Assembly (NCBI RefSeq): GCF_009695935.1
Contig: NZ_VUMY01000005.1
Span: 1-64,000, forward strand
DNA from: Mobiluncus porci
GTDB lineage: Bacteria; Actinomycetota; Actinomycetes; Actinomycetales; Actinomycetaceae
DNA: 64,000 nt
Direction of reading: 5' to 3'
In this document: one piece after another, positions 1 through 64,000 of the stretch
Position numbering within the stretch: the first letter of the stretch is position 1
Layout: every line of letters begins with the position of its first letter
Translations under genes and position numbers: made by a program
Notes under the pieces: model-generated
What the model saw: the letters and a program-made list of their open reading frames with translations, nothing else
Databases searched by the model: none
What the model was told of the DNA's origin: nothing

Positions 1-223
1 TCACATGCGCACCCTGATCGTAAGCAGCCACCTCAAAAGAACAACGAGTACGCGTCGAAGTCTTCTCAAAAATCAACGCAATATTCTTACCCTTAAGGTA
101 CTGAACCTCGCGACCTTCCTTCTTCGCAGCCTTCAACTGAGCAGCCAACTCCAGGAGCTCAACCCACTCGCCAGGAGTAAAGTCCAGTTCCTTCAAAAAG
201 TGACGTCCATGAAAATCAGTCAT
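1..223 (-). CDS. arcB: Ornithine carbamoyltransferase, 5' part (cut by window edge)
   Basis: Reading the minus strand from the ATG at 223 gives about 74 residues beginning [20 protein letters not shown] and containing [16 protein letters not shown]. The STRTR motif is the carbamoyl-phosphate binding signature of ornithine and aspartate transcarbamylases, and the N-terminal sequence fits the ornithine enzyme. The gene continues past the left edge. It lies 34 bp downstream of arcA on the same strand, so the catabolic role is favoured: phosphorolysis of citrulline to ornithine and carbamoyl phosphate in the arginine deiminase pathway. An anabolic ArgF is possible, because sequence alone cannot separate the two. 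Confidence 0.9.
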
Positions 224-257
224 GTTTTCTTTCCTTTTCTATCGATTTTGGTGGTTT

Positions 258-1475
258 CTAATCTCGTACAATCGGGCAAGTCATGCAGTGAGAGCCGCCT
301 CGCCCGCGTCCCAGTTCAGCACTGGGAATTTCCAGGACCTCAATGCCTTTCTTCCGCAAGAACTCATTGACGTCTTGGTTTTTGTCGTAGCCGACAATAA
401 CGCCCGGTTCCAAAGCCACGAAGTTGAACGCGTCATTCCATTGGTTGCGTTCGGCCTCGATGGAGGGCTCGGAGGTGTTATGTACCACGATACTGTCCAC
501 GCCAAGCGCCTTTGCGATGACGTCGTACATTTCTTCTGGCTCGTGGAAGTCATAAACCACTTCGCCCGGCTTGTCGCCAGGAGTCAAAACAGTTGTGGGG
601 CGCAGGCCCATGTTGGGATACTTCACAAAGGTGGCGTGGTCAATCATCGTCATGACCGTATCCAAGTGCATCATGGCGCGGGCTTCGGGAAGGTGAACCG
701 CAATCACCCGTTCCATTTCACCACCCGCAAACAGGCGACGCGCGAGGCGTTCGATTGCCTGGCCCGTGGTGCGCTGGCTGACGCCAATCATCACCGTGCC
801 GTTACCGAGGACCTCAACGTCGCCACCTTCCATCGTCGCCGGCCCCTCGTCCAAACCATCGGCCCAGAAGGTGAAGTTTTCTTCGGTGAAGCGCGGATGC
901 CAGCGGTAAACAGCCGTGTAGTTCACGGTCTCGCGTTGACGGGCCACCATCTTCATCGAGTTAACCGCAACGCCGGAGCCAACCCAGCAGGAGGTGTCGC
1001 GGGTAAACAGATGGTTCGGCAGGCAGCGCAAGGCCATGTAGTCAGGGTCTTTTCCGACGAGAACCGGCGATTTAACCTCGCCCATCCGCTTATTTAGTTC
1101 CCGCTTGGTGATACCGCCGATGAGTAGCTCCGCTAACTCGCGTCCGTTCATGTCTTCGGCGAGGCGCAAGAAAGCGTCGTTCAAAACGTTGCCGTACCAG
1201 CGCTCATCGAAAGTTTCTTTCAAGACGTATTCGCGAGCCGGAGCGATTTCCAGGGTTTCCGCCAAGAGGTCGTTGAAGTCCCAAGTCTTGATTCCGCGCT
1301 CTTTAAGCAAGTCGGTGAACACTTTATGTTCTCTTTGCGCCTCTTCGACCCACACCACATCATCAAAGAGCAGGAACTCGGCATTGGAAGGCGTGAGTCT
1401 GGATAATTCGCGATGCGGGGAATGCACGATCACTTCCCGCAGTTTCGAGATTTCAGAACTTACGTTTAGGGTCAT
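258..1475 (-). CDS. arcA: Arginine deiminase
   Basis: This cytoplasmic enzyme hydrolyses L-arginine to citrulline and ammonia, the first step of the ATP-yielding arginine deiminase pathway. The 405-residue length is normal. Visible family motifs include [29 protein letters not shown] and the C-terminal [10 protein letters not shown], which carries the catalytic Cys. An upstream in-frame TTG at 1487 exists, but the ATG at 1475 is preceded by GGAG at proper spacing and gives [20 protein letters not shown], so I prefer it. The gene is followed by arcB, and the pair is probably one operon. No arginine/ornithine antiporter or carbamate kinase is in view; they may lie beyond the edge. Confidence 0.95.
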
Positions 1476-1549
1476 CTCTGTCTCCAAAAGTTGTATATCC
1501 TGCAGTTATTCGGCTTTGAACAACCGCTTGCCTTAACACTACACCAAAC

Positions 1550-1576
1550 TTGTACGCTTGTACAGTACATTTGTAC
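1550..1576. promoter_or_regulatory. TTGTAC repeat cluster upstream of arcA (possible operator)
   Basis: Three copies of (T)TGTAC occur within about 27 bp (near 1550, 1558 and 1571), with an intervening GTACA forming short palindromes. The cluster lies 75-100 bp upstream of the arcA start and is followed by a very AT-rich stretch (about 1577-1670). This suggests a regulator binding site and promoter zone for arcA and/or the divergent ligase gene. No regulator is assigned. Confidence 0.35.
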
Positions 1577-1751
1577 GGAAATTTTTTAGGAAAAAATATT
1601 TTTTTGTATCATCGCAGGTCATGTAGTATTTGCAAAAATAAATTTATCAAGAATTTACCTTTATTTTCGGAGAGTTTGTCCTCTCATGGCGTGTCTTTGA
1701 GTTTCCCCGCGGGGTGTTCTCGAACCCTTATCGGGACACTAGAATGAGACG

Positions 1752-3380
1752 GTGCCTAGTGAAACCATCGATTACTCACCTCTGAAATTACTGCACGGGG
1801 CTGCGCTGCGCCACCCGGGTAGAAAGTCCCTAATTTGGGTTCGAGAAAAAACTTCTGTCGAAAACCTCCGTGAATCCGAGACTTGGAGCGTGTCCGAATC
1901 CTTTGCAAGAGTCGTAGCGCTGGCTCGGGCGTTTCGCGACTGGGGCGTAGCGGCAGGAGACCGCGTCGCCGTAATCGGGAAAAACTCGCCGTGGCATCTC
2001 GTGGCCTTTGCTGCCGGCAGCGCCATCCCCGCCATTACCGTTCCGATTAATTGGCAACTTCCCCAAGCGGAACTAGCCGAGACCCTGGCGCATTGTTCTC
2101 CGAAGGTCATCCTCGTTGATGAGACAAACCGCGCGAAAGTCGAGTCCGCGCTGGCTCGCGCTTCCGCGGGTTCCACGATTCTCGTCACCTTTGCTGAACT
2201 CGCAAGCCTTACGTCTCCGGAAGTTTTGGCGAGATCGGTTTCGAGCGACCCGCTCGCCTTGGCGATTGCGGCCTCCAGAGGGCTCGGGCCAATTCCCGTC
2301 TGCGGTGACTCCACCGCCGGCGCCATCATCTACACTTCCGGCACTGCCGCCCGCCCGAAAGGTACCTTGTTGACCTACAAAAACCTCTGGTGGGGGTGCC
2401 TGAACTTCCGCGAAGCCTTCGAATACTCCCCCGATTGCGTCGAGGCAGTCGCCGCTCCCCTGTCCCACATCGGGGGGTTCAACGGAACGACTACGGATCT
2501 CTTCACGAACGGCGGGACCGTAGTTGTGTTCGAGAAATTCGAGCCACGATTGCTACTCGCGGCGATTGAAGCCTTCGGGATTCAGATGATGTTCGGGGTT
2601 CCGACCATGTTCCGGCTCCTGGCTGACGTTGCCGAGGCGAGCGCCTTCGACACCTCGAGTTTTACCCGCGCGCTCGTGGGCGGGGCAGCGTGGGACCGCG
2701 AGTTGGCGCGGCGGGTGGTCGAGCTCGGCTGGGGGCCAATCAATATTTGGGGAATGACCGAACAGAGCGCCTCCGGAGCCTGCCTCACGACCGATGTGAT
2801 GGCGGGTCGTGAGGTCGGAGTCGGGCGGTCGTTTCCCCATATCGAGCTACGGGTGAGTGGCCTTGACGGCGAGCCGGTTCCGGCGGGAGCTATTGGCCAG
2901 GTCGAGTGCCGCGGGCCCAGCGTGACTCGCGAGTACTTTCGGGATCCCGAGCTCACCGCGGCTGCGATTGACCCCGAAACCGGCTGGTTTCAGACCGGAG
3001 ATTTAGTTCTCCTAGATGAAGATGGGTTTTTGCGGCTCATGGGGCGCCTCACCGACACCATTAATTCCGGCGGGGAAAAAATCTTCGCCGTCAAGGTCGC
3101 GAGCGTTTTGGCCGCTCACCCGCAGGTGGCGGAGGTCCAGGTTCTCGGAATTCCCGATCCGCTTTGGGGAGAAGTCGTGGGAGCGGTTGTAGTTCCGCGA
3201 GGATTTCTAACCCTCGCGGACCTTCAGGATTTCGGAAGACCTACTCTCGCCCCATACGAGCTTCCCCGCCGACTCGCTCTTGTTGACGCGATTCCCCTCA
3301 ATGCCAACGGAAAGCCCGACCGAGAGTCCCTCCGCGCCCTGTTCGAAACCCACGACGCCTCGCGAGAATTCAGTGACTAG
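1752..3380 (+). CDS. AMP-forming acyl-CoA synthetase/ligase family protein
   Basis: This is a 542-residue member of the class I adenylate-forming family, which activates a carboxylate with ATP and then usually transfers it to CoA. The P-loop-like A3 motif is IIYTSGTAARPKGTLL (around residue 195), the A5 motif is NIWGMTEQSASG, the A7/A8 region is GWFQTGDLVLLDEDGFLRLM with GRLTDTINSGGEKIF, and the C-terminal lysine motif is PLNANGKPDRE. The substrate cannot be read from sequence; medium/long-chain fatty acyl or succinylbenzoate-like substrates are typical. The start is a GTG with only weak upstream purines. It is transcribed divergently from arcA. An inverted-repeat element follows the stop codon directly. 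Confidence 0.85.
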   Translation: MPSETIDYSPLKLLHGAALRHPGRKSLIWVREKTSVENLRESETWSVSESFARVVALARAFRDWGVAAGDRVAVIGKNSPWHLVAFAAGSAIPAITVPINWQLPQAELAETLAHCSPKVILVDETNRAKVESALARASAGSTILVTFAELASLTSPEVLARSVSSDPLALAIAASRGLGPIPVCGDSTAGAIIYTSGTAARPKGTLLTYKNLWWGCLNFREAFEYSPDCVEAVAAPLSHIGGFNGTTTDLFTNGGTVVVFEKFEPRLLLAAIEAFGIQMMFGVPTMFRLLADVAEASAFDTSSFTRALVGGAAWDRELARRVVELGWGPINIWGMTEQSASGACLTTDVMAGREVGVGRSFPHIELRVSGLDGEPVPAGAIGQVECRGPSVTREYFRDPELTAAAIDPETGWFQTGDLVLLDEDGFLRLMGRLTDTINSGGEKIFAVKVASVLAAHPQVAEVQVLGIPDPLWGEVVGAVVVPRGFLTLADLQDFGRPTLAPYELPRRLALVDAIPLNANGKPDRESLRALFETHDASREFSD

Positions 3381-3502
3381 GCGTCCTGGGCGGCCACTTT
3401 CGAAGCTAATATTCGGGACGCGATTTTCAAAATCGCAGGTGAACGCGATTTGATTTTATTGCCCTGCTCTAAAAGGGCACTCAAAGTGGCCACCCAGGAC
3501 GC
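3381..3502. repeat. 122-bp inverted-repeat element, copy 1
   Basis: The first 20 bp (3381-3400, starting GCGTCCTGGGCGGCCAC) are inverted at 3483-3502 (ending GGCCACCCAGGACGC) with one mismatch. The element begins at the base after the ligase stop codon. A second copy with the same arms is at 15498-15620. It carries no coding capacity, which fits a small non-autonomous element or a large hairpin-type intergenic repeat. Its core contains short internal hairpins such as CGATTTTCAAAATCG. Confidence 0.75.
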
Positions 3503-3613
3503 GGGCATCGGAAAATCAGCCGCATTGCCCGCCTAGAGAGCTAGCGCCGGACGCGGACTCGCGGGAATTAATCGAGATAATTCCGGTTTTACTAGGCAAG
3601 AGGAGGAAATTAC

Positions 3614-4090
3614 GTGACTAAAATGCCAACTGTTTTCTTCGGCCACGGCAGCCCGATGATTGCCCTAGACCACAACGAGCTAACCGGGGGGGTCGCCGAT
3701 TTGGGGCGAACTGTCCTGGATAAATTCGGCAGGCCGCAGGCGATTCTCATGGTGTCCGCCCACTGGTACACGCGAGGAACCTGGGTTCAAAGCACCTCCC
3801 GACCTCGCCAGATATACGATATGGGCGGTTTTCCTCCCGCGCTTTACGAGGTGAAATACGAGCCGGACGGGTTTCCTGCCCTCGCTCCGCGCGTCATCGA
3901 GCTGTTGGGGAATCGGGCAAATGTGGACGACTCCTGGGGTATAGACCACGGAACTTGGACCGTGCTGGTTCACGCTTTCCCGAAGGCAGACATTCCGGTC
4001 GTCCAGCTTTCCGTCAATGCCGAGATTAGCCCCCAAGCAAGTTTCGAGATCGGCCGGCAGCTTAGTTGCCTCGTTAATGAATTCGCGACA
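3614..4090 (+). pseudogene. DODA-type extradiol aromatic-ring dioxygenase, 3'-truncated
   Basis: A GTG start follows a perfect AGGAGG at 3601. The protein has the family's N-terminal features: FFGHGSPMIAL (metal-binding His), SAHWYTRGTW, GFPPALYEVKYEPDGFP and DHGTWTVLVHAFP with PVVQLSVN. Family members (4,5-DOPA dioxygenase/YgiD) are about 260 residues. Here similarity stops near GRQLSCLV (about residue 155), before the IGSGNxVHNL part. The open frame then runs antisense into lipA as unrelated residues up to a stop at 4210. I read it as a gene whose 3' third was deleted against lipA. Activity is unlikely. Confidence 0.7.
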
Positions 4091-4107
4091 GTAACATCCA
4101 CTCGCGG

Positions 4108-5130
4108 TTATCGCTCGGCCCGAGCGATAACCGTCTCAGCCTCTTGCCGCGCAGGAGCCTCCCCGAGATCCTCGAGGTGGGCAAACTGCGGCGGAATCAG
4201 GCGCTCATAGTGGCGCATGGCCTCCACCCAGAGTTTTCCGGCGCGGTAGGAGGAGCGGACTAGCGGCCCGGACATGCAGGCGGCAAAACCCATGTCCAGG
4301 GCGAGTTCTTTCAACTCCAGGAATTCCTGGGGTTTCACCCAGCGCTCCACCGGCAGGTAGCGCTCGGAGGGGCGCAGATACTGGGTCAACGTCAAAATAT
4401 CGACGCCGGCATCAAGCATATCCCGCATGGTTTTCTCGACCTCGTCGCGTTCCTCTCCGAGTCCCAGAATCAGGTTCGATTTCGTGATGAGCCCTCGCGA
4501 GCGGGCTGCCGAAATCACATCCAAGGTACGTCGATAATCGAAGGCCGGTCGCACCGTGCGCATGAGCCGCTCCACGGTTTCGAGATTGTGGCCAAAAACC
4601 TGGGGTTCGGCGGCAAACACTTCCTCCAACCCATCGCGGTCTCCCCCGAAGTCATCGACGAGTAATTCCACGCCGGTCTCGGGGCACAGCCGATGCACAT
4701 CGCGGGTCGCTTCGGCGTAGAGCCTAGACGCTCCCCCGGGCTGGTCGTCACGGGCCACGCCGGTGATGGTGACATATTTGAGGCCCAGGTGCCGGACGGT
4801 CTCAGCCAACCGCCGCGGTTCGTCTGGGTCAAGCGGCTCGGGTTTTCCCGAGGCAATATCGCAAAATCCGCAACGCCGCGTGCAAACCGCCCCGCCGACG
4901 AGGAAAGTTGCCTCGCGGTCCTCCCAGCACTCGTAGATATTCGGACATCCCGCTTCAGCGCAGACCGTGTGGAGTTTTGCCCCTTGCATGAGCTCGCGCA
5001 TCTGTAAGTATTCCGGGCCGCTCGTAGCGGTGACGCGCAACCATTCGGGGTGTTTTTCCCGCGGCGTTTGCGCGTTTCGCACCTCAAGGCGCAAGGGCTT
5101 GCGCGTGCGTGCGGATTGGAGTGTCGACAA
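4108..5130 (-). CDS. lipA: Lipoyl synthase (radical SAM)
   Basis: This enzyme inserts two sulfurs into the octanoyl group on lipoyl domains of 2-oxoacid dehydrogenases and GcvH. The sequence has the N-terminal auxiliary cluster motif [12 protein letters not shown] and the radical-SAM motif [13 protein letters not shown], followed by [11 protein letters not shown] and DVEKTM-type core sequence. The frame is open upstream for 111 further codons. A TTG at 5130 preceded by GAGGGGG gives [19 protein letters not shown], matching normal LipA N-termini and a 340-residue protein, so I choose it. lipB, often adjacent in actinobacteria, lies 9.6 kb away here, beyond the fucose operon and the decayed region. 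Confidence 0.93.
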
Positions 5131-5357
5131 TTTTCCCCCTCGGGTTTTCCTCCCCTCTATTTTGTCACACTTCCTTGGCTCCCGCGATTTGGGCATCGTC
5201 ACAGTCCCTTGCAACACTGCCCCAAATCGCAGGAGTTGCATTGAGACTTCCCCAAAGCGGGGAGACTTCCCCTGTAGACATCCGAAATCGGGACGCAGCC
5301 CCTCGTTTAGAATACGAGCCGGAGCAATCCAGCTTCTATCTGGGGTAAAATGCTTTA
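5131..5357. promoter_or_regulatory. Divergent intergenic region between lipA and the LacI regulator
   Basis: The 227 bp between the divergent lipA and lacI-type genes must hold both promoters. I see no clear paired palindrome matching the fucI operators here, so autoregulation of the LacI gene is not evident. Confidence 0.35.
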
Positions 5358-6362
5358 GTGACCAAGCGAATCGTGATGAAGGACGTAGCCAATCTGGCGG
5401 GAGTGTCCGCTCAGACCGCATCTCGGGTTCTCTCCGGAAAAGGCTACGTTTCTGAGCAAACACGAGCGAAAGTTCAGCAGGCAGTCAGTCAACTCGGGTA
5501 TCGTCCCAATATCGCCGCCTCCTCGCTGGCCTCCGGAAAGTCCCAACTCGTCGGGGTGCTGATTGTCGGGGAGCTTTCCTACGGGCGAGCCCTGGCCTAC
5601 ATTCGTTTCGAACAGTTGCAGAGCAAGAAATGCCATTTCGTGGTTTCAGCATCAGCCGAGCCCACAGAAAGTGCGGAGCTGCGAGAATCCCTGGACTTCC
5701 TCCAATCCATTCATCCCCAAGCCTTGGTCATCATCAGCCAAAACCAGGCGGCAGTCAACTTGCTCCTTCCTCATCTTTCCCAGCCGGCAGTTATCGCCAT
5801 GAACCATCCCGTGCCGAGTTCTGAGGTTGGCAGAGTCGAGTTGGAACAAGTTGACTCTACTACCGCCCTGTTGACCCACCTTTACGAGCGAGGTTGTCGG
5901 CGGATTGCCCACCTCAGCCCCGATATTGATGAAGTTGATGCCATAGTTCGAAAAAACACCTATATCGATTTCTGCCAGAAAAACTCCTTGGCTCCGCTCA
6001 TCATTCCCGTCCGCGATTGGTCCGCTAAAGCCGGCTTCGCAGCCGCTCACGCCCTTGCTAAGGGAGCCTTTGATGCCATCTTCGCCGCCAACGACTATCT
6101 GGCGCTGGGCGCTGCGGAATGCCTAGAAAACGACGAGAATCTCCTTCCCGGCAGGGATTACGCTCTGGCCGGTTTTGACGATCTGGAAGCCTCGGTCTAT
6201 TCTCGCGGCGGCCTCACTACCGTACGCCAGAAATTCCCCGAACTGGCAACCGCAATCGACTCCCAGATTGTGGATCAACTTGCCGGACGCCCGCCCGCAG
6301 TCGTAAAGATTGAAAATGAGCTAATCGTGCGGGGTTCTTCCGCAAATTTCTCTCGTCACTAA
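5358..6362 (+). CDS. LacI-family transcriptional regulator, probable fucose operon regulator
   Basis: The protein is a 334-residue LacI/GalR repressor. The N-terminal helix-turn-helix reads [20 protein letters not shown] with the hinge motif [20 protein letters not shown], followed by a periplasmic-binding-protein-like effector domain ([41 protein letters not shown]). A GTG start is used; an internal ATG seven codons in is possible. It lies immediately upstream of the fuc operon in the same direction, and two LacI-type operators sit between it and fucI. I infer that it senses L-fucose or a phosphorylated intermediate. Confidence 0.88.
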
Positions 6363-6444
6363 GTGATAACTAAGTGATAGCAGCAAGCCGGTCCAACCAG
6401 TGTCGGCACTCTCCTGATTTATCTTAACACACCCGAACATTATA

Positions 6445-6458
6445 TGTTAGCGTTAACC
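6445..6458. promoter_or_regulatory. Upstream LacI-type operator (auxiliary site)
   Basis: TGTTAGCGTTAACC shares the core ATGTTAGCG with the operator near 6625 when that site is read on the opposite strand. The two sites are about 170 bp apart, a distance compatible with repression by looping. Confidence 0.5.
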
Positions 6459-6604
6459 TTTTACCCCTTAATGGATTAATATTCTTCACCAATTGTCCGG
6501 AGATAAGATTAACTGTATCAAAACTCTAAACTCCCTCTATCACAGGGTTTATCTCTTAAGATCCTCCGTCTAAAAATCCCCAAAAATTAAACCCTAAAAA
6601 ACCC

Positions 6605-6633
6605 TTGACACCTGAAATGTTTGCGCTAACATT
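6605..6633 (+). promoter_or_regulatory. fucI promoter with overlapping LacI operator
   Basis: A consensus -35 box TTGACA (6605-6610) is followed 16 bp later by a plausible -10 TAACAT (6627-6632). The 18-bp palindrome AATGTTTGCGCTAACATT (6616-6633), with perfect AATGTT/AACATT arms, covers the spacer and the -10. This is the classic arrangement for a LacI-type repressor. A GGAGGAAA ribosome site then precedes the fucI ATG. Confidence 0.75.
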
Positions 6634-6688
6634 AAATCGTTGGTGACGGGGAAGTCCCAACATTCAACGAAGAAAATCGGAGGAAATC

Positions 6689-8461
6689 ATGACGACAAAG
6701 CCAGTTATAGCCGTACGCCCCATCATTGATGGGCGTCGTCGCGGCGTCAGGGAGGCATTGGAAGAACAAACCATGCAAATGGCCCAGACTGCGGCCCAAC
6801 TCATTCGGGATAACCTGAAGTATCCGGATGGCACCCCTTACGAGGTCGTAGTTGCTGACCGCACCATCGGACGCGCCGGAGAGTCCGAGGCCGTCCGCGA
6901 ACAGTTCGCTCCCTACGATGTTTGCGGCGAGCTCACGGTGACACCTTGCTGGGACTATGTCACTGAAGTTTTGGATATGGATCCGACCATCCAGCACGCC
7001 CTGTGGGGTCTAAACGCCACCGAGCGCCCCGGCGCGGTGACGCTCGCCGCCGCAATGAGCGCCTACGCCCAGTTCGGCATCCCCGCTTTCGGCATTTACG
7101 GGGAACACGTCCAGGAGGCCGATGATACTGAGGTTCCTCCGGAGGTCAAGGAGAAGATTCTCCGTTTCGCCAAGGCTGCTGTGGCCGTCGGCCAGATGCA
7201 TTTCAAGAACTACCTCCAGATCGGCTCCCAGACAATGGGCATCGCCGGCTCCATGATTGACCGCCAGTTCTTCCGCGACTACCTCGGGATGGGCGTGGAA
7301 TCGGTCGACATGATTGAGATGGATCGCCGCGTCAACCTCGGCATTTTCGACCCTGAGGAGTATAAGAAGGCTCGTGCGTGGGTCAAGGAGAATCTCCACG
7401 AAGGCGACGACATTGTCAACAAGCCGAAGTACTATCTCTCCGACGAGGAGCGGGAAGCCCAGTGGGATTACGTCACCAAGATGGTTATCATCGGTCGCGA
7501 CATGATGCTCGGGAATCCGAAGCTGGCAGAAATCGGCTTTGACGAAGAGGCCGCCGGCTTCAACGCGATTGCCGCCGGTTTCCAGGGCCAACGCCAGTGG
7601 ACAGACTACAAGCCGAATGCAGACTTGTTGGAGACCTTCTCGAACACGACCTTCGACTGGAACGGCCCGCGTCAACCCCTGACGCTCGCCACGGAAAACG
7701 ACACCTTGAACGGCACCACGATGCTGTTGAACTACCTCTTGACCAACCGCACCCAGATGTTCTCCGACGTGCGTACTTTCTGGTCTCCCGAGGCGGTGAA
7801 GCGCGTCACCGGACACACCATGACCGGTCACGGCGAAGTCGGTTTCCTCGACCTGCGTAACTCCGGAGCTACCACCTTGGATGCCACCGGCGCCATGACA
7901 GACCAGGATGGCAAGCCCTGCATGAAGGAATGGTGGAACGTCACGGACACAGACATGAAAGCGGCTCTTGATGCCACTACTTTCCACCCGTCCAACAAGG
8001 AATACTTCCGTGGGGGCGGCTTCTCGACCCACTTCGCCACCAAGGGCGATATGCCGATGACGATGGTGCGCTTGAATCTGGTGGCTCGTTCCACTCCGGT
8101 CCTCCAGATTGTGGAAGGCTGGACCGTGGAAATCCCCGATGAGGCGCGAAAGATTATTGAAGACCGCACCGATCCGGCGTGGCCGACGACCTTCTTTGCT
8201 CCGCGCCTGACCGGCCAGTTGCCTTTCGATTCGACCTACAACGTCATGGACGCCTGGGGCGCTAACCACGGCGCGATTGGCTACGGGCATTTCGGAGCGG
8301 ATCTCATCACCTTAGCTGCCATGCTGCGGATTCCGGTCGCGATGCACAATATCCCAGACACTGACATCTATCGTCCGCGGAACTGGAATATGTTTGGCAC
8401 CTCCGACCTGGAAGGCGCCGACTTCCGGGCTTGCGCCGCCTACGGACCGCTTTACCGCTAG
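6689..8461 (+). CDS. fucI: L-fucose isomerase
   Basis: This cytoplasmic Mn-dependent enzyme converts L-fucose to L-fuculose. The 590-residue length equals that of typical FucI. Motifs seen include PCWDYVTEVLDMDP, GIYGEHVQEADDTEVP, GSQTMGIAGSMIDRQFF, SVDMIEMDRRVNLGIFD, the active-site stretch TFDWNGPRQPLTLATENDTL (catalytic Glu and metal-binding Asp) and the C-terminal HFGADLITLAAMLRIPVAMHN with the metal-binding His region. It is the first gene of a tight five-gene operon under the operator-promoter just upstream. A good GGAGGAAATC site precedes the ATG. Confidence 0.97.
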   Translation: MTTKPVIAVRPIIDGRRRGVREALEEQTMQMAQTAAQLIRDNLKYPDGTPYEVVVADRTIGRAGESEAVREQFAPYDVCGELTVTPCWDYVTEVLDMDPTIQHALWGLNATERPGAVTLAAAMSAYAQFGIPAFGIYGEHVQEADDTEVPPEVKEKILRFAKAAVAVGQMHFKNYLQIGSQTMGIAGSMIDRQFFRDYLGMGVESVDMIEMDRRVNLGIFDPEEYKKARAWVKENLHEGDDIVNKPKYYLSDEEREAQWDYVTKMVIIGRDMMLGNPKLAEIGFDEEAAGFNAIAAGFQGQRQWTDYKPNADLLETFSNTTFDWNGPRQPLTLATENDTLNGTTMLLNYLLTNRTQMFSDVRTFWSPEAVKRVTGHTMTGHGEVGFLDLRNSGATTLDATGAMTDQDGKPCMKEWWNVTDTDMKAALDATTFHPSNKEYFRGGGFSTHFATKGDMPMTMVRLNLVARSTPVLQIVEGWTVEIPDEARKIIEDRTDPAWPTTFFAPRLTGQLPFDSTYNVMDAWGANHGAIGYGHFGADLITLAAMLRIPVAMHNIPDTDIYRPRNWNMFGTSDLEGADFRACAAYGPLYR

Positions 8462-8469
8462 GGGCATCC

Positions 8470-9924
8470 ATGCTGAGTGCTTTAGCGATAGACATGGGGT
8501 CGTCCTCCCTGCGCGCCTATTTGGGGATTTGGGATGGAACTAAGAACGCCCTGGATCTGAAGGAAATCGGACGCCAGCCAATCACGGCAAAACGCTCTGA
8601 TTCCGGCACGCTCTATTGGCCGACCGCTGATTTTATCGAGATTGCGCGCCAATTTGCCCTCGACGCCACGAAAGAGCTCGGGAAACCGCCCGACTCGGTC
8701 GGGGTGGACGGCTGGGGCGTAGATTTCGCATACGTCGACAAAACCGGTCGGCCCTTGGGAAAGGCGATTGCCTATCGCGATGCACGAGGCACGCAAGGCC
8801 AAAAGCTGGTGGATCGCCACTTCTCCCGTCCAGAGCAGTATCAGTTAACCGGGGTCTTACCCCAAGACATTAACTCGGTCAACCGGCTAGCTCTGGACGC
8901 GGAGGATGGCATCCCCGAAGGCACGGATTCCATCATGTTTTTGCAAGACCTGGTGGCGAGATCCTTGGCGTGGAACGACCTCCCCGAGTGGGGAGCGGCC
9001 TACGATCCGGGATCTTGGGCCTCGCTCGGGATTGCTTCAACCTCGGGGCTGATGGAAAGCGGCAAAGGCCGGTGGAGCAGGGAAATCGTCCAGGCTATCG
9101 GGCTTGATGAAACCCTCCTCCCCCAGCTAAGAGGCGAGCCTTCACTGCGCGCTAAACGCGGCGAGACCGTGTTTATCCTTTCCGGATCCCACGACACCGC
9201 CTGTGCCGCCTACGCGATTGCTCCCCACGGGGGCGACATCTTCGTGTCCTGCGGCTCCTGGGCGGTGGTGGGAGCCACCACCTCCTACCCCGTAAACACG
9301 GAGGACGCCTTTGCTGCCGGCATCACCAATGAGTCAGCAACCGGCGGGAAGAATCGCGCCGAGCTCAACCTCACCGGCATGTGGCTCGCCCAGGAATGCC
9401 GCCGCACTTGGGAAGAAGAGGGCCGAGACGTGTCGTTTTCACATCTCGATACCATCACCCAAGAGGCGCAATCACGGAAAATCCTGATCGATCCGAGCGA
9501 CCCCAGGCTCGCGGCCCCGGGCAATATGCCAAACCGCATTCGCGAACTCGTGAAAGACGATTTCGGAATCACCGGTCTCACCGACGGGGAGCTGTTGCGG
9601 CTCATTGATGAATCATTGGCCGCAGCCATTGTTGAATCCATCCACCTTTTACGGTCCTTGGCCGGCGGAAAAGGCGCCGTCACAATCACCGGCGGCGGCA
9701 CCAATGACGCCTTCCTCATGCAGGAAATCGCCAGTCGCCTTGGCCAAAACATCTGTCTCGCAAAATGCGAGGCCTCCATTATTGGCAACGTGTTTGCCCA
9801 ACTTAACCTCCTCGGCGTACCACAAGTCGCGACGCGGAGCTGGCTCGAAGGGGCGGAGTTTTGTCAAACCGTCGCCCCCGAGCTTAGAAAAAATCCCCTG
9901 AAAACTGGAACAACTCGAAACTGA
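8470..9924 (+). CDS. L-fuculokinase (FGGY family, rhamnulokinase-like)
   Basis: A 484-residue FGGY sugar kinase that should phosphorylate L-fuculose at C1. The N-terminal phosphate loop is AIDMGSSSLRAYLG, followed by VGVDGWGVDFAYVDKTGRPL and AYRDARG, then the C-terminal ATP-domain motifs FVSCGSWAVVGATT and TITGGGTNDAFLMQEIASRLG. The WGVDF and YRDAR stretches look more like RhaB than enterobacterial FucK. Because the operon contains fucI and fucA but no rhamnose genes, fuculose is the likely substrate. The start is the ATG at 8470, eight bases after the fucI stop; an in-frame upstream ATG inside fucI is less likely. Confidence 0.88.
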   Translation: MLSALAIDMGSSSLRAYLGIWDGTKNALDLKEIGRQPITAKRSDSGTLYWPTADFIEIARQFALDATKELGKPPDSVGVDGWGVDFAYVDKTGRPLGKAIAYRDARGTQGQKLVDRHFSRPEQYQLTGVLPQDINSVNRLALDAEDGIPEGTDSIMFLQDLVARSLAWNDLPEWGAAYDPGSWASLGIASTSGLMESGKGRWSREIVQAIGLDETLLPQLRGEPSLRAKRGETVFILSGSHDTACAAYAIAPHGGDIFVSCGSWAVVGATTSYPVNTEDAFAAGITNESATGGKNRAELNLTGMWLAQECRRTWEEEGRDVSFSHLDTITQEAQSRKILIDPSDPRLAAPGNMPNRIRELVKDDFGITGLTDGELLRLIDESLAAAIVESIHLLRSLAGGKGAVTITGGGTNDAFLMQEIASRLGQNICLAKCEASIIGNVFAQLNLLGVPQVATRSWLEGAEFCQTVAPELRKNPLKTGTTRN

Positions 9925-9935
9925 GAGGAAAACTC

Positions 9936-10586
9936 ATGAGTACTGAACAAGAACTTCGCGAAGAGATTTGTGAAATCGGCCAGAAAGTCTGGCAGCGCGG
10001 CTATGTGGCAGCCAATGACGGCAATATCTCCGCACGCATGGAGGACGGCAACATCCTCTGCACCCCCACGGGCATCTCTAAAGGCTCGCTCACGCCGGAC
10101 ATGATTTGTAAGTTGGCCCTCGACGGCACCATCCTGTCAGAGAATCCCCCTTACAAGACATCTTCCGAGGTCAAGGTCCATCTGCACCTCTATCGCGCCG
10201 AGCCGAAAGTCATGGCGGTAGTCCATGCCCACCCGATCTACGGCACAGCCTACGCGATTGGTGGAGTGGAACTGGTCAACAAGCGGATGCCGGAAAATGT
10301 GTTGGCCATGCCGGTGATTCCGGTCGCCCCCTATGCCACGCCTTCCTCCGAGGAACTCGCGGAGAATATTGAGCCCTATGTCCATGACTACTCGGTGTGC
10401 CTGATGGAAATGCACGGCGCGTTGTCTTGGGGGCCGAGCCTGCTGGCAGCCTATCAAGGGATGGAACGCCTGGAATACACCGCGAAACTCACCTATCTGT
10501 GCGACCAGATGGGCTTCAAAGACCGCGAACTGGACGACGCCGAAGTGAAGAAGCTCATCGGTATGCGCCCGCAATACGGATTGTGA
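9936..10586 (+). CDS. fucA: L-fuculose-phosphate aldolase
   Basis: A 216-residue class II aldolase that splits L-fuculose-1-phosphate into dihydroxyacetone phosphate and L-lactaldehyde. It shows the family pattern: AANDGNISARM (GN-S phosphate binding), TPTGISKGSL, KTSSEVKVHLHLYR, the zinc ligands in VVHAHPIYGTAYA, and a third His in EMHGALSWG. An acidic catalytic residue lies in KTSSEVK. The ATG follows GAGAGGAAAACTC 11 bp after the kinase stop. No lactaldehyde reductase (fucO) is present in the operon. Confidence 0.94.
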   Translation: MSTEQELREEICEIGQKVWQRGYVAANDGNISARMEDGNILCTPTGISKGSLTPDMICKLALDGTILSENPPYKTSSEVKVHLHLYRAEPKVMAVVHAHPIYGTAYAIGGVELVNKRMPENVLAMPVIPVAPYATPSSEELAENIEPYVHDYSVCLMEMHGALSWGPSLLAAYQGMERLEYTAKLTYLCDQMGFKDRELDDAEVKKLIGMRPQYGL

Positions 10587-10592
10587 GCTGCC

Positions 10593-11921
10593 ATGAGCGA
10601 AAATAACGTTACCGCTCCCCCGCCTCCCGCTGGGGGAGAAACCTCCAAGAAATCCTCCGGTTTCGTTTATCCGGGTTTGACGCTTCCCTTCGCGTTGCTG
10701 GTCTGTTGCTTCGCCGCTTGGGGAATGGCAACCGACCTCACCGCGCCGATGGTGAATGTCTTCAAACAGGTTTTCGACATGAACACCGTCCAGGCCGCCT
10801 TGGTGCAGTTCGCCTATTACGGAGCCTACTTCTTGCTGGCTATCCCCGCGGCCTTCATCAACTCGAAGCTGGGATACAAGGGCGGTGTCGTCATCGGCCT
10901 CGTGCTGGCGGCCTCTGGCGCGCTGCTGTTCTTCCCCGCTTCAAAGATCATGACCTACGGGATGTTTTTGGCAGCCTTATTCGTGATGGCTGGCGGCCTG
11001 TCGATTCTCGAGACGAGCGCGAATCCTTTCGTGATGTCCCTTGGTCCGGAGCACAACGCCACCAGGCGCTTGAACTTCGCCCAAGCCTTCAACCCGATTG
11101 GTTCCAACCTCGGCGTGCTCATCTCGACCTTGGCGATTGCGCCATTCATCACGGATGCCGTCCATAAACAGAACATGAGCGAAGCCGAGAGACTGGCCAC
11201 GGCTTCCACCGAGCTGGGGCACGTCATGGTTCCCTACATCTGCTTGGGGTTGCTGTACTTGTGCCTGGGATTAGCGCTGTTTATGGTGAAAATCCCGAAG
11301 ACGAATGCTCGCATGAGCGAAACCGATGCCACCGGCTACCGCAAAGGTGTTTTCGGGCGGCTCTTGCACAACAAAGTCTATGTTTTCGGCGTGATTGCGC
11401 AGTTCTTCAACATCGCTGCCCAAACCTGTATCTGGACTTTCATCGTTTTCTACGTGAAGTTCACTTTACACATTGACAATAAGGACGCCGGCTGGTGGCT
11501 CCAAATCGCCCTGTTGTTCTTCCTGATCATGCGGTTTGTGATGGTGTGGCTGATGGGACGCTTCGACGGTCGCAAGATGATGGTTTTCATGTGTGGACTC
11601 GGGATTGTCTTCACGACAATCGGGATTCTCTCCGGAACCATCGTCGGCGCACTGTGCATCGCCGCGCTCTCCGGCTGCATCTCGCTGCTGTTCCCGACCA
11701 TCTACGGGGTCGCCCTCACCGGCTTGAAGGAAGACACGAAGTTCGGGTCTTCCGGCCTGGTAATGGCCATTGTGGGTGGCGCGCTGATGCCGATGGTGCA
11801 GGCGCGGGTTCAAGATCTCACCAATCCGCAAGTCGGTTTCATCGTCGTGCTACTTTGCTTCGTGATTGTGGGTTCATACGGTCTCTTCGCCGTGAAGAAC
11901 CAGGTTATGACACAAGACTAG
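10593..11921 (+). CDS. fucP: L-fucose:H+ symporter, MFS FHS family
   Basis: A 442-residue integral membrane permease with about 12 hydrophobic segments. Family-typical stretches are YYGAYFLLAIPAAFINSKLG, GYKGGVVIGLVLAASGALLF, SILETSANPFVMSLGP and NFAQAFNPIGSNLG; the last two are strongly characteristic of FucP. It imports L-fucose with a proton. A Pro-rich, low-complexity N-terminus (about 25 residues) precedes the first helix. It starts seven bases after fucA and lies in the fuc operon. Confidence 0.93.
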   Translation: MSENNVTAPPPPAGGETSKKSSGFVYPGLTLPFALLVCCFAAWGMATDLTAPMVNVFKQVFDMNTVQAALVQFAYYGAYFLLAIPAAFINSKLGYKGGVVIGLVLAASGALLFFPASKIMTYGMFLAALFVMAGGLSILETSANPFVMSLGPEHNATRRLNFAQAFNPIGSNLGVLISTLAIAPFITDAVHKQNMSEAERLATASTELGHVMVPYICLGLLYLCLGLALFMVKIPKTNARMSETDATGYRKGVFGRLLHNKVYVFGVIAQFFNIAAQTCIWTFIVFYVKFTLHIDNKDAGWWLQIALLFFLIMRFVMVWLMGRFDGRKMMVFMCGLGIVFTTIGILSGTIVGALCIAALSGCISLLFPTIYGVALTGLKEDTKFGSSGLVMAIVGGALMPMVQARVQDLTNPQVGFIVVLLCFVIVGSYGLFAVKNQVMTQD

Positions 11922-11980
11922 AAAAACTAATTGAAACTCGGATCCCAAAAATATCTTGGAATCCAGAAAAGGAGACAAAC

Positions 11981-12406
11981 ATGTTGAATAAAATCCCAGC
12001 CATTTTGAGTCCGGAGTTGATGAAAACTCTCATGGAAATGGGTCACGGTGACGAAATCACCTTCGGGGATGCTAACTTCCCGGTCATGGCTCATGCGAAC
12101 CGCGTGGTTCGCGCTGACGGCTTGTTGATTCCCGATCTTCTTAAGGCAGTCATGGAGTTCCTGCCGTTAGATCATTACAACGATTGGCAATACGCGCTTT
12201 GTGACACGGTCGGGGACGATCCGACACCGTCGGTGTGGTCTCAGTATGACAGCATCATCAAGGCAGTCGATCCTGGCGCGGTCGTGAAATACGTAGAGCG
12301 CTTCGACTTCTACGATCTCGCCCGCCGATCCCATACCACGGTCTTGACCGGTGAAACTGCACTTTACGGGAATATAGTCCTAAGGAAGGGCGTTGTCGTG
12401 ATTTAG
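11981..12406 (+). CDS. fucU: L-fucose mutarotase (RbsD/FucU family)
   Basis: A 141-residue protein that interconverts the alpha and beta anomers of L-fucose so that FucI receives its preferred form. The ATG at 11981 follows GGAGACAAAC. Family features are LKTLMEMGHGDEITFGDANFP (catalytic His/Asp region), MEFLPLDHY and the terminal TGETALYGNIVLRKGVV. It is the last gene of the operon, 59 bp after fucP, and is followed immediately by a hairpin. Confidence 0.92.
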   Translation: MLNKIPAILSPELMKTLMEMGHGDEITFGDANFPVMAHANRVVRADGLLIPDLLKAVMEFLPLDHYNDWQYALCDTVGDDPTPSVWSQYDSIIKAVDPGAVVKYVERFDFYDLARRSHTTVLTGETALYGNIVLRKGVVVI

Positions 12407-12412
12407 GGAAGT

Positions 12413-12439
12413 GGCGCGCAACGCGAAGCGTTGCGCGCC
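12413..12439 (+). terminator. Hairpin after the fuc operon
   Basis: A perfect 12-bp stem (GGCGCGCAACGC / GCGTTGCGCGCC) with a GAA loop begins seven bases after the fucU stop. It lacks a clear U-tract, so it may act as an mRNA-stabilising 3' end or a Rho-associated terminator. Confidence 0.6.
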
Positions 12440-12456
12440 CGTACCCGAATGGCGGG

Positions 12457-12711
12457 TCACCGCCTGGGGCGTCTTCGAACCGCATCCATAAGCTCATACA
12501 TGAGGTCATCATTGAAAGTGGCTTCGCTCACTGCAACGGGTTTGCCGTCAATAGGGCTCTTTTCCAAGCTAGCCTTGCGCCCGCCCGGGGTGATTTGCAG
12601 CCCCGCCCCGTATAGAGAAATGTCAACGCGATTCCCCGCTTCCAAACCGAGTTGGTCACGCAAGGGCTTTGGCGCCACAAGGCGCCCCACTTTGTCAATC
12701 ACCGCTTCCAT
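12457..12711 (-). CDS. AbrB/MazE/SpoVT-type DNA-binding protein (orphan antitoxin-like)
   Basis: The 84-residue protein begins with the swapped-hairpin AbrB fold sequence MEAVIDKVGRLVAPKPLRDQ, then LGLEAGNRVDISLYGAGLQI, followed by an acidic/basic tail. Such proteins are usually the DNA-binding antitoxins of VapC or MazF toxins. The start is well placed beside a palindrome at 12730-12751. No toxin gene follows: the next sequence downstream is the end of the fuc operon. It is therefore a solitary antitoxin or regulator, possibly left after loss of its partner. Confidence 0.75.
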   Translation of the reverse strand: MEAVIDKVGRLVAPKPLRDQLGLEAGNRVDISLYGAGLQITPGGRKASLEKSPIDGKPVAVSEATFNDDLMYELMDAVRRRPRR

Positions 12712-12729
12712 GCCCCACTTTTACCATTC

Positions 12730-12751
12730 AATTGGGAATTCAGTTCCAATT
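12730..12751. promoter_or_regulatory. Palindrome upstream of AbrB-like gene (probable operator)
   Basis: AATTGGGA and TTCCAATT arms (one mismatch) flank ATTCAG, 19 bp upstream of the start codon. Autoregulation by the encoded swapped-hairpin protein is the likely role. Confidence 0.5.
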
Positions 12752-12840
12752 AACTCCCTACACTACGAAAGGCATTTTTCGTCTCAAGGGCGACTGCTAG
12801 GCTGGTGTCAACATTGAAATCTTGAGGAAAAGACCAGACG

Positions 12841-13190
12841 ATGAGCGAGCCGCAGTTCACTTGGATGGATGTTTATACGAAGTTTGCCGACCGGTTGATG
12901 GACTTCAAGAACGACCGCAAGACGCTGATTGACGGGCTACAGCACGTGTTTTGGGAAATAGGAATGAAATTCCCACACCTTGATTCTGTACCAGTCCTCT
13001 GACATTGAACCGTTTACTGTTTTTGGTCTGTTCAACAAGGGCATCGTGGATTCCTCACGTAAAGCAATTATTTTCGGGTTGTCAAACGAGTTCCAAGTAG
13101 CCGCACAGCCTGTTGAGGAATTTGACGGTATTCCAATTCTCATGCCCCAATTGGCAACGTATTACGGTTTTGAAAATGACCCCAAACATA
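12841..13190 (+). pseudogene. McrB-type restriction ATPase, N-terminal relic with frameshift
   Basis: From the ATG at 12841 the frame gives FTWMDVYTKFADRLMDFKND and then GMKFPHLDS before a stop at 13000. The next forward frame continues with DIEPFTVFGLFNKGIVDSSR and FDGIPILMPQLATYYGF to about 13190. Joined, these match the N-terminal DNA-recognition region of McrB-like 5-methylcytosine restriction ATPases (the PFTVFGLFNKGI block is characteristic). The AAA+ GTPase domain is absent. Frameshift and deletion make it non-functional. Identification is by remembered family pattern, not a search. Confidence 0.65.
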
Positions 13191-13425
13191 TGCTTATCGC
13201 GAACTCACGAGGGGAGAATATGCAAATCTCGAGCGTGAAGAATTCGACAATATTCACTCCCTTTTTGCGGCGATTCTCTCTCTCGGAATTGGACGCCAAA
13301 TCAAGCAAGGTTTGCATAGGGAATATCTCGAGACCCAAGATGAGCTCGCAACGATTCGTGGGCGGGTCGACATGCCGGGCACAATCCGCAACCGCCCCGG
13401 GAATGCTGCTGTACGCGAAGACTGA
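13186..13425 (+). pseudogene. McrC-like protein, N-terminal relic
   Basis: In a different frame from the McrB relic, 13186-13425 reads YAYRELTRGEYANLEREEFD, then NIHSLFAAILSLGIGRQIKQ, GLHREYLETQDELATIRGRV and DMPGTIRNR before a stop. This is the pattern of the N-terminal part of McrC-family proteins (specificity partner of McrB). It starts exactly where the McrB similarity ends, so an internal deletion seems to have fused the start of mcrB to the start of mcrC. The nuclease domain of McrC is missing. Confidence 0.65.
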
Positions 13426-13556
13426 CGAGGACGTGCCCACGGAAACCACCTGGTCAATGAGTGGCAACTCAATCGGAATCGGAGTCCTCGACCTAAACCA
13501 AGACTTCAACCGCATCCGCGCTCGGCTCGACGACATTGTGGCAACGCACTTCCCGG
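13426..13556. other. Unassigned decayed sequence between the McrC relic and the toxin relic
   Basis: One forward frame here reads SMSGNSIGIGVLDLNQDFNR and IRARLDDIVATHFP, which looks protein-like, but it has no start, is short, and I recognise no family. It may be a further fragment of the lost restriction locus. Confidence 0.3.
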
Positions 13557-13816
13557 CTATTCGGAAAGCAAGTCAAGATACTGCTGGCGGGCTTTCATGG
13601 CATGGATGACGAGCTAATTTCCGCTATCGAAAAGCAAGACCACGATTTCAAGGAGCCTTCCGACGTCATCGAACCCGAGTCGTAACTCCCGACCAGGATT
13701 CTCTTCATCAAGAGGCTCAACCCAAAGAGGAATGAAGCTGCTTGCAAGATGCCATCATCGGTGGGTCGCTGGGCTTTTTGGTGTTTTCGAGCGGATTCGT
13801 GGAGGGAAATGCTCAT
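13557..13816 (-). pseudogene. Toxin partner of RHH antitoxin, broken by frameshift and amber codon
   Basis: The ATG at 13816 overlaps the antitoxin stop (ATGA). It opens with MSISLHESARKHQKAQ and DDGILQAA; a +1 shift near 13736 then gives FIPLWVEPLDEENPGRELRL and GFDDVGRLLEIVVLLFDSGN, then TAG at 13616-13614, then in the same frame LVIHAMKARQQYLDLLSE and a final stop at 13557. The pattern of an N-terminal ESARKH, a central EPLDEENP..LRLGFD.GRLLE and a terminal VIHAMxAR..YL fits a small-toxin family commonly paired with RHH antitoxins. Two independent lesions imply loss of function while the antitoxin stays intact. Confidence 0.6.
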
Positions 13817-14061
13817 GCGAAAACTGCTTCACGGATTAACTCAGAACGCGAAACGTGGCGACTTGCCGCGCGTGAGTCAATTACTTGCAATTCTTCGGCG
13901 GTAAATCGCACTGCCACGACCTGGCTAGGCGCTGCGCCCCTTCCAGGGCGTCCCCGCCCTCGCTGCTTCAACACCGCAACGTCATAACCACGTTCAGCCT
14001 CATCGGCCCACTGGGCAATCTTCTGTTCAGTAACTGTCTGGCCGTTAATCGTCTCACTCAT
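13813..14061 (-). CDS. Ribbon-helix-helix (CopG/Arc-type) antitoxin
   Basis: An 82-residue protein starting MSETINGQTVTEQKIAQWAD, with the C-terminal RHH domain PSQVVAVRFTAEELQVIDSR and AASRHVSRSELIREAVFA. The N-terminal half probably wraps the toxin. The ATG at 14061 is chosen over the longer frame because homologous antitoxins begin near here and a palindrome sits just upstream. It overlaps the broken toxin by four bases. With the toxin dead it may persist as an anti-addiction module or through autoregulation. Confidence 0.75.
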   Translation of the reverse strand: MSETINGQTVTEQKIAQWADEAERGYDVAVLKQRGRGRPGRGAAPSQVVAVRFTAEELQVIDSRAASRHVSRSELIREAVFA

Positions 14062-14068
14062 ACAATTA

Positions 14069-14079
14069 TCGTAATACGA
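14069..14079. promoter_or_regulatory. Palindrome upstream of RHH antitoxin
   Basis: TCGTAATACGA is a perfect palindrome around a central A, eight bases upstream of the start codon. This suits an RHH dimer binding its own promoter. Confidence 0.45.
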
Positions 14080-14156
14080 AAACAGTCGAATCGCAACGTC
14101 TACAATCCGCAACTCTCCACAGAATACCCGCGTAGCCCCACCTTGGGCTCCTATAA

Positions 14157-14274
14157 TTGCCTAAAGGCGAGTTGGCGGGGATTGCAAGGGTGGCAAGGAA
14201 TGTGAGCGTGAGGGCTTTCCGTAAATGGCTTGAGGCCTATGAGGCTGATGGTAGGGCGGGTTTGTATCGTTCAA
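14157..14274 (+). pseudogene. Transposase N-terminal helix-turn-helix relic
   Basis: The frame reads GELAGIARVARNVSVRAFRK and WLEAYEADGRAGLYRSNRHH, the pattern of the N-terminal HTH of IS481/IS630-type transposases, which usually continues with a basic linker. Nothing of the DDE catalytic domain follows; it passes directly into an ATPase relic. Confidence 0.5.
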
Positions 14275-14565
14275 ATCGACATCATCGTCAACGCCGATCT
14301 GGACATCGTCGATACTTACGAGAAGCCTGCGCTAATTGATGAGTGGCGAAAAATCCCAGAGCTATGGGACAAGGTTCGCCGTGATGTTGATAAGCATGCC
14401 CCGCCGACACTTACCTTCTTACAGGTTCCGCCACTTTTCAGAGACTATTCGCAATCGTCAACCTTTTCAACCCGCTCAGGCAATTTGCCAAGAAACCGAA
14501 GCTTCACCTAGTCGACCCTGCTCTGGCTGCGATTCTTGCTGACGTTGACAAAAAGGGGCATTCTG
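14275..14565 (+). pseudogene. DUF4143-type ATPase relic
   Basis: One frame gives DTYEKPALIDEWRKIPELWD and KVRRDVDKHAP, equivalent to the Walker B region HLVDEWQEVPPIWDAVRFSVD of the intact ATPase at 50187-51473. Another frame from 14490 gives KKPKLHLVDPALAAILADVD, equivalent to SPKLHFADPSLAIGALDV of the same protein. The two pieces lie in the same order but far closer together than in the intact gene, so most of the gene has been deleted and the remainder frameshifted. Confidence 0.65.
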
Positions 14566-14719
14566 CGCGGCGAAGTCTCCACGTTGATTCCCAATCCTGG
14601 AACCGGAACTCAGCAGGGTGCCTGATTTGAGTCCCTTGCCGTCCAAAGCATGCGCATTTATACCCAAATGTGTGAGGCGAACACTTATAATTTGCGCACA
14701 TCCAGAGGCGCGCAGGAAG

Positions 14720-15391
14720 TCAATCAATAAGTGCCTTGAGCTTCACTTCGAGCTGTCGAACTAAAACCTCCGCCGCCGTCGGAAAGTCCGTCTCCACGCC
14801 TTCCTCGTAAAGCGAAGTCACCCCCGCATCCGCAAGCCCGCACGGGATAATCCCCGTGAATGCCCGCGAAAAGTCTGGATGAATATTCAAGGCCAGCCCG
14901 TGCAAAGTTGCACCCTGCACGACCTTCAGCCCAATCGCACATAGCTTGCGATCCATGCCCACACCTCGTTCGAAAGCAGTCATCCGTGTAGCATCGCGAT
15001 ACCGCAGCCACACTCCGGCGCGCCCCTTGATAATCTCCACCGGAAGATGCCACGTTTCCTGCACCCCATCAATAACCGCGGCCTCAACAGCGCGAATATA
15101 GGCAATCAAATCGATAGGTTCGCGGAGCTTCACAACCGGATAAACCACAAGCTGCCCCGGCCCGTGCCAGGTTAAGGACCCCGCCCGATCCGTGCGAATC
15201 ACCGGCAGTTCCTTGTTCAAGATGTCTTCTTCATGCGAGTTGCGCCCTGCGGTATAGACCGGCTCAAACTGCCCCAAAATCAAGGTTGATTCGAGCTCAC
15301 CGTCCCGTACTTTCGCCCAAGTCTCGCGCTGAATTCGGTCGGCTTCCTCGTATTTGACCAGTCCGCGTGTAAGTAAGTTCTCAATTCGCAC
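14720..15391 (-). CDS. lipB: Octanoyltransferase
   Basis: This enzyme moves octanoate from octanoyl-ACP to lipoyl domains, the step before LipA. The 223-residue protein shows the family motifs RTDRAGSLTWHGPGQLVVYP, GVGMDRKLCAIGLKVVQG (catalytic Lys), TLHGLALNI and the catalytic Cys in IIPCGLADAGVTSL. It is transcribed on the minus strand from 15391. The lipA gene is on the same strand but separated by about 9.6 kb of catabolic and decayed sequence, which suggests insertions split an ancestral lipB-lipA pair. Confidence 0.94.
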   Translation of the reverse strand: MRIENLLTRGLVKYEEADRIQRETWAKVRDGELESTLILGQFEPVYTAGRNSHEEDILNKELPVIRTDRAGSLTWHGPGQLVVYPVVKLREPIDLIAYIRAVEAAVIDGVQETWHLPVEIIKGRAGVWLRYRDATRMTAFERGVGMDRKLCAIGLKVVQGATLHGLALNIHPDFSRAFTGIIPCGLADAGVTSLYEEGVETDFPTAAEVLVRQLEVKLKALID

Positions 15392-15497
15392 TCTGTAAGT
15401 TTAGCCGCTCCGTGGCTTCCATACCCTCGCGAGGCCGACAGTGTGAATCGGCTTCGCGCCCCGAGTGCCCTGCGCCCCCGAGCATCTTGGGCCCCAA

Positions 15498-15620
15498 GCG
15501 TCCTGGGGGGCCATTTTGATCGTGATTTACACCAACCATTAATTCCATAAGCGCAGTTCAAATGGATTTCACAGTCCGCGGATATCCGATAAAGCTCCTC
15601 AAAGTGGCCGCCCAGGACGC
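15498..15620. repeat. 123-bp inverted-repeat element, copy 2
   Basis: Left arm 15498-15517 (GCGTCCTGGGGGGCCATTTT) and right arm 15601-15620 (AAAGTGGCCGCCCAGGACGC) are inverted with two mismatches. Size and arms match copy 1 at 3381-3502. The cores are only loosely similar when one is reverse-complemented. It occupies the space between divergent lipB and the sialidase gene, so it may carry or affect their promoters. Confidence 0.75.
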
Positions 15621-15687
15621 ACCTCCAATCCACCAGCTCGAAAAACGTCGAAACTATCCCCTCCAAGCGAACCATTAGACTGGACGG

Positions 15688-16869
15688 GTGTTTCCTCTCG
15701 CCACCAGCGGCTCGTATCCAGACCTGGATTCTACCTCCGAGGGCGCGCTGCCCCCGAACCCGTGTTTCCGGATTCCAGCTCTGGCTGCGTTTTCCGCAGC
15801 TTCAGCTCATCCTGGCCGACTTCTCGCGGCTTTCGATATCCGCCCAGATTTCCATGATTTACCCGGGAAGATCGCTCTCGGGACTCGGTTCTCTGACGAC
15901 TCGGGGAGAACCTGGTCCCCCCTTCAAGTTCTGAAGCCTGCAAGGGATGGCTGGGGTTTTGGGGATGCGAGTCTCATCTCGACTTCCCGTGGCGAAATGC
16001 TGGCCTTATTTGTAGCGAGCCGCGGACGCAATTTTTGGGATGAGGCGGAAGCAGGCGCGGAGTGGAGGCTTCTCCAAGGTCACTCCCAAGATGGCGTCAC
16101 CTGGGATTTCACTGATTTAACCGCACAACTCTGGGACGAGTCCACCGGTTCAATGTTTTTCGCTTCCGGAAACGGCATCGAGCTCCGCGAGGCACGCTCG
16201 CGGGGGCGACTCTTACAGCCGATTGTGTGGCGAGCGCGCGGATCGACTGAGACCTTGGCGGGCGTGGCTATCTCGGATAATGGAGGCCAGTCTTGGTCTC
16301 GACCGCGGGCCGCCGGATTCAGGCGTCCCGTCGGCATTCCGGGCGGTGACGAGAGTAAGGTCGTGGAACTGCCAGGTGGCGATGTGCTTCTGAGTTCACG
16401 GGCTTATCCGAGGCGCCGCTGGGCGATTTCGTGCGACGGCGGCCAGAGTTTCGGATCGGTCTGGAGCGAGGTGGCGGATCCGGGATGCAACGCCGGTTTG
16501 GCGGTTTTTGACGATGAGATTATCCTGACGAGCCTGTTCCCGCCGGCATTGGTGGAGGATTCCGCGGAGAGCCAACCAATGGGAACGGTTCTTTGTTCGC
16601 AAAACGGCTCGCGTTTGGATCCTTCCGCTGGAAAAAGTTCGAGTCGCCAAGACTGGTCAGCAAGGAGCAACCTGGTTCTCAGGCGCGGCAAGTGTTCCGC
16701 CGTTGATTCCGGAAAACCGAGACTAACTTGGTCTCCGCCTCGAGTGATTGATTCTGGGCAGGCAGCTTATTCCGTAGCGATACCCCTGGGAAACCATATC
16801 GCGATAGCCTGGGAGCGGGGACAAAACTCCCCCTACGGTTCTTTGGCTTTCACCATTGTCGACTATTGA
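15688..16869 (+). CDS. Sialidase-like BNR-repeat protein (exo-alpha-sialidase family)
   Basis: A 393-residue six-bladed propeller-type protein. It has the FRIP-type motif NPCFRIPAL near residue 30 (the arginine that binds the sialic acid carboxylate) and three Asp-box repeats: SDDSGRTWSP (about 70), SDNGGQSWSR (about 195) and SCDGGQSFGS (about 250). A Glu and late Tyr/Arg are present (VIDSGQAAYSVAIPLG near the end). The family releases terminal sialic acids. No signal peptide is visible after the GTG start (MFPLATSGSYPDLDST), so it appears cytoplasmic unless the start is wrong. The fucose operon nearby suggests host-glycan use. Confidence 0.8.
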   Translation: MFPLATSGSYPDLDSTSEGALPPNPCFRIPALAAFSAASAHPGRLLAAFDIRPDFHDLPGKIALGTRFSDDSGRTWSPLQVLKPARDGWGFGDASLISTSRGEMLALFVASRGRNFWDEAEAGAEWRLLQGHSQDGVTWDFTDLTAQLWDESTGSMFFASGNGIELREARSRGRLLQPIVWRARGSTETLAGVAISDNGGQSWSRPRAAGFRRPVGIPGGDESKVVELPGGDVLLSSRAYPRRRWAISCDGGQSFGSVWSEVADPGCNAGLAVFDDEIILTSLFPPALVEDSAESQPMGTVLCSQNGSRLDPSAGKSSSRQDWSARSNLVLRRGKCSAVDSGKPRLTWSPPRVIDSGQAAYSVAIPLGNHIAIAWERGQNSPYGSLAFTIVDY

Positions 16870-17170
16870 CCAATGCGATATCAGAGGAACTCTTTACTGA
16901 ACGAACGCTTGCTAAACTAGATGAATATGCGGGTCGAAGGACAAATTGTGTGTCTTGGATATTATTTTTAGGATTTCTTCTGGAGTGGCGGCGACTGTCG
17001 GCGCGTGTTGGTAGCGCCACCAGGAAATGGTTGAGTTCTTTAGCAGAGTTATCAATCTTTCCGACCTTAGACCCGCCGCACTCCTTACAACGCCAACGCT
17101 GAGAACCGGAAGAAGTCTTTCCATTACGTTTCAAAGGAGTATTACACGCCGGGCATTTCATCATATTCAT
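16850..17170 (-). pseudogene. IS1249-like transposase N-terminal relic
   Basis: From the ATG at 17170 the minus strand reads MNMMKCPACNTPLKRNGKTS, SGSQRWRCKECGGSKVGKID and NSAKELNHFL, a zinc-ribbon start typical of IS1249/IS256-group transposases (CPxC...CxxC). After about 50 residues the sequence degenerates and runs to a stop inside the 3' end of the sialidase gene. No catalytic domain remains. Confidence 0.55.
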
Positions 17171-17465
17171 GCCATCAGCATGAACCGACCAACTTTCAAC
17201 CCGACTTTCCCCCGCCAACACAAGCAAAACACGGGAAAACAAACACACAATTTGACCGACCCCAAAGTTCAGCCAAACCAACTTTCAACCCGACTTTAAG
17301 GCTCTACAACAACAAAAATCCCGGATAAAAAACACACAAAATGTCCTTTAACCCGGTTTTTCGGAGCATCCCTGCCACCAGCATGAACCGGTGAATTTTC
17401 AACCAGACTTTGCCCGAAATAGCAACAAAAAACCCGAATTAGATCAACACGTAATGTCCTATAAA
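17171..17465. repeat. Three degenerate ~75-115 bp tandem repeats beside the IS relic
   Basis: The phrase ACTTTCAACCCGACTTT recurs near 17191 and 17280 and, altered, near 17394. Each copy is followed by an A-rich stretch and then by sequence resembling ACACACAAAATGTCCTTTAA (near 17246, 17330 and 17445). CA(T/C)CAGCATGAACCG also occurs at about 17175 and 17378. This looks like a degenerate tandem array flanking the IS relic. No gene is visible here. Confidence 0.5.
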
Positions 17466-17514
17466 CCACAATTGATTTTGGGATAGACCTCGCCTATCCC
17501 AAAATCAATTGTGG
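17466..17514 (-). terminator. Perfect 21-bp inverted repeat abutting tRNA-Val 3' end
   Basis: Arms 17466-17486 and 17494-17514 are perfectly complementary over 21 bp with a 7-nt loop. The right arm includes the last three bases of tRNA-Val. Downstream on the minus strand is a short T-rich run. The likely role is an intrinsic terminator for the tRNA, although the stem is unusually long and perfect. Confidence 0.6.
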
Positions 17515-17585
17515 ACCCAGAGGGACTCGAACCCCCGACATCCACGGTGTAAACGTGGCGCTCTAGCCAACTGAGCTATGAGTCC
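17512..17585 (-). tRNA. tRNA-Val (anticodon TAC)
   Basis: The 74-nt cloverleaf on the minus strand has acceptor stem GGACTCA/TGGGTCC, D arm GCTC...GAGC, anticodon stem CCACG/CGTGG with loop TTTACAC (anticodon TAC) and a T arm with TTCGAGT loop. CCA is not encoded; the genomic bases after the discriminator A are CAA. Confidence 0.93.
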
Positions 17586-17705
17586 TCGCGGAAAAGACCG
17601 CGAATATGAGTTTAACATTTTATTCCGCAAGTGCCTACTGGGCCCCGCCCGAATCTCCTCCAATTCCGTCTTAGAACTTGCTAAGCCCTTGACGACTGGC
17701 GGTTT

Positions 17706-18383
17706 CTAGTCTCGTTCGACGGCCTCAACCCAGCTCGCCACCAATTCCGCGGAGACTGGATTATCGAATGACTCCTCCGGTCGAACTCCGGATCCCACAT
17801 GGAAATTCTTAATCCCGAGTGCCTTTAGCCGCGGGATTCCCTCCAGACTCAACCCGCCACCGGCCAGAATCACCTCTCGCGCCTCGGGGCGGCGCTCGAC
17901 TAGCTCCCGAAAATATCCTTCCGGATCTCCCGCGGTCGGCGCCCCTCCGGAGGTCAAAACCTGGTCCGGTGGAAATATGAGTTCATCAAGGGACTTCCAG
18001 GCAGCAAGATAGTCGGTGACTTCATCAATGGCCCGATGGAAAGTGTAAGGGATTTTCCCCTGGATTCTACCGAGAATCTCATTGGTGGTTTCCACGTCAA
18101 TCTTTCCCCCGCGAAGAAAACCGAGAACAATCCCGTCGGCTCCTGCCTCCACGAATTGACTCGCCAGAGCCTGCAGCTCCTCGAGACGATCAGTGCCAAA
18201 ACCATCCTCAAGCCGCAGCATCGGCCGAACCGGAATCCCCACTTTCCACGCGATTTCTGAAACAAGCTCCGGGCTCGGGGAAATCCCCGCGAACTCCATC
18301 GACCCCACAAGTTCGACCCGTCCGGCCCCGCCTTCCTTTGCTGCTCGCGCGTCTTCTGTGTTCAAAGCGATAACTTCCAGCAT
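17706..18383 (-). CDS. cutC: CutC family protein (copper homeostasis)
   Basis: A 225-residue TIM-barrel protein. The N-terminus is MLEVIALNTEDARAAKEGGA with GRVELVGSMEFAGISPS, then PVRPMLRLEDGF, PYTFHRAIDEVTDYLAAW (the family's HRA.D signature) and VLTSGGAPTA. It is linked to copper tolerance in Escherichia coli, although its biochemical role is unsettled. The frame is open further upstream, but the ATG at 18383 behind a GGGGGC purine run matches the conserved N-terminus. Confidence 0.9.
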   Translation of the reverse strand: MLEVIALNTEDARAAKEGGAGRVELVGSMEFAGISPSPELVSEIAWKVGIPVRPMLRLEDGFGTDRLEELQALASQFVEAGADGIVLGFLRGGKIDVETTNEILGRIQGKIPYTFHRAIDEVTDYLAAWKSLDELIFPPDQVLTSGGAPTAGDPEGYFRELVERRPEAREVILAGGGLSLEGIPRLKALGIKNFHVGSGVRPEESFDNPVSAELVASWVEAVERD

Positions 18384-18673
18384 CTTGCCCCCGTAGTTGT
18401 CCTTATCGAAAGTGTTTTCCCCAAATATATTACTTGAGCGATTCCTGCTTCGAGGGGTCCCCGAAGTCGCGCCGAGAGCCTTGCTGGGCTCCAAAACAGC
18501 ACTCGCTCTGAAAAAGATCTCATACACACACGCCGAGGTCATATCGATTAATGATTACCTCTTTCGAGAATAAATACTGAGAAACCTTCTTGATCTCACC
18601 AATTCGAGGGTAGAATTCTTGAAGAATCCTCGGCTTTTTAGTGACGGTCGGCGATTTCTTGAAGGACCATTTT

Positions 18674-19177
18674 ATGTACACGAAAACAGTTCTAGCCGGA
18701 TTTGCAGCCGCGAGCCTTCTCACGACGCTTAGCCTCCCTACCGCCCAGGCAGGAGAGATGCCTTACTCTCGCTTGGCTGGTCCTACCGGGGTGGAGACGT
18801 CCCTGGCTGTTGCGGGTCACGTCTATCCCGGTGCTTGGTCTACAGTCTATGTCGCGTCTAACGCCAACCCCGTGGACGCTCTCCCGGCTGCGACTATCGG
18901 CAATGGTTCGATTGTCTTAACCGATAACAAGACCCTAAGCCTTGGTGGCAAGATCCCCTCTAAGATTGTCCTGCTTGGCAGGACAGGCGCGGTAAGTTCC
19001 GCTATCGAGCAGCAGGCAAACAACCTGGTTGGTGCTTCCAATGTTTCCCGCCTCGCTGGTGCTGACTGTAACGCTACCGCCCGTGAGATTGCTAAAGAAT
19101 GAGTTCGGGTAAACGGCACCCCCAGCGTTGCCTATATCACCAAGAACGCTGGATCCGGTTCCCCTGACACGGATGAG
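18674..19177 (+). pseudogene. Secreted cell-wall-binding repeat 2 (CWB2) protein, N-terminal fragment
   Basis: The ATG at 18674 starts a clear signal peptide (MYTKTVLAGFAAASLLTTLS LPTAQA, cleavage after AQA). It is followed by a CWB2-type segment: YSRLAGPTGVETSLAVAGHV, TVYVASNANPVDALPAATI, KIVLLGRTGAVSSAIEQQ and SRLAGADCNATAREIAKE. A TGA at 19100 interrupts the frame, but the same frame continues VRVNGTPSVAYITKNAGSGS, as expected for the next repeat (TGA in place of a TGG Trp is likely). It then breaks off near 19177, where IS3-like sequence begins. Such proteins bind anionic wall polymers. Confidence 0.7.
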
Positions 19178-19490
19178 TCTTAGCCCATTGACACAGCTTC
19201 TCACGCAGAGCCTTGTCCGGATCATCGACCCGTTCCCGGTTCGGTTTACGACGAAACACGCTACGCGACAAACCCGCAAGCTTACAGGCCTTACCCTCGC
19301 TAATATCAAGGCGTTCCATCAAACAAACCACGCCCGCCCGGCGCCTAGCCGGGCTCAGAAGTTTCCCTCAGCCAACTCCCTCAACGCTGCCTTCTCCAGC
19401 GCTTTCACAACATCTTCCGAACTATAACTCCGCCGCTTACTCACCATGACCTCCATTCTGCCAAAAACGGCCATCAAGAACTCTCAAAAC
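19171..19490 (-). mobile_element. IS3-family insertion sequence fragment
   Basis: The minus strand (from 19331) reads VCLMERLDISEGKACKLAGL, then SRSVFRRKPNRERVDDPDKA and LREKLCQWAKTHP, the N-terminal part of an IS3 OrfB transposase (HTH before the DDE domain). Upstream on the same strand (start near 19446) another frame gives MVSKRRSYSSEDVVKALEKA and ends as a stub of OrfA. The DDE core is missing. The fragment sits inside the CWB2 gene, so it probably arose by insertion followed by deletion. Confidence 0.6.
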
Positions 19491-19920
19491 AAACGAACCT
19501 AAATTACGGGGTCATGCCACCTGGCCCAATACTGAAGTCTGGACGCAAGGCGGGCTATTACCCAGGGACGCACAAGGTAACGTTCTTACCAACGGCTGTA
19601 TCGCCTATACCGGGAACAACGACCCAGTAACCGGCGATAAACTAATGGCTCCTGACGAAACCATGACTGGCGTTAAAGATTCGTGGAAACTAAACGAAGA
19701 TACCCACGAGCCTAACAACCGCGAACTAATTGACGTTTGGCTGGACAACTCTGACGTTGGCTGGCTCATTAACGACAATGGGCAACCGATTAAGACCGTC
19801 CTTACCGGGACGCTCTACTACTTCGGTCTGGAAAACGGCAAGACCACAACATCAGAAGCGGAAACCACAAACCCAAAACATTTTTACGGCATTTTTACGG
19901 CAAATGCCCTTTCGGGGAAA
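19491..19920 (+). pseudogene. C-terminal fragment of an interrupted protein
   Basis: An open frame without a convincing start reads HATWPNTEVWTQGGLLPRDA, NGCIAYTGNNDPVTGDKLMA and DETMTGVKDSWKLNEDTHEP, then NRELIDVWLDNSDVGWLIND and TGTLYYFGLENGKTTTSEAE. It resembles an extracellular domain in composition (Asn/Thr/Trp-rich). It probably was the C-terminal part of the CWB2 protein or a neighbour cut by the IS3 element. I do not recognise the family. Confidence 0.4.
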
Positions 19921-19925
19921 CGAAA

Positions 19926-19961
19926 CCCCCGACCTGTTGGAGCAAGTCTCCAGGTCGGGGG
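19926..19961 (-). terminator. Terminator downstream of tRNA-fMet
   Basis: An 11-bp stem CCCCCGACCTG / CAGGTCGGGGG with an inner GGAG/CTCC pair is followed on the minus strand by TTTCGTTTCC, seven bases beyond the tRNA 3' end. Confidence 0.75.
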
Positions 19962-19967
19962 CGGTAT

Positions 19968-20044
<77 letters not shown>

Positions 20045-20222
20045 TCATTGACCCGTCTACTTTACCAGGAAAAGTCCCTGTTCTCAACTCGAGGGGGCTC
20101 GGCGCGCCAGGAATTCCGCCAATCCGTCGAGGAAGGCGCTCCGAAAATGTAGCTATGCTCAGAGCACTGCCATATATTCCGGCGCTCTGAGTACAGCTGC
20201 ACTTTATGCAACAAAGTGAGCG
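20045..20222. other. Intergenic stretch upstream of tRNA-fMet
   Basis: I see no gene here. It contains the promoter region of the tRNA (on the minus strand) and leads into the REP-like hairpin near 20232. Confidence 0.4.
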
Positions 20223-20231
20223 CTACGCCGT

Positions 20232-20289
20232 GGGGTCAGACCCTTTGGCTACGTTCCCTTCGGTCACTAAGCCAAGAGGTCTGACCCGT
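20232..20289. repeat. REP-like hairpin GGGTCAGACC...GGTCTGACCC, copy A
   Basis: Outer arms GGGTCAGACC and GGTCTGACCC enclose inner arms TTGGCT and AGCCAA. The same arrangement recurs at 59549-59599. It lies just beyond the 3' end of the UPF0182 gene and may act as its terminator. Palindromes of this kind resemble REP sequences mobilised by RAYT transposases; no RAYT gene is in the window. Confidence 0.65.
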
Positions 20290-20313
20290 CGGCTACGCTC
20301 TAGCCCACGCGGG

Positions 20314-23300
20314 TTACGGCGCAGCTGCGGTTGCCGCAGGTGACGAGGTTGCCACCGGTCGGGCAGGGGTCGCGTCGGGTGCCGCCCCGACAGCTGCGGC
20401 CGCACCATCACCGGTACCAGCGGCGTCACCAGCCGCAGCCGCACCGCCAGCCGCAGCCTCACCTTGGAGTTCCACGGCCTTCTGCAGTTGCGCCTTCAAA
20501 TCAGTCTGGGCTTTGCCATAGGCCGCCCAGTCTCCGGCCTTCATCGCTTGATCGGCCGCGTCCATCGCAGACTTCGCTCCCTGTAGAGCCTGTTGCAATT
20601 GCTGGGCCGGAGTCAGCGTCGGCGCTGCGGGAGTCCCGCCGCCACTAGCGGCGCCTCCCCCTTCTTCGGAAGTCACCGCCCCGGAGTCTCCGCCAAAGAG
20701 CTGGTCCAAAGATCCCTTCAAGGTGGGAGCAAACCCAATCTTGTCCCCAAAGGATGTCAACACGAACCGCAACAGCGGATAGGTAGTCCCGGATTTACCT
20801 TGAACATAGACCGGCTGGACATAGAGGAGCCCCCCGCCGACCGGCAAAGTCAGGAGGTTCCCGCGGACGACTTCCGTGGATTGCTGAGACAAGAGGTTCA
20901 AGGTTCGAGAGACGTTATCCGTGGTCTTGAACTTGTTGGAAACCTGGCCGGGACCCGGCACCGCCAAATCCGAAGGCAGCGACAAGAGTCGTATCTTCCC
21001 GTATTCCGGACGGACCTTGCCCGCCTCTGAGCCGGTTTCCGAGTCAACCGTCAAATATCCCGTCAACACGTTACGATCCGACTGGCCGTAAGGAATATAG
21101 GTGGAATACAGCGAGAACTCGGTAGATTCCGCTCCCGGGGCCTGCATCGTCAGGTAGTAAGGCGGCTGCAAGGCCGACATCACCGTAGTCGAGCCCTCGT
21201 GGGTCGGGTCATCAGGCAGCTTCCAGAAGTCCGAGCCGGAATAGAAAGACCGCGGGTCAGTCGTGTGGTAGCGAGCAATCAGGTTGCGCTGCACCTTAAA
21301 CATGTCCTCCGGATAGCGGAAGTGCGCCATCAAATCGCCCGGAACCTCCGAAACGGACTTCAACTGTCCGGGGAAGACCTTAGACCAAGCGTTCACGACC
21401 GGATCTTTGGCGTCCCACTGGTAGAGGGTCACCGACCCGTCATAGGCATCAACCACGGCCTTCACCGAGTTCCGGACGTAGTTAACGGCATTCGGAGCCC
21501 CGAACGAGTATTGGCTCGTCCGCGAATCCATAATCGAGTTCGTGAAATCAATGTGGGTCGAGTAGGGGTACGAATTGGAGGTCGTATAGGCGTCAATAAT
21601 CCACACGACCCGCTTCGGGGTCTTCGGATTTCCATCCATATCGACCACCGCCGGATAAGCCTTGGAGTCCAGGGTCAAATAGGGAGCCACCTTCGCGACC
21701 CGCTCCTCCGGATTCCGATAGAACAAAATCTGGGAGGCCTCGTTGACCTGCTGGGAGAAGAAAATCTCCGAAGCCTGGAACTTGATGGCATACATCAAGC
21801 GCTCCCACGAGTTTCCGACCGTGGGCCCGCCGTCACCGGTGAAGGTGTTGTTGACTCCCTTATCTTTGGAGGTGTCGGAGGGATAGTCAAACTCCTGTTT
21901 CGGGCCACCCTTTGGTGAACCGACAATGGAGTAGTCCGGAGAATACTGGCCGAAATAGATTCGCGGCTCATACTCGCCCAGTTCCCCTGTCGAGGGGATG
22001 CCGTGTTCCCAAAATGCCGGTGAACCATCGGCGTTGACCTTCGAGCCGTAAGCCGTTACGACCCCGAACCCGTGGGTGAAGACGGTATGTTGGTTCACCC
22101 AAGACTTTTGGGAGTCACCAAGCTGGTTGGTGTCGAGTTCACGCACAGCGATGACTGTGTCTTGCGCCTTGTCATTAATGACATAGCGATCCACCGCGAG
22201 GTTAGGCGCGAACCGGTAATACTGGCGGTTTTGTTCCAACTGACCAAAGGTACGCGACACCACGGAAGGATCCAACAAACGAATCGAAGCGGTCGATTCG
22301 CTGTCTTGGCGCAACTGGCCAGCTGTTGCTTCGGTGGAGGCTTTGTAGGTTTCTTCCTTCACATCCGCAATCCCGAAGGCATCACGAGTCGCCTTAATGT
22401 TGTTAGAAATATAGGGAGCCTCGAGTTCCTGGGCCGAAGGATCGACCTGGAATCGCTGAATCAGGAAGGGATAGAGTCCCCCGACGAGAATCGCCGACAG
22501 CACCATGACCCCGACACCGGTGGCCGGAATAATCCAGGACTTGCGGAACGCTCCGATAACGAACAACACCGCGATAACCAGCGAAATCCCAACGAGAATA
22601 TTTTTCGCCGGAAGCACCGCGTGAATATCCGTATAGGAAGCGCCCGAGAATTTGTCGTGGGAACCCATCAGGAGCTCGAAACGCTGGAGGTAGTAGCGCA
22701 GCGCGAATACCGCAGCGAGGAGCGCCAACAGAATCGAGATATGAATTCGAGTCCGGTTCGGGATCTCATCAATCGAGGTGGAGAGGTTTCCTTGGAGATA
22801 GTAGCGAGCCAAGGTGAAAATCCCCGCCATGACGAGAATATTGAAAACCAGCATCGTGACCTGGGAATACACCGGCAGGGAGAAAACGAAGAAGGAGGCG
22901 TCTCGCCCAAAGATGGGATCCTTGGTTCCGAAGTCGGTCCGGTGCCACCAAGCAGCAAATTGCTGCCATTGAGAGGCAAGCGGGAGCGCCACAAAAACCC
23001 CCGCCACCAGTGGTGCAATCACGATGAGAGCCTTGCGCCACGGCTCAAAACTGTCGCGCAAGGAGGTCACGCCGGGGCGGGCTTCGCGGCGCATATCGCG
23101 ACGCAGTTCTTCTTCAAAGGCGCGGGAGGCCTTTTCATCAAATTCAGCATCGAATTCGAGGTCGAGATCCACCACGTGGTCTTTGTCGTCTCCGGTTTTG
23201 TCCGTCGGCGAGGTCTTGTCAGTAGCAGGTTTTTCTGCGCTATCTTCAGCAGCCTTCCGCTTCTCAGCCTGGCGTTTCGCCTCGTCCATTTTCTTTTCGG

Positions 23301-23703
23301 CGTTACGCCGGTTGGCGGCTTTCGCGCGCTCCTCAGCGTACGGACTGGCCTTGCCGGCAACAGCCAAACTAATCCAGGTGACTGCCGCTGCGAGCAGGGT
23401 CCCGCCTACTACTAGGCCGATTCCCCAGCCCCAAGTGGTGAGGATCACCGAAAGTCGTTGCAACTGGTTGAACCAGGCAAATTCGGTCCAAATCTTAGAA
23501 AGAAACACCACGACCAGGGCGACAGCGGAGATAATCGTCACCACTATACCGAGAGTCTTGCCCGCGCCGGAGGACTGACCTGCCGGATTCGAACGGGGCT
23601 GACGTGGCGGACGCGGTCCGTTCCCGCCACCACCGCGGCCGCCTCCGGGAGGACCTCCGAAGAGCGAATCAATTATTGTTCCATTTGAACCGTTCGGTCC
23701 CAC
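20314..23703 (-). CDS. UPF0182 family large membrane protein
   Basis: A protein of about 1129 residues. The Gly/Pro/Arg-rich N-terminus (to about residue 45) leads into TM segments such as TLGIVVTIISAVALVVVFLS and a charged linker of Lys/Glu/Ala. Further TM helices (VIAPLVAGVFVALPLASQW, VTMLVFNILVMAGIFTLARY and others) precede a large extracytoplasmic domain (residues 450-1000) and an Ala/Gly-rich tail. Function is unknown; the family is universal in actinobacteria. The start is GTG 23703 behind GAGG with six-base spacing, giving MGPNGSNGTIIDSLFGG; ATG 23715 is the alternative. It belongs to the conserved block with the PDZ protease and DUF2342. Confidence 0.9.
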   Translation of the reverse strand: MGPNGSNGTIIDSLFGGPPGGGRGGGGNGPRPPRQPRSNPAGQSSGAGKTLGIVVTIISAVALVVVFLSKIWTEFAWFNQLQRLSVILTTWGWGIGLVVGGTLLAAAVTWISLAVAGKASPYAEERAKAANRRNAEKKMDEAKRQAEKRKAAEDSAEKPATDKTSPTDKTGDDKDHVVDLDLEFDAEFDEKASRAFEEELRRDMRREARPGVTSLRDSFEPWRKALIVIAPLVAGVFVALPLASQWQQFAAWWHRTDFGTKDPIFGRDASFFVFSLPVYSQVTMLVFNILVMAGIFTLARYYLQGNLSTSIDEIPNRTRIHISILLALLAAVFALRYYLQRFELLMGSHDKFSGASYTDIHAVLPAKNILVGISLVIAVLFVIGAFRKSWIIPATGVGVMVLSAILVGGLYPFLIQRFQVDPSAQELEAPYISNNIKATRDAFGIADVKEETYKASTEATAGQLRQDSESTASIRLLDPSVVSRTFGQLEQNRQYYRFAPNLAVDRYVINDKAQDTVIAVRELDTNQLGDSQKSWVNQHTVFTHGFGVVTAYGSKVNADGSPAFWEHGIPSTGELGEYEPRIYFGQYSPDYSIVGSPKGGPKQEFDYPSDTSKDKGVNNTFTGDGGPTVGNSWERLMYAIKFQASEIFFSQQVNEASQILFYRNPEERVAKVAPYLTLDSKAYPAVVDMDGNPKTPKRVVWIIDAYTTSNSYPYSTHIDFTNSIMDSRTSQYSFGAPNAVNYVRNSVKAVVDAYDGSVTLYQWDAKDPVVNAWSKVFPGQLKSVSEVPGDLMAHFRYPEDMFKVQRNLIARYHTTDPRSFYSGSDFWKLPDDPTHEGSTTVMSALQPPYYLTMQAPGAESTEFSLYSTYIPYGQSDRNVLTGYLTVDSETGSEAGKVRPEYGKIRLLSLPSDLAVPGPGQVSNKFKTTDNVSRTLNLLSQQSTEVVRGNLLTLPVGGGLLYVQPVYVQGKSGTTYPLLRFVLTSFGDKIGFAPTLKGSLDQLFGGDSGAVTSEEGGGAASGGGTPAAPTLTPAQQLQQALQGAKSAMDAADQAMKAGDWAAYGKAQTDLKAQLQKAVELQGEAAAGGAAAAGDAAGTGDGAAAAVGAAPDATPARPVATSSPAATAAAP

Positions 23704-23800
23704 TAAGCACCTCATTTTCTTGTAGCTACATCTGTCCCCATCTTTCCACATCTGGGCGCGCGGTTCCATTCGGGGCTGCGGATTTTGGGATAATGAAGCC

Positions 23801-24487
23801 ATGAGCGATACCCCTGATCCCTTGTCCGCGATTCCGAGCAATTCCCTTTTGGGAGCTTCCTTCACCCCCGATGAGCCCGACAAAGCCACTGCCGCGCCGA
23901 ACCCGTCCGGGGAGGAAACCGTCCCCATTCCCGCAGAAATCCCCCAGATTGTCCGCGCGACTTGGGAGATTGATTCTCAAACCCCGCCTTTGGAGAAAAG
24001 GCAAGACGGTCGCCTGTTCACGATTCATAAACTTTCCGAGGTCGTGGAGATGGTGAAGGAACATGTTGAGCCTGCAGAACTCGAACAGATGCGCCAGGTG
24101 GCGACGGAGAACCCGACAGCCTTGGCGGCTCTGCCTTTCGCTCTTCCCGATGAGGACGCAGATTTCCTTTCCCAACTCGGGCGTCTCGTCTGGACGGACG
24201 ATATCCAAGGGGTCGCGGTTTTATATGAGACGGATGCCATGCTGACCGCGGAGGAAATGCAGAACGCCCCTGAGGATCCGGCAGAACGCGAAAAATACGT
24301 CAAAGACCTCACCGCTAAACGGGAAAAGTCCCGCTTTGTGGTCGCCGCCACCCGCACCGAGGCTTGGTCGGTGGTTCACCCCCACTTTGAGTCCAATCCC
24401 GAGCAGATGGAGCAAGGACCGGCCCTGGTGATGGATCTCCTCCAGCTCATCACCCGCGGCCGCGGAGCTTCACCGGAAGAAAACTGA
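23801..24487 (+). CDS. PPA1309 family actinobacterial protein
   Basis: A 228-residue cytoplasmic, acidic protein, divergent from the UPF0182 gene and convergent with the helicase. Recognisable family stretches are PQIVRATWEIDSQTPPLEKR, LPDEDADFLSQLGRLVWTDD and FVVAATRTEAWSVVHPHFES. Function is unknown. The neighbourhood is characteristic: in mycobacteria the same family members cluster around Rv3193c-Rv3198c. The ATG at 23801 is clear, though the ribosome site is weak, which may mean a short leader. Confidence 0.8.
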   Translation: MSDTPDPLSAIPSNSLLGASFTPDEPDKATAAPNPSGEETVPIPAEIPQIVRATWEIDSQTPPLEKRQDGRLFTIHKLSEVVEMVKEHVEPAELEQMRQVATENPTALAALPFALPDEDADFLSQLGRLVWTDDIQGVAVLYETDAMLTAEEMQNAPEDPAEREKYVKDLTAKREKSRFVVAATRTEAWSVVHPHFESNPEQMEQGPALVMDLLQLITRGRGASPEEN

Positions 24488-24505
24488 GGTTCTTCGCGTT
24501 ACGCC

Positions 24506-26041
24506 TTAGTGGCGAGCCGGGGACAATGCCTCAACCTCGCCCCGCGACCAAAACGGCGCCAGGAAGCGACACGCTTCCCTGTCTCCTGCGCCTCCGAAAC
24601 GCTTGGCCTTGGCAAAAGACACGGTCAGCAAGGTCCTCGCGCGGGTCACCCCCACATAGGTCAGTCGGCGTTCTTCCTCGATTTGCGCCGGCGTCACCGC
24701 GAGGCTGATCGGCAAAATCCCCTCGCTCGCGCCCACTAAAAACACCGCCTCCCATTCCAGACCTTTCGCGGAGTGCAGGGAAGCCAATGTCACCGCGTCG
24801 GGGCGCGCACCTTGCTCTCCTCCCGCTGGAGAATCCGCTTCGAAACCGCCGCGCAACTGGTCTTTCACCACGTGACGCAGCCCGACTCGCGTCAGTTCCA
24901 CTCCGAATAGCGCCGCTTGGGAATTCGTCCGGAACAACACCGCGATATCGCTTGCTGACATCCCCTCTCCCACCAGCGCCGCGGCGCGACGGGCCACCTC
25001 CCGCGCTTCCGTCTCATCGTCCTCGGCCATAAACCACTGCACTGCCGGCCCGTTCTCGCGTTGGGAAACCAGTTTCACGGTTCCCCCCAGCGGTTCTCCG
25101 TCCGCGCCTTTCGCCCCCGCCAAAAGCTGGTTCGCCAAATCCACAATCTGGGGAGTGGAGCGATAATCCCGCGTCAATTCCACCACTTTCGCCTCGGGAT
25201 ATCCCCGCGTGAAATCGGTCAGGAAACTCGGGGTCGCGCCAGCAAATGAGTAAATGGTTTGCGCCGCGTCCCCCACCACCGCAAGATTGCGCCGCTTCCC
25301 GAGCCAACGCAGCAGGAGATAGTTTTGCAAGGGTGACACGTCTTGGTACTCGTCGACCACAAAATGCTGGTAGCGAGCCTGTACCGCGCGGGCCACATCC
25401 TCGCGTTCGTCCAGCATTCCGGCACAGACCAAGAGAATATCCTCAAAATCCAGCGCCTCCGCATCGGCTTTCGCATCCTCGTAGGCATCCGCTAAATCCG
25501 CGATGCGCTCCGGTGGGAGATTCGCGACTCCCACTCGCCCGCTCACGCGCGCTACCGCGGGATAGTCTTCGGGGGTCAGCAAGGAGACTTTCATCCATTC
25601 AATTTCCCCAGCCAAGTCTCTCACCTGCGCCTTTGAAGGATCCAAGCCTAGCCTCGCAGCGGCGGCCGTCACCAGGCTCGCCTTGCCGCTCACAATTCGA
25701 AGCATCTTGCCGCCCACGACTTTCGGCCAAAAATAGCGCGCCTGTGCCAAGGCCGCTGAGTGAAAGGTTCGGGTCTCCACCCCCGGAACTCCGAGAGCCT
25801 CCAACCGAGTCCTCATTTCACCGGCCGCTTTTTGGGTGAAAGACAGGGCGAGAATATTCGCGGGGTCAACCTCTCCAGTCTTCACCCCGTAAGCAATGCG
25901 ATAGGTGATCGCACGCGTTTTGCCGGTTCCGGCTCCCGCGAGAACACACAGCGCCCCGTGCTGGTGCGTGGCAACTTCACGCTGAGAGGGGTCGAGTTCC
26001 TCCAACAGCGCTTCTGGGTTGGTGTTTCCTGCTTCTGCCAA
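24506..26041 (-). CDS. UvrD/PcrA-like superfamily 1 DNA helicase, short form
   Basis: A 511-residue 3'-5' helicase-like ATPase. Motif I is AGAGTGKTRAITYRIA, motif Ia ALSFTQKAAGEMRTRL, motif II HFVVDEYQDVSPLQ, motif III VVGDAAQTIYSFAGA, motif IV VELTRDYRSTPQI, motif V ASLHSAKGLEWEAVFL and motif VI RRLTYVGVTRART. All catalytic motifs are intact. The actinobacterial UvrD2 in this locus usually has about 700 residues with an HRDC domain after motif VI. Here the protein ends about 40 residues after motif VI, and subdomain 2B is short. Repair or replication roles are inferred from the family. Confidence 0.92.
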   Translation of the reverse strand: MAEAGNTNPEALLEELDPSQREVATHQHGALCVLAGAGTGKTRAITYRIAYGVKTGEVDPANILALSFTQKAAGEMRTRLEALGVPGVETRTFHSAALAQARYFWPKVVGGKMLRIVSGKASLVTAAAARLGLDPSKAQVRDLAGEIEWMKVSLLTPEDYPAVARVSGRVGVANLPPERIADLADAYEDAKADAEALDFEDILLVCAGMLDEREDVARAVQARYQHFVVDEYQDVSPLQNYLLLRWLGKRRNLAVVGDAAQTIYSFAGATPSFLTDFTRGYPEAKVVELTRDYRSTPQIVDLANQLLAGAKGADGEPLGGTVKLVSQRENGPAVQWFMAEDDETEAREVARRAAALVGEGMSASDIAVLFRTNSQAALFGVELTRVGLRHVVKDQLRGGFEADSPAGGEQGARPDAVTLASLHSAKGLEWEAVFLVGASEGILPISLAVTPAQIEEERRLTYVGVTRARTLLTVSFAKAKRFGGAGDREACRFLAPFWSRGEVEALSPARH

Positions 26042-26194
26042 GTGTTTTCATTCCTCAAGAGGCTAGGGGTCTTTTCTCCCCATCCTAAATGATTCTCCAG
26101 ACACCCCCGAAAGTTTTCCACAGGCTGTGGAAACGCATTTGCAAAAGTTCTTTTCGTACAGTAAATATTATCAACAAGCAACTAAAGGAGAGAA

Positions 26195-27193
26195 ATGAAA
26201 CTACATGAAGGCTTACACGTGGCCACTTTCCAAGACGGCAGAACCGAAATCTGCGCGGGAATGGAGACGATGCTGTCATTCCCTAATCATCCCCGCAAAC
26301 GCACCCGCCTGGTGCAAACCTTGGCGAAGGGCATTTCGCGGTCGGATTATTTTCAATTTGCTAAGAACCTTGGGGTCGGTCGCACCGAGGCCCAAGAGAT
26401 CCTGACCCAACTTCACCGCGCCGAGCTTCTTACTATTCGAGAACCTCGGCTGGATGCCGGTCCGGAAGAATCCCTGTGGAAGCGCATCGGGGGCAACGCC
26501 ATGCAGGAAACCTACCGGCAGCGTTCCCGCCTGAAAGTGTCTTTGAACCGCGACACTTTTTTGACCCGTCTCCTCGGCGCGGAACTGGCTCGAGCCGGAA
26601 TCGGCACCTTGCGGGTTTCCGCGGAGGACGGAAACATGAATCATGCCGATGAGAGCCGAGAGTCCGTGGCGTTTAAATCCCTAATTCAAGGACTGGGTTT
26701 CGGGACCTCGGTCACTCCGCCGCGGGGAAAAGTCGATCTCGCAGTGCAGTTGAGCTGGGGCTTTCCCGATCCGCTCGCGGCCGCAAGTGCGATGCGGCGC
26801 AACATCGCGCACCTGCCGGTCGTGGCCGGCAATGACTATATTGAAATCGGACCTCTGGTCGTGCCGGGACTCACCCCGTGTGTGGCCTGTGTGTCCAACC
26901 ATCGCCGCGAGTTCTATCCCGACATGTTGGAGCACGCCGTGAGTCTTCTCGAGGTGGAATTCCCCCGTTTGGAGACCTCCCTGGCCACCGCGGGAGCCGC
27001 GCTCGCGGGGAGTATGGCTTTAGCCTTCCTAGACCACCGCGCCATTGCCTCTGGACAGGTCACTCGGGTGGACGTAGACGGAGGTATCGAGGTGATGACC
27101 TACGACACTCATCCGGACTGCGCTTGTTGCGAGCTCCCCATGGATATCGAGGTTCCAGAAGAACCGCGTTTTTCGCGCCGTAAGGTCTCTTGA
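26195..27193 (+). CDS. ThiF/cyclodehydratase-like (E1-like) protein of the UvrD locus
   Basis: A 332-residue protein with an N-terminal winged-helix-like region (SDYFQFAKNLGVGRTEAQEI) and a C-terminal half resembling leader-peptide-binding and ThiF-like proteins of azoline-forming RiPP pathways. Two Cys pairs (TPCVACVSNHR and DCACCELP) would form one zinc site. The Rossmann GxGxxG nucleotide motif of true E1 enzymes is not evident, so it may bind rather than adenylate. No precursor peptide or YcaO gene is nearby; position in the conserved block suggests a housekeeping role. A GGAGAG site precedes the ATG. Confidence 0.65.
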   Translation: MKLHEGLHVATFQDGRTEICAGMETMLSFPNHPRKRTRLVQTLAKGISRSDYFQFAKNLGVGRTEAQEILTQLHRAELLTIREPRLDAGPEESLWKRIGGNAMQETYRQRSRLKVSLNRDTFLTRLLGAELARAGIGTLRVSAEDGNMNHADESRESVAFKSLIQGLGFGTSVTPPRGKVDLAVQLSWGFPDPLAAASAMRRNIAHLPVVAGNDYIEIGPLVVPGLTPCVACVSNHRREFYPDMLEHAVSLLEVEFPRLETSLATAGAALAGSMALAFLDHRAIASGQVTRVDVDGGIEVMTYDTHPDCACCELPMDIEVPEEPRFSRRKVS

Positions 27194-27271
27194 TGAACGC
27201 CGCCAGAAGCGACATCCACTTGCTGAACCAGACCAAGTGAACCCCACTTAGCGAGCCCGCCCTCCGCGAGT

Positions 27272-28699
27272 TCACTCGGATTTGGCGTCACCCTCGGAGT
27301 CCTCACCGGGCTCCAAGCCTTTCGCATAACCGAGCGTCCCGTCCAGCAAAGCCTCCAAGGAGGCCTCGACTTCATCAGCGGGGCCTTCTCCCGCAAAACG
27401 CGCCACGAAGCCCTCAACGTCATCGAAATCAGTTTCCTGGGGCAAAATATCGGGATGAGCCCAGAGCCCTTCGGCGCCTTCCTCTCCGAGTTTCGCCGTG
27501 AGCTTTGACCACAATTCGCTGGCCTCCCGAAGCCGCTTCGGGCGCAACTCCAGCCCAATCAAGGCCGCGAAGGCTTTTTCGGCCGGGCCGCCGTTCGCGC
27601 GCCGCCGATTCATCATCTCTCGCAAGGGGGCGAGTTCCGGTAGAACTCCGGCGAGGCAACGCATCGTCACCAGATCGACCCAGCCTTCCATAATGGCGAG
27701 AATCGTTTCCAGGCTCTGTTTCGCGGCCGTCTGTTTACCGGTCGTCTCCGGAGTCAAGAAACCCTTCCCGAGAAGCTCATCCATCGCCCCCGGATTCATC
27801 GGATCCACCGAACGCATGGCTTCTTCCATTGCGGACAGGTCAAAAGTAATGTCCTTGGCGAAATCCGTAATCGCCTTGGTGACATAGACCCGCAGCCACG
27901 GCACCGCATGATAGAGCCGCACAAATGCCACTTCCCGCGTGGCGAGGAAGGTCAACACGGGCTCGAGGTCAAGGCTGATATCTTTCGCGAATTTCTCGAC
28001 ATTTTCCAAAACCAAGGCGGCTTGGTCCGGTTTCCCCACCGGCAGCCCGATATCAGTAGACCCGAAAGATTCCAAAGCGAGACTCGCCCAGGCTTGGCCG
28101 AACTGCAGCCCGAAAAGGTTTGCTGCCAGGACGCGAATCAGCCCACTGACCTGGAGGGATCCCGGGTCGCCATCTTTGGAAAACAAGCCCATCAACTGGC
28201 GTAGTTCCGCTGGACCCTGGGCTATCTCCACGCGCAAATCCCCGTCCGCAAGGTGACTTTGCATCGCCCCAGCCATGGCCGCAGTGGTGGAGTCCGCCAC
28301 GGGAGTAACGAGGACTTTCCAGACGTCTTCGGAGGCATCGAGCCACTTCGAAACATCCCACGCCGCGTAGTCGGCTTCCGGCGGAGTGAGAGAGGTCACC
28401 GGATCAAGGCGCAAGTTGGCTTGCGACAGGGCATCGCGAACCCGCTGGGCGTCTTTCATAGTGGTCGCCGGGTGTCCCGTCCCGATTTTTCCCGCCGCGG
28501 TCATCTTCGCCAGTTGCCAATTGACTGATTCCTCAGAGCTCGTCAAGAGAGATTGCAGGGGAAAAGCAAACACTCCCTCTCCGCCGTGGAACGCCGAAAA
28601 AGGCGCGCCGGAGCGAATCTTTTCTTCCATTTCCCGCGACTTGTCTTCACCAAAAATTCGACGCAGCATTTCCTGCCAATCGGAATTGTCCTCATTCAT
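27272..28699 (-). CDS. DUF2342 (zincin-like hydrolase family) protein
   Basis: A 475-residue protein beginning MNEDNSDWQEMLRRIFGEDK. Conserved family stretches are VNWQLAKMTA, REVAFVRLYHAVPWLRVYVT, LETILAIMEGWVDLVTMRCL, REMMNRRRANGGPAEKAFAA, LIGLELRPKRLREASELWSK and GLWAHPDILPQ. The family is annotated as zinc-dependent metalloprotease-like, but I see no HExxH motif, so peptidase activity is not shown. The long upstream open frame is antisense to the protease gene; the ATG at 28699 fits the family. Its start lies only 18 bp from the start of the divergent PDZ protease. Confidence 0.85.
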   Translation of the reverse strand: MNEDNSDWQEMLRRIFGEDKSREMEEKIRSGAPFSAFHGGEGVFAFPLQSLLTSSEESVNWQLAKMTAAGKIGTGHPATTMKDAQRVRDALSQANLRLDPVTSLTPPEADYAAWDVSKWLDASEDVWKVLVTPVADSTTAAMAGAMQSHLADGDLRVEIAQGPAELRQLMGLFSKDGDPGSLQVSGLIRVLAANLFGLQFGQAWASLALESFGSTDIGLPVGKPDQAALVLENVEKFAKDISLDLEPVLTFLATREVAFVRLYHAVPWLRVYVTKAITDFAKDITFDLSAMEEAMRSVDPMNPGAMDELLGKGFLTPETTGKQTAAKQSLETILAIMEGWVDLVTMRCLAGVLPELAPLREMMNRRRANGGPAEKAFAALIGLELRPKRLREASELWSKLTAKLGEEGAEGLWAHPDILPQETDFDDVEGFVARFAGEGPADEVEASLEALLDGTLGYAKGLEPGEDSEGDAKSE

Positions 28700-28717
28700 G
28701 AGACTATAGTAACCGTG

Positions 28718-29956
28718 ATGAACGGAATTTCTTGGGGCAAAAATCATTCTCCCAGACGATTTGGGGGCAACCTTGCGGATTCTCCCCTTCCGGAAACCGA
28801 CGCGCCCACCCCGAAGCCAACCGAGACGGAACCCCCGGAACTGCTTGCCAAGAGGGCTCACCGCGCCCAAAAGAACCCGCTGGCTTTGAGCCGCTGGGTT
28901 CTCGCTTTCGCCCTGATCTTGATTGCCGCGTTTTTCCTCTTGTTCTTCCCGTATCCGGTCGTCATCAACTCCCCCGGGCCAACCTTTGATGTGTTGGGAA
29001 AAAACGACGGCGACATCCCCCTGATTGAAGTCAAGGGCGCGAAAACCTACCCGAATAACAACGGCGAGCTCCGGATGACGACGGTCTCCACACTCGGAGG
29101 GCCCGGATCGATGGTCAACGGCCTCGATGTTATCGGAGCCACCTTCGACAAAAACTCCGAGATTCTTCCCGTAGAACTCGTCTACCCGAAGAGCCTGACG
29201 AGTAAAGACATTGAGACTATTGGGGTTCGCCAGATGGACCAGTCCCAGCTCGCAGCCGAAGCCGTTGCCCTGCAATCGCTCGGCTACAAAGTGGAGGCCA
29301 CCTGGAGCGTGGCTGAGATTCCTAAAGAGGCCGGCGCCTTCGGCATCCTTGAAAACGGGGATGTCCTCGAGACTATCCGCCACGGCGAGGACCAGCCTTT
29401 AGAAATCACCACGATTGAAACTTTGCGGGACTACCTCGCCACCATACCGGCAAAAACAGAAGTGACGCTGTCGATTCTGCGCGACGGCAATCCGCTGGAA
29501 GTCACCTTTCCCACCATGAAGAACTCCCAGGGCAAAGGCTCCCAACTCGGGATTCTCCTTGATTCCAAGGTCAACGTCCCCCTCGACATTAAGTTCCATC
29601 TCCAAGACGTCGGCGGTCCGAGCGCCGGAGCCATGTTTGCCTTGGGAATCGTTGAACAACTGACTCCCGAAAAAATCACCAGTAATCATCCGGTAGCGGG
29701 AACCGGAACCATCGACTTATCCGGAGCTGTCGGGCCGATTAGCGGTATCGCCCAAAAGATGGCTGGTGCCCGCGCGGATGGGGCCGAGTTCTTTCTCGCC
29801 CCCGCCGCGAACTGCGATGAGGTGGACGGACACATCCCCGCGGGACTGAAGGTCACTCCCGTGGCCACCTTTGATGACGCCCTGAGAGCACTCAAAACCA
29901 TTCGTGAGGACGCGGGTAAAGATTTGCCGAGTTGTCCGTCAAGGGTCCAAAAATAA
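28718..29956 (+). CDS. PDZ domain, Lon-type serine protease (YlbL-like)
   Basis: A 412-residue membrane-anchored protease. A cytoplasmic Pro-rich N-terminus is followed by one TM helix (WVLAFALILIAAFFLLFFPY, about residues 58-77), an extracytoplasmic region, a PDZ domain (about 210-300; AFGILENGDVLETIRHG) and a Lon-type proteolytic domain with the Ser/Lys dyad in DVGGPSAGAMFALGIVEQL and ISGIAQKMAGARADGAEFF. The ATG at 28718 is used; GTG 28715 is also possible. It is divergent from DUF2342, matching the pairing in mycobacteria. Confidence 0.9.
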   Translation: MNGISWGKNHSPRRFGGNLADSPLPETDAPTPKPTETEPPELLAKRAHRAQKNPLALSRWVLAFALILIAAFFLLFFPYPVVINSPGPTFDVLGKNDGDIPLIEVKGAKTYPNNNGELRMTTVSTLGGPGSMVNGLDVIGATFDKNSEILPVELVYPKSLTSKDIETIGVRQMDQSQLAAEAVALQSLGYKVEATWSVAEIPKEAGAFGILENGDVLETIRHGEDQPLEITTIETLRDYLATIPAKTEVTLSILRDGNPLEVTFPTMKNSQGKGSQLGILLDSKVNVPLDIKFHLQDVGGPSAGAMFALGIVEQLTPEKITSNHPVAGTGTIDLSGAVGPISGIAQKMAGARADGAEFFLAPAANCDEVDGHIPAGLKVTPVATFDDALRALKTIREDAGKDLPSCPSRVQK

Positions 29957-29968
29957 TAAAGTGAGACT

Positions 29969-30727
29969 ATGAGAAAAGACGGCAGAAAAAACGATCAGCT
30001 TCGTGATATGACTTTTCACCTCGATTGGGTGAGCGCCCCGGAAGGAGCAGTACTGGTAGAAGCGGGAAACACGCGGGTCTTGTGTTCTGCCAGCCTCACC
30101 GAGGGAGTTCCCAGGTGGCGACGCGATTCGGGGCTAGGTTGGGTGACTGCCGAATACGCCATGCTGCCTCGCGCCACCTCTACTCGCTCCACTCGCGAGT
30201 CGGTGAAAGGCAAACTCGGAGGAAGAACCCAAGAGATTTCGCGCCTGATTGGTCGCGCGCTAAGAGCCGGAGTGGACTACCAAGCCCTGGGGGAAAACAC
30301 CATCGAGATTGACTGCGATGTCCTACAAGCCGACGGAGGCACCCGCACGGCGTCGATTACCGGCGCTTGGATTGCCTTGCAGCGGGCCATCAAAGTCGGA
30401 AAAACGAACGGTTTTATCCCCGGCGAACCCCTGAAAGACTCGATTTGCGCGATTTCGGTTGGGATTATTGACGGCGAGCCACGCCTGGATCTCCCCTACG
30501 AGGAAGACGTTCGCGCCGAGACCGACATGAATGTGGTCATGACCGGGGCCGGTAAACTCGTCGAAGTGCAGGGAACCGCCGAGGGCGCGCCTTTCAGCCG
30601 AGAAGAGCTCTCCCAACTGTTGGACTTGGCAGCAAGCGGCTGCGAGGCTTTGACGCGAGCCCAACTTTTTGCCGCCCAGGCGCCGCAGGGTGCGAGGGTA
30701 ACTTTGGTAGACGGAGTTGTCGCATGA
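29969..30727 (+). CDS. rph: Ribonuclease PH
   Basis: A 252-residue phosphorolytic 3'-5' exoribonuclease that trims tRNA 3' ends. Visible motifs are [92 protein letters not shown] and [16 protein letters not shown]. It is 12 bp after the protease gene and overlaps rdgB by four bases (ATGA), so the two are translationally coupled. Confidence 0.96.
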
Positions 30728-31443
30728 ACATTTTGGCTACCACTTCGGGACTTCCCGACAAGGACGCAGCAAAACTTGCAGTTCCACCCCACGCCCAGGT
30801 CGTAATGGCGACCGGTAATGCCCACAAAGTGAAAGAAGTCGAGGCGATTCTTCGCCCCCTGGTGCCTTCCTTACGGGAAGGCGGGATTGTCGCCTCGGGA
30901 GAACTCGGGGCGCCCGAGCCGGTGGAAGACGGGACGTCTTTTTCCGCCAACGCGCTCATCAAGGCGCGCAGCCTCGGTAAACACGTCACTTTGCCGGTTC
31001 TATCCGACGATTCCGGGTTGACAGTTGACATTCTGGGTGGCGCCCCGGGAATTTTTTCCGCCCGCTGGTGCGGACATCACGGAGACGACAAGGCGAACCT
31101 CGACCTCTTGTTGAACCAACTGTCCGATATCCCCGACGACTACCGCACGGCCGCTTTCGTTTGCGCCGCAGTCCTGCTCGTCCCCGGAGGCGGAACCTAC
31201 CTCGGCAACGGGGTCATGGGCGGAAGGCTCATCCGCAAGCCGAAAGGCAAGAACGGTTTTGGCTACGATCCGATTTTTGTCGCCGACGGCCAAGACACCG
31301 ATAAGCCGCTGACAAATGCGGAACTGAGCCCCGAGGCGAAGAATGCTCTGTCTCACCGCGCGGCTGCCTTTTCACAACTGGCTCCCCAGTTGGAAGCGAT
31401 TCTCTCGATTCGCGCCTTACATCCGCGGGACCCAAGGTCCTGA
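30724..31443 (+). CDS. rdgB: RdgB/HAM1 family dITP/XTP pyrophosphatase
   Basis: This enzyme hydrolyses non-canonical purine NTPs to keep nucleotide pools clean. The 239-residue protein has the family motifs [69 protein letters not shown] and the terminal [13 protein letters not shown]. The first about 25 residues before VVMATGN are an extension relative to short homologs, imposed by the ATGA overlap with rph. A later start is not well supported. Confidence 0.95.
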
Positions 31444-31650
31444 GCCCGCGGCTGATTCGCGTCTTGTTGGTGTCTGGTTCAAGCCCCGCACAATTGTCTT
31501 AACAATCTACTGGAAGGGTCCCGAAAATACCTTGAAATTTCGGGAATTTGTGGATTTTTTCCACTTCGACATGCGACAATAATAAAGGAGGACACGGAAC
31601 GTCCTCAGGTTGCGTTTAATACGTGACCAAAGCGAGTTTCAGGAGGAATC
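31444..31650 (+). promoter_or_regulatory. Leader region of the small-protein pair
   Basis: The 207 bp hold two hairpin-capable stretches: CCCGAAA...TTTCGGG near 31519-31542 and GAGGAC-ACGGAAC-GTCCTC near 31588-31606. They end in a strong AGGAGG ribosome site at 31641. No canonical -35/-10 pair stands out. The long structured leader suggests post-transcriptional control of the following small genes. Confidence 0.4.
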
Positions 31651-31920
31651 ATGCTTGCTGTTGATGCTGCCGGAAGTTTGAACCCGGCCTTAACGAACCA
31701 AGCTTTTGTGCGTCCGGCATCCGAGCCGAACCCGAAAGCAGATAAGCCAGAGCCTGTCTCGAACACTGTGAAAACCGAGGCCGCGGCTACTGGCTCGCAC
31801 AGCGCTTTGAGCGCCAACGTGGGCGAATTCAAGCCGGTGGTAGGTCCTTCACAGCCTACCCAGAGCCATCTGCCTAACACCTACAAGTCTTCGTCTTCCA
31901 ACTTGGACGTTTACCTGTAG
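31651..31920 (+). CDS. Small protein of unknown family (89 aa), first of a pair
   Basis: The ATG follows AGGAGGAATC, one of the strongest ribosome sites in the window. The 89-residue product has no TM helix or signal peptide. It is rich in Pro, Ser, Asn, Ala and Thr and appears disordered (PNPKADKPEPVSNTVKTEAA), ending SSSSNLDVYL. I recognise no family. The next small gene starts 32 bp later on the same strand and the pair ends at a terminator, so they form a bicistronic unit. Confidence 0.6.
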   Translation: MLAVDAAGSLNPALTNQAFVRPASEPNPKADKPEPVSNTVKTEAAATGSHSALSANVGEFKPVVGPSQPTQSHLPNTYKSSSSNLDVYL

Positions 31921-31952
31921 AGACGGCACTAACCCACGAGAAAGGAGCAAAC

Positions 31953-32117
31953 ATGAATCCTATTTCCGGTGCAGCGCCAGTTATGGACGCCCAAACTATG
32001 AAAGAACTGATGGGCGTGGCGGTTGCCGCGCAAACCACGCAGGCCACCAAGATGGCCACTGCGGCGGCGGCACTAAAGGTTGCCAACGCCAACGCGGGCC
32101 TCGATGTGTGGGCCTAA
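31953..32117 (+). CDS. Small Ala-rich protein (54 aa), second of a pair
   Basis: The ATG at 31953 follows GAAAGGAGC at ideal spacing. The 54 residues MNPISGAAPVMDAQTMKELM and GVAVAAQTTQATKMATAAAA end NANAGLDVWA. The pattern (short N-terminus, then one Ala-rich amphipathic helix with a MDAQTMKELMGVAV-like start) loosely recalls YjfB-type putative motility proteins, but the match is weak and unproven. It overlaps no other gene and is followed directly by a strong terminator. Confidence 0.55.
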   Translation: MNPISGAAPVMDAQTMKELMGVAVAAQTTQATKMATAAAALKVANANAGLDVWA

Positions 32118-32135
32118 GTTCAATCCAGAGCTACC

Positions 32136-32172
32136 CAGCCGCGTCAACATTGTTGGCGCGGCTGTGGTTTTT
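32136..32172 (+). terminator. Terminator between small-protein operon and murI
   Basis: The stem CAGCCGCG...CGCGGCTG with inner CAAC/GTTG is followed by GGTTTTTC. It ends the plus-strand small-protein operon. Because murI converges and stops at 32173, it may serve both directions. Confidence 0.8.
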
Positions 32173-32979
32173 CTAAACCTGTCCCACATTCGCCACTTCT
32201 GGACCGAGGAAACGGCGGGCGAGACCGCGGAAACTCTCCGTGTCTCCCGTGGCGAGAAACTCGTAGCGGGGCTTTTGGCCGGTCGTGTCGTTTTCGTTCA
32301 GCCAATCGTTTTCCACCAGCGACCGGTACACGTCGTGGGCGGTTTCCTCCGCGGAACTCACCAAGGTCACCTCCGGACCCATCACGTAGCTAATGACGCC
32401 GGCCAGCAAAGGATAGTGGGTGCAACCCAAAACCAAGGTGTCCACTCCGGCAGCCTTCACCGGTTCTAGGTATTCGCGCGCCACTGCGATGAGCTCCGGA
32501 CCGGAGGTTATCCCCCGTTCTACGAAGTCCACGAAGGCCGGACAGGCCTTTGCGGTGACCTGCATCTGCTGATAGGCGTTTAATGCCCGCTGGTAGGTTC
32601 CGGTTTCGATCGTTGTGGTTGTGGCAATAACCCCGATTTTCCCGTTGTGGGTGGCGGAAACCGCGCGGTGAACCGCCGGAGAAATCACTTCGAGGACAGG
32701 AATTCCCTGCTCCTCATAGCGCTGGCGAGCATCGAAAACCGCGGTTGCTGAAGCCGTGTTACACGCCACCACGACCATCTTCACTCCGCGTTCGACAAGC
32801 TTGTCCATCACGTTCAGAGCCAGGGTCTTGACGGTCCCCACGGGTTTGGTTCCGTAGGGGCTGTTCGCGGTGTCACCGATATAGATTACGGATTCACCAG
32901 GGAGCTGGTCAATAATCGAGCGCGCGACGGTTAAACCGCCAAGTCCGGAGTCGAAAATCCCGATGGGAGCGTTGTTCAC
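32173..32979 (-). CDS. murI: Glutamate racemase
   Basis: This enzyme makes D-glutamate for peptidoglycan. The 268-residue protein begins [20 protein letters not shown]. The two catalytic Cys regions are [20 protein letters not shown] and [19 protein letters not shown], and the family stretch [11 protein letters not shown] is present. The long upstream frame overlaps DUF2017; GTG 32979 with GGGAG upstream matches the conserved N-terminus. It starts five bases after the DUF2017 stop, forming the clpS-DUF2017-murI operon. Confidence 0.95.
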
Positions 32980-32983
32980 GGGG

Positions 32984-33847
32984 CTATTCTCCCACTTCAG
33001 CATCGGATCCCATAACCGCATACATGAGCGTTTCGAGCCACCAAGACAGCGCGTTGTAGATGCTCGCAATGGTGATTTCATAGGCGGTGTAGATCCCATT
33101 TTTCGGATCTGACTCGGCCATGAGCTGCACTTCTTCGGCTCGCATATCGTCCTCGATACCGAGAGACCACCCCAGGGCGAGACGGGCGTCATTTATTGCC
33201 GTCACCCAGACTTTCAAAGTGTCCGGTTTCACCACGACCGGACTGTGGTGTTCCGCCGCCCAGGTCAAGCCAGCAGCCACCACCCGCATAGCGGCGGTCT
33301 TTTTCGCCGCTAAATCCGGGGTGGTCAGCGCGCGCAGCTCTGCAGCCTCCTCGGAATCCTTGCTCATTGGTCGGAGAATCGCGGCAATATAGGGGTTCGC
33401 GGGGGCAGGACGGGTCGAAAGCGGGTCGAAATCGAGCTCAGCCAAGCGCTGTTCATCGGTCAGCCCCTGGGCATTGGGTTCACTCGGGCCATTGGCAGGT
33501 TTGTCAGCGCGTCGCAGAGCCTGCGGGTCAACCGGCCCCTCCTCCGAAGGGAGTTTTTTGCCCCGTCCCAGAGGTTCAGCTTCACCGCTGGTTCGGTCTT
33601 CCGGAAGTTCTTCGCGCGAAGCAATGGAAGACACCTGATCTACTCCGAGCAGTTTTTCAAACATCAAAGGGTAGTGTTTGGGAGTATCCCCATCAAGATT
33701 AACCCCCATCATGTCCAAAACATCGCGTTTCTCTTCGGCCTCCATCGCGTCAGATAGCTCGGAGAAAATTCCCGCGAGTAGCGTGGCTTCCTGCGGTTCC
33801 ACGCGGGAGGCCCATCCCGCACTCGGCAACGGTTGAAATGCTTGCAT
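32984..33847 (-). CDS. DUF2017 family protein
   Basis: A 287-residue protein of the actinobacterial DUF2017 family, almost always between clpS and downstream peptidoglycan or metalloprotease genes. The N-terminal conserved part is [20 protein letters not shown] and the C-terminal part is [20 protein letters not shown] with [21 protein letters not shown] hydrophilic, Pro/Glu-rich insert (about residues 80-150) separates them. Function is unknown; context suggests a link to ClpS-mediated proteolysis. Confidence 0.8.
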
Positions 33848-33860
33848 AATATCCCGTCCC

Positions 33861-34151
33861 CTAGTCTGCTTCCTGCTCCAAGGTGGCCCACAGCCCGTAG
33901 CCGGTCATCGCCAAAACGTCTGCTTCCATCTGTTCGCGCGTTCCGGCGGAGACAACCGCGCGCCCTTTGAAGTGAACTTCTTCCATCAAGCGCACGGCGC
34001 GCTCTTGAGAATATCCGAAATAAGTTTTGAAAACCCAGGTCACGTAGGTCATCAAGTTGACGGCATCATTCCACACAACAGTATTCCATTGACCGGGCAA
34101 AACGCGGTCGAGTTCCGCTACGGAACCTGGGGCATACTCGGTGCCTGGCAT
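33861..34151 (-). CDS. clpS: ATP-dependent Clp protease adaptor ClpS
   Basis: A 96-residue adaptor that delivers N-degron substrates to ClpAP/ClpCP. It retains the core LPGQWNTVVWNDAVNLMTYV, VFKTYFGYSQERAVRLMEEV, HFKGRAVVSAGTREQMEADV and LAMTGYGLWATLEQ. The W/N-N-D-xxN-x-M-x-Y-V pattern forms the substrate pocket and ClpA contact. ATG 34151, nine bases after GGAAGG, is preferred to the GTG at 34160, which directly abuts the purine run. Confidence 0.92.
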   Translation of the reverse strand: MPGTEYAPGSVAELDRVLPGQWNTVVWNDAVNLMTYVTWVFKTYFGYSQERAVRLMEEVHFKGRAVVSAGTREQMEADVLAMTGYGLWATLEQEAD

Positions 34152-34290
34152 TGGAATCACCCTTCCAGGTTAAGGGTTTTTTGCCTTTCTTGCAGGTCGA
34201 ATCGCGGGTGGATTTTTGGACAGACTTTTGGTTTGCTTCCGAGTTGAATCTAAACTGACGAATAGCGATTTATTGATGAAGGAACCCTTG

Positions 34291-35877
34291 ATGACAACTG
34301 AGACCCCTGGTGAAACCCCTGCCCGCACTACTTCCACAGACACCGATAACCTCCCCCACCACAATGTGAAACTCAAGCGCGGGATGCGCCAGCGGCACCT
34401 GTCGATGATCGCTATTGGGGGCTCGATTGGTACCGGTCTATTTGTGGCCTCCGGAGCCACCATCAGCCAAGCCGGTCCCGGAGGTGCACTCCTGGCCTAT
34501 TCCCTCATCGGCTTGATGGTGTTTTTCCTCATGCAGTCCTTGGGCGAGATGGCAACCTATCTCCCGATTGCGGGCTCTTTCGGGGAATACGGAAGGCGTT
34601 TTGTCTCCCCCTCCTTCGGTTTCGCTATGGGATGGAACTACTGGTACAACTGGGCCATCACCGTCGCCGCGGAACTGTCTGCCTCCGCGCTAGTCATGAA
34701 ATATTGGCTTCCCGACACCCCGGGATGGATTTGGTCGGCGCTGTTCCTGGCGATTCTCTTCACAATCAACGCGCTTTCGGCAAGAGCCTACGGGGAAGGC
34801 GAGTTCTGGTTCGCTCTCATCAAAGTCATCACCGTGATTGTTTTCATCATCGTCGGTTTTGCGATGATTATCGGGATTCTCGGGGGCCAGCCCGCCGGTT
34901 TCGAGAATTGGACGACAGGCGAGGCTCCCTTCGTAAACGGAGGGATGGGTATCTTAGCCGTGTTCATGATCGCGGGTTTTTCCTTCCAAGGCACCGAGAT
35001 GGTCGGGGTGGCCGCCGGGGAGGCAGAGAATCCGGAACGCACGGTTCCCAAAGCCATCAACACGGTGTTTTGGCGGATTCTCCTGTTCTATGTCCTCGCA
35101 ATCGCCGTGATTGCTTTCCTCATCCCCTACACAGATTCGCGCTTGTTAAACCCCGATGAGTCCATTGCTCTGTCCCCCTTCACTCTCGTCTTTGAAAAGG
35201 CCGGAGTGGCTTTGGCTGCGGGAGTCATGAACGCCGTCATCCTCACCTCGGTTCTTTCCGCGGGGAACTCGGGGCTCTACGCCTCGACCCGAATGCTCTA
35301 CGCTTTGGCTTTGCAAGGGCAAGCCCCGCGCTTCTTCGCCTACACGACGCGGCGAGGCGTGCCGATGAATGCGCTCCTAGCCACCACCGCCATCGGATTT
35401 TTCGCCTTCCTCAGTTCTCTCATTGGGGACGGGGCGGCCTACACCTGGCTCGTGAACGCCTCTGGCCTTGCCGGATTCATCACCTGGGTTGGTATCGCCT
35501 GGTCGCACTACAAATTCCGCAAGGCCTTCCTGGCCCAGGGCCACAGTGTCTCGGAGCTGCCTTTCCGGGCCGCGCTCTATCCTCTCGGCCCGATCATTGC
35601 CCTCGCCATGTGCGCTTTCGTTATTATCGGTCAAAACTACGAGGCCCTGTTGGGACGCGGCGATTTCGTGTCACTGCTGTCTTCCTATCTCGGACTGCCG
35701 CTGTTTATTGCCTTGTGGGTGGGTCACAAGCTCATTACCCGTGCTCCGGCAGTTGATCCGCTACAGGCTGATTTCACTCGTCCCACCGATTTTGAGCAGG
35801 CGGTTTTGGCCGGCACGGTGGAAAAGTTACAGGAAAGTCAGGACAACGGCGAAAACAACTCCGCCAAGAAAGAGTAG
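34291..35877 (+). CDS. Amino-acid permease (APC superfamily, AAT/LysP-like)
   Basis: A 528-residue transporter with about 12 TM helices. The N-terminal hydrophilic region ends in LKRGMRQRHLSMIAIGGSIG and TGLFVASGATISQAGPGGAL, the conserved first helix of the family. Other hallmarks are MQSLGEMATYLPIAGSFGEY, FAMGWNYWYNWAITVAAELS, FSFQGTEMVGVAAGEAENPE and PKAINTVFWRILLFYVLAI. Sequence style resembles lysine-type permeases; substrate is not certain. The ATG at 34291, eight bases after AAGGAA, is preferred over the upstream in-frame ATG. The 3' end overlaps a small minus-strand gene by 51 bp. Confidence 0.9.
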   Translation: MTTETPGETPARTTSTDTDNLPHHNVKLKRGMRQRHLSMIAIGGSIGTGLFVASGATISQAGPGGALLAYSLIGLMVFFLMQSLGEMATYLPIAGSFGEYGRRFVSPSFGFAMGWNYWYNWAITVAAELSASALVMKYWLPDTPGWIWSALFLAILFTINALSARAYGEGEFWFALIKVITVIVFIIVGFAMIIGILGGQPAGFENWTTGEAPFVNGGMGILAVFMIAGFSFQGTEMVGVAAGEAENPERTVPKAINTVFWRILLFYVLAIAVIAFLIPYTDSRLLNPDESIALSPFTLVFEKAGVALAAGVMNAVILTSVLSAGNSGLYASTRMLYALALQGQAPRFFAYTTRRGVPMNALLATTAIGFFAFLSSLIGDGAAYTWLVNASGLAGFITWVGIAWSHYKFRKAFLAQGHSVSELPFRAALYPLGPIIALAMCAFVIIGQNYEALLGRGDFVSLLSSYLGLPLFIALWVGHKLITRAPAVDPLQADFTRPTDFEQAVLAGTVEKLQESQDNGENNSAKKE

Positions 35878-36039
35878 TCCCATCAAGCCCACCAGGACTT
35901 TCGTGGCTCGCCCGCTGCCGAGTTTCGATTCCGATTGTCCGGAAACCAAGGCTTCGAGGTCTTTGGGTTCATCGGTGGCGTGAGAGATTTCGGTTTCGGA
36001 AGTTTCTAATCCGTCACCATTCTTAGGGTCTGGGGTCAT
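35827..36039 (-). CDS. Small single-TM protein (70 aa), function unknown
   Basis: The product has an acidic N-terminus (MTPDPKNGDGLETSETEISH) and one C-terminal TM helix (KVLVGLMGLLFLGGVVFAVV). It overlaps the permease 3' end on the opposite strand by 51 bp and starts 15 bp from the divergent pncB. The clear TM segment and plausible position suggest a real gene, though its codons over the overlap are constrained by the permease. I recognise no family. Confidence 0.55.
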   Translation of the reverse strand: MTPDPKNGDGLETSETEISHATDEPKDLEALVSGQSESKLGSGRATKVLVGLMGLLFLGGVVFAVVLTFL

Positions 36040-36054
36040 GAGACGATTATAGTT

Positions 36055-37404
36055 GTGCCTATGGAAACAAGGCCTTCAACCGCATTACTGACTGACATGT
36101 ATGAACTGACCATGGTGGACTCCGCCCTTGAAAACGGGATGGGGGATCGCCAGTGTGTCTTTGAGGTATTCACCAGGCGCTTTCCGGCGGCGCGCCGTTT
36201 TATGGTGATGGCTGGGGTAGCAAGAATTTTGGAGGGGCTCGAGCGTTTCCAGTTTGATGAATCCCAACTGCGCTATTTGGCCAACAACAAGATTGTGGGG
36301 TCGAAAACAATTCAGTTCCTCGAAAACTACCGCTTCACCGGCGATATCATTGGCTACCCCGAGGGGGAAGTTTTTATGGTCAACTCCCCCATCTTGACAG
36401 TACAGGGGACTTTCGCCGAAGCCTGCTTATTGGAAACCTATTTGTTGAGCGTCTTGAACTTCGACTGTGCGATTGCCTCGGCGGCTTCGCGGATGACCAT
36501 TGCCGCCCACGGACGCCCCTGTCTGGACATGGGGGCGCGACGCGCCCATGAAAGAGCGGCGGTTTCTGCCGCCCGCGCCGCCCAGATAGGGGGCTTTGCG
36601 GGGACCTCCGATTTGGAGGCCGGAAAGCGGTACGGAATTCGCGCCATCGGAACTGCCGCCCACGCCTTCACGTTGTTGTTCGAAACCGAGGAGGAAGCGT
36701 TCCGGGCTCAGATCAAAACGATGGGACCGCAGACAACACTCTTGGTTGACACCTACGATGTCGAGGCGGCAGTGGAAACCGCCGTTCGAGTTGCTCGCGA
36801 GGCAGGCGGGGAGCTCGGGGCGGTGCGTCTCGACTCCGGCGACCTGGTGGCGGGAGCCTTCAAAGTCCGCAAGCAGCTCGATGACCTCGGCGCCAAATCG
36901 ACGAAGATAACCGTCACCAATGACTTGGATGAGTATGCCATCGCGGGACTCGGGGCAGCACCGGTTGATTCCTACGGGGTTGGCACCAAGCTCGTCACGG
37001 GTTCGGGGATTCCGACAGCGTCACTGGTGTATAAGCTGGTGGCGCGGGAAAACGATTCCGGGGTGATGGAGCCGGTAGAAAAGAAGTCGGCGGAGAAATC
37101 CACCAAGGGCGGACTCAAGTGGGCGGGGCGTGTTGTCGAGGACAACACGGCGCAAACCGAGCTTTTGGTGACCGGAACCGACGAGGGCGGGGCTAATCAA
37201 TTTTTTGCCGAGCGCGGAGCTAGGGCTCTGCAACAGACTTTCGTCAGGGGCGGGGAAATCGACACCTCCTGGATCGGGCAAGAAGCACTAGCGCGTGCCC
37301 AGCAGCGTCACTTGGATTCTCGCAATGAACTGCCCTACCAGGCTTGGCGTCTTTCAGAAGGTGAAGTCGCCATCCCGACGGAGTTTGTTCACCTTGATCA
37401 GTAA
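36055..37404 (+). CDS. pncB: Nicotinate phosphoribosyltransferase
   Basis: This enzyme makes nicotinate mononucleotide for NAD salvage. The 449-residue protein has STALLTDMYELTMVDSALEN, VFEVFTRRFPAARRFMVMAG, LDMGARRAHERAAVSAARAA, the active-site region AIGTAAHAFTLLF, TLLVDTYDVEAAVETAVRV and GAVRLDSGDLVAGAFKVRKQ (PRPP binding), plus the late DSYGVGTKLVTGSG. GTG at 36055 is used (MPMETRPST). The gene is divergent from the small TM protein. Confidence 0.95.
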   Translation: MPMETRPSTALLTDMYELTMVDSALENGMGDRQCVFEVFTRRFPAARRFMVMAGVARILEGLERFQFDESQLRYLANNKIVGSKTIQFLENYRFTGDIIGYPEGEVFMVNSPILTVQGTFAEACLLETYLLSVLNFDCAIASAASRMTIAAHGRPCLDMGARRAHERAAVSAARAAQIGGFAGTSDLEAGKRYGIRAIGTAAHAFTLLFETEEEAFRAQIKTMGPQTTLLVDTYDVEAAVETAVRVAREAGGELGAVRLDSGDLVAGAFKVRKQLDDLGAKSTKITVTNDLDEYAIAGLGAAPVDSYGVGTKLVTGSGIPTASLVYKLVARENDSGVMEPVEKKSAEKSTKGGLKWAGRVVEDNTAQTELLVTGTDEGGANQFFAERGARALQQTFVRGGEIDTSWIGQEALARAQQRHLDSRNELPYQAWRLSEGEVAIPTEFVHLDQ

Positions 37405-37559
37405 TTTTGTGTGTTGTTACAGACAAAGCTGTTTCGGGACTCGGAGTATCTCGCGGTTTTTCCCCGATTTAGCTCCGATTCTTTTCCGCCGCTCAGATTC
37501 CTGTTAGTATTTTTTAAGGAATTTAACTCTTAACGGACAGAATATTTATAAGGCTTGCA

Positions 37560-39377
37560 ATGAAGAGAAAAAATCTGATCGCGACTGTTAGCGCCTTGGC
37601 TTTAGCCGCCGGCGCCGTCGGTTTGGCGCTCGTTCCGGCTCAGGCTCACGACCATGACTACACCTACGTCACTGCCGCTGATTGCCGCGCGGCAGATAAG
37701 GCTCTAGCTGCCGGAAAGCCTCTCCCTAACCACCAAAAGTGGTATATGAGCCAAAGCTCTCTGGTCAACGACAACATCTTGGAGATTTACCTCAACGGGA
37801 CGCAGTATGAGCGAGCTGTGCGCGATGCGGCTCAGATCTGGATGGATTCAACCAACCACGCCGTAGATATTCGCTTCGTGGATCAGCCAACCGCGAATTC
37901 AGTCAAGATAGTTGACGATCCGAACATGACTAACGCCGCTGGCTACAACCAATTCAATCCCAACATCATTTCCTTCAATGCTTCCGTTCTGAGGATGGAT
38001 AACGAAGAGAACTACGTCAAAGGTGCCCGGGCGGTTGCTTTGCACGAGATCGGTCATGCCATGGGTCTGGCGCACGGCTGTCTGGGTCACTTGATGAGTA
38101 ATGGCGGGACTTTCGCTAAACCGCAGTCGAGTCTCCCCACTGCTATGGATATTGCCGCTTTGGTGCAGAACCTGCGGGTGCCCTACTACGATTCACCTTC
38201 CCCCGCTGAACCCACTCCGCCGGTTGAACCCACTCAGCCGGTTGAACCCACTCAGCCGGTTGAACCCACTCCAACGGAGACGGAAACCGAGACACCAACG
38301 CCTTCCGAGCCGACTGCAGAACCCAGCACTGAGCCGAGTGAGGAACCGAGCGAAGAACCCAGCACCGAACCGAGCACCGAGACGACCACTGAGCCGACGA
38401 CTCAACCCACGGCTCAGCCGACGGAGCCTCCGACACCAACGGAAACTCCCGAACCTTCCCCGACTGCTCCGGAGACCCCCTCAACTTCTGAAAGCGCAGA
38501 GTCTGTCGTCCCCCAGTGGCCGGTGATCAACAAGACAAGGTGCGGCAGAACGTCTTGGATCCTGCCCTCGACGGAGGGGCTTAGCTATTCCTCGACCTTG
38601 TCGCCGGACATGTCTACTTTGACGGTTCAAGTCACTCCGCTTAGCGGATTCCAGATTGCCGCCGGGAATCCCGCAGTGAAGTCTTTTGATGTCACTCCCA
38701 CTCGTTGCGAAACGATTCCAACGCCTGCAACCCCGGTCACGCCCGAGCCGACCACCCCGGCTCCGGTCACCCCGAGCCCGAGTGAATCTCCGGAGCAACC
38801 TGTTATCACCCCAACTGCGGATCCGATTCCGAGCGTCGTCACGCCAGTGCTGCGTGTTGCCATCCCTCAGGCTCCGGTGGTTAATAAATCTGTTTGCAAC
38901 CGAGCCCGGTGGACTATTCCTGCCACCGAAGGCATCAGCTACCAGTGGCGTTATTCCGCCGATTACACGAAGCTTCTGGTGACGGCGACACCGTTGGACG
39001 GCTACCGAATTAAACCGGGTGCCACCAGCGAGTTTGAAGCCGATGTGGTGCCGGTGCCGTGCCGGGCAACCCAGCCGGCGACAACTCTCGCTCAGGGGGT
39101 GCAAACCAGAGCCAGGGCAGCTCTCACCCAAGGTGTTCAGCCGAGCGTGACGGCGACTCCAACCCAGGGTGTCTCCACCAGGCAGAGCGCAGCCCAAGAC
39201 CAGGATGCGCAACCGAAGGAGCAGGCGACGCTGTCCCAGACCGTCGCTCCGACGCCGACTCAGGCTGAGGTTTCGCCGCAGGAAACTAAACAGCAGGAAA
39301 CTAAACAGCAGGAAACTAAGCAGACTGCCTGGGATCGCGTCACCGCGTGGTTACGCGCCCTGTTTGGAATCCGCTGA
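37560..39377 (+). CDS. Secreted metzincin-type metalloprotease with repeat-rich C-terminus
   Basis: The N-terminal signal peptide (MKRKNLIATVSALALAAGAV, cleavage near AQA-H) is followed by a catalytic domain (about residues 32-215) with the zinc motif ALHEIGHAMGLAHGCLGHLM (HExxHxxxxxH plus Met-turn-like LM), as in matrixin/snapalysin-like proteases. A long Pro/Thr/Glu linker includes three PVEPTQ-type repeats encoded by 18-bp DNA repeats. Two homologous domains then follow (CGRTSWILPSTEGLSYSSTL and CNRARWTIPATEGISYQWRY), each with two Cys. The C-terminus has three QETKQ repeats and an amphipathic end (TAWDRVTAWLRALFGIR). No LPXTG is seen. Confidence 0.82.
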   Translation: MKRKNLIATVSALALAAGAVGLALVPAQAHDHDYTYVTAADCRAADKALAAGKPLPNHQKWYMSQSSLVNDNILEIYLNGTQYERAVRDAAQIWMDSTNHAVDIRFVDQPTANSVKIVDDPNMTNAAGYNQFNPNIISFNASVLRMDNEENYVKGARAVALHEIGHAMGLAHGCLGHLMSNGGTFAKPQSSLPTAMDIAALVQNLRVPYYDSPSPAEPTPPVEPTQPVEPTQPVEPTPTETETETPTPSEPTAEPSTEPSEEPSEEPSTEPSTETTTEPTTQPTAQPTEPPTPTETPEPSPTAPETPSTSESAESVVPQWPVINKTRCGRTSWILPSTEGLSYSSTLSPDMSTLTVQVTPLSGFQIAAGNPAVKSFDVTPTRCETIPTPATPVTPEPTTPAPVTPSPSESPEQPVITPTADPIPSVVTPVLRVAIPQAPVVNKSVCNRARWTIPATEGISYQWRYSADYTKLLVTATPLDGYRIKPGATSEFEADVVPVPCRATQPATTLAQGVQTRARAALTQGVQPSVTATPTQGVSTRQSAAQDQDAQPKEQATLSQTVAPTPTQAEVSPQETKQQETKQQETKQTAWDRVTAWLRALFGIR

Positions 39378-39452
39378 AGGAGCCTGGGGGTATTTGAGGG
39401 GAGCCTCCTTGCGTTCCTCCCTCGAAGCGTCCTCCCCCGAGCGGAGAACTGG

Positions 39453-39758
39453 TTACTTACCGGTGAAAGGCCAGCCGGGTCCTCCGGAGTTGTCTCCCTG
39501 CATGGATTTCATAATCTCCCTGCAAGCCGGGCAAATCGGAAAGTTTTTCGGATCCCGCATCGGAACCCAGACCTTTCCGCACAGCGCGACGACGGCTTGG
39601 CCGGTGACTGCGGAGGCAGTGATGCGGTCTTTGCGGACATAATGGGCATAGCGCTCATTGTCGCCAGGATTCTTTTTCAGCTCAGTTTCAGTGCGTTCGA
39701 GAACCGCTGTGCCCCCCATGGGTTGACTTTCCATTGCTGAATCACTCATAGCCCCCAT
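39453..39758 (-). CDS. DUF3039 family zinc-ribbon-like protein
   Basis: A small actinobacterial protein of about 101 residues with GTAVLERTETELKKNPGDNE, RYAHYVRKDRITASAVTGQA and VVALCGKVWVPMRDPKNFPI, then CPACREIMKSM. The single Cys of ALCGKVW and the CPAC pair could bind zinc. Function is unknown. The start is uncertain: ATG 39758 or ATG 39749 both fit, while the earlier codon of the open frame lacks support. Confidence 0.75.
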   Translation of the reverse strand: MGAMSDSAMESQPMGGTAVLERTETELKKNPGDNERYAHYVRKDRITASAVTGQAVVALCGKVWVPMRDPKNFPICPACREIMKSMQGDNSGGPGWPFTGK

Positions 39759-39795
39759 TGTAGCGTCTGGAAAACCACTGGCGCTTGCTGAGCAT

Positions 39796-39831
39796 AAAAA
39801 CAAACCGACCGGCTCTGGTGAGCCGGTCGGT
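39796..39831 (-). terminator. Intrinsic terminator of hup
   Basis: The stem ACCGACCGGCTC / GAGCCGGTCGGT (12 bp, perfect) with a four-base loop is followed on the minus strand by TTGTTTTTATG, just past the HU stop codon. Confidence 0.9.
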
Positions 39832-39847
39832 AAGAGTTCCAGGTTGC

Positions 39848-40132
39848 TTACTTGTTGGAAACAGCCTTCTTCAGGGTGGAACCAGCGGAAATCTTCACGC
39901 CGAATCCAGCGGGGATCTTGATTTCTTCGCCGGTGCGCGGGTTGCGTCCGGTGCGGGCTGCGCGGGAAACGCGCTCCACGTTCATCAAGCCGGTGACCTT
40001 GACGGTTTCACCGTTCTTAAGGGATTCGATCAAGATGTCCTGGAAAGCCGACAGCGCAGCATCGGCCTCAGTCTTGGACAGGGCAGCGCGCTTGGCAATC
40101 TCAGCAACAAGTTCAGTACGATTCACGGACAT
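39848..40132 (-). CDS. hup: HU-family nucleoid protein
   Basis: A 94-residue DNA-bending protein beginning MSVNRTELVAEIAKRAALSK. It contains the conserved FQDILIESLKNGETVKVTGL and the DNA-binding arm ARTGRNPRTGEEIKIPAGFG, ending SAGSTLKKAVSNK. It lacks the Lys/Ala-rich C-terminal tail of mycobacterial HupB. ATG 40132 with AAAGGAAAC upstream is chosen. It has its own strong terminator. Confidence 0.96.
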   Translation of the reverse strand: MSVNRTELVAEIAKRAALSKTEADAALSAFQDILIESLKNGETVKVTGLMNVERVSRAARTGRNPRTGEEIKIPAGFGVKISAGSTLKKAVSNK

Positions 40133-40302
40133 TTGTTTCCTTTCGGATAGTTGAATCTTGGGCTCCACTTTGGTGAAGCCATCTCTTAGAGACTACGCAA
40201 ATCTAGCCCATTTGTCTCGTTTTTAGCAAAAAATTCGCGAAATTCCCGCGTGTTTTCTCGGGATTCGTTTACTTGCGTCACACAAGTCACAGTTGTTACG
40301 CC

Positions 40303-41460
40303 CTACATAGCGGATTTCATGCGATTCACGGCCTCGAGCAGGCTCTCGTCCGGAGTCGTGAGGCTCATACGAATAAAGCCCTCACCGTCCGGGCCGTAAC
40401 CCGAACCCGGCGTGACAATCACGTGCGCTTTCTCAAGTAGCGCCGCCGCGAAGGATTCCGAGGTGTATCCCTCCGGCACTTTCGCCCAAACATAAATCGT
40501 TGCCTTTGGCGCCTCACACTCCACACCAATCGCATGAAGGGCGTCAACGAGCGAATCGCGGCGTTTTGCATACAGCGCACACATTTCCGCGACGCAATCC
40601 TGCGGTCCGGTCAAAGCGGCAATAGCGGCCTCCTGAATGGCAGTGAACTGGCCGGAATCCAGGTTATTCTTCACTTTCCCGAGAGCCTGAACTGCGGTTT
40701 CGTTGCCGACGGCAAAAGCGATACGCCAACCTGTCATGTTGTAGGGTTTAGAGCAAGAGAAGAATTCAATAGCGACATCGCGGGCGCCGGTACGCTCCAG
40801 GATGCTCGGAGCGACGTAACCGTCGTAGGACAGGTCGGAATAGGCATTGTCGTGGGCGAGCAAGATGTCATGCTCCTTACAAAACGCAATCGCCTTGTCG
40901 AAATATTCCACGGGAGCAATCGCGCCGGTCGGGTTGTTCGGGTAGCCCAGGAACATAATCTTCGCCTTTTCGAGCACCTCGGCGGGGATATGGTCGAAGT
41001 CGGCCAAGAAGCCGGTCTCTTCCTTCATCGGCATGAAGTAAGTGTTGGCGTTTTGCAGGGTTGCCCCGATGGAATAAACTGGGTAACCAATCGATGGCGC
41101 GAGCACATAGTCTCCGGGGTTTACAAAGGCCGTGTGGAGATGCGCAATGCCCTCTTTCGAGCCAATGAGCGCCAAGACCTCGCGGTCAGGGTCAACGTCT
41201 ACCCCAAAGCGCGTTTTCATGTACTTGGCTGCAGCCACACGGAAGGCCGGGGAGCCGGCGTAATCGGGGTATTGGTGATTCTTCGGATCCCTGATTGCCT
41301 TCGCCATCGCTTCGACAATATGGTCGGGCGTGGGCCGATCCGGGTCGCCAATCCCCAGCGAAATCACGTCGATGCCTTGGGCCTCCAAGTCATCGCGCTT
41401 CCGGTCTATCGTCGCGAACAGGTAGGGGGCAATCTGTTCGAGGCATTCAGCAGTCTGCAT
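40303..41460 (-). CDS. dapL: LL-diaminopimelate aminotransferase (PLP, DapL-like)
   Basis: A class I/II aminotransferase of 385 residues. DapL-type features are MQTAECLEQIAPYLFATIDR, GIDVISLGIGDPDRPTPDHI, LALIGSKEGIAHLHTAFVNP, FLGYPNNPTGAIAPVEYF and the PLP-lysine in FFSCSKPYNMTGWRIAFAVG. The enzyme converts tetrahydrodipicolinate and glutamate directly to LL-diaminopimelate. An upstream ATG at 41490 adds ten residues; ATG 41460 with AAAGGGA upstream fits family N-termini. dapF is 5 kb away. A generic aminotransferase function cannot be fully excluded. Confidence 0.85.
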   Translation of the reverse strand: MQTAECLEQIAPYLFATIDRKRDDLEAQGIDVISLGIGDPDRPTPDHIVEAMAKAIRDPKNHQYPDYAGSPAFRVAAAKYMKTRFGVDVDPDREVLALIGSKEGIAHLHTAFVNPGDYVLAPSIGYPVYSIGATLQNANTYFMPMKEETGFLADFDHIPAEVLEKAKIMFLGYPNNPTGAIAPVEYFDKAIAFCKEHDILLAHDNAYSDLSYDGYVAPSILERTGARDVAIEFFSCSKPYNMTGWRIAFAVGNETAVQALGKVKNNLDSGQFTAIQEAAIAALTGPQDCVAEMCALYAKRRDSLVDALHAIGVECEAPKATIYVWAKVPEGYTSESFAAALLEKAHVIVTPGSGYGPDGEGFIRMSLTTPDESLLEAVNRMKSAM

Positions 41461-41538
41461 GGGCGGGGTCCCTTTCAATACGTTTGTCATTTTCCCTTAT
41501 CCTATCGGGGGCTTGCCCCCTACCTGAAACGCGCGGCT

Positions 41539-42174
41539 CTAGTTCACCTTGCGACGATAGATTGCCTGGGTCACGAAGAAAGAAGCCGCGTTCAGGGCAA
41601 CGGTTGCTACCAGGAATCCAATCGTTATTGCATCAGTTTTATCTGACAAGGAAGCAAAAAACTCCTCATTTAGAATTCCGCTCTTCGCCAAGCCCGTCGC
41701 CCCAAGCCCAAACAACATGAAAACCACAGCGTATGGAATGAACGCCATGTCTGGCCCCAGCAAGTAGGCTGACGGAGTCATTAGAGATGAAAAGAACGTC
41801 ATTCCGAAGAGACATGCCGCAGCTATCAGCCAGACAGGAGCCTCAATGCGAGGGACGAGGAGGGCCGCCGCAACCAACCCAGTAGCAAGAAGCGCTATCG
41901 CCCAATTCCACAGGAATTTTTCCAGAACAATCACCGACTTACGCAAAGGCACGGCCTGAACATAACGGTCGACATGGGATTTCATGTCGGTTGTCTGCCC
42001 TGCCATTCCGCCCGCTACGGCGCCAATGATCACGATGGAGGCTGACCACCCCAAGAGAAATTCAAGATTGAGTTTAAACAAGGGACCAAAGAGTAAAACC
42101 AGGAGAATCATACCTAGCAACAGGAGATAAGAGAATCGGTGGGTAATCCAGTCTTTGTAGAGTAGTGCTTTCAT
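41539..42174 (-). CDS. ABC-2 type transporter permease subunit
   Basis: A 211-residue membrane protein with about six TM segments (FSYLLLLGMILLVLLFGPLF, ASIVIIGAVAGGMAGQTTDM, WAIALLATGLVAAALLVPRI and others). The start MKALLYKDWITHR is typical of small ABC-2 permeases paired with YtrB-like ATPases. It overlaps the ATPase gene by four bases (ATGA) and is the last gene of the GntR-ATPase-permease operon. Confidence 0.85.
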   Translation of the reverse strand: MKALLYKDWITHRFSYLLLLGMILLVLLFGPLFKLNLEFLLGWSASIVIIGAVAGGMAGQTTDMKSHVDRYVQAVPLRKSVIVLEKFLWNWAIALLATGLVAAALLVPRIEAPVWLIAAACLFGMTFFSSLMTPSAYLLGPDMAFIPYAVVFMLFGLGATGLAKSGILNEEFFASLSDKTDAITIGFLVATVALNAASFFVTQAIYRRKVN

Positions 42175-43121
42175 TTTTGCGCTCCTTTGATGAGGTAAAC
42201 CATAATGTCTTCAATGCTGGGCTTTTCCAGGGTGAGCCCAGCGGGTACTTTGTCGCGTCGCACGAGTAAGGTGTCACCAAACTCTGTGTGGCGCCGGCCA
42301 AGAATGGCTTTGGGGTCAAGGGCGGCAATCTGATCTGCGCTTCCTTGCAACAGGGCGTAGCGTTCTTTCATCTCATCTTTCGGCTCCATCAGGAGCAGTT
42401 TCCCCTCATGGATAAAGGCGATGTAATCGGCCGCCTTTTCTAGGTCGGACAAGATGTGGGACGAGAACAGCACGGTGTGGTTTTCGTCTTGCAGGAACTC
42501 CAACAGGATGTCAAGCACTTCGTCGCGCACCACCGGATCGAGTCCGGAAGTTGGCTCATCCAGAATCAACAGTTCTGCTCCGTGCGAGAGCGCGCAAGCC
42601 AGTCCCAACTTCATCTTCATGCCGCGGGAAAACTTTTTGATAGTTTTCTTGGCCGGAAGACCGAAACGCTTTACAAAACCCGCAAAAACCTCACTTTGCC
42701 AAGCCTCACCGTAAAGGTACTTATTGAAACGTTCAACTTGTTTCATCATGAAGTTTTCCGGCAGGTACAGGTCATCGAACACGAATCCCACCCGCGCCTT
42801 GTATGCCGGATTATCATGCAACGGATCATGCCCGAGCACCTCCACCCCGCCACCATCCGGCTCCAAAATCCCGTGCAGGCACTTGATGGTGGTCGACTTT
42901 CCGGCGCCGTTTTCCCCGATCAGCCCCACGAAGGTCCCGCGGGGGATGTTGAGATTCAGGGGCCCGAGTTCGAAAGTTCCGAGCCGTTTCGTGAGCCCCT
43001 CGATTTCGATGGCATTGGTTATCACCTTGTCAGCAAAGGCAGCGCTCGCTGGCATTTTGCTGACTTGTGCGCTGTGGCTGAGACCGTTTTCAATGGGCGC
43101 GTCTTTAGTTAGCGCTTCCAT
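42171..43121 (-). CDS. ABC transporter ATP-binding protein (YtrB-like)
   Basis: A 316-residue ATPase. Walker A is GLIGENGAGKSTTIKCLHGI, the signature region is KKFSRGMKMKLGLACALSHG, Walker B is ELLILDEPTSGLDPVVRDEV and the H-loop region is HTVLFSSHILSDLEKAADYI. An N-terminal extension of about 35 residues precedes the domain. It partners the downstream permease; the operon resembles Ytr-type systems controlled by GntR repressors and linked to cell-envelope antibiotic stress. Substrate is unknown. It overlaps the GntR gene by 17 bp. Confidence 0.93.
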   Translation of the reverse strand: MEALTKDAPIENGLSHSAQVSKMPASAAFADKVITNAIEIEGLTKRLGTFELGPLNLNIPRGTFVGLIGENGAGKSTTIKCLHGILEPDGGGVEVLGHDPLHDNPAYKARVGFVFDDLYLPENFMMKQVERFNKYLYGEAWQSEVFAGFVKRFGLPAKKTIKKFSRGMKMKLGLACALSHGAELLILDEPTSGLDPVVRDEVLDILLEFLQDENHTVLFSSHILSDLEKAADYIAFIHEGKLLLMEPKDEMKERYALLQGSADQIAALDPKAILGRRHTEFGDTLLVRRDKVPAGLTLEKPSIEDIMVYLIKGAQK

Positions 43122-43497
43122 GGGAAGATTCCTCTCTTAGTACGTCAATCATGGTGTTCAGTTCCGCGCGGTCCACCTCGGCGAGAGCAGCATATTTCAG
43201 CGCTTCACTAAGGGATTCTTCGAGTTTGCGGAGATATTCCTCGCGTAAAAGCTCGCTATTCTGAGCCGCGACGAAACTGCCTTTGCCCACAACAGAATCG
43301 ATAAAGCCTTCTTTTTCAAGTTCGTCGTAGGCGCGTTTAGTAGTGATGACACTGACGCGAAGCGCCTTGGCGAGCATACGAATGGATGGGAGCTGCTCCC
43401 CCGCCCGAAGTTCGCCCGTAACCATGGCCCGTTTCAGCTGGTTTTTAATCTGCAGGTAAATCGGGTCATCGCTGGAGTTTCGTATCTGGATGTCCAT
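43105..43497 (-). CDS. GntR-family regulator, YtrA subfamily
   Basis: A 130-residue protein with an N-terminal winged helix (DDPIYLQIKNQLKRAMVTGE, LRAGEQLPSIRMLAKALRVS, TTKRAYDELEKEGFIDSVVG) and a short helical C-terminus for dimerisation. It has no large effector domain, which marks the YtrA group. It is first in the ABC operon and almost certainly represses it through the palindrome at 43531-43558. Confidence 0.9.
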   Translation of the reverse strand: MDIQIRNSSDDPIYLQIKNQLKRAMVTGELRAGEQLPSIRMLAKALRVSVITTKRAYDELEKEGFIDSVVGKGSFVAAQNSELLREEYLRKLEESLSEALKYAALAEVDRAELNTMIDVLREESSHGSAN

Positions 43498-43530
43498 GCG
43501 TCACCTTCTTCTGTTTCTTTATTGCGCGCA

Positions 43531-43589
43531 ATATGCATACCGTTTTTGGTGTGCATATCCATTATGCACACCTGGCACGCCTCTGTCAA
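43531..43589 (-). promoter_or_regulatory. Promoter and operator of the GntR-ABC operon
   Basis: On the minus strand TTGACA (43589-43584) and CATAAT (43566-43561) are separated by 17 bp, an excellent promoter. Just downstream is the inverted repeat ATATGCATACC-N6-GGTGTGCATAT (43531-43558). A further half-site, TATGCACACC, overlaps the -10 region. This is the expected layout for a YtrA-type repressor. Confidence 0.8.
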
Positions 43590-43661
43590 CAGACCAACAC
43601 CACTTTGTGCGATCAACTGAAAACTATTGCTGGGATTGCAACGATAGGCGATAATTAAACT

Positions 43662-43895
43662 ATGGTTTTCACAATCGACTTGCCCCCGGATGTCGCCGCG
43701 AAGGTCAGCCAGCTCGCCAAGGAGAGCGGCACCGACGACGCGACCCTTGTTGCCAGCTTCGCCGAAGAGGCTGTGAATAAACCTCAAGAAACATCAAAAA
43801 TTATCTTCGATTCCGTCTCCGGCTGGCCGGTTCTAACTGGAGGCAAGCGCATGACCCAAGAAGAGATTTTCGACTTTCTTCACGAGGAAGACTGA
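43662..43895 (+). CDS. VapB-like antitoxin
   Basis: A 77-residue protein (MVFTIDLPPDVAAKVSQLAK, ATLVASFAEEAVNKPQETSK, GGKRMTQEEIFDFLHEED) resembling antitoxins paired with PIN toxins: an N-terminal dimerising part and an acidic C-terminal toxin-binding tail. Its TGA stop overlaps the ATG of the following PIN gene, so the pair is coupled. Confidence 0.75.
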   Translation: MVFTIDLPPDVAAKVSQLAKESGTDDATLVASFAEEAVNKPQETSKIIFDSVSGWPVLTGGKRMTQEEIFDFLHEED

Positions 43896-44284
43896 TGAAA
43901 TACCTTCTTGACGCGAACGTCCTTATTGCAGTTTCGAGCGACACGCACCCTGACCACGAGAAAGCCTTGACTTGGATTCGCAAAGGCGGGGATTTCCTGA
44001 TTTGCCCCATTGCGCAAGGCGCTCTCGTGCGCTATTTTCTTCAGGTTGGTCATCCCATCGAGACCGCACGAAATTACCTCCTGCAGCTCAGTTCTTTCGA
44101 AGGTTGCACAACGATCACGGATGACCTCACTTACGATAACGCGAATCTCGAGGGCATTACCGGACACAAGCAGGTCACGGACGTTTACCTTGCTGAACTG
44201 GCAAAACATCAAGAGGCCTTACTCGCCACCCTGGACCAAAAGATTGCCCTTTTGCGCCCCGATTTAGTTTTTCTCGTAAGTTGA
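43895..44284 (+). CDS. vapC: VapC-type PIN-domain toxin
   Basis: A 129-residue PIN ribonuclease-like protein. MKYLLDANVLIAVSSDTHPD supplies the first conserved Asp; SFEGCTTITDDLTYDN and HKQVTDVYLAELAKHQEA supply the later Asp/Glu positions (TDVYLA is typical). Such toxins cleave tRNA or rRNA and are neutralised by the upstream antitoxin. The sequence is complete, so it appears functional. Its 3' end overlaps a broken antitoxin gene on the other strand. Confidence 0.88.
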   Translation: MKYLLDANVLIAVSSDTHPDHEKALTWIRKGGDFLICPIAQGALVRYFLQVGHPIETARNYLLQLSSFEGCTTITDDLTYDNANLEGITGHKQVTDVYLAELAKHQEALLATLDQKIALLRPDLVFLVS

Positions 44285-44491
44285 CCAAATTTGCTGCGAT
44301 TGTTCTTGCTGCGTTCTTGAATCAATTCCATAGGCAAACTTATGCAACTCTTCGGCCAAATATGCGTTGACTGATTGCCCAGTTTGACTCGCCACAGCCC
44401 TGGCTCATTTTAGAATCTCGGTGTCAACACGAATAGTGAGCCGAACCTTATTGCTTTTTGGTTTCCCCTGCTTTTCGTTTTCGCAACTCAT
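44264..44491 (-). pseudogene. RHH-type antitoxin/DNA-binding protein with premature stop
   Basis: From ATG 44491 the minus strand reads MSCENEKQGKPKSNKVRLTI and RVDTEILK, then TGA at 44407-44405. The same frame continues ARAVASQTGQSVNAYLAEEL and HKFAYGIDSRTQQEQSQQIW to a stop at 44264. The strand-helix-helix pattern is intact across the stop, which replaces a probable Trp or Arg codon. It was likely a small RHH antitoxin, now broken. No toxin partner is evident. Confidence 0.6.
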
Positions 44492-44513
44492 GTTCCTATT
44501 ATTATCCACACTA

Positions 44514-45755
44514 CTATTCCAAACTCCCCATTAGTGCATTCTCTGCTTGGGAAGAAAGACGGACGAAAAGAGGGCGTTGGCGGGTGATTTCCGCAAACCC
44601 TTTTTCAACCAAGCAATCCAGCGCCCCGCGGATGGTTCGCCAGTTTCTTGGAGCGCCTTCAATGTCGGCAACAGCGCGAAGTTCCACGCCTTGACTCAAA
44701 CCAGCAAGGTTACCCCATGCCAGAAGCTCAAGAATTGTCTTCTCGTTGTCGCCAAGGTCATATCGAACAATCACGCCGACCCCTGAGTCCCGCAGATGCG
44801 CGTGGAGATTCTTAAAATCACCGGCTTTCTCGCGTATTTCACCCAAAAAATCTTCCATTGAATTCCCAAGCTCATCAAGCAGGAAAATCAGGAATCCAGT
44901 AGCCTCACCAAGGTTGAAGGGACGCTCAAGTTCACGGAACTCACGCAGGTAATCGCGCCGCTTTTCCTCAAGTCGTCCGGCGAAAGCCAGGGCGGAGAAC
45001 CGGCTCAAGATGGTCGAGAGTTCGACCGCCATCAAAAGCCGCCCGGTTCTCCCGTTTCCGTCGTAAAACGGGTGCACGAGCTCGAACATGATATGCCCCA
45101 GCAGCGCCGCCACGAGTCGCGTCGAGGATGGCCTCTCCCACTCCCCCAGCATGGTTTCCAGACCGTCAACAATCTTCTTCTCCGGGTGCATTCCACGGTA
45201 GAGAATCCTTTGGCCAGTTCCGTAAACGTTTATCGGTTCAGCGCGAAACAGCCTCCCGTCGGGCTGTTCCTCCGCCGCAATATTCGGCGCCACCGCCTCG
45301 TCAAAAATCGTGCGAATGCCTTCGAGGCTCATCTTCGGAAGCTGCCCCTTTACAAACACCCGCTCATAGAACCCGGCGAGCCCAACATATTTGACAGTTT
45401 TCTTGGCCCGCGCCGAGTTGGCAATAAACCCGTCCTCCATCTCACGGCGTGAGGAATGAACCCCTTCGATAGTATTGCTGGACACCGCGTTGCCCATCGA
45501 CAGGGCACGTAGACAAAGCGTTGCCCCTATTGGAGGCATATCAGCCTCAATCCCGCGCACTTCCCGGTCCAGGGCATACACGCGCTCCGCCGCCGCCGCC
45601 AGTTCTGGGGTGATTACATAAAACAGCTTGTTTTCCCCGACTGGAAAATCCAGGAAAACCACTCCGGGAGAGTGCAAACGCCGCTCACGTTCCCACTTCA
45701 GCTCATCCGCGTCGAGTTTGTGACTGAGCCTGTAAAGCGACTGATAATCCGCCAT
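44514..45755 (-). CDS. Fic family protein with C-terminal winged helix
   Basis: A 413-residue protein. The inhibitory motif (S/T)xxxE(G/N) is SSNTIEGVHSS (about residue 95), upstream of the Fic core HPFYDGNGRTGRLLM (about residue 215), so it is a class II Fic protein with an intramolecular lid. Fic enzymes usually AMPylate target proteins. The C-terminus (about 330-413) looks like a winged-helix DNA-binding region (ILELLAWGNLAGLSQGVEL, RTIRGALDCLVEKGFAEI). ATG 45755 is chosen over GTG 45761. Upstream palindromes suggest autoregulation. Confidence 0.9.
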   Translation of the reverse strand: MADYQSLYRLSHKLDADELKWERERRLHSPGVVFLDFPVGENKLFYVITPELAAAAERVYALDREVRGIEADMPPIGATLCLRALSMGNAVSSNTIEGVHSSRREMEDGFIANSARAKKTVKYVGLAGFYERVFVKGQLPKMSLEGIRTIFDEAVAPNIAAEEQPDGRLFRAEPINVYGTGQRILYRGMHPEKKIVDGLETMLGEWERPSSTRLVAALLGHIMFELVHPFYDGNGRTGRLLMAVELSTILSRFSALAFAGRLEEKRRDYLREFRELERPFNLGEATGFLIFLLDELGNSMEDFLGEIREKAGDFKNLHAHLRDSGVGVIVRYDLGDNEKTILELLAWGNLAGLSQGVELRAVADIEGAPRNWRTIRGALDCLVEKGFAEITRQRPLFVRLSSQAENALMGSLE

Positions 45756-45822
45756 CTTCACCCCTATACGTTTCGAAAATACAAAATAGACAAGCCTCTT
45801 AACGTATCTAAATTGTAGTTTA

Positions 45823-45843
45823 GCCTATTTTTACAAAATAGGC
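45823..45843. promoter_or_regulatory. Palindrome upstream of fic gene
   Basis: GCCTATTTT and AAAATAGGC form perfect 9-bp arms around TAC, 68 bp upstream of the fic start. A half copy (ACAAAATAGAC) lies at about 45781, closer to the gene. This probably is the operator bound by the Fic protein's winged helix or another local regulator. Confidence 0.6.
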
Positions 45844-45888
45844 AGCCAGTAACTGGTGACTATTTTGCGCGGCGACGCTTCGGTTGGC

Positions 45889-46098
45889 TCAATCGGGGTC
45901 AGGGACGTATTCGAGAATGTCGCCGGGCCCGCAGTCCAGCACGCGACAGATCGCCTCCAGGGTGGAAAAGCGGATCGCTTTGGCCCGCCCGTTTTTGAGC
46001 ACCGATACGTTTACCGGGGTGATCCCCACGGCGGCGGCGAAATCTTGGACCGAGAGTTGTCGTTTGGCGAGCATCACGTCTAGATTCACGTTGATCAT
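45889..46098 (-). CDS. XRE-family small HTH regulator (YozG-like)
   Basis: The 69-residue protein is a single Cro/CI-type HTH (NLDVMLAKRQLSVQDFAAAV, GITPVNVSVLKNGRAKAIRF, STLEAICRVLDCGPGDILEY). It is coupled to the upstream DUF2975 gene by a start-stop overlap at 46098. This gene pair is widespread in Gram-positive bacteria, and the regulator probably controls the pair. Confidence 0.9.
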   Translation of the reverse strand: MINVNLDVMLAKRQLSVQDFAAAVGITPVNVSVLKNGRAKAIRFSTLEAICRVLDCGPGDILEYVPDPD

Positions 46099-46577
46099 CA
46101 GATAACCCCCTCGAGCTCCCCGCGATCCGCCAGCGCCGCGTCGAAGAGGCTCTTCGCCAGCCCCACCAGAGAGAACAGCCCGACTGCGAGGAGGCCTCCG
46201 CCGAGGAAGGCAAGCGCCATGACTGGTGAGCTCGCGGGGGTAGACGCGGCATGGAAACCGACTGCACAGACAATTCCGGGACCAATCAGCACCATCGCCT
46301 GAGCGAGGCTAATCCACTTGCGGGTTGCTGACTTGAAAAACGTCCCGCGGGCAACTTTCAAGACAAATACGAACAACACCACCAGCAAAACCTGGGCGCA
46401 AAGCACCGCGGCGACTGCGGCAATGGAATAGGGAAGCACCAAGTCGGCAACTTCCGGATTCTCGCGGCCCACGTACCGCGCCTCTTCCACCAGCACCCAC
46501 TGCATGAGCACACTGATGGGAAGCGCTAAAACGAGCATCACTTCGGACAAAACTGCATATACTTTCAAAAATTTCAT
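46098..46577 (-). CDS. DUF2975 membrane protein
   Basis: A 159-residue protein with four TM helices (VLALPISVLMQWVL, AVAAVLCAQVLLVVLFVFVL, AQAMVLIGPGIVCAVGF, ALAFLGGGLLAVGLFSLVGL). The family is consistently encoded with a small XRE regulator, as here. Function is unknown. Predicted transcription start coincides with its ATG, so the mRNA is probably leaderless. Confidence 0.85.
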   Translation of the reverse strand: MKFLKVYAVLSEVMLVLALPISVLMQWVLVEEARYVGRENPEVADLVLPYSIAAVAAVLCAQVLLVVLFVFVLKVARGTFFKSATRKWISLAQAMVLIGPGIVCAVGFHAASTPASSPVMALAFLGGGLLAVGLFSLVGLAKSLFDAALADRGELEGVI

Positions 46578-46578
46578 A

Positions 46579-46612
46579 TATCGATTATCGATAAATACCT
46601 ATCGTTTGTCAA
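46579..46612 (-). promoter_or_regulatory. Leaderless promoter with operators for DUF2975-XRE pair
   Basis: Minus-strand -35 TTGACA (46612-46607) and -10 GATAAT (46589-46584) are 17 bp apart. The -10 lies inside the palindrome TATCGATTATCGATA (46579-46593). A second inverted repeat, ACCTAT-N9-ATAGGT, spans the spacer and -35. The start codon at 46577 is seven bases past the -10, where transcription should begin. Confidence 0.75.
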
Positions 46613-46684
46613 TAGGTGTAGTGCTGAAGAATTGCAGTTATAAAAACCCCTGACGCAACTGGCAAAACGGTCGCGACGGCGCCT

Positions 46685-47674
46685 TTACCCCATGCTTCGG
46701 TCGGGGATTTCGATTACTCCTTGGAAGGACTCAGTGGCGGGGCCGGTCATATAGACGTGGTTGTCCGCCCGCCACTCGACGCGAAGGTCGCCCCCGCGCA
46801 GGTGCAGGGTGGTGTCGAGCCCCCCGCGGCCGGTGAGCGCCGCCGCTACTGCTGCCGCGCAGGCCCCGGTCCCACAGGCGAGCGTCTCCCCTACACCGCG
46901 CTCGAAGACACGCATCTCGAGCTCTTTGCCGGACTCGGACGGCACGATGAACTCGATGTTGGCTTTTTCGGGGAAGGCCGGGTTGGACTCGAGGAACTTC
47001 CCGATGCGGTCAATCTCCATGTTGGCAAGATTGCGTTCGCTGGCCGGGGCGCCTCCGAATAGTTCCGCGGGCACGTCGCGCCAGTCATCTAGGAACCAGA
47101 TCGCGTGTGGGTTGCCCATAGAAACACAAGTCACCAAGATGTCTCCCCAAGGCGTGGCGATGTTCAGGTTCGACAGGAAGCCAGCGCCAGCCGCCGGAGT
47201 CGAATCGGGCGCGATCGTGTTGGCTTTGCCGGTCACAGGCACACGCTCCGGGTCGAGAATCGGCTCCCCCATGTCGACAGTCGCCACGAAGTCTTTGCCC
47301 GGCGCGGCCGGGGTGAACTTGATTGCTTTCGGGCCAGAACGCGTGTCGAGAATCAGCTCCCCCGCACCCGGGTCAACAATCCCGCGCTCCACCAGCCACT
47401 TGGCGGCGACCCGCGTACCGTTGCCGCACATCTGGGCAAGACTCCCGTCGGCGTTGATGTAGTTCATGAAGCCATCCGCGCCAGGTGTTTGCCCAGGCTC
47501 AACAATAATCACCCCATCGGCGCCAACCCCGAAGTGACGGTCACAGACTGCAATCACTTGTTTGGCGCTCAGGCTCAGCGCGGCGCTACCGTCGCTGACA
47601 CCACCTTGCCCGAATCCATCAATCACCACGAAATCATTACCAGTTCCGTGCATTTTCCGAAACTCAACGCGCAT
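46685..47674 (-). CDS. dapF: Diaminopimelate epimerase
   Basis: This cofactor-free racemase converts LL- to meso-diaminopimelate for peptidoglycan and lysine. The 329-residue protein begins MRVEFRKMHGTGNDFVVIDG. The two active-site Cys regions are GSLAQMCGNGTRVAAKWLVE and GVGETLACGTGACAAAVAAA. It is somewhat longer than the usual 270-290, as in many actinobacteria. ATG 47674 with GGGAG upstream is preferred to the ATG five codons earlier. Confidence 0.95.
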   Translation of the reverse strand: MRVEFRKMHGTGNDFVVIDGFGQGGVSDGSAALSLSAKQVIAVCDRHFGVGADGVIIVEPGQTPGADGFMNYINADGSLAQMCGNGTRVAAKWLVERGIVDPGAGELILDTRSGPKAIKFTPAAPGKDFVATVDMGEPILDPERVPVTGKANTIAPDSTPAAGAGFLSNLNIATPWGDILVTCVSMGNPHAIWFLDDWRDVPAELFGGAPASERNLANMEIDRIGKFLESNPAFPEKANIEFIVPSESGKELEMRVFERGVGETLACGTGACAAAVAAALTGRGGLDTTLHLRGGDLRVEWRADNHVYMTGPATESFQGVIEIPDRSMG

Positions 47675-47701
47675 TGCCGCTCCCTTCATCCAGAAGCAAG
47701 T

Positions 47702-47954
47702 CTAGTCGACACTTCTGTTATTTTGCATCTCCTCACTAAGAGAATATCTCAGAAATTTACAGGTAATACTGCAGGTCAGTACAGAAAGCATAGAGACAAG
47801 AAGCACGAAGAAAGCAGGACCCGAAACTGTAACATTTACCGCAATTTCAATTGCGGTAAAAATTAGTAACACACCAAAAATTGTCGCGAATCCAATCTCG
47901 CAAGCCTTAAGAATGCGTATAGTGCGGTGAAGCGTCCTGGGTTTTGTTCAACAT
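47702..47954 (-). pseudogene. Small two-TM membrane protein gene with a frameshift
   Basis: ATG 47954 follows a strong GAAGGAGACAATC site and reads MLNKTQDASPHYTHS before a stop. A one-base shift near there opens RILKACEIGFATIFGVLLIF, TAIEIAVNVTVSGPAFFVLL and VSMLSVLTCSITCKFLRYSL to a stop at 47702. The two TM helices and the good ribosome site show this was a gene of about 83 codons. Either it is dead or the base call is wrong. Family unknown. Confidence 0.55.
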
Positions 47955-48038
47955 GATTGTCTCCTTCACGAAGTAAATGTCCCCTGCCAAGTCGGGGCTG
48001 ACAACCACACTAACGAATCAGCTTTCTTGAAAACACCC

Positions 48039-48071
48039 ACATTTATAGGTGCTTGCTTACCTACATTTGTA
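48039..48071. promoter_or_regulatory. BlaI/CopY-like tandem operator
   Basis: CTACATTTGTAGG (48061-48073) contains TACA-TT-TGTA, the half-site pattern used by BlaI/MecI/CopY regulators. A degenerate second copy, CCACATTTATAGG, lies about 23 bp upstream. The sites stand between the frameshifted membrane gene and the small secreted protein, so either could be the target. No BlaI/CopY gene is in the window. Confidence 0.4.
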
Positions 48072-48185
48072 GGTGTTTTGTCCAGGCTTACTCCGCTACA
48101 TTTTCACTAGGTTGCAGTCTTGCAGCCAAGGGGACCTATTTTCAGTAAAGTATCATCAGAATAGAATGAGACGGAGGAACTTTCT

Positions 48186-48566
48186 ATGCCTACCGCACGT
48201 AAGAAAAACATACTAATTGGAATTTTTACCACGTTACTAGTTTGCGCCATTGCCATTGCAGCCCTGGTAGTGGTGAAAACTAGCGGAGACAACCCCGACT
48301 CTTCCGAGGCGCGCAGCTATGCGCAATCCGTGATTTCTGCCATAAATAAAAGAGAATACGCAAATCTGGAAGAATTCTTAGGAAGTAGCGTGGCTCGTGA
48401 CACTCTCCTTGGGGATCTGGAAGAAAAAACTGTAAGTCTTGGCCAATTACACATCTACAACAAGAATTCTTTTATGTTTTCAGTTGTCAGTGAGGGAAAG
48501 CCCCCGGGACCTTATATTTACGCGACGAGAGATAACAACGGGAAATGGCAAGGCAACGTCCCATAG
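48186..48566 (+). CDS. Small membrane-anchored extracytoplasmic protein, function unknown
   Basis: The ATG follows ACGGAGGAAC. The 126-residue product has a positively charged start and one TM helix or uncleaved signal (IGIFTTLLVCAIAIAALVVV, residues 11-30), then an exported domain of about 95 residues with a DUF4878-like feel (SSEARSYAQSVISAINKREY, ANLEEFLGSSVARDTLLGDL). I recognise no firm family. Confidence 0.65.
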   Translation: MPTARKKNILIGIFTTLLVCAIAIAALVVVKTSGDNPDSSEARSYAQSVISAINKREYANLEEFLGSSVARDTLLGDLEEKTVSLGQLHIYNKNSFMFSVVSEGKPPGPYIYATRDNNGKWQGNVP

Positions 48567-48587
48567 CCCTTGTTGAAATCGACTCAC

Positions 48588-48625
48588 TGGTGAAAATTAG
48601 AAGTCGCGCTTCTAATTTTACCAGC
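48588..48625 (+). terminator. Terminator-like hairpin after small membrane gene
   Basis: TGGTGAAAATTAGAAG and CTTCTAATTTTACCA form a long stem around TCGCG, about 25 bp past the stop. The stem is A/T-rich and long; U-tract is weak. Confidence 0.5.
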
Positions 48626-48650
48626 TTTGGGTCGCATTAAAAAGTTTTGA

Positions 48651-48668
48651 GCCCCGGTTTCCCGGGGC
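48651..48668 (-). terminator. Intrinsic terminator of icd
   Basis: The stem GCCCCGG / CCGGGGC lies 27 bp past the icd stop on the minus strand and is followed on that strand by TCAAAACTTTTT. Confidence 0.8.
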
Positions 48669-48694
48669 CCAAAACACTCGCTCTAAGCGATGGA

Positions 48695-49912
48695 TTACTT
48701 CAACCGCGCCTGGAGGTTCTTGTCCAGCGCGTCCATGAATTCATCCGAAGTCATCCACGGGGTGTCCTTGCCGACCAGGAGCGCAAGGTCCTTGGTCATT
48801 TGGCCGCCTTCGACAGTCTTGACAATGACATCCTCGAGGGTGTGGGCGAACTCGGTGACCTCCGGGGTCTCGTCCAACTTGCCGCGGTGTGCCAGCCCGC
48901 GGGTCCACGCGTAAATCGAAGCAATCGGGTTGGTGGAGGTCTTTTCCCCACGCTGCCAAGCGCGGTAGTGACGGGTCACAGTGCCGTGCGCGGCCTCGGC
49001 CTCAACCGTGCGCCCGTCCGGGGTCATCAACACTGAGGTCATCAAGCCGAGAGAGCCGAAGCCCTGGGCGACCGTGTCGGATTGGACGTCGCCGTCGTAG
49101 TTCTTGCAAGCCCAGAGATAGCCACCTTCCCACTTCAGCGAAGTCGCCACCATGTCGTCAATCAGGCGGTGTTCATAGGTCAAGCCCTCCGCCTCGAACT
49201 TCGCTTTGTAGTCCTTCTCGTAAACATCAGCGAAGATATCCTTGAACTGGCCATCATAGGCCTTCAAGATCGTGTTCTTCGTGGAGAGGTACACCGGATA
49301 ATGCCGATCCAGGGCGTACATGAAGCAGGCGTTGGCGAAATCGCGAATCGACTCGTTGAAGTTGTACATGCCCATCGTAACGCCACCGGCTTCCGGCATG
49401 TGGATGACTTCGTGTTCAATCGGCTCGCCGCCGTCGTCCGGAGTCCAGGAGATCATGACCTTGCCGGCGCCTGGCACCTTGAAGTCGGTCGCCTTGTATT
49501 GGTCACCAAAGGCGTGGCGCGCGACCACGATTGGCTTTGTCCAGCCCGGCACGAGGCGCGGGACGTTGCTCATGATAATCGGCTCGCGGAAAATCACGCC
49601 GCCCAGAATATTGCGGATGGTACCGTTCGGGGACTTCCACATTTTCTTGAGGCCAAACTCTTCCACGCGGGCTTCATCAGGGGTGATGGTCGCACATTTC
49701 ACGCCCACGCCGTATTCCTTGATGGCATTTGCTGAATCGACCGTCACCTGGTCATCAGTCTTGTCGCGGTTTTCAATCCCCAGGTCGTAGTATTTCAAAT
49801 CCACATCGAGATAGGGGAGAATGAGTTTCTCGCGGATTTGCTGCCAGATAATGCGGGTCATTTCGTCGCCGTCGAGCTCCACGACCGGATTTTTTACCTT
49901 GATTTTCGCCAT
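48695..49912 (-). CDS. icd: NADP-dependent isocitrate dehydrogenase (homodimeric, eukaryote-like type)
   Basis: This TCA-cycle enzyme decarboxylates isocitrate to 2-oxoglutarate. The 405-residue protein starts [20 protein letters not shown]. It has [80 protein letters not shown] and [20 protein letters not shown], typical of the NADP enzymes shared by eukaryotes and bifidobacteria. ATG 49912 follows AAGGAGCGAC. A 28-bp palindrome lies upstream at 49992-50019. Confidence 0.96.
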
Positions 49913-49991
49913 TTGTCGCTCCTTGTATAGCTTGTAAGCATCACTGCGCACCCGGCGCAGCCGAGATTGTCGGAATTATTGCCGTCAAATG

Positions 49992-50019
49992 AAATTTTAC
50001 TCGATATCGAGATAAATTT
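49992..50019. promoter_or_regulatory. 28-bp palindrome upstream of icd (candidate TCA-cycle operator)
   Basis: AAATTTTACTCGAT and its complement-related half ATCGAGATAAATTT form a near-perfect palindrome centred at CTCGATATCGAG, 80-107 bp upstream of icd. Nineteen of twenty bases of its right part recur just upstream of sucC (62630-62650). Confidence 0.6.
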
Positions 50020-50078
50020 CCACGCGCTCGCCGCCTATTTTTTCTTGCCCCGTTTTTTCTTCCACGGACACCCACAAG

Positions 50079-50147
50079 CTGGTGAAAAGTTCTGGGTAAA
50101 AGCGGTGAAATGTTCCGGGTAAAACTGGTGAAATGTTCCGGGTAAAT
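50079..50147 (+). repeat. Three 23-bp tandem repeats with embedded promoter
   Basis: Three consecutive copies of a 23-bp unit with core GGTGAAATGTTCCGGGTA lie at 50079-50101 (two changes), 50102-50124 and 50125-50147. A consensus -10 TATAAT (50149-50154) follows directly; the expected -35 position falls in the third copy. The unit is therefore a candidate regulator-binding iteron for the ATPase gene at 50187. Confidence 0.8.
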
Positions 50148-50186
50148 GTATAATATCGTTGTAAATACTGGATTTCAGGAGGCAAA

Positions 50187-51473
50187 TTGCTCACCCCGAA
50201 CGCCTACCGACCAAGACTAATAGATGATGCCTTGACTGACCTACTCGACGCCTTCGGCGCGGTATGTGTCCAAGGGCCAAAATGGTGTGGAAAGACTTGG
50301 ACTTCATTGCATCACGCCAAATCGGTCACTTATCTTTCCGACCCGGCTGGCAATTTTTCCAACCGAGAGCTCGCTAAGGTTGATCCGCAACTCGTCTTAA
50401 AGGGTGAACAACCGCATCTTGTTGACGAATGGCAAGAAGTCCCGCCGATTTGGGATGCAGTGCGTTTTAGCGTCGACAAAACCGGCGCCAAAGGACAATA
50501 CTTGCTGACTGGATCATCCACCCCGCAAAGAAAAGGCATTTCGCACAGTGGCGCCGGACGCATTGCCACCATAAATATGCATACTATGTCCCTGTTTGAA
50601 ACTGGTGACTCTTCCGGGAAGGTTTCCTTGCGAGACTTGTTCGAAGGACCACTTTCCCCAACCCCTACCGGCGAGGTAAGTCTCGAGGACCTCGTGCATT
50701 TTTGCACGCGAGGCGGCTGGCCGGAAAACGTACCAGCCAACGAAAAAACTGCCCGCCAACTTCCAAAACAATATTTGCAAAGCATTGTTGAAGACGACAC
50801 TTCCCGCATTGATGGAGTGAAACGAAACAAGGACAAACTTTGGGCTTTACTGCATTCTCTAGGACGCAATGTTGCCACCACTGTGTCGAATCGAACCCTG
50901 CTTGCCGATATGGAGAAGCACCAAGACACTAAGGCGGATGAGAACACACTCGCCGAATATCTTGATATTTTCAACCGCCTATTCCTGGTCTGGCAACAGT
51001 CGTCTTTCCACCCTCAGTTGCGTTCCTCACGGAGGGTGTTACGTTCGCCGAAACTGCATTTTGCCGATCCTTCCCTCGCGATTGGCGCACTTGACGTAAC
51101 GCCGTCCGCCCTGATTGGCGATTTGCAGACTTTCGGTTACATTTTTGAATCCCTGGTTGCACACGATCTGTTGATCTATGCAAGCGCCAACGAAGCCAGA
51201 CTCTTCCATTTTCGCGACGCTAAGGGCAATGAAATCGACTCAATAATCGAGTTGAACGACGGGCGTTGGGGCGGCTTCGAGGTGAAATTGGGAGCCAACC
51301 AGATTGACGATGCCGCCGCAAATCTCTTACGAATGAAAGATATCTTCGCCCGCGAATCCTCGGGCAAAAACGGGGTTCCAGCTCTGCTGTGTGTCATTTG
51401 CGGAACATCGAACGCGGCTTACACAAGGGAGGACGGTGTCACAGTCGTGCCCATCACCGCGTTGCGAACTTAG
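50187..51473 (+). CDS. DUF4143-family ATPase 1
   Basis: A 428-residue AAA-type ATPase. The P-loop is VCVQGPKWCGKTWTSLHHAK, Walker B is PHLVDEWQEVPPIWDAVRF, the sensor region is QYLLTGSSTPQ, and the C-terminal DUF4143 nuclease-like domain shows SPKLHFADPSLAIGAL, FGYIFESLVAHDLLIYAS and the restriction-like FRDAKGNEIDSIIELNDGRW with GGFEVKLGAN. The TTG start follows AGGAGGCAAA. Role is unknown; such genes are common, scattered and often transferred. A decayed relative lies at 14275-14565. Confidence 0.88.
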   Translation: MLTPNAYRPRLIDDALTDLLDAFGAVCVQGPKWCGKTWTSLHHAKSVTYLSDPAGNFSNRELAKVDPQLVLKGEQPHLVDEWQEVPPIWDAVRFSVDKTGAKGQYLLTGSSTPQRKGISHSGAGRIATINMHTMSLFETGDSSGKVSLRDLFEGPLSPTPTGEVSLEDLVHFCTRGGWPENVPANEKTARQLPKQYLQSIVEDDTSRIDGVKRNKDKLWALLHSLGRNVATTVSNRTLLADMEKHQDTKADENTLAEYLDIFNRLFLVWQQSSFHPQLRSSRRVLRSPKLHFADPSLAIGALDVTPSALIGDLQTFGYIFESLVAHDLLIYASANEARLFHFRDAKGNEIDSIIELNDGRWGGFEVKLGANQIDDAAANLLRMKDIFARESSGKNGVPALLCVICGTSNAAYTREDGVTVVPITALRT

Positions 51474-51478
51474 GGATA

Positions 51479-51544
51479 ATTTTTGTGTTTTCGGCTACTC
51501 AGTAGCCGATTAATCCGCCACTCACTAGCCGAAAACACAAAAAT
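51479..51544. terminator. Bidirectional terminator between convergent DUF4143 ATPases
   Basis: Long arms TTTTTGTGTTTTCGGCTA (51480-51497) and TAGCCGAAAACACAAAAA (51526-51543) are perfectly inverted. The left arm also forms an alternative short palindrome CGGCTACTCAGTAGCCG (51492-51508). T-runs lie on the outer sides, suiting termination from both directions. Confidence 0.8.
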
Positions 51545-51598
51545 AGAATTCGTTCCACAAACCAAAAATAGCGCGGGGCGCGAGGAAAACCCCCGCGG

Positions 51599-52825
51599 CT
51601 AACCCATAAGCCAATCGACCAGATTGCGGTGAATGATGCCGTTGCGGGAGCGATCGAGCGGATCCATTGAGAGCACAAACTTGGGATAGTTGTCCCCTAT
51701 CGCCTCGAGCGCACCAAACTCGCGTTCCACGGTTTCAGTCCCCGCCAGCAGGTAACAGACCTGGTAATAGGAAATTTGCCCGTCTTTGCGCGCCACAAAA
51801 TCCACTTCCCTCGCCGACTCCCCATCCTGGGGAACCGACCCAACATAGACCTCATAGCCTCGCGCAACCAGTTCAGAATAAACAATGTTCTCAAGCGCCT
51901 GGTCGATATCCGCGCTGTTTGAGAACCCAAGCATGGTGCGCAAACCGAGGTCGGCGGCGTAATACTTCTCTCCCGCCCGTAATACTTCCTTGCCACGCAC
52001 GTCAAAACGCGCCACCCGGTCAACCAGGAACGCCTCCTCAATGAACCGCAGGTAGTTCAGCACCGTGTCCACGCTCACGGCCCGATGCTCACTTTTAAGG
52101 AAACGGCTTATTGAATTGGCCGAAAAAGTGTGGCCAATATTGCCAAAAGCAAAACTCAAGACCCGATCAAAGGCATCAACGTCGCGAACCGCGTTATGTT
52201 CCACCACGTCGCGGCGAACCGCCGAGTCGTAAACACCACGGAGATAATCCAAGGAATTTTCCCGGTCAAAGTCATAGAACTTCAAAACCGGGTAACCCCC
52301 AAACTCGAGGTAAAGCCGGAAGAGCTCGTCGGGCGAGAGCCCCTTTTCCCTATAAAGCTCCGCAGACTCGCGGAAGGTAAAGGGCCGCACTCGCATGGAT
52401 ACGTACCGCCCGGCGAGGTTGGTCGCCAGGTCACCCGACAACACGGTCGAATTCGACCCGGTAAGGTAAATATCAGCATCCCAACTCACCCGCAGCGCAT
52501 TAACCACATCCTCCCAACCGGGAACGTGCTGCACTTCATCAAGGAAGAAATAAGTTCGCTCTTTTTTGTCAGGTGCAGCCTCCCGCAGATAATCCGCCAG
52601 GTCATCGGCTCTGCGAATCCTTAAGCCATCGTCGGATTCCAGGTTGAGTTCCACGATCTTCGCCACAAGTTTTTCCGCGCGCAGCCGCTTCGCCAACTGG
52701 GTCAGCAGGGTCGACTTGCCGCAGCGCCTCACCCCGGTCAGCACCTTTATCACGGGCACGTCCACCTGAGCCCACAAACGCTCAAAGTAAAATGGCCGCT
52801 CAATGAGCTTTTCGGTCGTTTCCAC
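51599..52825 (-). CDS. DUF4143-family ATPase 2
   Basis: A 408-residue AAA_14/DUF4143 protein, clearly different from ATPase 1. The P-loop is KVLTGVRRCGKSTLLTQLAK, Walker B is TYFFLDEVQHVPGWEDVVN, the sensor is DIYLTGSNSTVLSGDLATNL, followed by the AGRYVSMRVRPFTFRE family block. The C-terminal domain has YYAADLGLRTMLG, LENIVYSELVARGYEVYVGS and the nuclease-like REVDFVARKDGQISYYQVCY. GTG 52825 follows AAGGGGTG. Three regularly spaced palindromes lie upstream. Function is unknown. Confidence 0.9.
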   Translation of the reverse strand: METTEKLIERPFYFERLWAQVDVPVIKVLTGVRRCGKSTLLTQLAKRLRAEKLVAKIVELNLESDDGLRIRRADDLADYLREAAPDKKERTYFFLDEVQHVPGWEDVVNALRVSWDADIYLTGSNSTVLSGDLATNLAGRYVSMRVRPFTFRESAELYREKGLSPDELFRLYLEFGGYPVLKFYDFDRENSLDYLRGVYDSAVRRDVVEHNAVRDVDAFDRVLSFAFGNIGHTFSANSISRFLKSEHRAVSVDTVLNYLRFIEEAFLVDRVARFDVRGKEVLRAGEKYYAADLGLRTMLGFSNSADIDQALENIVYSELVARGYEVYVGSVPQDGESAREVDFVARKDGQISYYQVCYLLAGTETVEREFGALEAIGDNYPKFVLSMDPLDRSRNGIIHRNLVDWLMG

Positions 52826-52845
52826 AAAACACCCCTTCCGCTACC

Positions 52846-52945
52846 TTATCGATTATACTCGATAACTTCCCGAAATGGAAGGTGTTTATCGACTGCGGTC
52901 GATAAAGAACCGAAATAACGGGGATTCTATCGACCACAGTCGATG
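52846..52945. promoter_or_regulatory. Three regularly spaced palindromes upstream of ATPase 2
   Basis: TTATCGATTATACTCGATAA (52846-52865), TTATCGACTGCGGTCGATAA (52886-52905) and the partly altered TATCGACCACAGTCGAT (52928-52944) share arms TATCGA/TCGATA around a variable centre. Their spacing is 40 and 41 bp, about four helical turns, so bound proteins would sit on one face of the DNA. Confidence 0.75.
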
Positions 52946-52960
52946 GGTTCAAGCCAGCCC

Positions 52961-54889
52961 CTACTGCACCGACTTTGAGGCATAGAGATCCTCGATCTCG
53001 GCAGCAAAAGCCACCGCAGTCTCCTTGCGTTTCACCTTCAAAGACGGGGTCAGCAAGCCGTTTTCCACGGTGAAAGCGGTCGGGAGAACCTTGAATTTCC
53101 GGATTGATTCAGCGCGAGACACCCGCGCATTCACCCGCTCCACGGCGCGACTGATTGCCGACAGCACATCGGGATTCCTTGAGGCCTCCAAAACATCCAT
53201 CGAAGGCAGACCGTGGTTCTTGAGCCATCCGGGAAGCATATCTGGATCCAAAGTAATCAGAGCCGAAACAAAGGGCTTCCCCTCCCCCACAACCATGACC
53301 TCGCTGATAAGCGCATATTGCCGCAAAGGATCTTCCAAGGCCGAAGGCGCGACGTTCTTCCCACCCGCAGTAACGATGATGTCTTTCGCGCGTCCTGTAA
53401 TCCGCACAAAACCTTCCTCATCAATAGTCGCGAGATCTCCAGTTTTAAACCACTCCCCATCGAAAGCAGCAGCGGTTTGTTCCGGATTATTGTGGTACCG
53501 CTTGAAGATAGACGGCCCCTTCACCATCAGCTCACCCGCCTCCGACACCTTCAAGAACAGCGAAGACACCCCTGGACCCACGGTTCCAATGCGATAGTTC
53601 TTGATGGAGTTGAAGCACATCGGCGCACAGGTTTCGGTGAGCCCGTAGCCTTCCAAAACCGGCATCCCGATCCCGCGATAGAAATGCCCGAGGTCTTCCG
53701 ACAGCGGCGCGCCGCCGCTGATAATGAACTTCATGTTCGGCCCAAAGAGAGCCAAAATTTTGCCATATACCAGACGCGCATACATCCAGCGCCGTGCCCG
53801 CAAACTCCGCGACGGACCCTCCGCAGTATCGAGAGCTCGGGAATAGGACTCGGCCACCTTCACTGCGCGAGCAAACAGGATTCGCGTAAGGCGATGCCCG
53901 CGTGCCGCAGCTTGGGCGGAGTTATAGATTTTTTCTAAAACGCGAGGAACCACCATGACATAGGAGGGCGCGAATTCTTGGAGGTCAGCCAGGAGGTTCT
54001 TGATATTCGGGGCGTGACCGAGAGTCCCTTGGCCCCAAACTTGGATGAGTTGGAGGAACTGGGCCAACACGTGAGCGAGCGGTAGGAACACCAGCAGGCG
54101 GCAAGACGGATAGCCGGCAATCTCCGGCATCCAACGCATCCCATTAGCCATGAGTTCTACCCAGTTCCCGTGGGTAAGTTCCACCCCTTTCGGTTTCCCG
54201 ACCGTCCCGGAAGTGTAGACAATCATGGCGAGGTCATCAATAGTGAGCGCCTTCGAGCGGTCCACTACCTGAAAATCGGGAACATCTCCGCCAGCCTCTT
54301 TAATGCGCACCACCGCAGAGTCCTCGAGGCACAACACATTTTTAAGCGACTTTCCCGAGTCCTTGGCTGCGTTCACGCGATCGCGCATGGCCGCGGTTTC
54401 CGTAACGACCAGCGCCGGATCTGCATCCTCGAGAATCCAGGCGATTTGCTCGGTGGAATCAGTCTCATAGATCGGCACCAAGGTCAACCCCGCGCAAAAG
54501 CCCGCGTATTCAATCAGCATCCACTCGTAAGACGTGTAGCCCATGATAGAGAAGCGATCTCCGGGTTGGAGACCCATCCCGATAAGCCCGCGCGCCACCG
54601 AATGCACGTCCTCGTTGAACTCTGTTGCGGTCATGGAACGCCACCCACCAAGCTCGGTTTTCCGATCCAGGAGTTTCACGTTTGGCAGGCGGCGAACCCG
54701 GTCAGCGAGCATCCACGCTAGGGTCTGGTGTTTTTGGGCATGGAACCCCGGCGGATTGAACCAAACCTTCTCCCCGTCTTCAACGACGAATCCCGGTTTC
54801 CGCGGGTCATCGTTCGGGGTCAGAAGGGTTTCAAATTTGTATTCAGAGGATTTCCCTGCTGGCGTCTTATTCTGAGCTTGTTCCGTCAC
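52961..54889 (-). CDS. Long-chain acyl-CoA synthetase (FadD15-like)
   Basis: A 642-residue AMP-forming ligase. Motifs are TIDDLAMIVYTSGTVGKPKG (A3), MKFIISGGAPLSEDLGHFYR (A4-A5 region), VLEGYGLTETCAPMCFNSIK, GEWFKTGDLATIDEEGFVRI (A7), GRAKDIIVTAGGKNVAPSAL (A8) and the final lysine in LTPSLKVKRKET. The enzyme activates long-chain fatty acids for lipid synthesis or degradation. The GTG start gives MTEQAQNKTPAGKSSE. It is separate from the shorter ligase at 1752. Confidence 0.93.
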   Translation of the reverse strand: MTEQAQNKTPAGKSSEYKFETLLTPNDDPRKPGFVVEDGEKVWFNPPGFHAQKHQTLAWMLADRVRRLPNVKLLDRKTELGGWRSMTATEFNEDVHSVARGLIGMGLQPGDRFSIMGYTSYEWMLIEYAGFCAGLTLVPIYETDSTEQIAWILEDADPALVVTETAAMRDRVNAAKDSGKSLKNVLCLEDSAVVRIKEAGGDVPDFQVVDRSKALTIDDLAMIVYTSGTVGKPKGVELTHGNWVELMANGMRWMPEIAGYPSCRLLVFLPLAHVLAQFLQLIQVWGQGTLGHAPNIKNLLADLQEFAPSYVMVVPRVLEKIYNSAQAAARGHRLTRILFARAVKVAESYSRALDTAEGPSRSLRARRWMYARLVYGKILALFGPNMKFIISGGAPLSEDLGHFYRGIGMPVLEGYGLTETCAPMCFNSIKNYRIGTVGPGVSSLFLKVSEAGELMVKGPSIFKRYHNNPEQTAAAFDGEWFKTGDLATIDEEGFVRITGRAKDIIVTAGGKNVAPSALEDPLRQYALISEVMVVGEGKPFVSALITLDPDMLPGWLKNHGLPSMDVLEASRNPDVLSAISRAVERVNARVSRAESIRKFKVLPTAFTVENGLLTPSLKVKRKETAVAFAAEIEDLYASKSVQ

Positions 54890-55074
54890 AAAGCTCTACT
54901 TTAGTCTGCCGTATGCCCTAATTTCCAGCAACAGAAAACGGTTTTAAGCAACTTTGGACATTTGCAAGGACGAATTCAAGTTTTTCATCTTCCGTCAGGA
55001 ATTCCAAAACTCCCTTACCTGGTCTTTTATTTCCAGAACTAAAAGCCTACCGAATGGTAAATGTCCAGAGTTGC
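54890..55074. other. Intergenic stretch upstream of fadD and downstream of DUF3017
   Basis: The 185 bp hold the promoter zone of fadD (minus strand). The phrase CCAGAGTTGCTCAAGTTGG / CCAAAGTTGCTTAA-like pairing at about 54945 and 55065 suggests a weak long-range repeat. No gene is seen. Confidence 0.3.
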
Positions 55075-55455
55075 TCAAGTTGGAAGAAACAAGATGACGG
55101 CGATAAGCGAGACTGCTGCGACAAGAAGTGCTAAAACATCAAAGACTCGACCGCGAGCCCGCGTCCAGGCATGGGGGTTCACGGCTCGGAATACTCCGGC
55201 CGCCAACAGCCATGCCACCAGTACCCCGAGAGCCGGTTCCCACCAACCGCTAATTGCCAGCGCCACCACCATCAGCAAGCATCCGGCCCACAACACTACC
55301 TGCCAGCGAGAGGGCGCATCAAAGGGGTGGGAGCCATTCCCCCGCGGAACTTTCACCGGTTCGGGTGGTGCGACGGAATCAACAGGCTCCCAGGGGAGAG
55401 CCTCTCGAGGCTCTCCCCTGGGAGAATCGCCAGGAAGCGCGTTATCTGCGGTCAT
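55075..55455 (-). CDS. DUF3017 membrane protein
   Basis: A 126-residue protein with a hydrophilic N-terminus and three TM helices (VVLWAGCLLMVVALAISGWW, PALGVLVAWLLAAGVFRAVN, DVLALLVAAVSLIAVILFLP). It lies 31 bp downstream of purH on the same strand, the typical actinobacterial location. Function is unknown. ATG 55455 is preferred over TTG/GTG codons immediately upstream. A perfect 34-base hairpin lies inside the 5' coding region. Confidence 0.85.
   Translation of the reverse strand: MTADNALPGDSPRGEPREALPWEPVDSVAPPEPVKVPRGNGSHPFDAPSRWQVVLWAGCLLMVVALAISGWWEPALGVLVAWLLAAGVFRAVNPHAWTRARGRVFDVLALLVAAVSLIAVILFLPT
55387..55424. repeat. Perfect 17-bp inverted repeat inside DUF3017
   Basis: The arms CTCCCAGGGGAGAGCCT and AGGCTCTCCCCTGGGAG with a CTCG loop form a very stable hairpin starting 31 bases after the DUF3017 start codon (read on the minus strand). 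It encodes SPRGEPREALPW. Confidence 0.85.
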
Positions 55456-55486
55456 CACCAAAGTATTGTCTTGGCTTGTTGAGGGA

Positions 55487-57328
55487 TTAGTGGAAGAAAT
55501 GACGCACTCCGGTTGTGAACATGGTCACTCCGGCCTTTTCGCACACGTCAATAGTCTCCTGGTCGCGAATCGAACCGCCGGGCTGGACGATGGCCTTCAC
55601 TCCCGCGTCGATCAAGATTTGGGGGCCGTCAGCGAAGGGGAAGAAGGCGTCTGAAGCCGCGACCGCCCCGCGCGAACGCTCCGGTGGAGCCGCCACGGCG
55701 ATGTCTTCGGCGCGAGCGCCACCGGCCACATCGGCTTGGTTGTCCGCGGCCGCATCACCTGTTTCGCGTCCGCCCAAAGTGTTGGCGCGCTCCACGGCGA
55801 GCTTGCAAGAATCCACGCGGTTGACCTGCCCCATACCGATACCGACCGTCGCGCCGTCTTTCGCGAGCAAGATCGCGTTTGACTTGGTGGCGCGGATGGT
55901 CTGCCAGGCAAACTCTAGGTCAGCCAGGGTGGCCTCGTCCACGTCCGGACCGCAAACCTTGGTCCAACCCTCACGAGTGTCGCCTTTTTCGGCAACGTCA
56001 TCGCGCTGTTGCGCCAAGTAGCCACCGGAAATTTGGCGAACCTCCAGGGCGCCGCGGTCTGGCGGGGTGACGCGCAAAACGCGCACATTCTTCTTGGCGG
56101 CAAGCGCTTTTACTGCGCCCGGCTCATAGGCGGGAGCCAAGACCACCTCGGTAAAGATGGGTGCGATTTGCTCAGCCAACTCGACTGTTACCGGACGGTT
56201 TACCGCAATCACACCACCAAACGCGGAGACCGGATCACAGGCGTGGGCTTTCCGGTGCGCCTCCGCTACATCGTCCGCCACCGCGATACCGCAAGGATTC
56301 GCGTGCTTGATAATCGCCACGCACGGCTCCTGGTGGTCATAGGCTGCGCGAATCGCTGCGTCGCCGTCGGTGTAGTTGTTGTAAGACATTTCCTTGCCGT
56401 GGAGCTGAATCGCGTTGGCGATGCCAGGGGCCGGAGCCGCTTCCGGATCGGAGCCGGCCGCGTCACAGGCCTCCAAGTCGTCCAGATCCGGATGCGGGGC
56501 ACACTCGGGACAGAAACAGTCCTCGCCCTCATCGGCTCGAGCTACGAGGTCATCCATGTCAACATAAAGCGCCGCAGCTTGGTGAGGATTCTCCCCGTAG
56601 CGCAGGCTCATAACGCGGTCTCCGGAGAGCTCCACCCACTCTGGCAGCGGGGAATCCTCGGATTCGGCCAGTTCAGAGGGGTCCACACCCATAGACTCCA
56701 TGGCGAACCGAGTCAATTGGTCATCAAACCAGGTGGCGACCGCCGCATCGTATTCAGCAGTATGCGCAAATGCCGCCGCGGCGAGAATCCGGCGTTCACG
56801 AAGATCGAAACCGCCGTCTTGGACGGCTTCGAGGACGTGTGAATACAGCTCCGGAGAGGTGACTACCGCCACGGAAGGGTGGTTTTTCGCTGCGGCGCGA
56901 ACCATGGAGGGGCCGCCGATGTCAATCTGTTCGACGCAGTCATCAAAGTCCGCTCCGGAAGCCACGGTTTCTTCAAAAGGATAGAGATTGCAAACCACGA
57001 GGTCAATCGGCTCAATCTCGAGTTCTTTCATCTGAGCCACGTGTTCGGGCTTCCGCCGATCGGCCAGAATCCCCCCGTGAATGCGCGGATGCAGGGTCTT
57101 CACACGCCCCTCGAAGCACTCGGGAAAACCGGTCACGTCCTCAACCGGAGTTACGGGAAGTCCTGCAGCGGCGATTTTCTTGGCGGTGGAACCGGTCGAG
57201 ACAATCATCACTCCCGCGTCTACCAGTCCTTTCGCGAAATCTTCCAGTCCGGTTTTATCCCAAACGCTGACTAGGGCGCGCCGAATCGGAATCTGGGTTG
57301 TCTTGTCGCGTGCAATCTCATCGCTCAC
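55487..57328 (-). CDS. purH: Bifunctional AICAR formyltransferase/IMP cyclohydrolase
   Basis: This enzyme performs the last two steps of IMP synthesis. The N-terminal cyclohydrolase (MGS-like) domain includes [55 protein letters not shown] and [13 protein letters not shown]. The formyltransferase domain includes [72 protein letters not shown] and [20 protein letters not shown]. At 613 residues it is 80-90 longer than usual; the excess is an acidic Cys-bearing insert ([15 protein letters not shown]) and an Ala-rich loop before SDAFFPF. Confidence 0.95.
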
Positions 57329-57390
57329 TATTGTTGCCTTCTTTCTTTTGCTGTTTTAGTGGGATACGTCTCAATAGTTACATTCTATGG

Positions 57391-58026
57391 CTAGAAGCCG
57401 GCGTGGACTCCGTCAATCCACCAGCCGTTCGCAATCATCTTTCCGACCGATTCCACCAGTTGGGCGCGTTCGGCGGTTTTTATGCGTTCAGTAAGGGTCT
57501 CTACCGTGTCGTCGTCCTCGACTGGAACCGCGGTTTGGGCCAAAATCGGGCCGGTGTCCATTCCCGGATCCACCACAAACAGCGTCGCCCCCGCGAGCTT
57601 CACTCCGGCGCGGAGCGCGTCGCGCGGGCCGTGAATTCCGACGAAGCTCGGGAGGAGGGAATTGTGGGTATTGACAATATGGTTGGGGAAGGCCGCGAGG
57701 AACCGTGGTCCGAGAATCTTCAAGAATCCGGCGGAAACCACGAGGTCGGGCTGCCATTTGTTGACAGTTTCAGTCATTGCCGCGTCCCAGCTTTCTCGAT
57801 CCGAGAAATCCCCGAGGGAAACGACTGCAGTGTCAAGGCCTTCATTCTGGGACCAAGTGATACCTTCGGCTGTGTCTCGGTCCGAGAGCACCCCCACGAT
57901 TTCACCGCGAAAATCCGAGTTTCTGGTGGCTTGGGCGAGTGCTTGGAGATTGGAACCGGTTCCGGAGATGAGAACCACGATGCGAGTGGGTCGATTGGAC
58001 GGAAGTGTGAAGGTTTGCTTCGTCAT
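57391..58026 (-). CDS. purN: Phosphoribosylglycinamide formyltransferase
   Basis: This enzyme uses 10-formyl-THF to formylate GAR in purine synthesis. The 211-residue protein shows RIVVLISGTGSNLQALAQAT, VVSAGFLKILGPRFLAAFPN, HIVNTHNSLLPSFVGIHGPR and TLFVVDPGMDTGPILAQTAV. The catalytic Asn and His in the usual N-x-HP-x-L-L-P motif are kept (NTHNSLLPSF, with Asn replacing the usual Pro), and the Asp in DPGMDTGPI is present. It is 62 bp upstream of purH on the same strand, forming a purNH operon. Confidence 0.94.
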   Translation of the reverse strand: MTKQTFTLPSNRPTRIVVLISGTGSNLQALAQATRNSDFRGEIVGVLSDRDTAEGITWSQNEGLDTAVVSLGDFSDRESWDAAMTETVNKWQPDLVVSAGFLKILGPRFLAAFPNHIVNTHNSLLPSFVGIHGPRDALRAGVKLAGATLFVVDPGMDTGPILAQTAVPVEDDDTVETLTERIKTAERAQLVESVGKMIANGWWIDGVHAGF

Positions 58027-58083
58027 GTTCTGAGTCTACCAGTTGGGACGATGGGGGCGTGCTTTGTCGTCCCATCGAAACAA

Positions 58084-59478
58084 TTAGAGATCCAGTTTGG
58101 CTGTCGGAAGGGCGTCGATGTCCTTGCCGGCAATCCGCGCTGCGAAACGGGCGGCTTCTTGACCCACTCGCTGATGACCTAATACGAGCGTGACCGCGAA
58201 CGGCACTCCACAGGCAATCACTCCGGCATAGACTACCGCCGGCAAGGGTCCAACCTCGCCAAGCCGTCCCGGTCCGAGATCGCCGCTGGCCCCGAGGGTG
58301 AGAATGAATCCTCCCCCCAACATGACTGCCAAGAGAAAAGCAAGAGACAAGAGCGTGTCCGGTAGGGTCAGGTCGTGTTTTCGGCTCAGCAAAATGCCCG
58401 TCAAAATCGCGGACACCACCGGAATCGCGAGCGGCCACCAACCGGTTGGCGCCTCCGGCAGCCACGCCAGGAACGGAATCGGCGGAAGATCGCCACTCAC
58501 AACTTGTCCCGGAGTAAACACGGTTCCAGAACCCACCGTTATCCCCGGCCCCACGAGCCACGACAGAGCCCATACGAGGATAGTCGGAAGGTACGCAAGC
58601 AGGCCAAGAACCAAAATGATTCCGCCTAAGATCCCGGGATGGAGTCCATTCCAGATATTCAACATGTCTGTCCATCCCAGTACGGCTCCCCCGAGGAGCG
58701 TCAGCACACCCATTCCCAGAGCCGAAAGGGTGAGGATTTTCAAAAGCCGTCCCGAAAGACTGAGCCATTCCCACGGCTCACCGCCGGGAAAAATCACGGC
58801 AAAGTTACTCCAGGGAAGTCTCCTGCCGACAAGGTCAAAGACCGTTACCGCCAAGATGAGACTCACGAGAACAGCCGGCCAGACTGTGAGGCGAAGCGCC
58901 GCGAAACCAAGACACACCCAAGTCGGGAGGAGGAAAGCAAGCAAGCCCCAAGCCAGCGCCCAGGGTGATTGCGGCCTCGCCACTTTGAGGGACAGTCCGA
59001 GAAGAAAACCGATGAAGAGAGTGATTCCCCACGGGGTCAACGAGAAATGCATGGTGGCATTTGAAAGCGATGCTCCGAGGGCCGCGGCATAGATTCCGTT
59101 GCCGATTTCGAGGGCATTTTGCCAGGTAGTGTGGCTCATCGCCGGCAAACTGGAGTATTGGGTCCACGTGGCAACGGCGAGTAGCACTATGGCTGCCCAG
59201 GAGACGAGCCAGGTTTGAAATCCGAGCCAGATGGCGCGAACAGTTCCCGGCGGGAGGAGGGTTTCACGGGTCGGGCGAGGTAGGCTGAGACGCCACAAGG
59301 CGCGCCTCAGCTCAGGCTTTGAGCCTTGCGGGCTCGAAGAGTCGCCGGTTCCAGGATTCTCCGCGGCTCCCGTAGCCGAGGGACGACCGAATCCGCGAGG
59401 CCGTTTGGGAGCCGCGGCAGGGTACGTCGGAAAATCGCGGGTGTCTTTCCCGCGCCGGTTTCCCCCGTTGATGCTCAT
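58084..59478 (-). CDS. DUF6350 multi-pass membrane protein
   Basis: A 464-residue protein with a hydrophilic N-terminal about 70 residues and about ten TM helices (GFQTWLVSWAAIVLLAVATW, WGITLFIGFLLGLSLKV, VLVSLILAVTVFDLVGR and more). The family is actinobacterial and typically located beside purN, as here (57 bp upstream). Function is unknown. Upstream is a REP-like hairpin. Confidence 0.82.
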   Translation of the reverse strand: MSINGGNRRGKDTRDFPTYPAAAPKRPRGFGRPSATGAAENPGTGDSSSPQGSKPELRRALWRLSLPRPTRETLLPPGTVRAIWLGFQTWLVSWAAIVLLAVATWTQYSSLPAMSHTTWQNALEIGNGIYAAALGASLSNATMHFSLTPWGITLFIGFLLGLSLKVARPQSPWALAWGLLAFLLPTWVCLGFAALRLTVWPAVLVSLILAVTVFDLVGRRLPWSNFAVIFPGGEPWEWLSLSGRLLKILTLSALGMGVLTLLGGAVLGWTDMLNIWNGLHPGILGGIILVLGLLAYLPTILVWALSWLVGPGITVGSGTVFTPGQVVSGDLPPIPFLAWLPEAPTGWWPLAIPVVSAILTGILLSRKHDLTLPDTLLSLAFLLAVMLGGGFILTLGASGDLGPGRLGEVGPLPAVVYAGVIACGVPFAVTLVLGHQRVGQEAARFAARIAGKDIDALPTAKLDL

Positions 59479-59548
59479 CTTTTCTAGTATATGAGGACTC
59501 TTGGTTCATCTCCGTAAGGCGCGCGCGACGGCTGGCGCGAAGCCGCTG

Positions 59549-59599
59549 GGTCAGACCCTGTTGGCTACATTTCGTTATGCCAACGAGGTCTGACCCACC
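59549..59599. repeat. REP-like hairpin GGGTCAGACC...GGTCTGACCC, copy B
   Basis: It has the same outer arms as copy A at 20232 and inner arms GTTGGC/GCCAAC. It lies between DUF6350 and the CDGSH gene's 3' end, where it could terminate the latter. Confidence 0.65.
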
Positions 59600-59612
59600 C
59601 GGCGTAGTCGCA

Positions 59613-60299
59613 CTACCCGTCTATGTGGCCGTCGTCGAAACCGAGGTTGACGTGCATGGCGTTGCAGAAAGGCTGGTTTCGGGTCGCCCCACACCGGCAC
59701 AAATCGTAGCGATCGCGCAGTTCATAGAGGGTTCCATCGGAAGATTCCAGCGGGATACTGCCGTGGACGTAGATTCCGCCGGAGCAACCCTTTTCGGGAT
59801 CCTCAATGAGGGTAATCCCGACCTCGGTTTCGTTGGAGAGAATCTCGGTTCGCTCGGGGTTGGTTCGCGACAGACGTCCCGAAGGGCAGTGGTCAATAAC
59901 TTGCGCCGCGGATTTGGCCTCGTCATCCGTCTTGGCGTACATGGCTTGGCTCCAGGCGTCGCCGCCTTCTCCGTGGCAGAACCTTGCAAATGCACAGCGA
60001 TCGTCATCCGCTAGGGTGACTTTTTCGCCACTGTAGTACTGGGAGCGTTCCAAATAGGGCTTGCGGTCAGCGTTTTCTTCACCTTTGAAGCCCGCAGCAA
60101 CGTGGGAGCCGTCGCAAAACGGTTTGTTTTGAGACTTTCCGCAACGGCACAAAGCGTAGGTTTCCTCATGCGGAATATCCTGGGCATTATCCCATTTGTA
60201 GCCGTGACCTTCGGGAGTGATTTGGGCCCGACGCAGCGGCACATTACCGGTAACGACTGCCGGTCCTCCGGCGTGGATGCTGACTTTTTGTTCGCTCAT
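59613..60299 (-). CDS. Iron-sulfur protein with two CDGSH-like motifs and a central 4Fe-4S domain
   Basis: A 228-residue protein. The first CDGSH motif is CRCGKSQNKPFCDGSH (about residues 52-67, canonical C-x-C-x2-(S/T)...C-D-G-x-H). The second, near the C-terminus, is CRCGATRNQPFCNAMH, where Asp-Gly-Ser is replaced. Between them is a divergent 4Fe-4S-like region (DDDRCAFARFCHGEG ... VIDHCPSGRLSRTNP). It may handle redox or Fe-S transfer; exact role unknown. ATG 60299 follows GAAGGGAAAAAT. Confidence 0.85.
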   Translation of the reverse strand: MSEQKVSIHAGGPAVVTGNVPLRRAQITPEGHGYKWDNAQDIPHEETYALCRCGKSQNKPFCDGSHVAAGFKGEENADRKPYLERSQYYSGEKVTLADDDRCAFARFCHGEGGDAWSQAMYAKTDDEAKSAAQVIDHCPSGRLSRTNPERTEILSNETEVGITLIEDPEKGCSGGIYVHGSIPLESSDGTLYELRDRYDLCRCGATRNQPFCNAMHVNLGFDDGHIDG

Positions 60300-60358
60300 A
60301 TTTTTCCCTTCGAGTTGTGTTTGAATAAAGAATATCGTGAAGCGGAGCAATTTGACGT

Positions 60359-60480
60359 AGCAATCGGGGACGGTTTCGTCTCTGCGTAAACGAAGTTGGA
60401 GCAGAGTGGAACCGTCCCCGATTTTGCTTAACTGCTACGCGGCCATAGGGACGGTTCTTCTTCACTCCGTCTTTGACTAA
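60359..60480. repeat. REP-like palindromic element with GGGACGGTT arms
   Basis: AATCGGGGACGGTT (60362-60375) and AACCGTCCCCGATT (60410-60423) are perfectly inverted around a stretch that is itself partly paired (GTCTCTGC/GCAGAG). A second related pair, GGGACGGTTC (60449) and AACCGTCCC (60491), follows. It lies between sucD and the CDGSH gene and may end sucCD transcripts. Confidence 0.65.
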
Positions 60481-60513
60481 GCAAAGTAAAAACCGTCCCG
60501 TACCGCTCCGCTA

Positions 60514-61437
60514 CTACTTGCCCTGCATGAGTTCGCGGGCGATGCGCGCGGTTTCCGAAGGGGTCTTGCCGACGCGAACGCCGACCGCCTCAAGGGCTTC
60601 CTTCTTGGCCTGGGCGGTGCCGGACGAACCGGAGACGATAGCGCCAGCGTGGCCCATGGTCTTTCCTTCCGGCGCGGTGAAGCCCGCGACATAGCCAACA
60701 ACCGGCTTGGTGATGTTCTCTTTGATGTAGGCCGCGGCGCGTTCTTCCGCGTCGCCACCAATCTCACCAATCATGACAATGAGCTCAGTCTCGGGGTCCT
60801 TTTCGAAGGCCTCCAAAGCATCAATGTGGGTCGTCCCGATAATTGGGTCGCCGCCGATGCCGATGCAGGTCGTGAACCCAAGATCGCGCAGCTCATACAT
60901 CATCTGGTAGGTGAGCGTGCCTGACTTCGAGACGAGCCCGAGCTTGCCGCGCGGGGTGATGTCGCCCGGGGTGATGCCCACATTGGATTTTCCGGGGCTG
61001 ATGATGCCCGGGCAGTTCGGGCCAATCATGCGCACGCCGTGTTCTTTGGCGTAAGCGAAGGCGGCGTTGGTGTCTTGAACCGGGATGTGTTCGGTTATGA
61101 CGACCACGAGGTCCATTCCCGCATCGACGGCTTCAATAATCGCGCCCTTGGCTCCGGCCGGCGGCACAAAGATGACGGAGGTGTTGGCACCGGTGGCAGC
61201 CTTAGCCTCGGCAACCGTGCCGTAAACCGGCACGCTCACGGTTCCCCCTGGCACAGAATCAGCCAGCGGCCCGTAAGGGGTCACGTCGAATTCGACCGTG
61301 GTGCCGGCCTTCTTCGGGTTGGTTCCAGCGACAATCTGGGTACCGTAAGCGAGCATCCGTGTCGTGTGTTTGCGGCCCTCGGAACCAGTCATTCCCTGGA
61401 CAACGATTTTGGAATTCTCATCTAGAAAAATCGACAT
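60514..61437 (-). CDS. sucD: Succinyl-CoA synthetase alpha subunit
   Basis: With SucC it interconverts succinyl-CoA and succinate with NTP formation. The 307-residue subunit has [100 protein letters not shown] and the phosphohistidine region [20 protein letters not shown]. It starts 12 bp after sucC. Confidence 0.97.
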
Positions 61438-61449
61438 GTTTGTTCTCCC

Positions 61450-62610
61450 TTACTTCGCGGCCAGCTCAGCAGCCTTATCGGCGGCTTCGTCCATTGTTTC
61501 CATCATTGTCACCAGCGGGTGGTTCGCGGCCTTCAGAATTGCGCGCCCCTCTTCGACCTTGTTGCCGTCCAGACGCACCACCAAAGGCTTTGTTGCCTGG
61601 TCACCGAGGATTTCCAACGCTCCAATGATGCCGTTCGCAACCTCGTCACAGGCGGTGATGCCTCCGAAGACATTGACGAAGCAGGACTTCACCTGGGGGT
61701 CGGTGAGAATCACATCGAGACCTTTGGCCATCACCTCAGCCGAGGCGCCGCCGCCGATATCGAGGAAGTTCGCGGGCTTAGTGCCGTATTTCTCGCCGGC
61801 GTAGGCCACCACATCAAGGGTGGACATTACGAGCCCCGCGCCGTTGCCGATGATGCCTACCTGACCTTCGAGTCGCACGTAGTTCAAACCGGCCTCTTGT
61901 GCCTTCAACTCGCGCTCATCAGCGGCCTTGTGGTCTACCAACTCGTTGTGTTCGGGATGGCGGTAGCGGGCGTTGTCATCAAGTGTGATCTTGCCATCGA
62001 GGGCGATAATGTCACCAGAGGCGGTCTGGACCAGCGGGTTTACCTCCACCAGGGTCGCGTCTTCGCCGGTATATACCTCCCAGAGCTTCAACATCACCGG
62101 GACTACCTTCGCGGCGGTTTCGGCATCGAAGCCAGCCTTCTCGGCAATGTCTTTCGCTACAGCTTCATCCATGCCGGAGGCGGGAATCGGCACTTTCGCT
62201 AGAGCTTCGGGCTTTTCCTTGGCAAGCTGCTCAATCTCCATTCCGCCCTCAACCGAGCACATCGCGAGGTTTTGACGGTTAGCGCGATCAAGCAAGATAG
62301 AGAAGTAGAACTCGCGGGCAATGTCCGCCCCCGCGGCGACCATCACGCGATAAACCGTGTGGCCTTTAATGTCCATCCCCAAAATCGCCTGGGCATTAGC
62401 CTCGGCTTCTTCGGCGCTCTTGGCGAGCTTCACGCCGCCAGCCTTACCGCGTCCACCGGTTTTCACCTGGGCTTTCACCACGGCGACCGCGCCGCCGAGC
62501 GTATTGTATGCGTCCTTCGCCTCCTGGGGTGTGGTCGCGACTATTCCCTTCAAAACGGGGACTCCGTGTTTTTCAAACAGATCCCTGGCCTGGTACTCGT
62601 AGAGGTCCAC
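61450..62610 (-). CDS. sucC: Succinyl-CoA synthetase beta subunit
   Basis: A 386-residue ATP-grasp subunit, [20 protein letters not shown] at its N-terminus, with [60 protein letters not shown] and [23 protein letters not shown] 62610 follows AAGGAACAGC. The palindrome shared with icd lies 20-40 bp upstream. Confidence 0.97.
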
Positions 62611-62629
62611 GCTGTTCCTTCCGTTAGCA

Positions 62630-62650
62630 AAATTTATCTCGACATCGAGA
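62630..62650. promoter_or_regulatory. Palindrome upstream of sucC matching the icd site
   Basis: On the plus strand, AAATTTATCTCGACATCGAG matches one strand of the icd palindrome (AAATTTATCTCGATATCGAG) at 19 of 20 bases. The core TCTCGA-CA-TCGAGA is palindromic. It is 20-40 bp upstream of the sucC start, a position suited to repression. Confidence 0.6.
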
Positions 62651-62769
62651 GATTACTTCAAGTCTAACCTATGTCTGGCATTTTTCAACCCCAAAAATTG
62701 ACGTTTTTTCGAGCATTTTCGCTCTATCCTGGTATTAGGCTAGAAATCTAGTACGCAAAGGAGCGTCTG

Positions 62770-63834
62770 ATGAGCGAAATTAATGCCAATCCGGAAACAG
62801 ATCCGGAAGCCATTGTCACGAAAGTGCCGTTGAAAATTTATGAAACCGAGATATACCGGCTCCAAACCGAGCTGGCGAAACTGCAGCGCTGGGTGAAATC
62901 GACCGGCGCCCGTATCGTGGTGATTTTTGAGGGTCGTGATGCGGCCGGAAAAGGCGGGACGATTAAGCGGCTGACTGAATACCTCTCCCCTCGCGTCGCC
63001 CGCGTCGTCGCGCTTCCGACCCCGACCGAGCGCGAGAAAACCCAGTGGTATTTCCAGCGCTATATTGCGCATTTGCCGGCTGCCGGAGAGATCGTTATTT
63101 TCGACCGGTCTTGGTATAACCGCGCCGGAGTCGAGAAAGTCATGGGCTTCGCTACCGCCAAACAGGTCCAAAAATTCATGCAACAATGCCCCACTTTCGA
63201 GCGGATGCTTGTTGAAGACGGAATTATGCTGCGCAAATACTGGTTCAGCGTCTCCGACCAGGTGCAATACGAACGGTTCGCGCGCCGCCTCCACGACCCG
63301 CTGCGCCAGTGGAAACTCTCCCCGATGGATTTGGAGTCGATTTCCCGCTGGGAGGATTACTCGCGGGCGAAAGACGAGATGCTCGTCCATACGGACACGA
63401 CGGAATGCCCGTGGTACCAGGTGCCGTCGGACTCGAAGAAGGCAGCTCGCTTGAACATGATTTCGCACTTCTTGTCGACCATCCCCTACACGGATGTTGA
63501 TGACGGAGCGGCGCCGATTGTCCTACCGGTGCGTCCTCCCTCCAAGGGTTATATCCGCCCGCCGATGGACACGGTGCGCTACGTTCCTAATCACGCCGCC
63601 GAGGTCGTGGCTCGCGCCAAAGCTGGCCAGATTCCCTTCGTGGCGCCGGTCGGGTATTCCGGGGCATATTCAGGGTCGGGGGCTTCAGGGAGCCCTAACC
63701 CCGCAGAGCCCCGCGGAGAAGACGGCTCCGCAGCCTCCAATGATGAGAATTCCCACCATGTGCGCCCCGCAGGTAATGGCGACTCCAATGCCAAGAAACC
63801 CAAGAAAGACAAGAAAAAGAAACACAAAGACTAG
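62770..63834 (+). CDS. ppk2: Polyphosphate kinase 2
   Basis: A PPK2-family enzyme transferring phosphate between polyphosphate and nucleotides. The 354-residue protein has Walker A ARIVVIFEGRDAAGKGGTIK, then LTEYLSPRVARVVALPTPTE, Walker B/lid EIVIFDRSWYNRAGVEKVMG and LHDPLRQWKLSPMDLESISR with WEDYSRAKDEML. Class (NDP- or NMP-preferring) is not certain. The C-terminal about 80 residues are an unusual low-complexity tail ending in a Lys-rich run (KKPKKDKKKK). ATG 62770 follows AAGGAGCGTC. Confidence 0.93.
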   Translation: MSEINANPETDPEAIVTKVPLKIYETEIYRLQTELAKLQRWVKSTGARIVVIFEGRDAAGKGGTIKRLTEYLSPRVARVVALPTPTEREKTQWYFQRYIAHLPAAGEIVIFDRSWYNRAGVEKVMGFATAKQVQKFMQQCPTFERMLVEDGIMLRKYWFSVSDQVQYERFARRLHDPLRQWKLSPMDLESISRWEDYSRAKDEMLVHTDTTECPWYQVPSDSKKAARLNMISHFLSTIPYTDVDDGAAPIVLPVRPPSKGYIRPPMDTVRYVPNHAAEVVARAKAGQIPFVAPVGYSGAYSGSGASGSPNPAEPRGEDGSAASNDENSHHVRPAGNGDSNAKKPKKDKKKKHKD

Positions 63835-63859
63835 CGGAGGGGAGCTCCGGACTGCCAGG

Positions 63860-64000
63860 CTAATAGTCCTCTGGGTGAATCGCCTCGGGAATCGACACCT
63901 CACGCAAGAATGCGGCTAACTCCGGAAAATCCAGAGTCACTGTCTCCCACAGTTCCTTCACGTCGATATCACCGTATTCGTGACTGATGGCGTTACGCAT
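63860..64000 (-). CDS. HepT-like (DUF86) ribonuclease toxin, C-terminal part (cut by window edge)
   Basis: The minus strand from the right edge reads MRNAISHEYGDIDVKELWET and VTLDFPELAAFLREVSIPEA to a stop at 63860. RNAISHEY fits the HEPN/HepT catalytic motif R-x4-6-H-x-Y. Such toxins pair with MntA-type nucleotidyltransferase antitoxins, which would lie beyond the edge. The gene starts outside the window; the first Met shown is internal. Confidence 0.75.
   Translation of the reverse strand: MRNAISHEYGDIDVKELWETVTLDFPELAAFLREVSIPEAIHPEDY

Follow-up and report, generated by a model that had tools for sequence, protein, structure and literature searches.

The rdgB-murI gap and its two genes

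The analysed stretch of 64,000 nucleotides from Mobiluncus porci is referred to as the window. Within it, the interval 31444-32172 is the exact gap between rdgB, which lies on the + strand with its stop at 31443, and murI, which lies on the - strand with its stop codon from 32173. Two ORFs were found in this gap, both on the + strand. ORF1 (31651..31920) encodes an 89-aa predicted disordered protein with conserved NPALTNQAFxRP and LPxxYKS...LD motifs, and ORF2 (31953..32117) encodes an Ala-rich protein of 54 aa that is predicted to form one helix and ends in a conserved LDxxA. The two ORFs are separated by 32 nt, and each has its own ribosome site, namely, AGGAGG located 4 nt before the ATG of ORF1 and AAAGGAG located 5 nt before the ATG of ORF2. 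An intrinsic terminator with a 13-bp stem and a T-run follows at 32136..32164 (+ strand); it is present here and is not kept in relatives because its segment is missing from the other genomes. Two ORFs, ribosome sites, a structured leader and a terminator had been described in a previous sequence-only reading of this DNA, and all of them were located in the window as described. The surroundings consist of housekeeping genes, and flagellar genes are not nearby.

AlphaFold2 predicted ORF1 without secondary structure (pLDDT 56), and ORF2 was modelled with a single helix (residues 13-44, mean pLDDT 67). Although both models are of low confidence, they fit the earlier description of a disordered and an Ala-rich protein.

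Conservation and distribution

Both ORFs were present in all four Mobiluncus genomes analysed, with order and place kept, always after rdgB, and a search of 59 related genomes gave identities of 74-85% to the window ORFs in the other three (G001-G003). A metagenome-assembled genome of the sister genus (G008) carries an 89-aa ORF1 (40%) and a 61-aa ORF2 (32%), likewise arranged in this order behind rdgB. The dN/dS values for ORF1 and ORF2, determined by the Nei-Gojobori method for pairs where dS was estimable, were about 0.06-0.14. In contrast to the ORFs, the flanking intergenic DNA has diverged across the genomes. Two parts of ORF1 are invariant, NPALTNQAFxRP close to its start and LPxxYKS....LD at its end, while ORF2 keeps MD..TMK..M..A and the C-terminal end LDxxA. 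As the pair is conserved in G001-G003 and G008 under purifying selection with low dN/dS, chance ORFs were ruled out; ORF1 and ORF2 are real genes, and the two-gene unit suggested from the window letters was borne out.

The sequence-only reading had also held that the two proteins match no known family and had proposed a sensitive profile search in Actinomycetaceae. That search found ORF1 above noise in 5/213 family genomes, and no further genome with ORF1 was found by profile search in an even sample of 396 from the order. Neither protein matched Pfam, NCBIfam, PDB sequences or Rfam, and the PHROG search gave only weak matches, none of them convincing, so the absence of a known family holds. 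A phage origin was rejected on the absence of relatives in viral contigs and of a convincing PHROG match, and a known RNA family was rejected on the Rfam result. The ORF1 and ORF2 proteins are new, lineage-restricted families.

Flagellin was found in 17/213 family genomes, belonging to 6 of the 36 genera; these 17 include all five ORF1 carriers. The remaining flagellated genera of the family lack ORF1, the rdgB locus included, and inspection of the region behind rdgB in 26 further genomes, including 12 flagellin-positive family members, revealed no hidden orthologue. In the RdgB tree, G008 is sister to Mobiluncus (100/99), and the five carriers form one clade. Therefore, the co-occurrence with flagella, which had been proposed as a check, is positive in 5/5 carriers and at the same time confounded by the single clade: it counts as one evolutionary event, which alone is weak evidence.

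Comparison with YjfB, flagellin and FlgM

A loose resemblance of ORF2 to YjfB-like motility proteins had been noted earlier, which would make ORF2 a divergent YjfB-type putative motility protein and ORF1 its partner. ORF2 and YjfB (PF14070) are alike in their small size and central helix, and one pair, the G008 ORF2 and an actinobacterial YjfB, gave a shuffle p of ~0.03, uncorrected for many pairs. However, PF14070 gave no match up to E = 10 in five ORF2 homologues and no match anywhere in the genome, and hhalign of ORF2 against actinobacterial YjfB was nil (probability 0.7%), whereas actinobacterial YjfB proteins themselves match PF14070. The resemblance was accordingly abandoned, and we give almost no credence to a YjfB-type ORF2. 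YjfB-like proteins of 52-53 aa with PF14070 do occur in another actinobacterial family, f47 (L088, L089, L090 and L093), and at L088 one such gene lies before a chemoreceptor-like gene.

A similar helix and tail in ORF2 and flagellin prompted the idea that ORF2 mimics the flagellin C-terminus (FliC D0 C-terminal helix; FliW/FliS binding). This was rejected, with shuffle p values of 0.05-0.94 over 16 pairs and a nil hhalign result. The likeness of the C-terminal tails of ORF1 and ORF2 (LDVYL / LDVWA) was discarded as well, hhalign being nil.

ORF1 was also considered as an unrecognised FlgM-like anti-sigma factor, that is, a small disordered protein that would be exported and would restrain the flagellar sigma factor, both binding and export being putative. 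With its 89 aa, ORF1 is like FlgM in size and predicted disorder, and the host has a flagellar-type sigma factor with regions 2, 3 and 4, whose gene adjoins flgN and fliD. Moreover, FlgM was reported absent from non-FlgFG actinobacterial classes (PMC10746217). However, the Pfam scan gave no FlgM match in ORF1 or its homologues, the sole match being a weak unrelated one to ChpA-C, and the C-terminal sigma-binding helices that define FlgM are not predicted in ORF1. Its conservation sits in short non-helical motifs that differ from those of FlgM, and a long distance separates the locus from the sigma gene. An FlgM-like role was therefore judged highly improbable.

Leader of ORF1

The leader of ORF1 contains a series of elements on the + strand. 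A putative extended -10 element (TG-C-GACAAT, 31572..31580) lies directly upstream of hairpin 1, and all four Mobiluncus genomes share ATGnnACAAT without change, within DNA that has diverged; a generic scan did not list the element. From its position just before hairpin 1, the ORF1 transcript would begin at the hairpin. CsrA binds GGA in hairpin loops (PMC7652899), and hairpin 1 (GAGGAC-ACGGAAC-GTCCTC, 31588..31606), which holds GGA at 31596-31598 in its loop, is the predicted first CsrA site. It is followed by hairpin 2 (GGTTGCGT-TTAAT-ACGTGACC, 31608..31628), a spacer hairpin that is also found in folds of fliC leaders. The Shine-Dalgarno (SD) hairpin (TTC-AGGAG-GAA, 31638..31648), with its AGGAG loop at 31641-31645, is the predicted second CsrA site and overlaps the ribosome-binding site. 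On the - strand, hairpin 1 (31588-31606) followed by a T-rich stretch also resembles an intrinsic terminator.

Hairpin 1 was compared across the carriers. It reads GAGACG-TGGAA-CGTCTC in G001, GTGAGGGCAA-AGGA-TTGCCCTCGC in G003 and TGTGGGA-GGAG-TCTCACG in G008; between these and the window, the stem sequences differ, while the pairing and the loop GGA are retained. In G002, the hairpin is interrupted by one A-C mismatch. Because MAFFT misaligned the arms of such short segments, this covariation was assessed manually, with shuffling as the test. Dinucleotide shuffles of the five ORF1 hairpins gave p = 0.012, 0.008, 0.15 (G002), 0.0002 and 0.022, and Fisher's combination of the five values, treated as independent, was ~1e-6, which is optimistic because the species are related. 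In agreement with the structured leader described earlier, the window leader folded with an MFE of -27.8 kcal/mol (z = -4.1). The whole leaders of G001, G002 and G008 were not unusually stable when folded, and thus the case rests on the specific hairpins.

Match to the fliC leader and its rarity

The ORF1 and fliC leaders of the same genomes follow a common plan, consisting of a GGA-loop hairpin, a second hairpin and a TCAGGAGG SD hairpin with an AGGAG loop. Hairpin 1 of fliC is GTCAGAC-AGGAA-GTCTGAC and variants, and apart from the SD, the two leaders are not alignable. In the SD stem, 96.9% of the cells were paired, and both-side changes (TA to AT) were found when the leaders of ORF1 were compared with those of fliC. 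In 500 shuffles, the values observed for percentage paired, changed-cell count and covariation score were never attained; the number of pairs with a both-side change was two, a count not unusual against the shuffles. Sliding the partner lowered these measures or at best equalled them. The stem has 3 Watson-Crick pairs in the window genome and 4-5 in most others. When folded to minimum energy, most Mobiluncus leaders favour alternative pairings over this short hairpin, which is present in the two G008 folds. As most of the CsrA hairpins selected by SELEX have four or fewer contiguous pairs (PMC7652899), such a weak stem is compatible with a CsrA site.

The rarity of this arrangement was evaluated with the site pattern TCAGGAGG-N3-9-ATG in the genomes G000 (the window genome), G003 and G008, which gave 38 sites, 37 of them distinct. 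Of the latter, 8/37 had a GGA-loop hairpin of 6 bp or more upstream, and 6/37 had an SD stem with 4 or more Watson-Crick pairs. Both elements, with an SD stem of at least 3 pairs, occurred at exactly 6/37 sites, namely, three of fliC and three of ORF1 (one each per genome). Since the SD search pattern was derived from fliC and ORF1 themselves, independent testing is confined to the structural criteria. In a sample of 162 SD-led ORFs, 20 had scattered GGA hairpins, and among those 20 only fliC and ORF1 also had a CAGGAGGA site.

Several other genes were inspected for the same arrangement. The gene fliD was rejected as a third member, as its GGA hairpin is found in G003 and is absent from G001 and G008. 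In G003, the gene for a 487-aa CWB2 secreted protein (L162:1606-3069) combines a TCAGGAGG site with a GGGA hairpin further upstream, lacks the SD hairpin, and may be a weaker CsrA target. The actinobacterial YjfB genes examined for CsrA-type leaders showed no consistent pattern. GGA-loop hairpins were likewise found on fliC in other flagellated genera of the family; from this, CsrA-type control looks ancestral for fliC, and ORF1 appears to have acquired it in the Mobiluncus lineage.

CsrA, FliW and flagellar genes

CsrA is encoded in all ORF1 genomes (G000-G003 and G008) and in all 17 flagellin-positive family genomes. In G003, Pfam matches were obtained for CsrA, FliW, FlgN and the flagellar-type sigma factor; FliW adjoins flgL, and FlgN and the sigma factor are in the same cluster. 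The gene csrA was also present in family genomes in which no flagellin was found (G014, G228-G234 and G036, from genera g12, g27 and g34), and therefore CsrA there serves another purpose or is a relic. Beside fliC in G003 (L159:12202-18689), flagellin-like genes of odd build were observed, encoding a 421-aa flagellin with an N-terminal extension of ~140 aa, a 299-aa protein whose flagellin match is only partial, and a 261-aa protein of unclear kind. G001 carries several flagellin copies on contig C13 (572282-580828); within 9 kb, two of them point the same way and one is inverted, an arrangement that could allow recombination or switching.

These data also bear on whether the operon has nothing to do with motility, with the likeness of the leaders being coincidental or CsrA controlling another trait. 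Such a reading would agree with the location among housekeeping genes, the occurrence of csrA in family genomes without flagellin and the single-clade distribution. However, the two leader elements coincided only in fliC and ORF1 among the 37 sites, and hairpin 1 was retained with new stems in four species; we thus consider a motility-unrelated operon unlikely. Regarding the role in motility, secretion or signalling suggested by the sequence-only reading, the link to motility is probable, and it comes from the flagellin-type CsrA leader, which that reading described only as structured, more than from co-occurrence.

Proposed control and role

Taken together, we favour the reading that ORF1-ORF2 is a lineage-specific small-protein operon whose translation is probably timed together with that of flagellin by the FliW-CsrA checkpoint. 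The predicted CsrA sites are the loop of hairpin 1 with its GGA and the AGGAG loop that covers the Shine-Dalgarno sequence; CsrA bound there would block the ribosome. Once flagellin is exported, FliW would be freed and would remove CsrA, and both fliC and ORF1-ORF2 would then be translated. With translation in step with flagellin, ORF1 and ORF2 would appear at filament assembly. Judged from this timing, the two proteins are most likely a filament-stage accessory or export substrate, acting as a small export substrate or as a cytoplasmic partner of flagellin, FliW or FliS.

The chief rival reading is that the ORF1-ORF2 unit feeds back on FliW-CsrA, either through titration of CsrA by the leader or through binding of CsrA or FliW by ORF1 or ORF2, and thereby tunes flagellin synthesis. 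The leader has two predicted CsrA sites, the flaA mRNA of C. jejuni is known to titrate CsrA (PMC4894983), and binding is a fitting role for small proteins that are disordered or helical. However, the proteins are under strong purifying selection, and therefore RNA alone is not the function; moreover, ORF2 compared with the flagellin C-terminus was no better than shuffles. Feedback of this kind is accordingly regarded as rather doubtful, and co-translation with flagellin is retained as the preferred reading.

The locus had been put forward earlier as an undescribed system. The regulation is of a known kind, and what is undescribed is the proteins themselves. It is suggested tentatively, with somewhat less than even confidence, that ORF1 and ORF2 may have arisen in the Mobiluncus lineage, where they came under a flagellin-type RNA switch, either as new flagellar proteins of the filament stage or as new proteins that regulate the FliW-CsrA checkpoint of flagellin.

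Significance and comparison with known CsrA-FliW systems

Flagellin itself is the best-known case of FliW-CsrA control, and Mobiluncus is a motile anaerobe associated with bacterial vaginosis. If the proposed control is true, an orphan two-gene operon under the same switch would widen the checkpoint beyond flagellin and provide a functional handle on two proteins without a family. An aspect of flagellar assembly in actinobacteria that has received little study would also become open to testing in a motile anaerobe. Furthermore, orphan small genes can be placed in a pathway by the anatomy of their leader where protein similarity fails.

The layout of the ORF1 leader agrees with two that have been established by experiment. 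In B. subtilis, CsrA represses hag via two sites, one of them over the SD, and FliW removes CsrA (PMC7652899). In C. jejuni, the flaA leader has two ANGGA stem-loops with compensatory changes, the second stem-loop lying over the RBS (PMC4894983). Unlike hag and flaA, the genes under the ORF1 leader encode two orphan small proteins, neither flagellin nor a known flagellar gene product, and CsrA binding is predicted; the spacing of the sites is 46 nt in the ORF1 leader vs 21 nt in C. jejuni flaA. The secondary CsrA targets of C. jejuni, flaG, flaB and flgI, are non-principal flagellar mRNAs that have GGA motifs near the SD and are bound by CsrA (PMC4894983). They encode known flagellar proteins, whereas ORF1 and ORF2 match none of these; in its motifs, the ORF1 leader is like them. 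As in hag and flaA, the ORF1 leader has two predicted CsrA sites, an upstream GGA-loop hairpin and a GGA loop over the Shine-Dalgarno sequence, and as in flagellin leaders, its stems show compensatory changes, and both CsrA and FliW are encoded in the genus.
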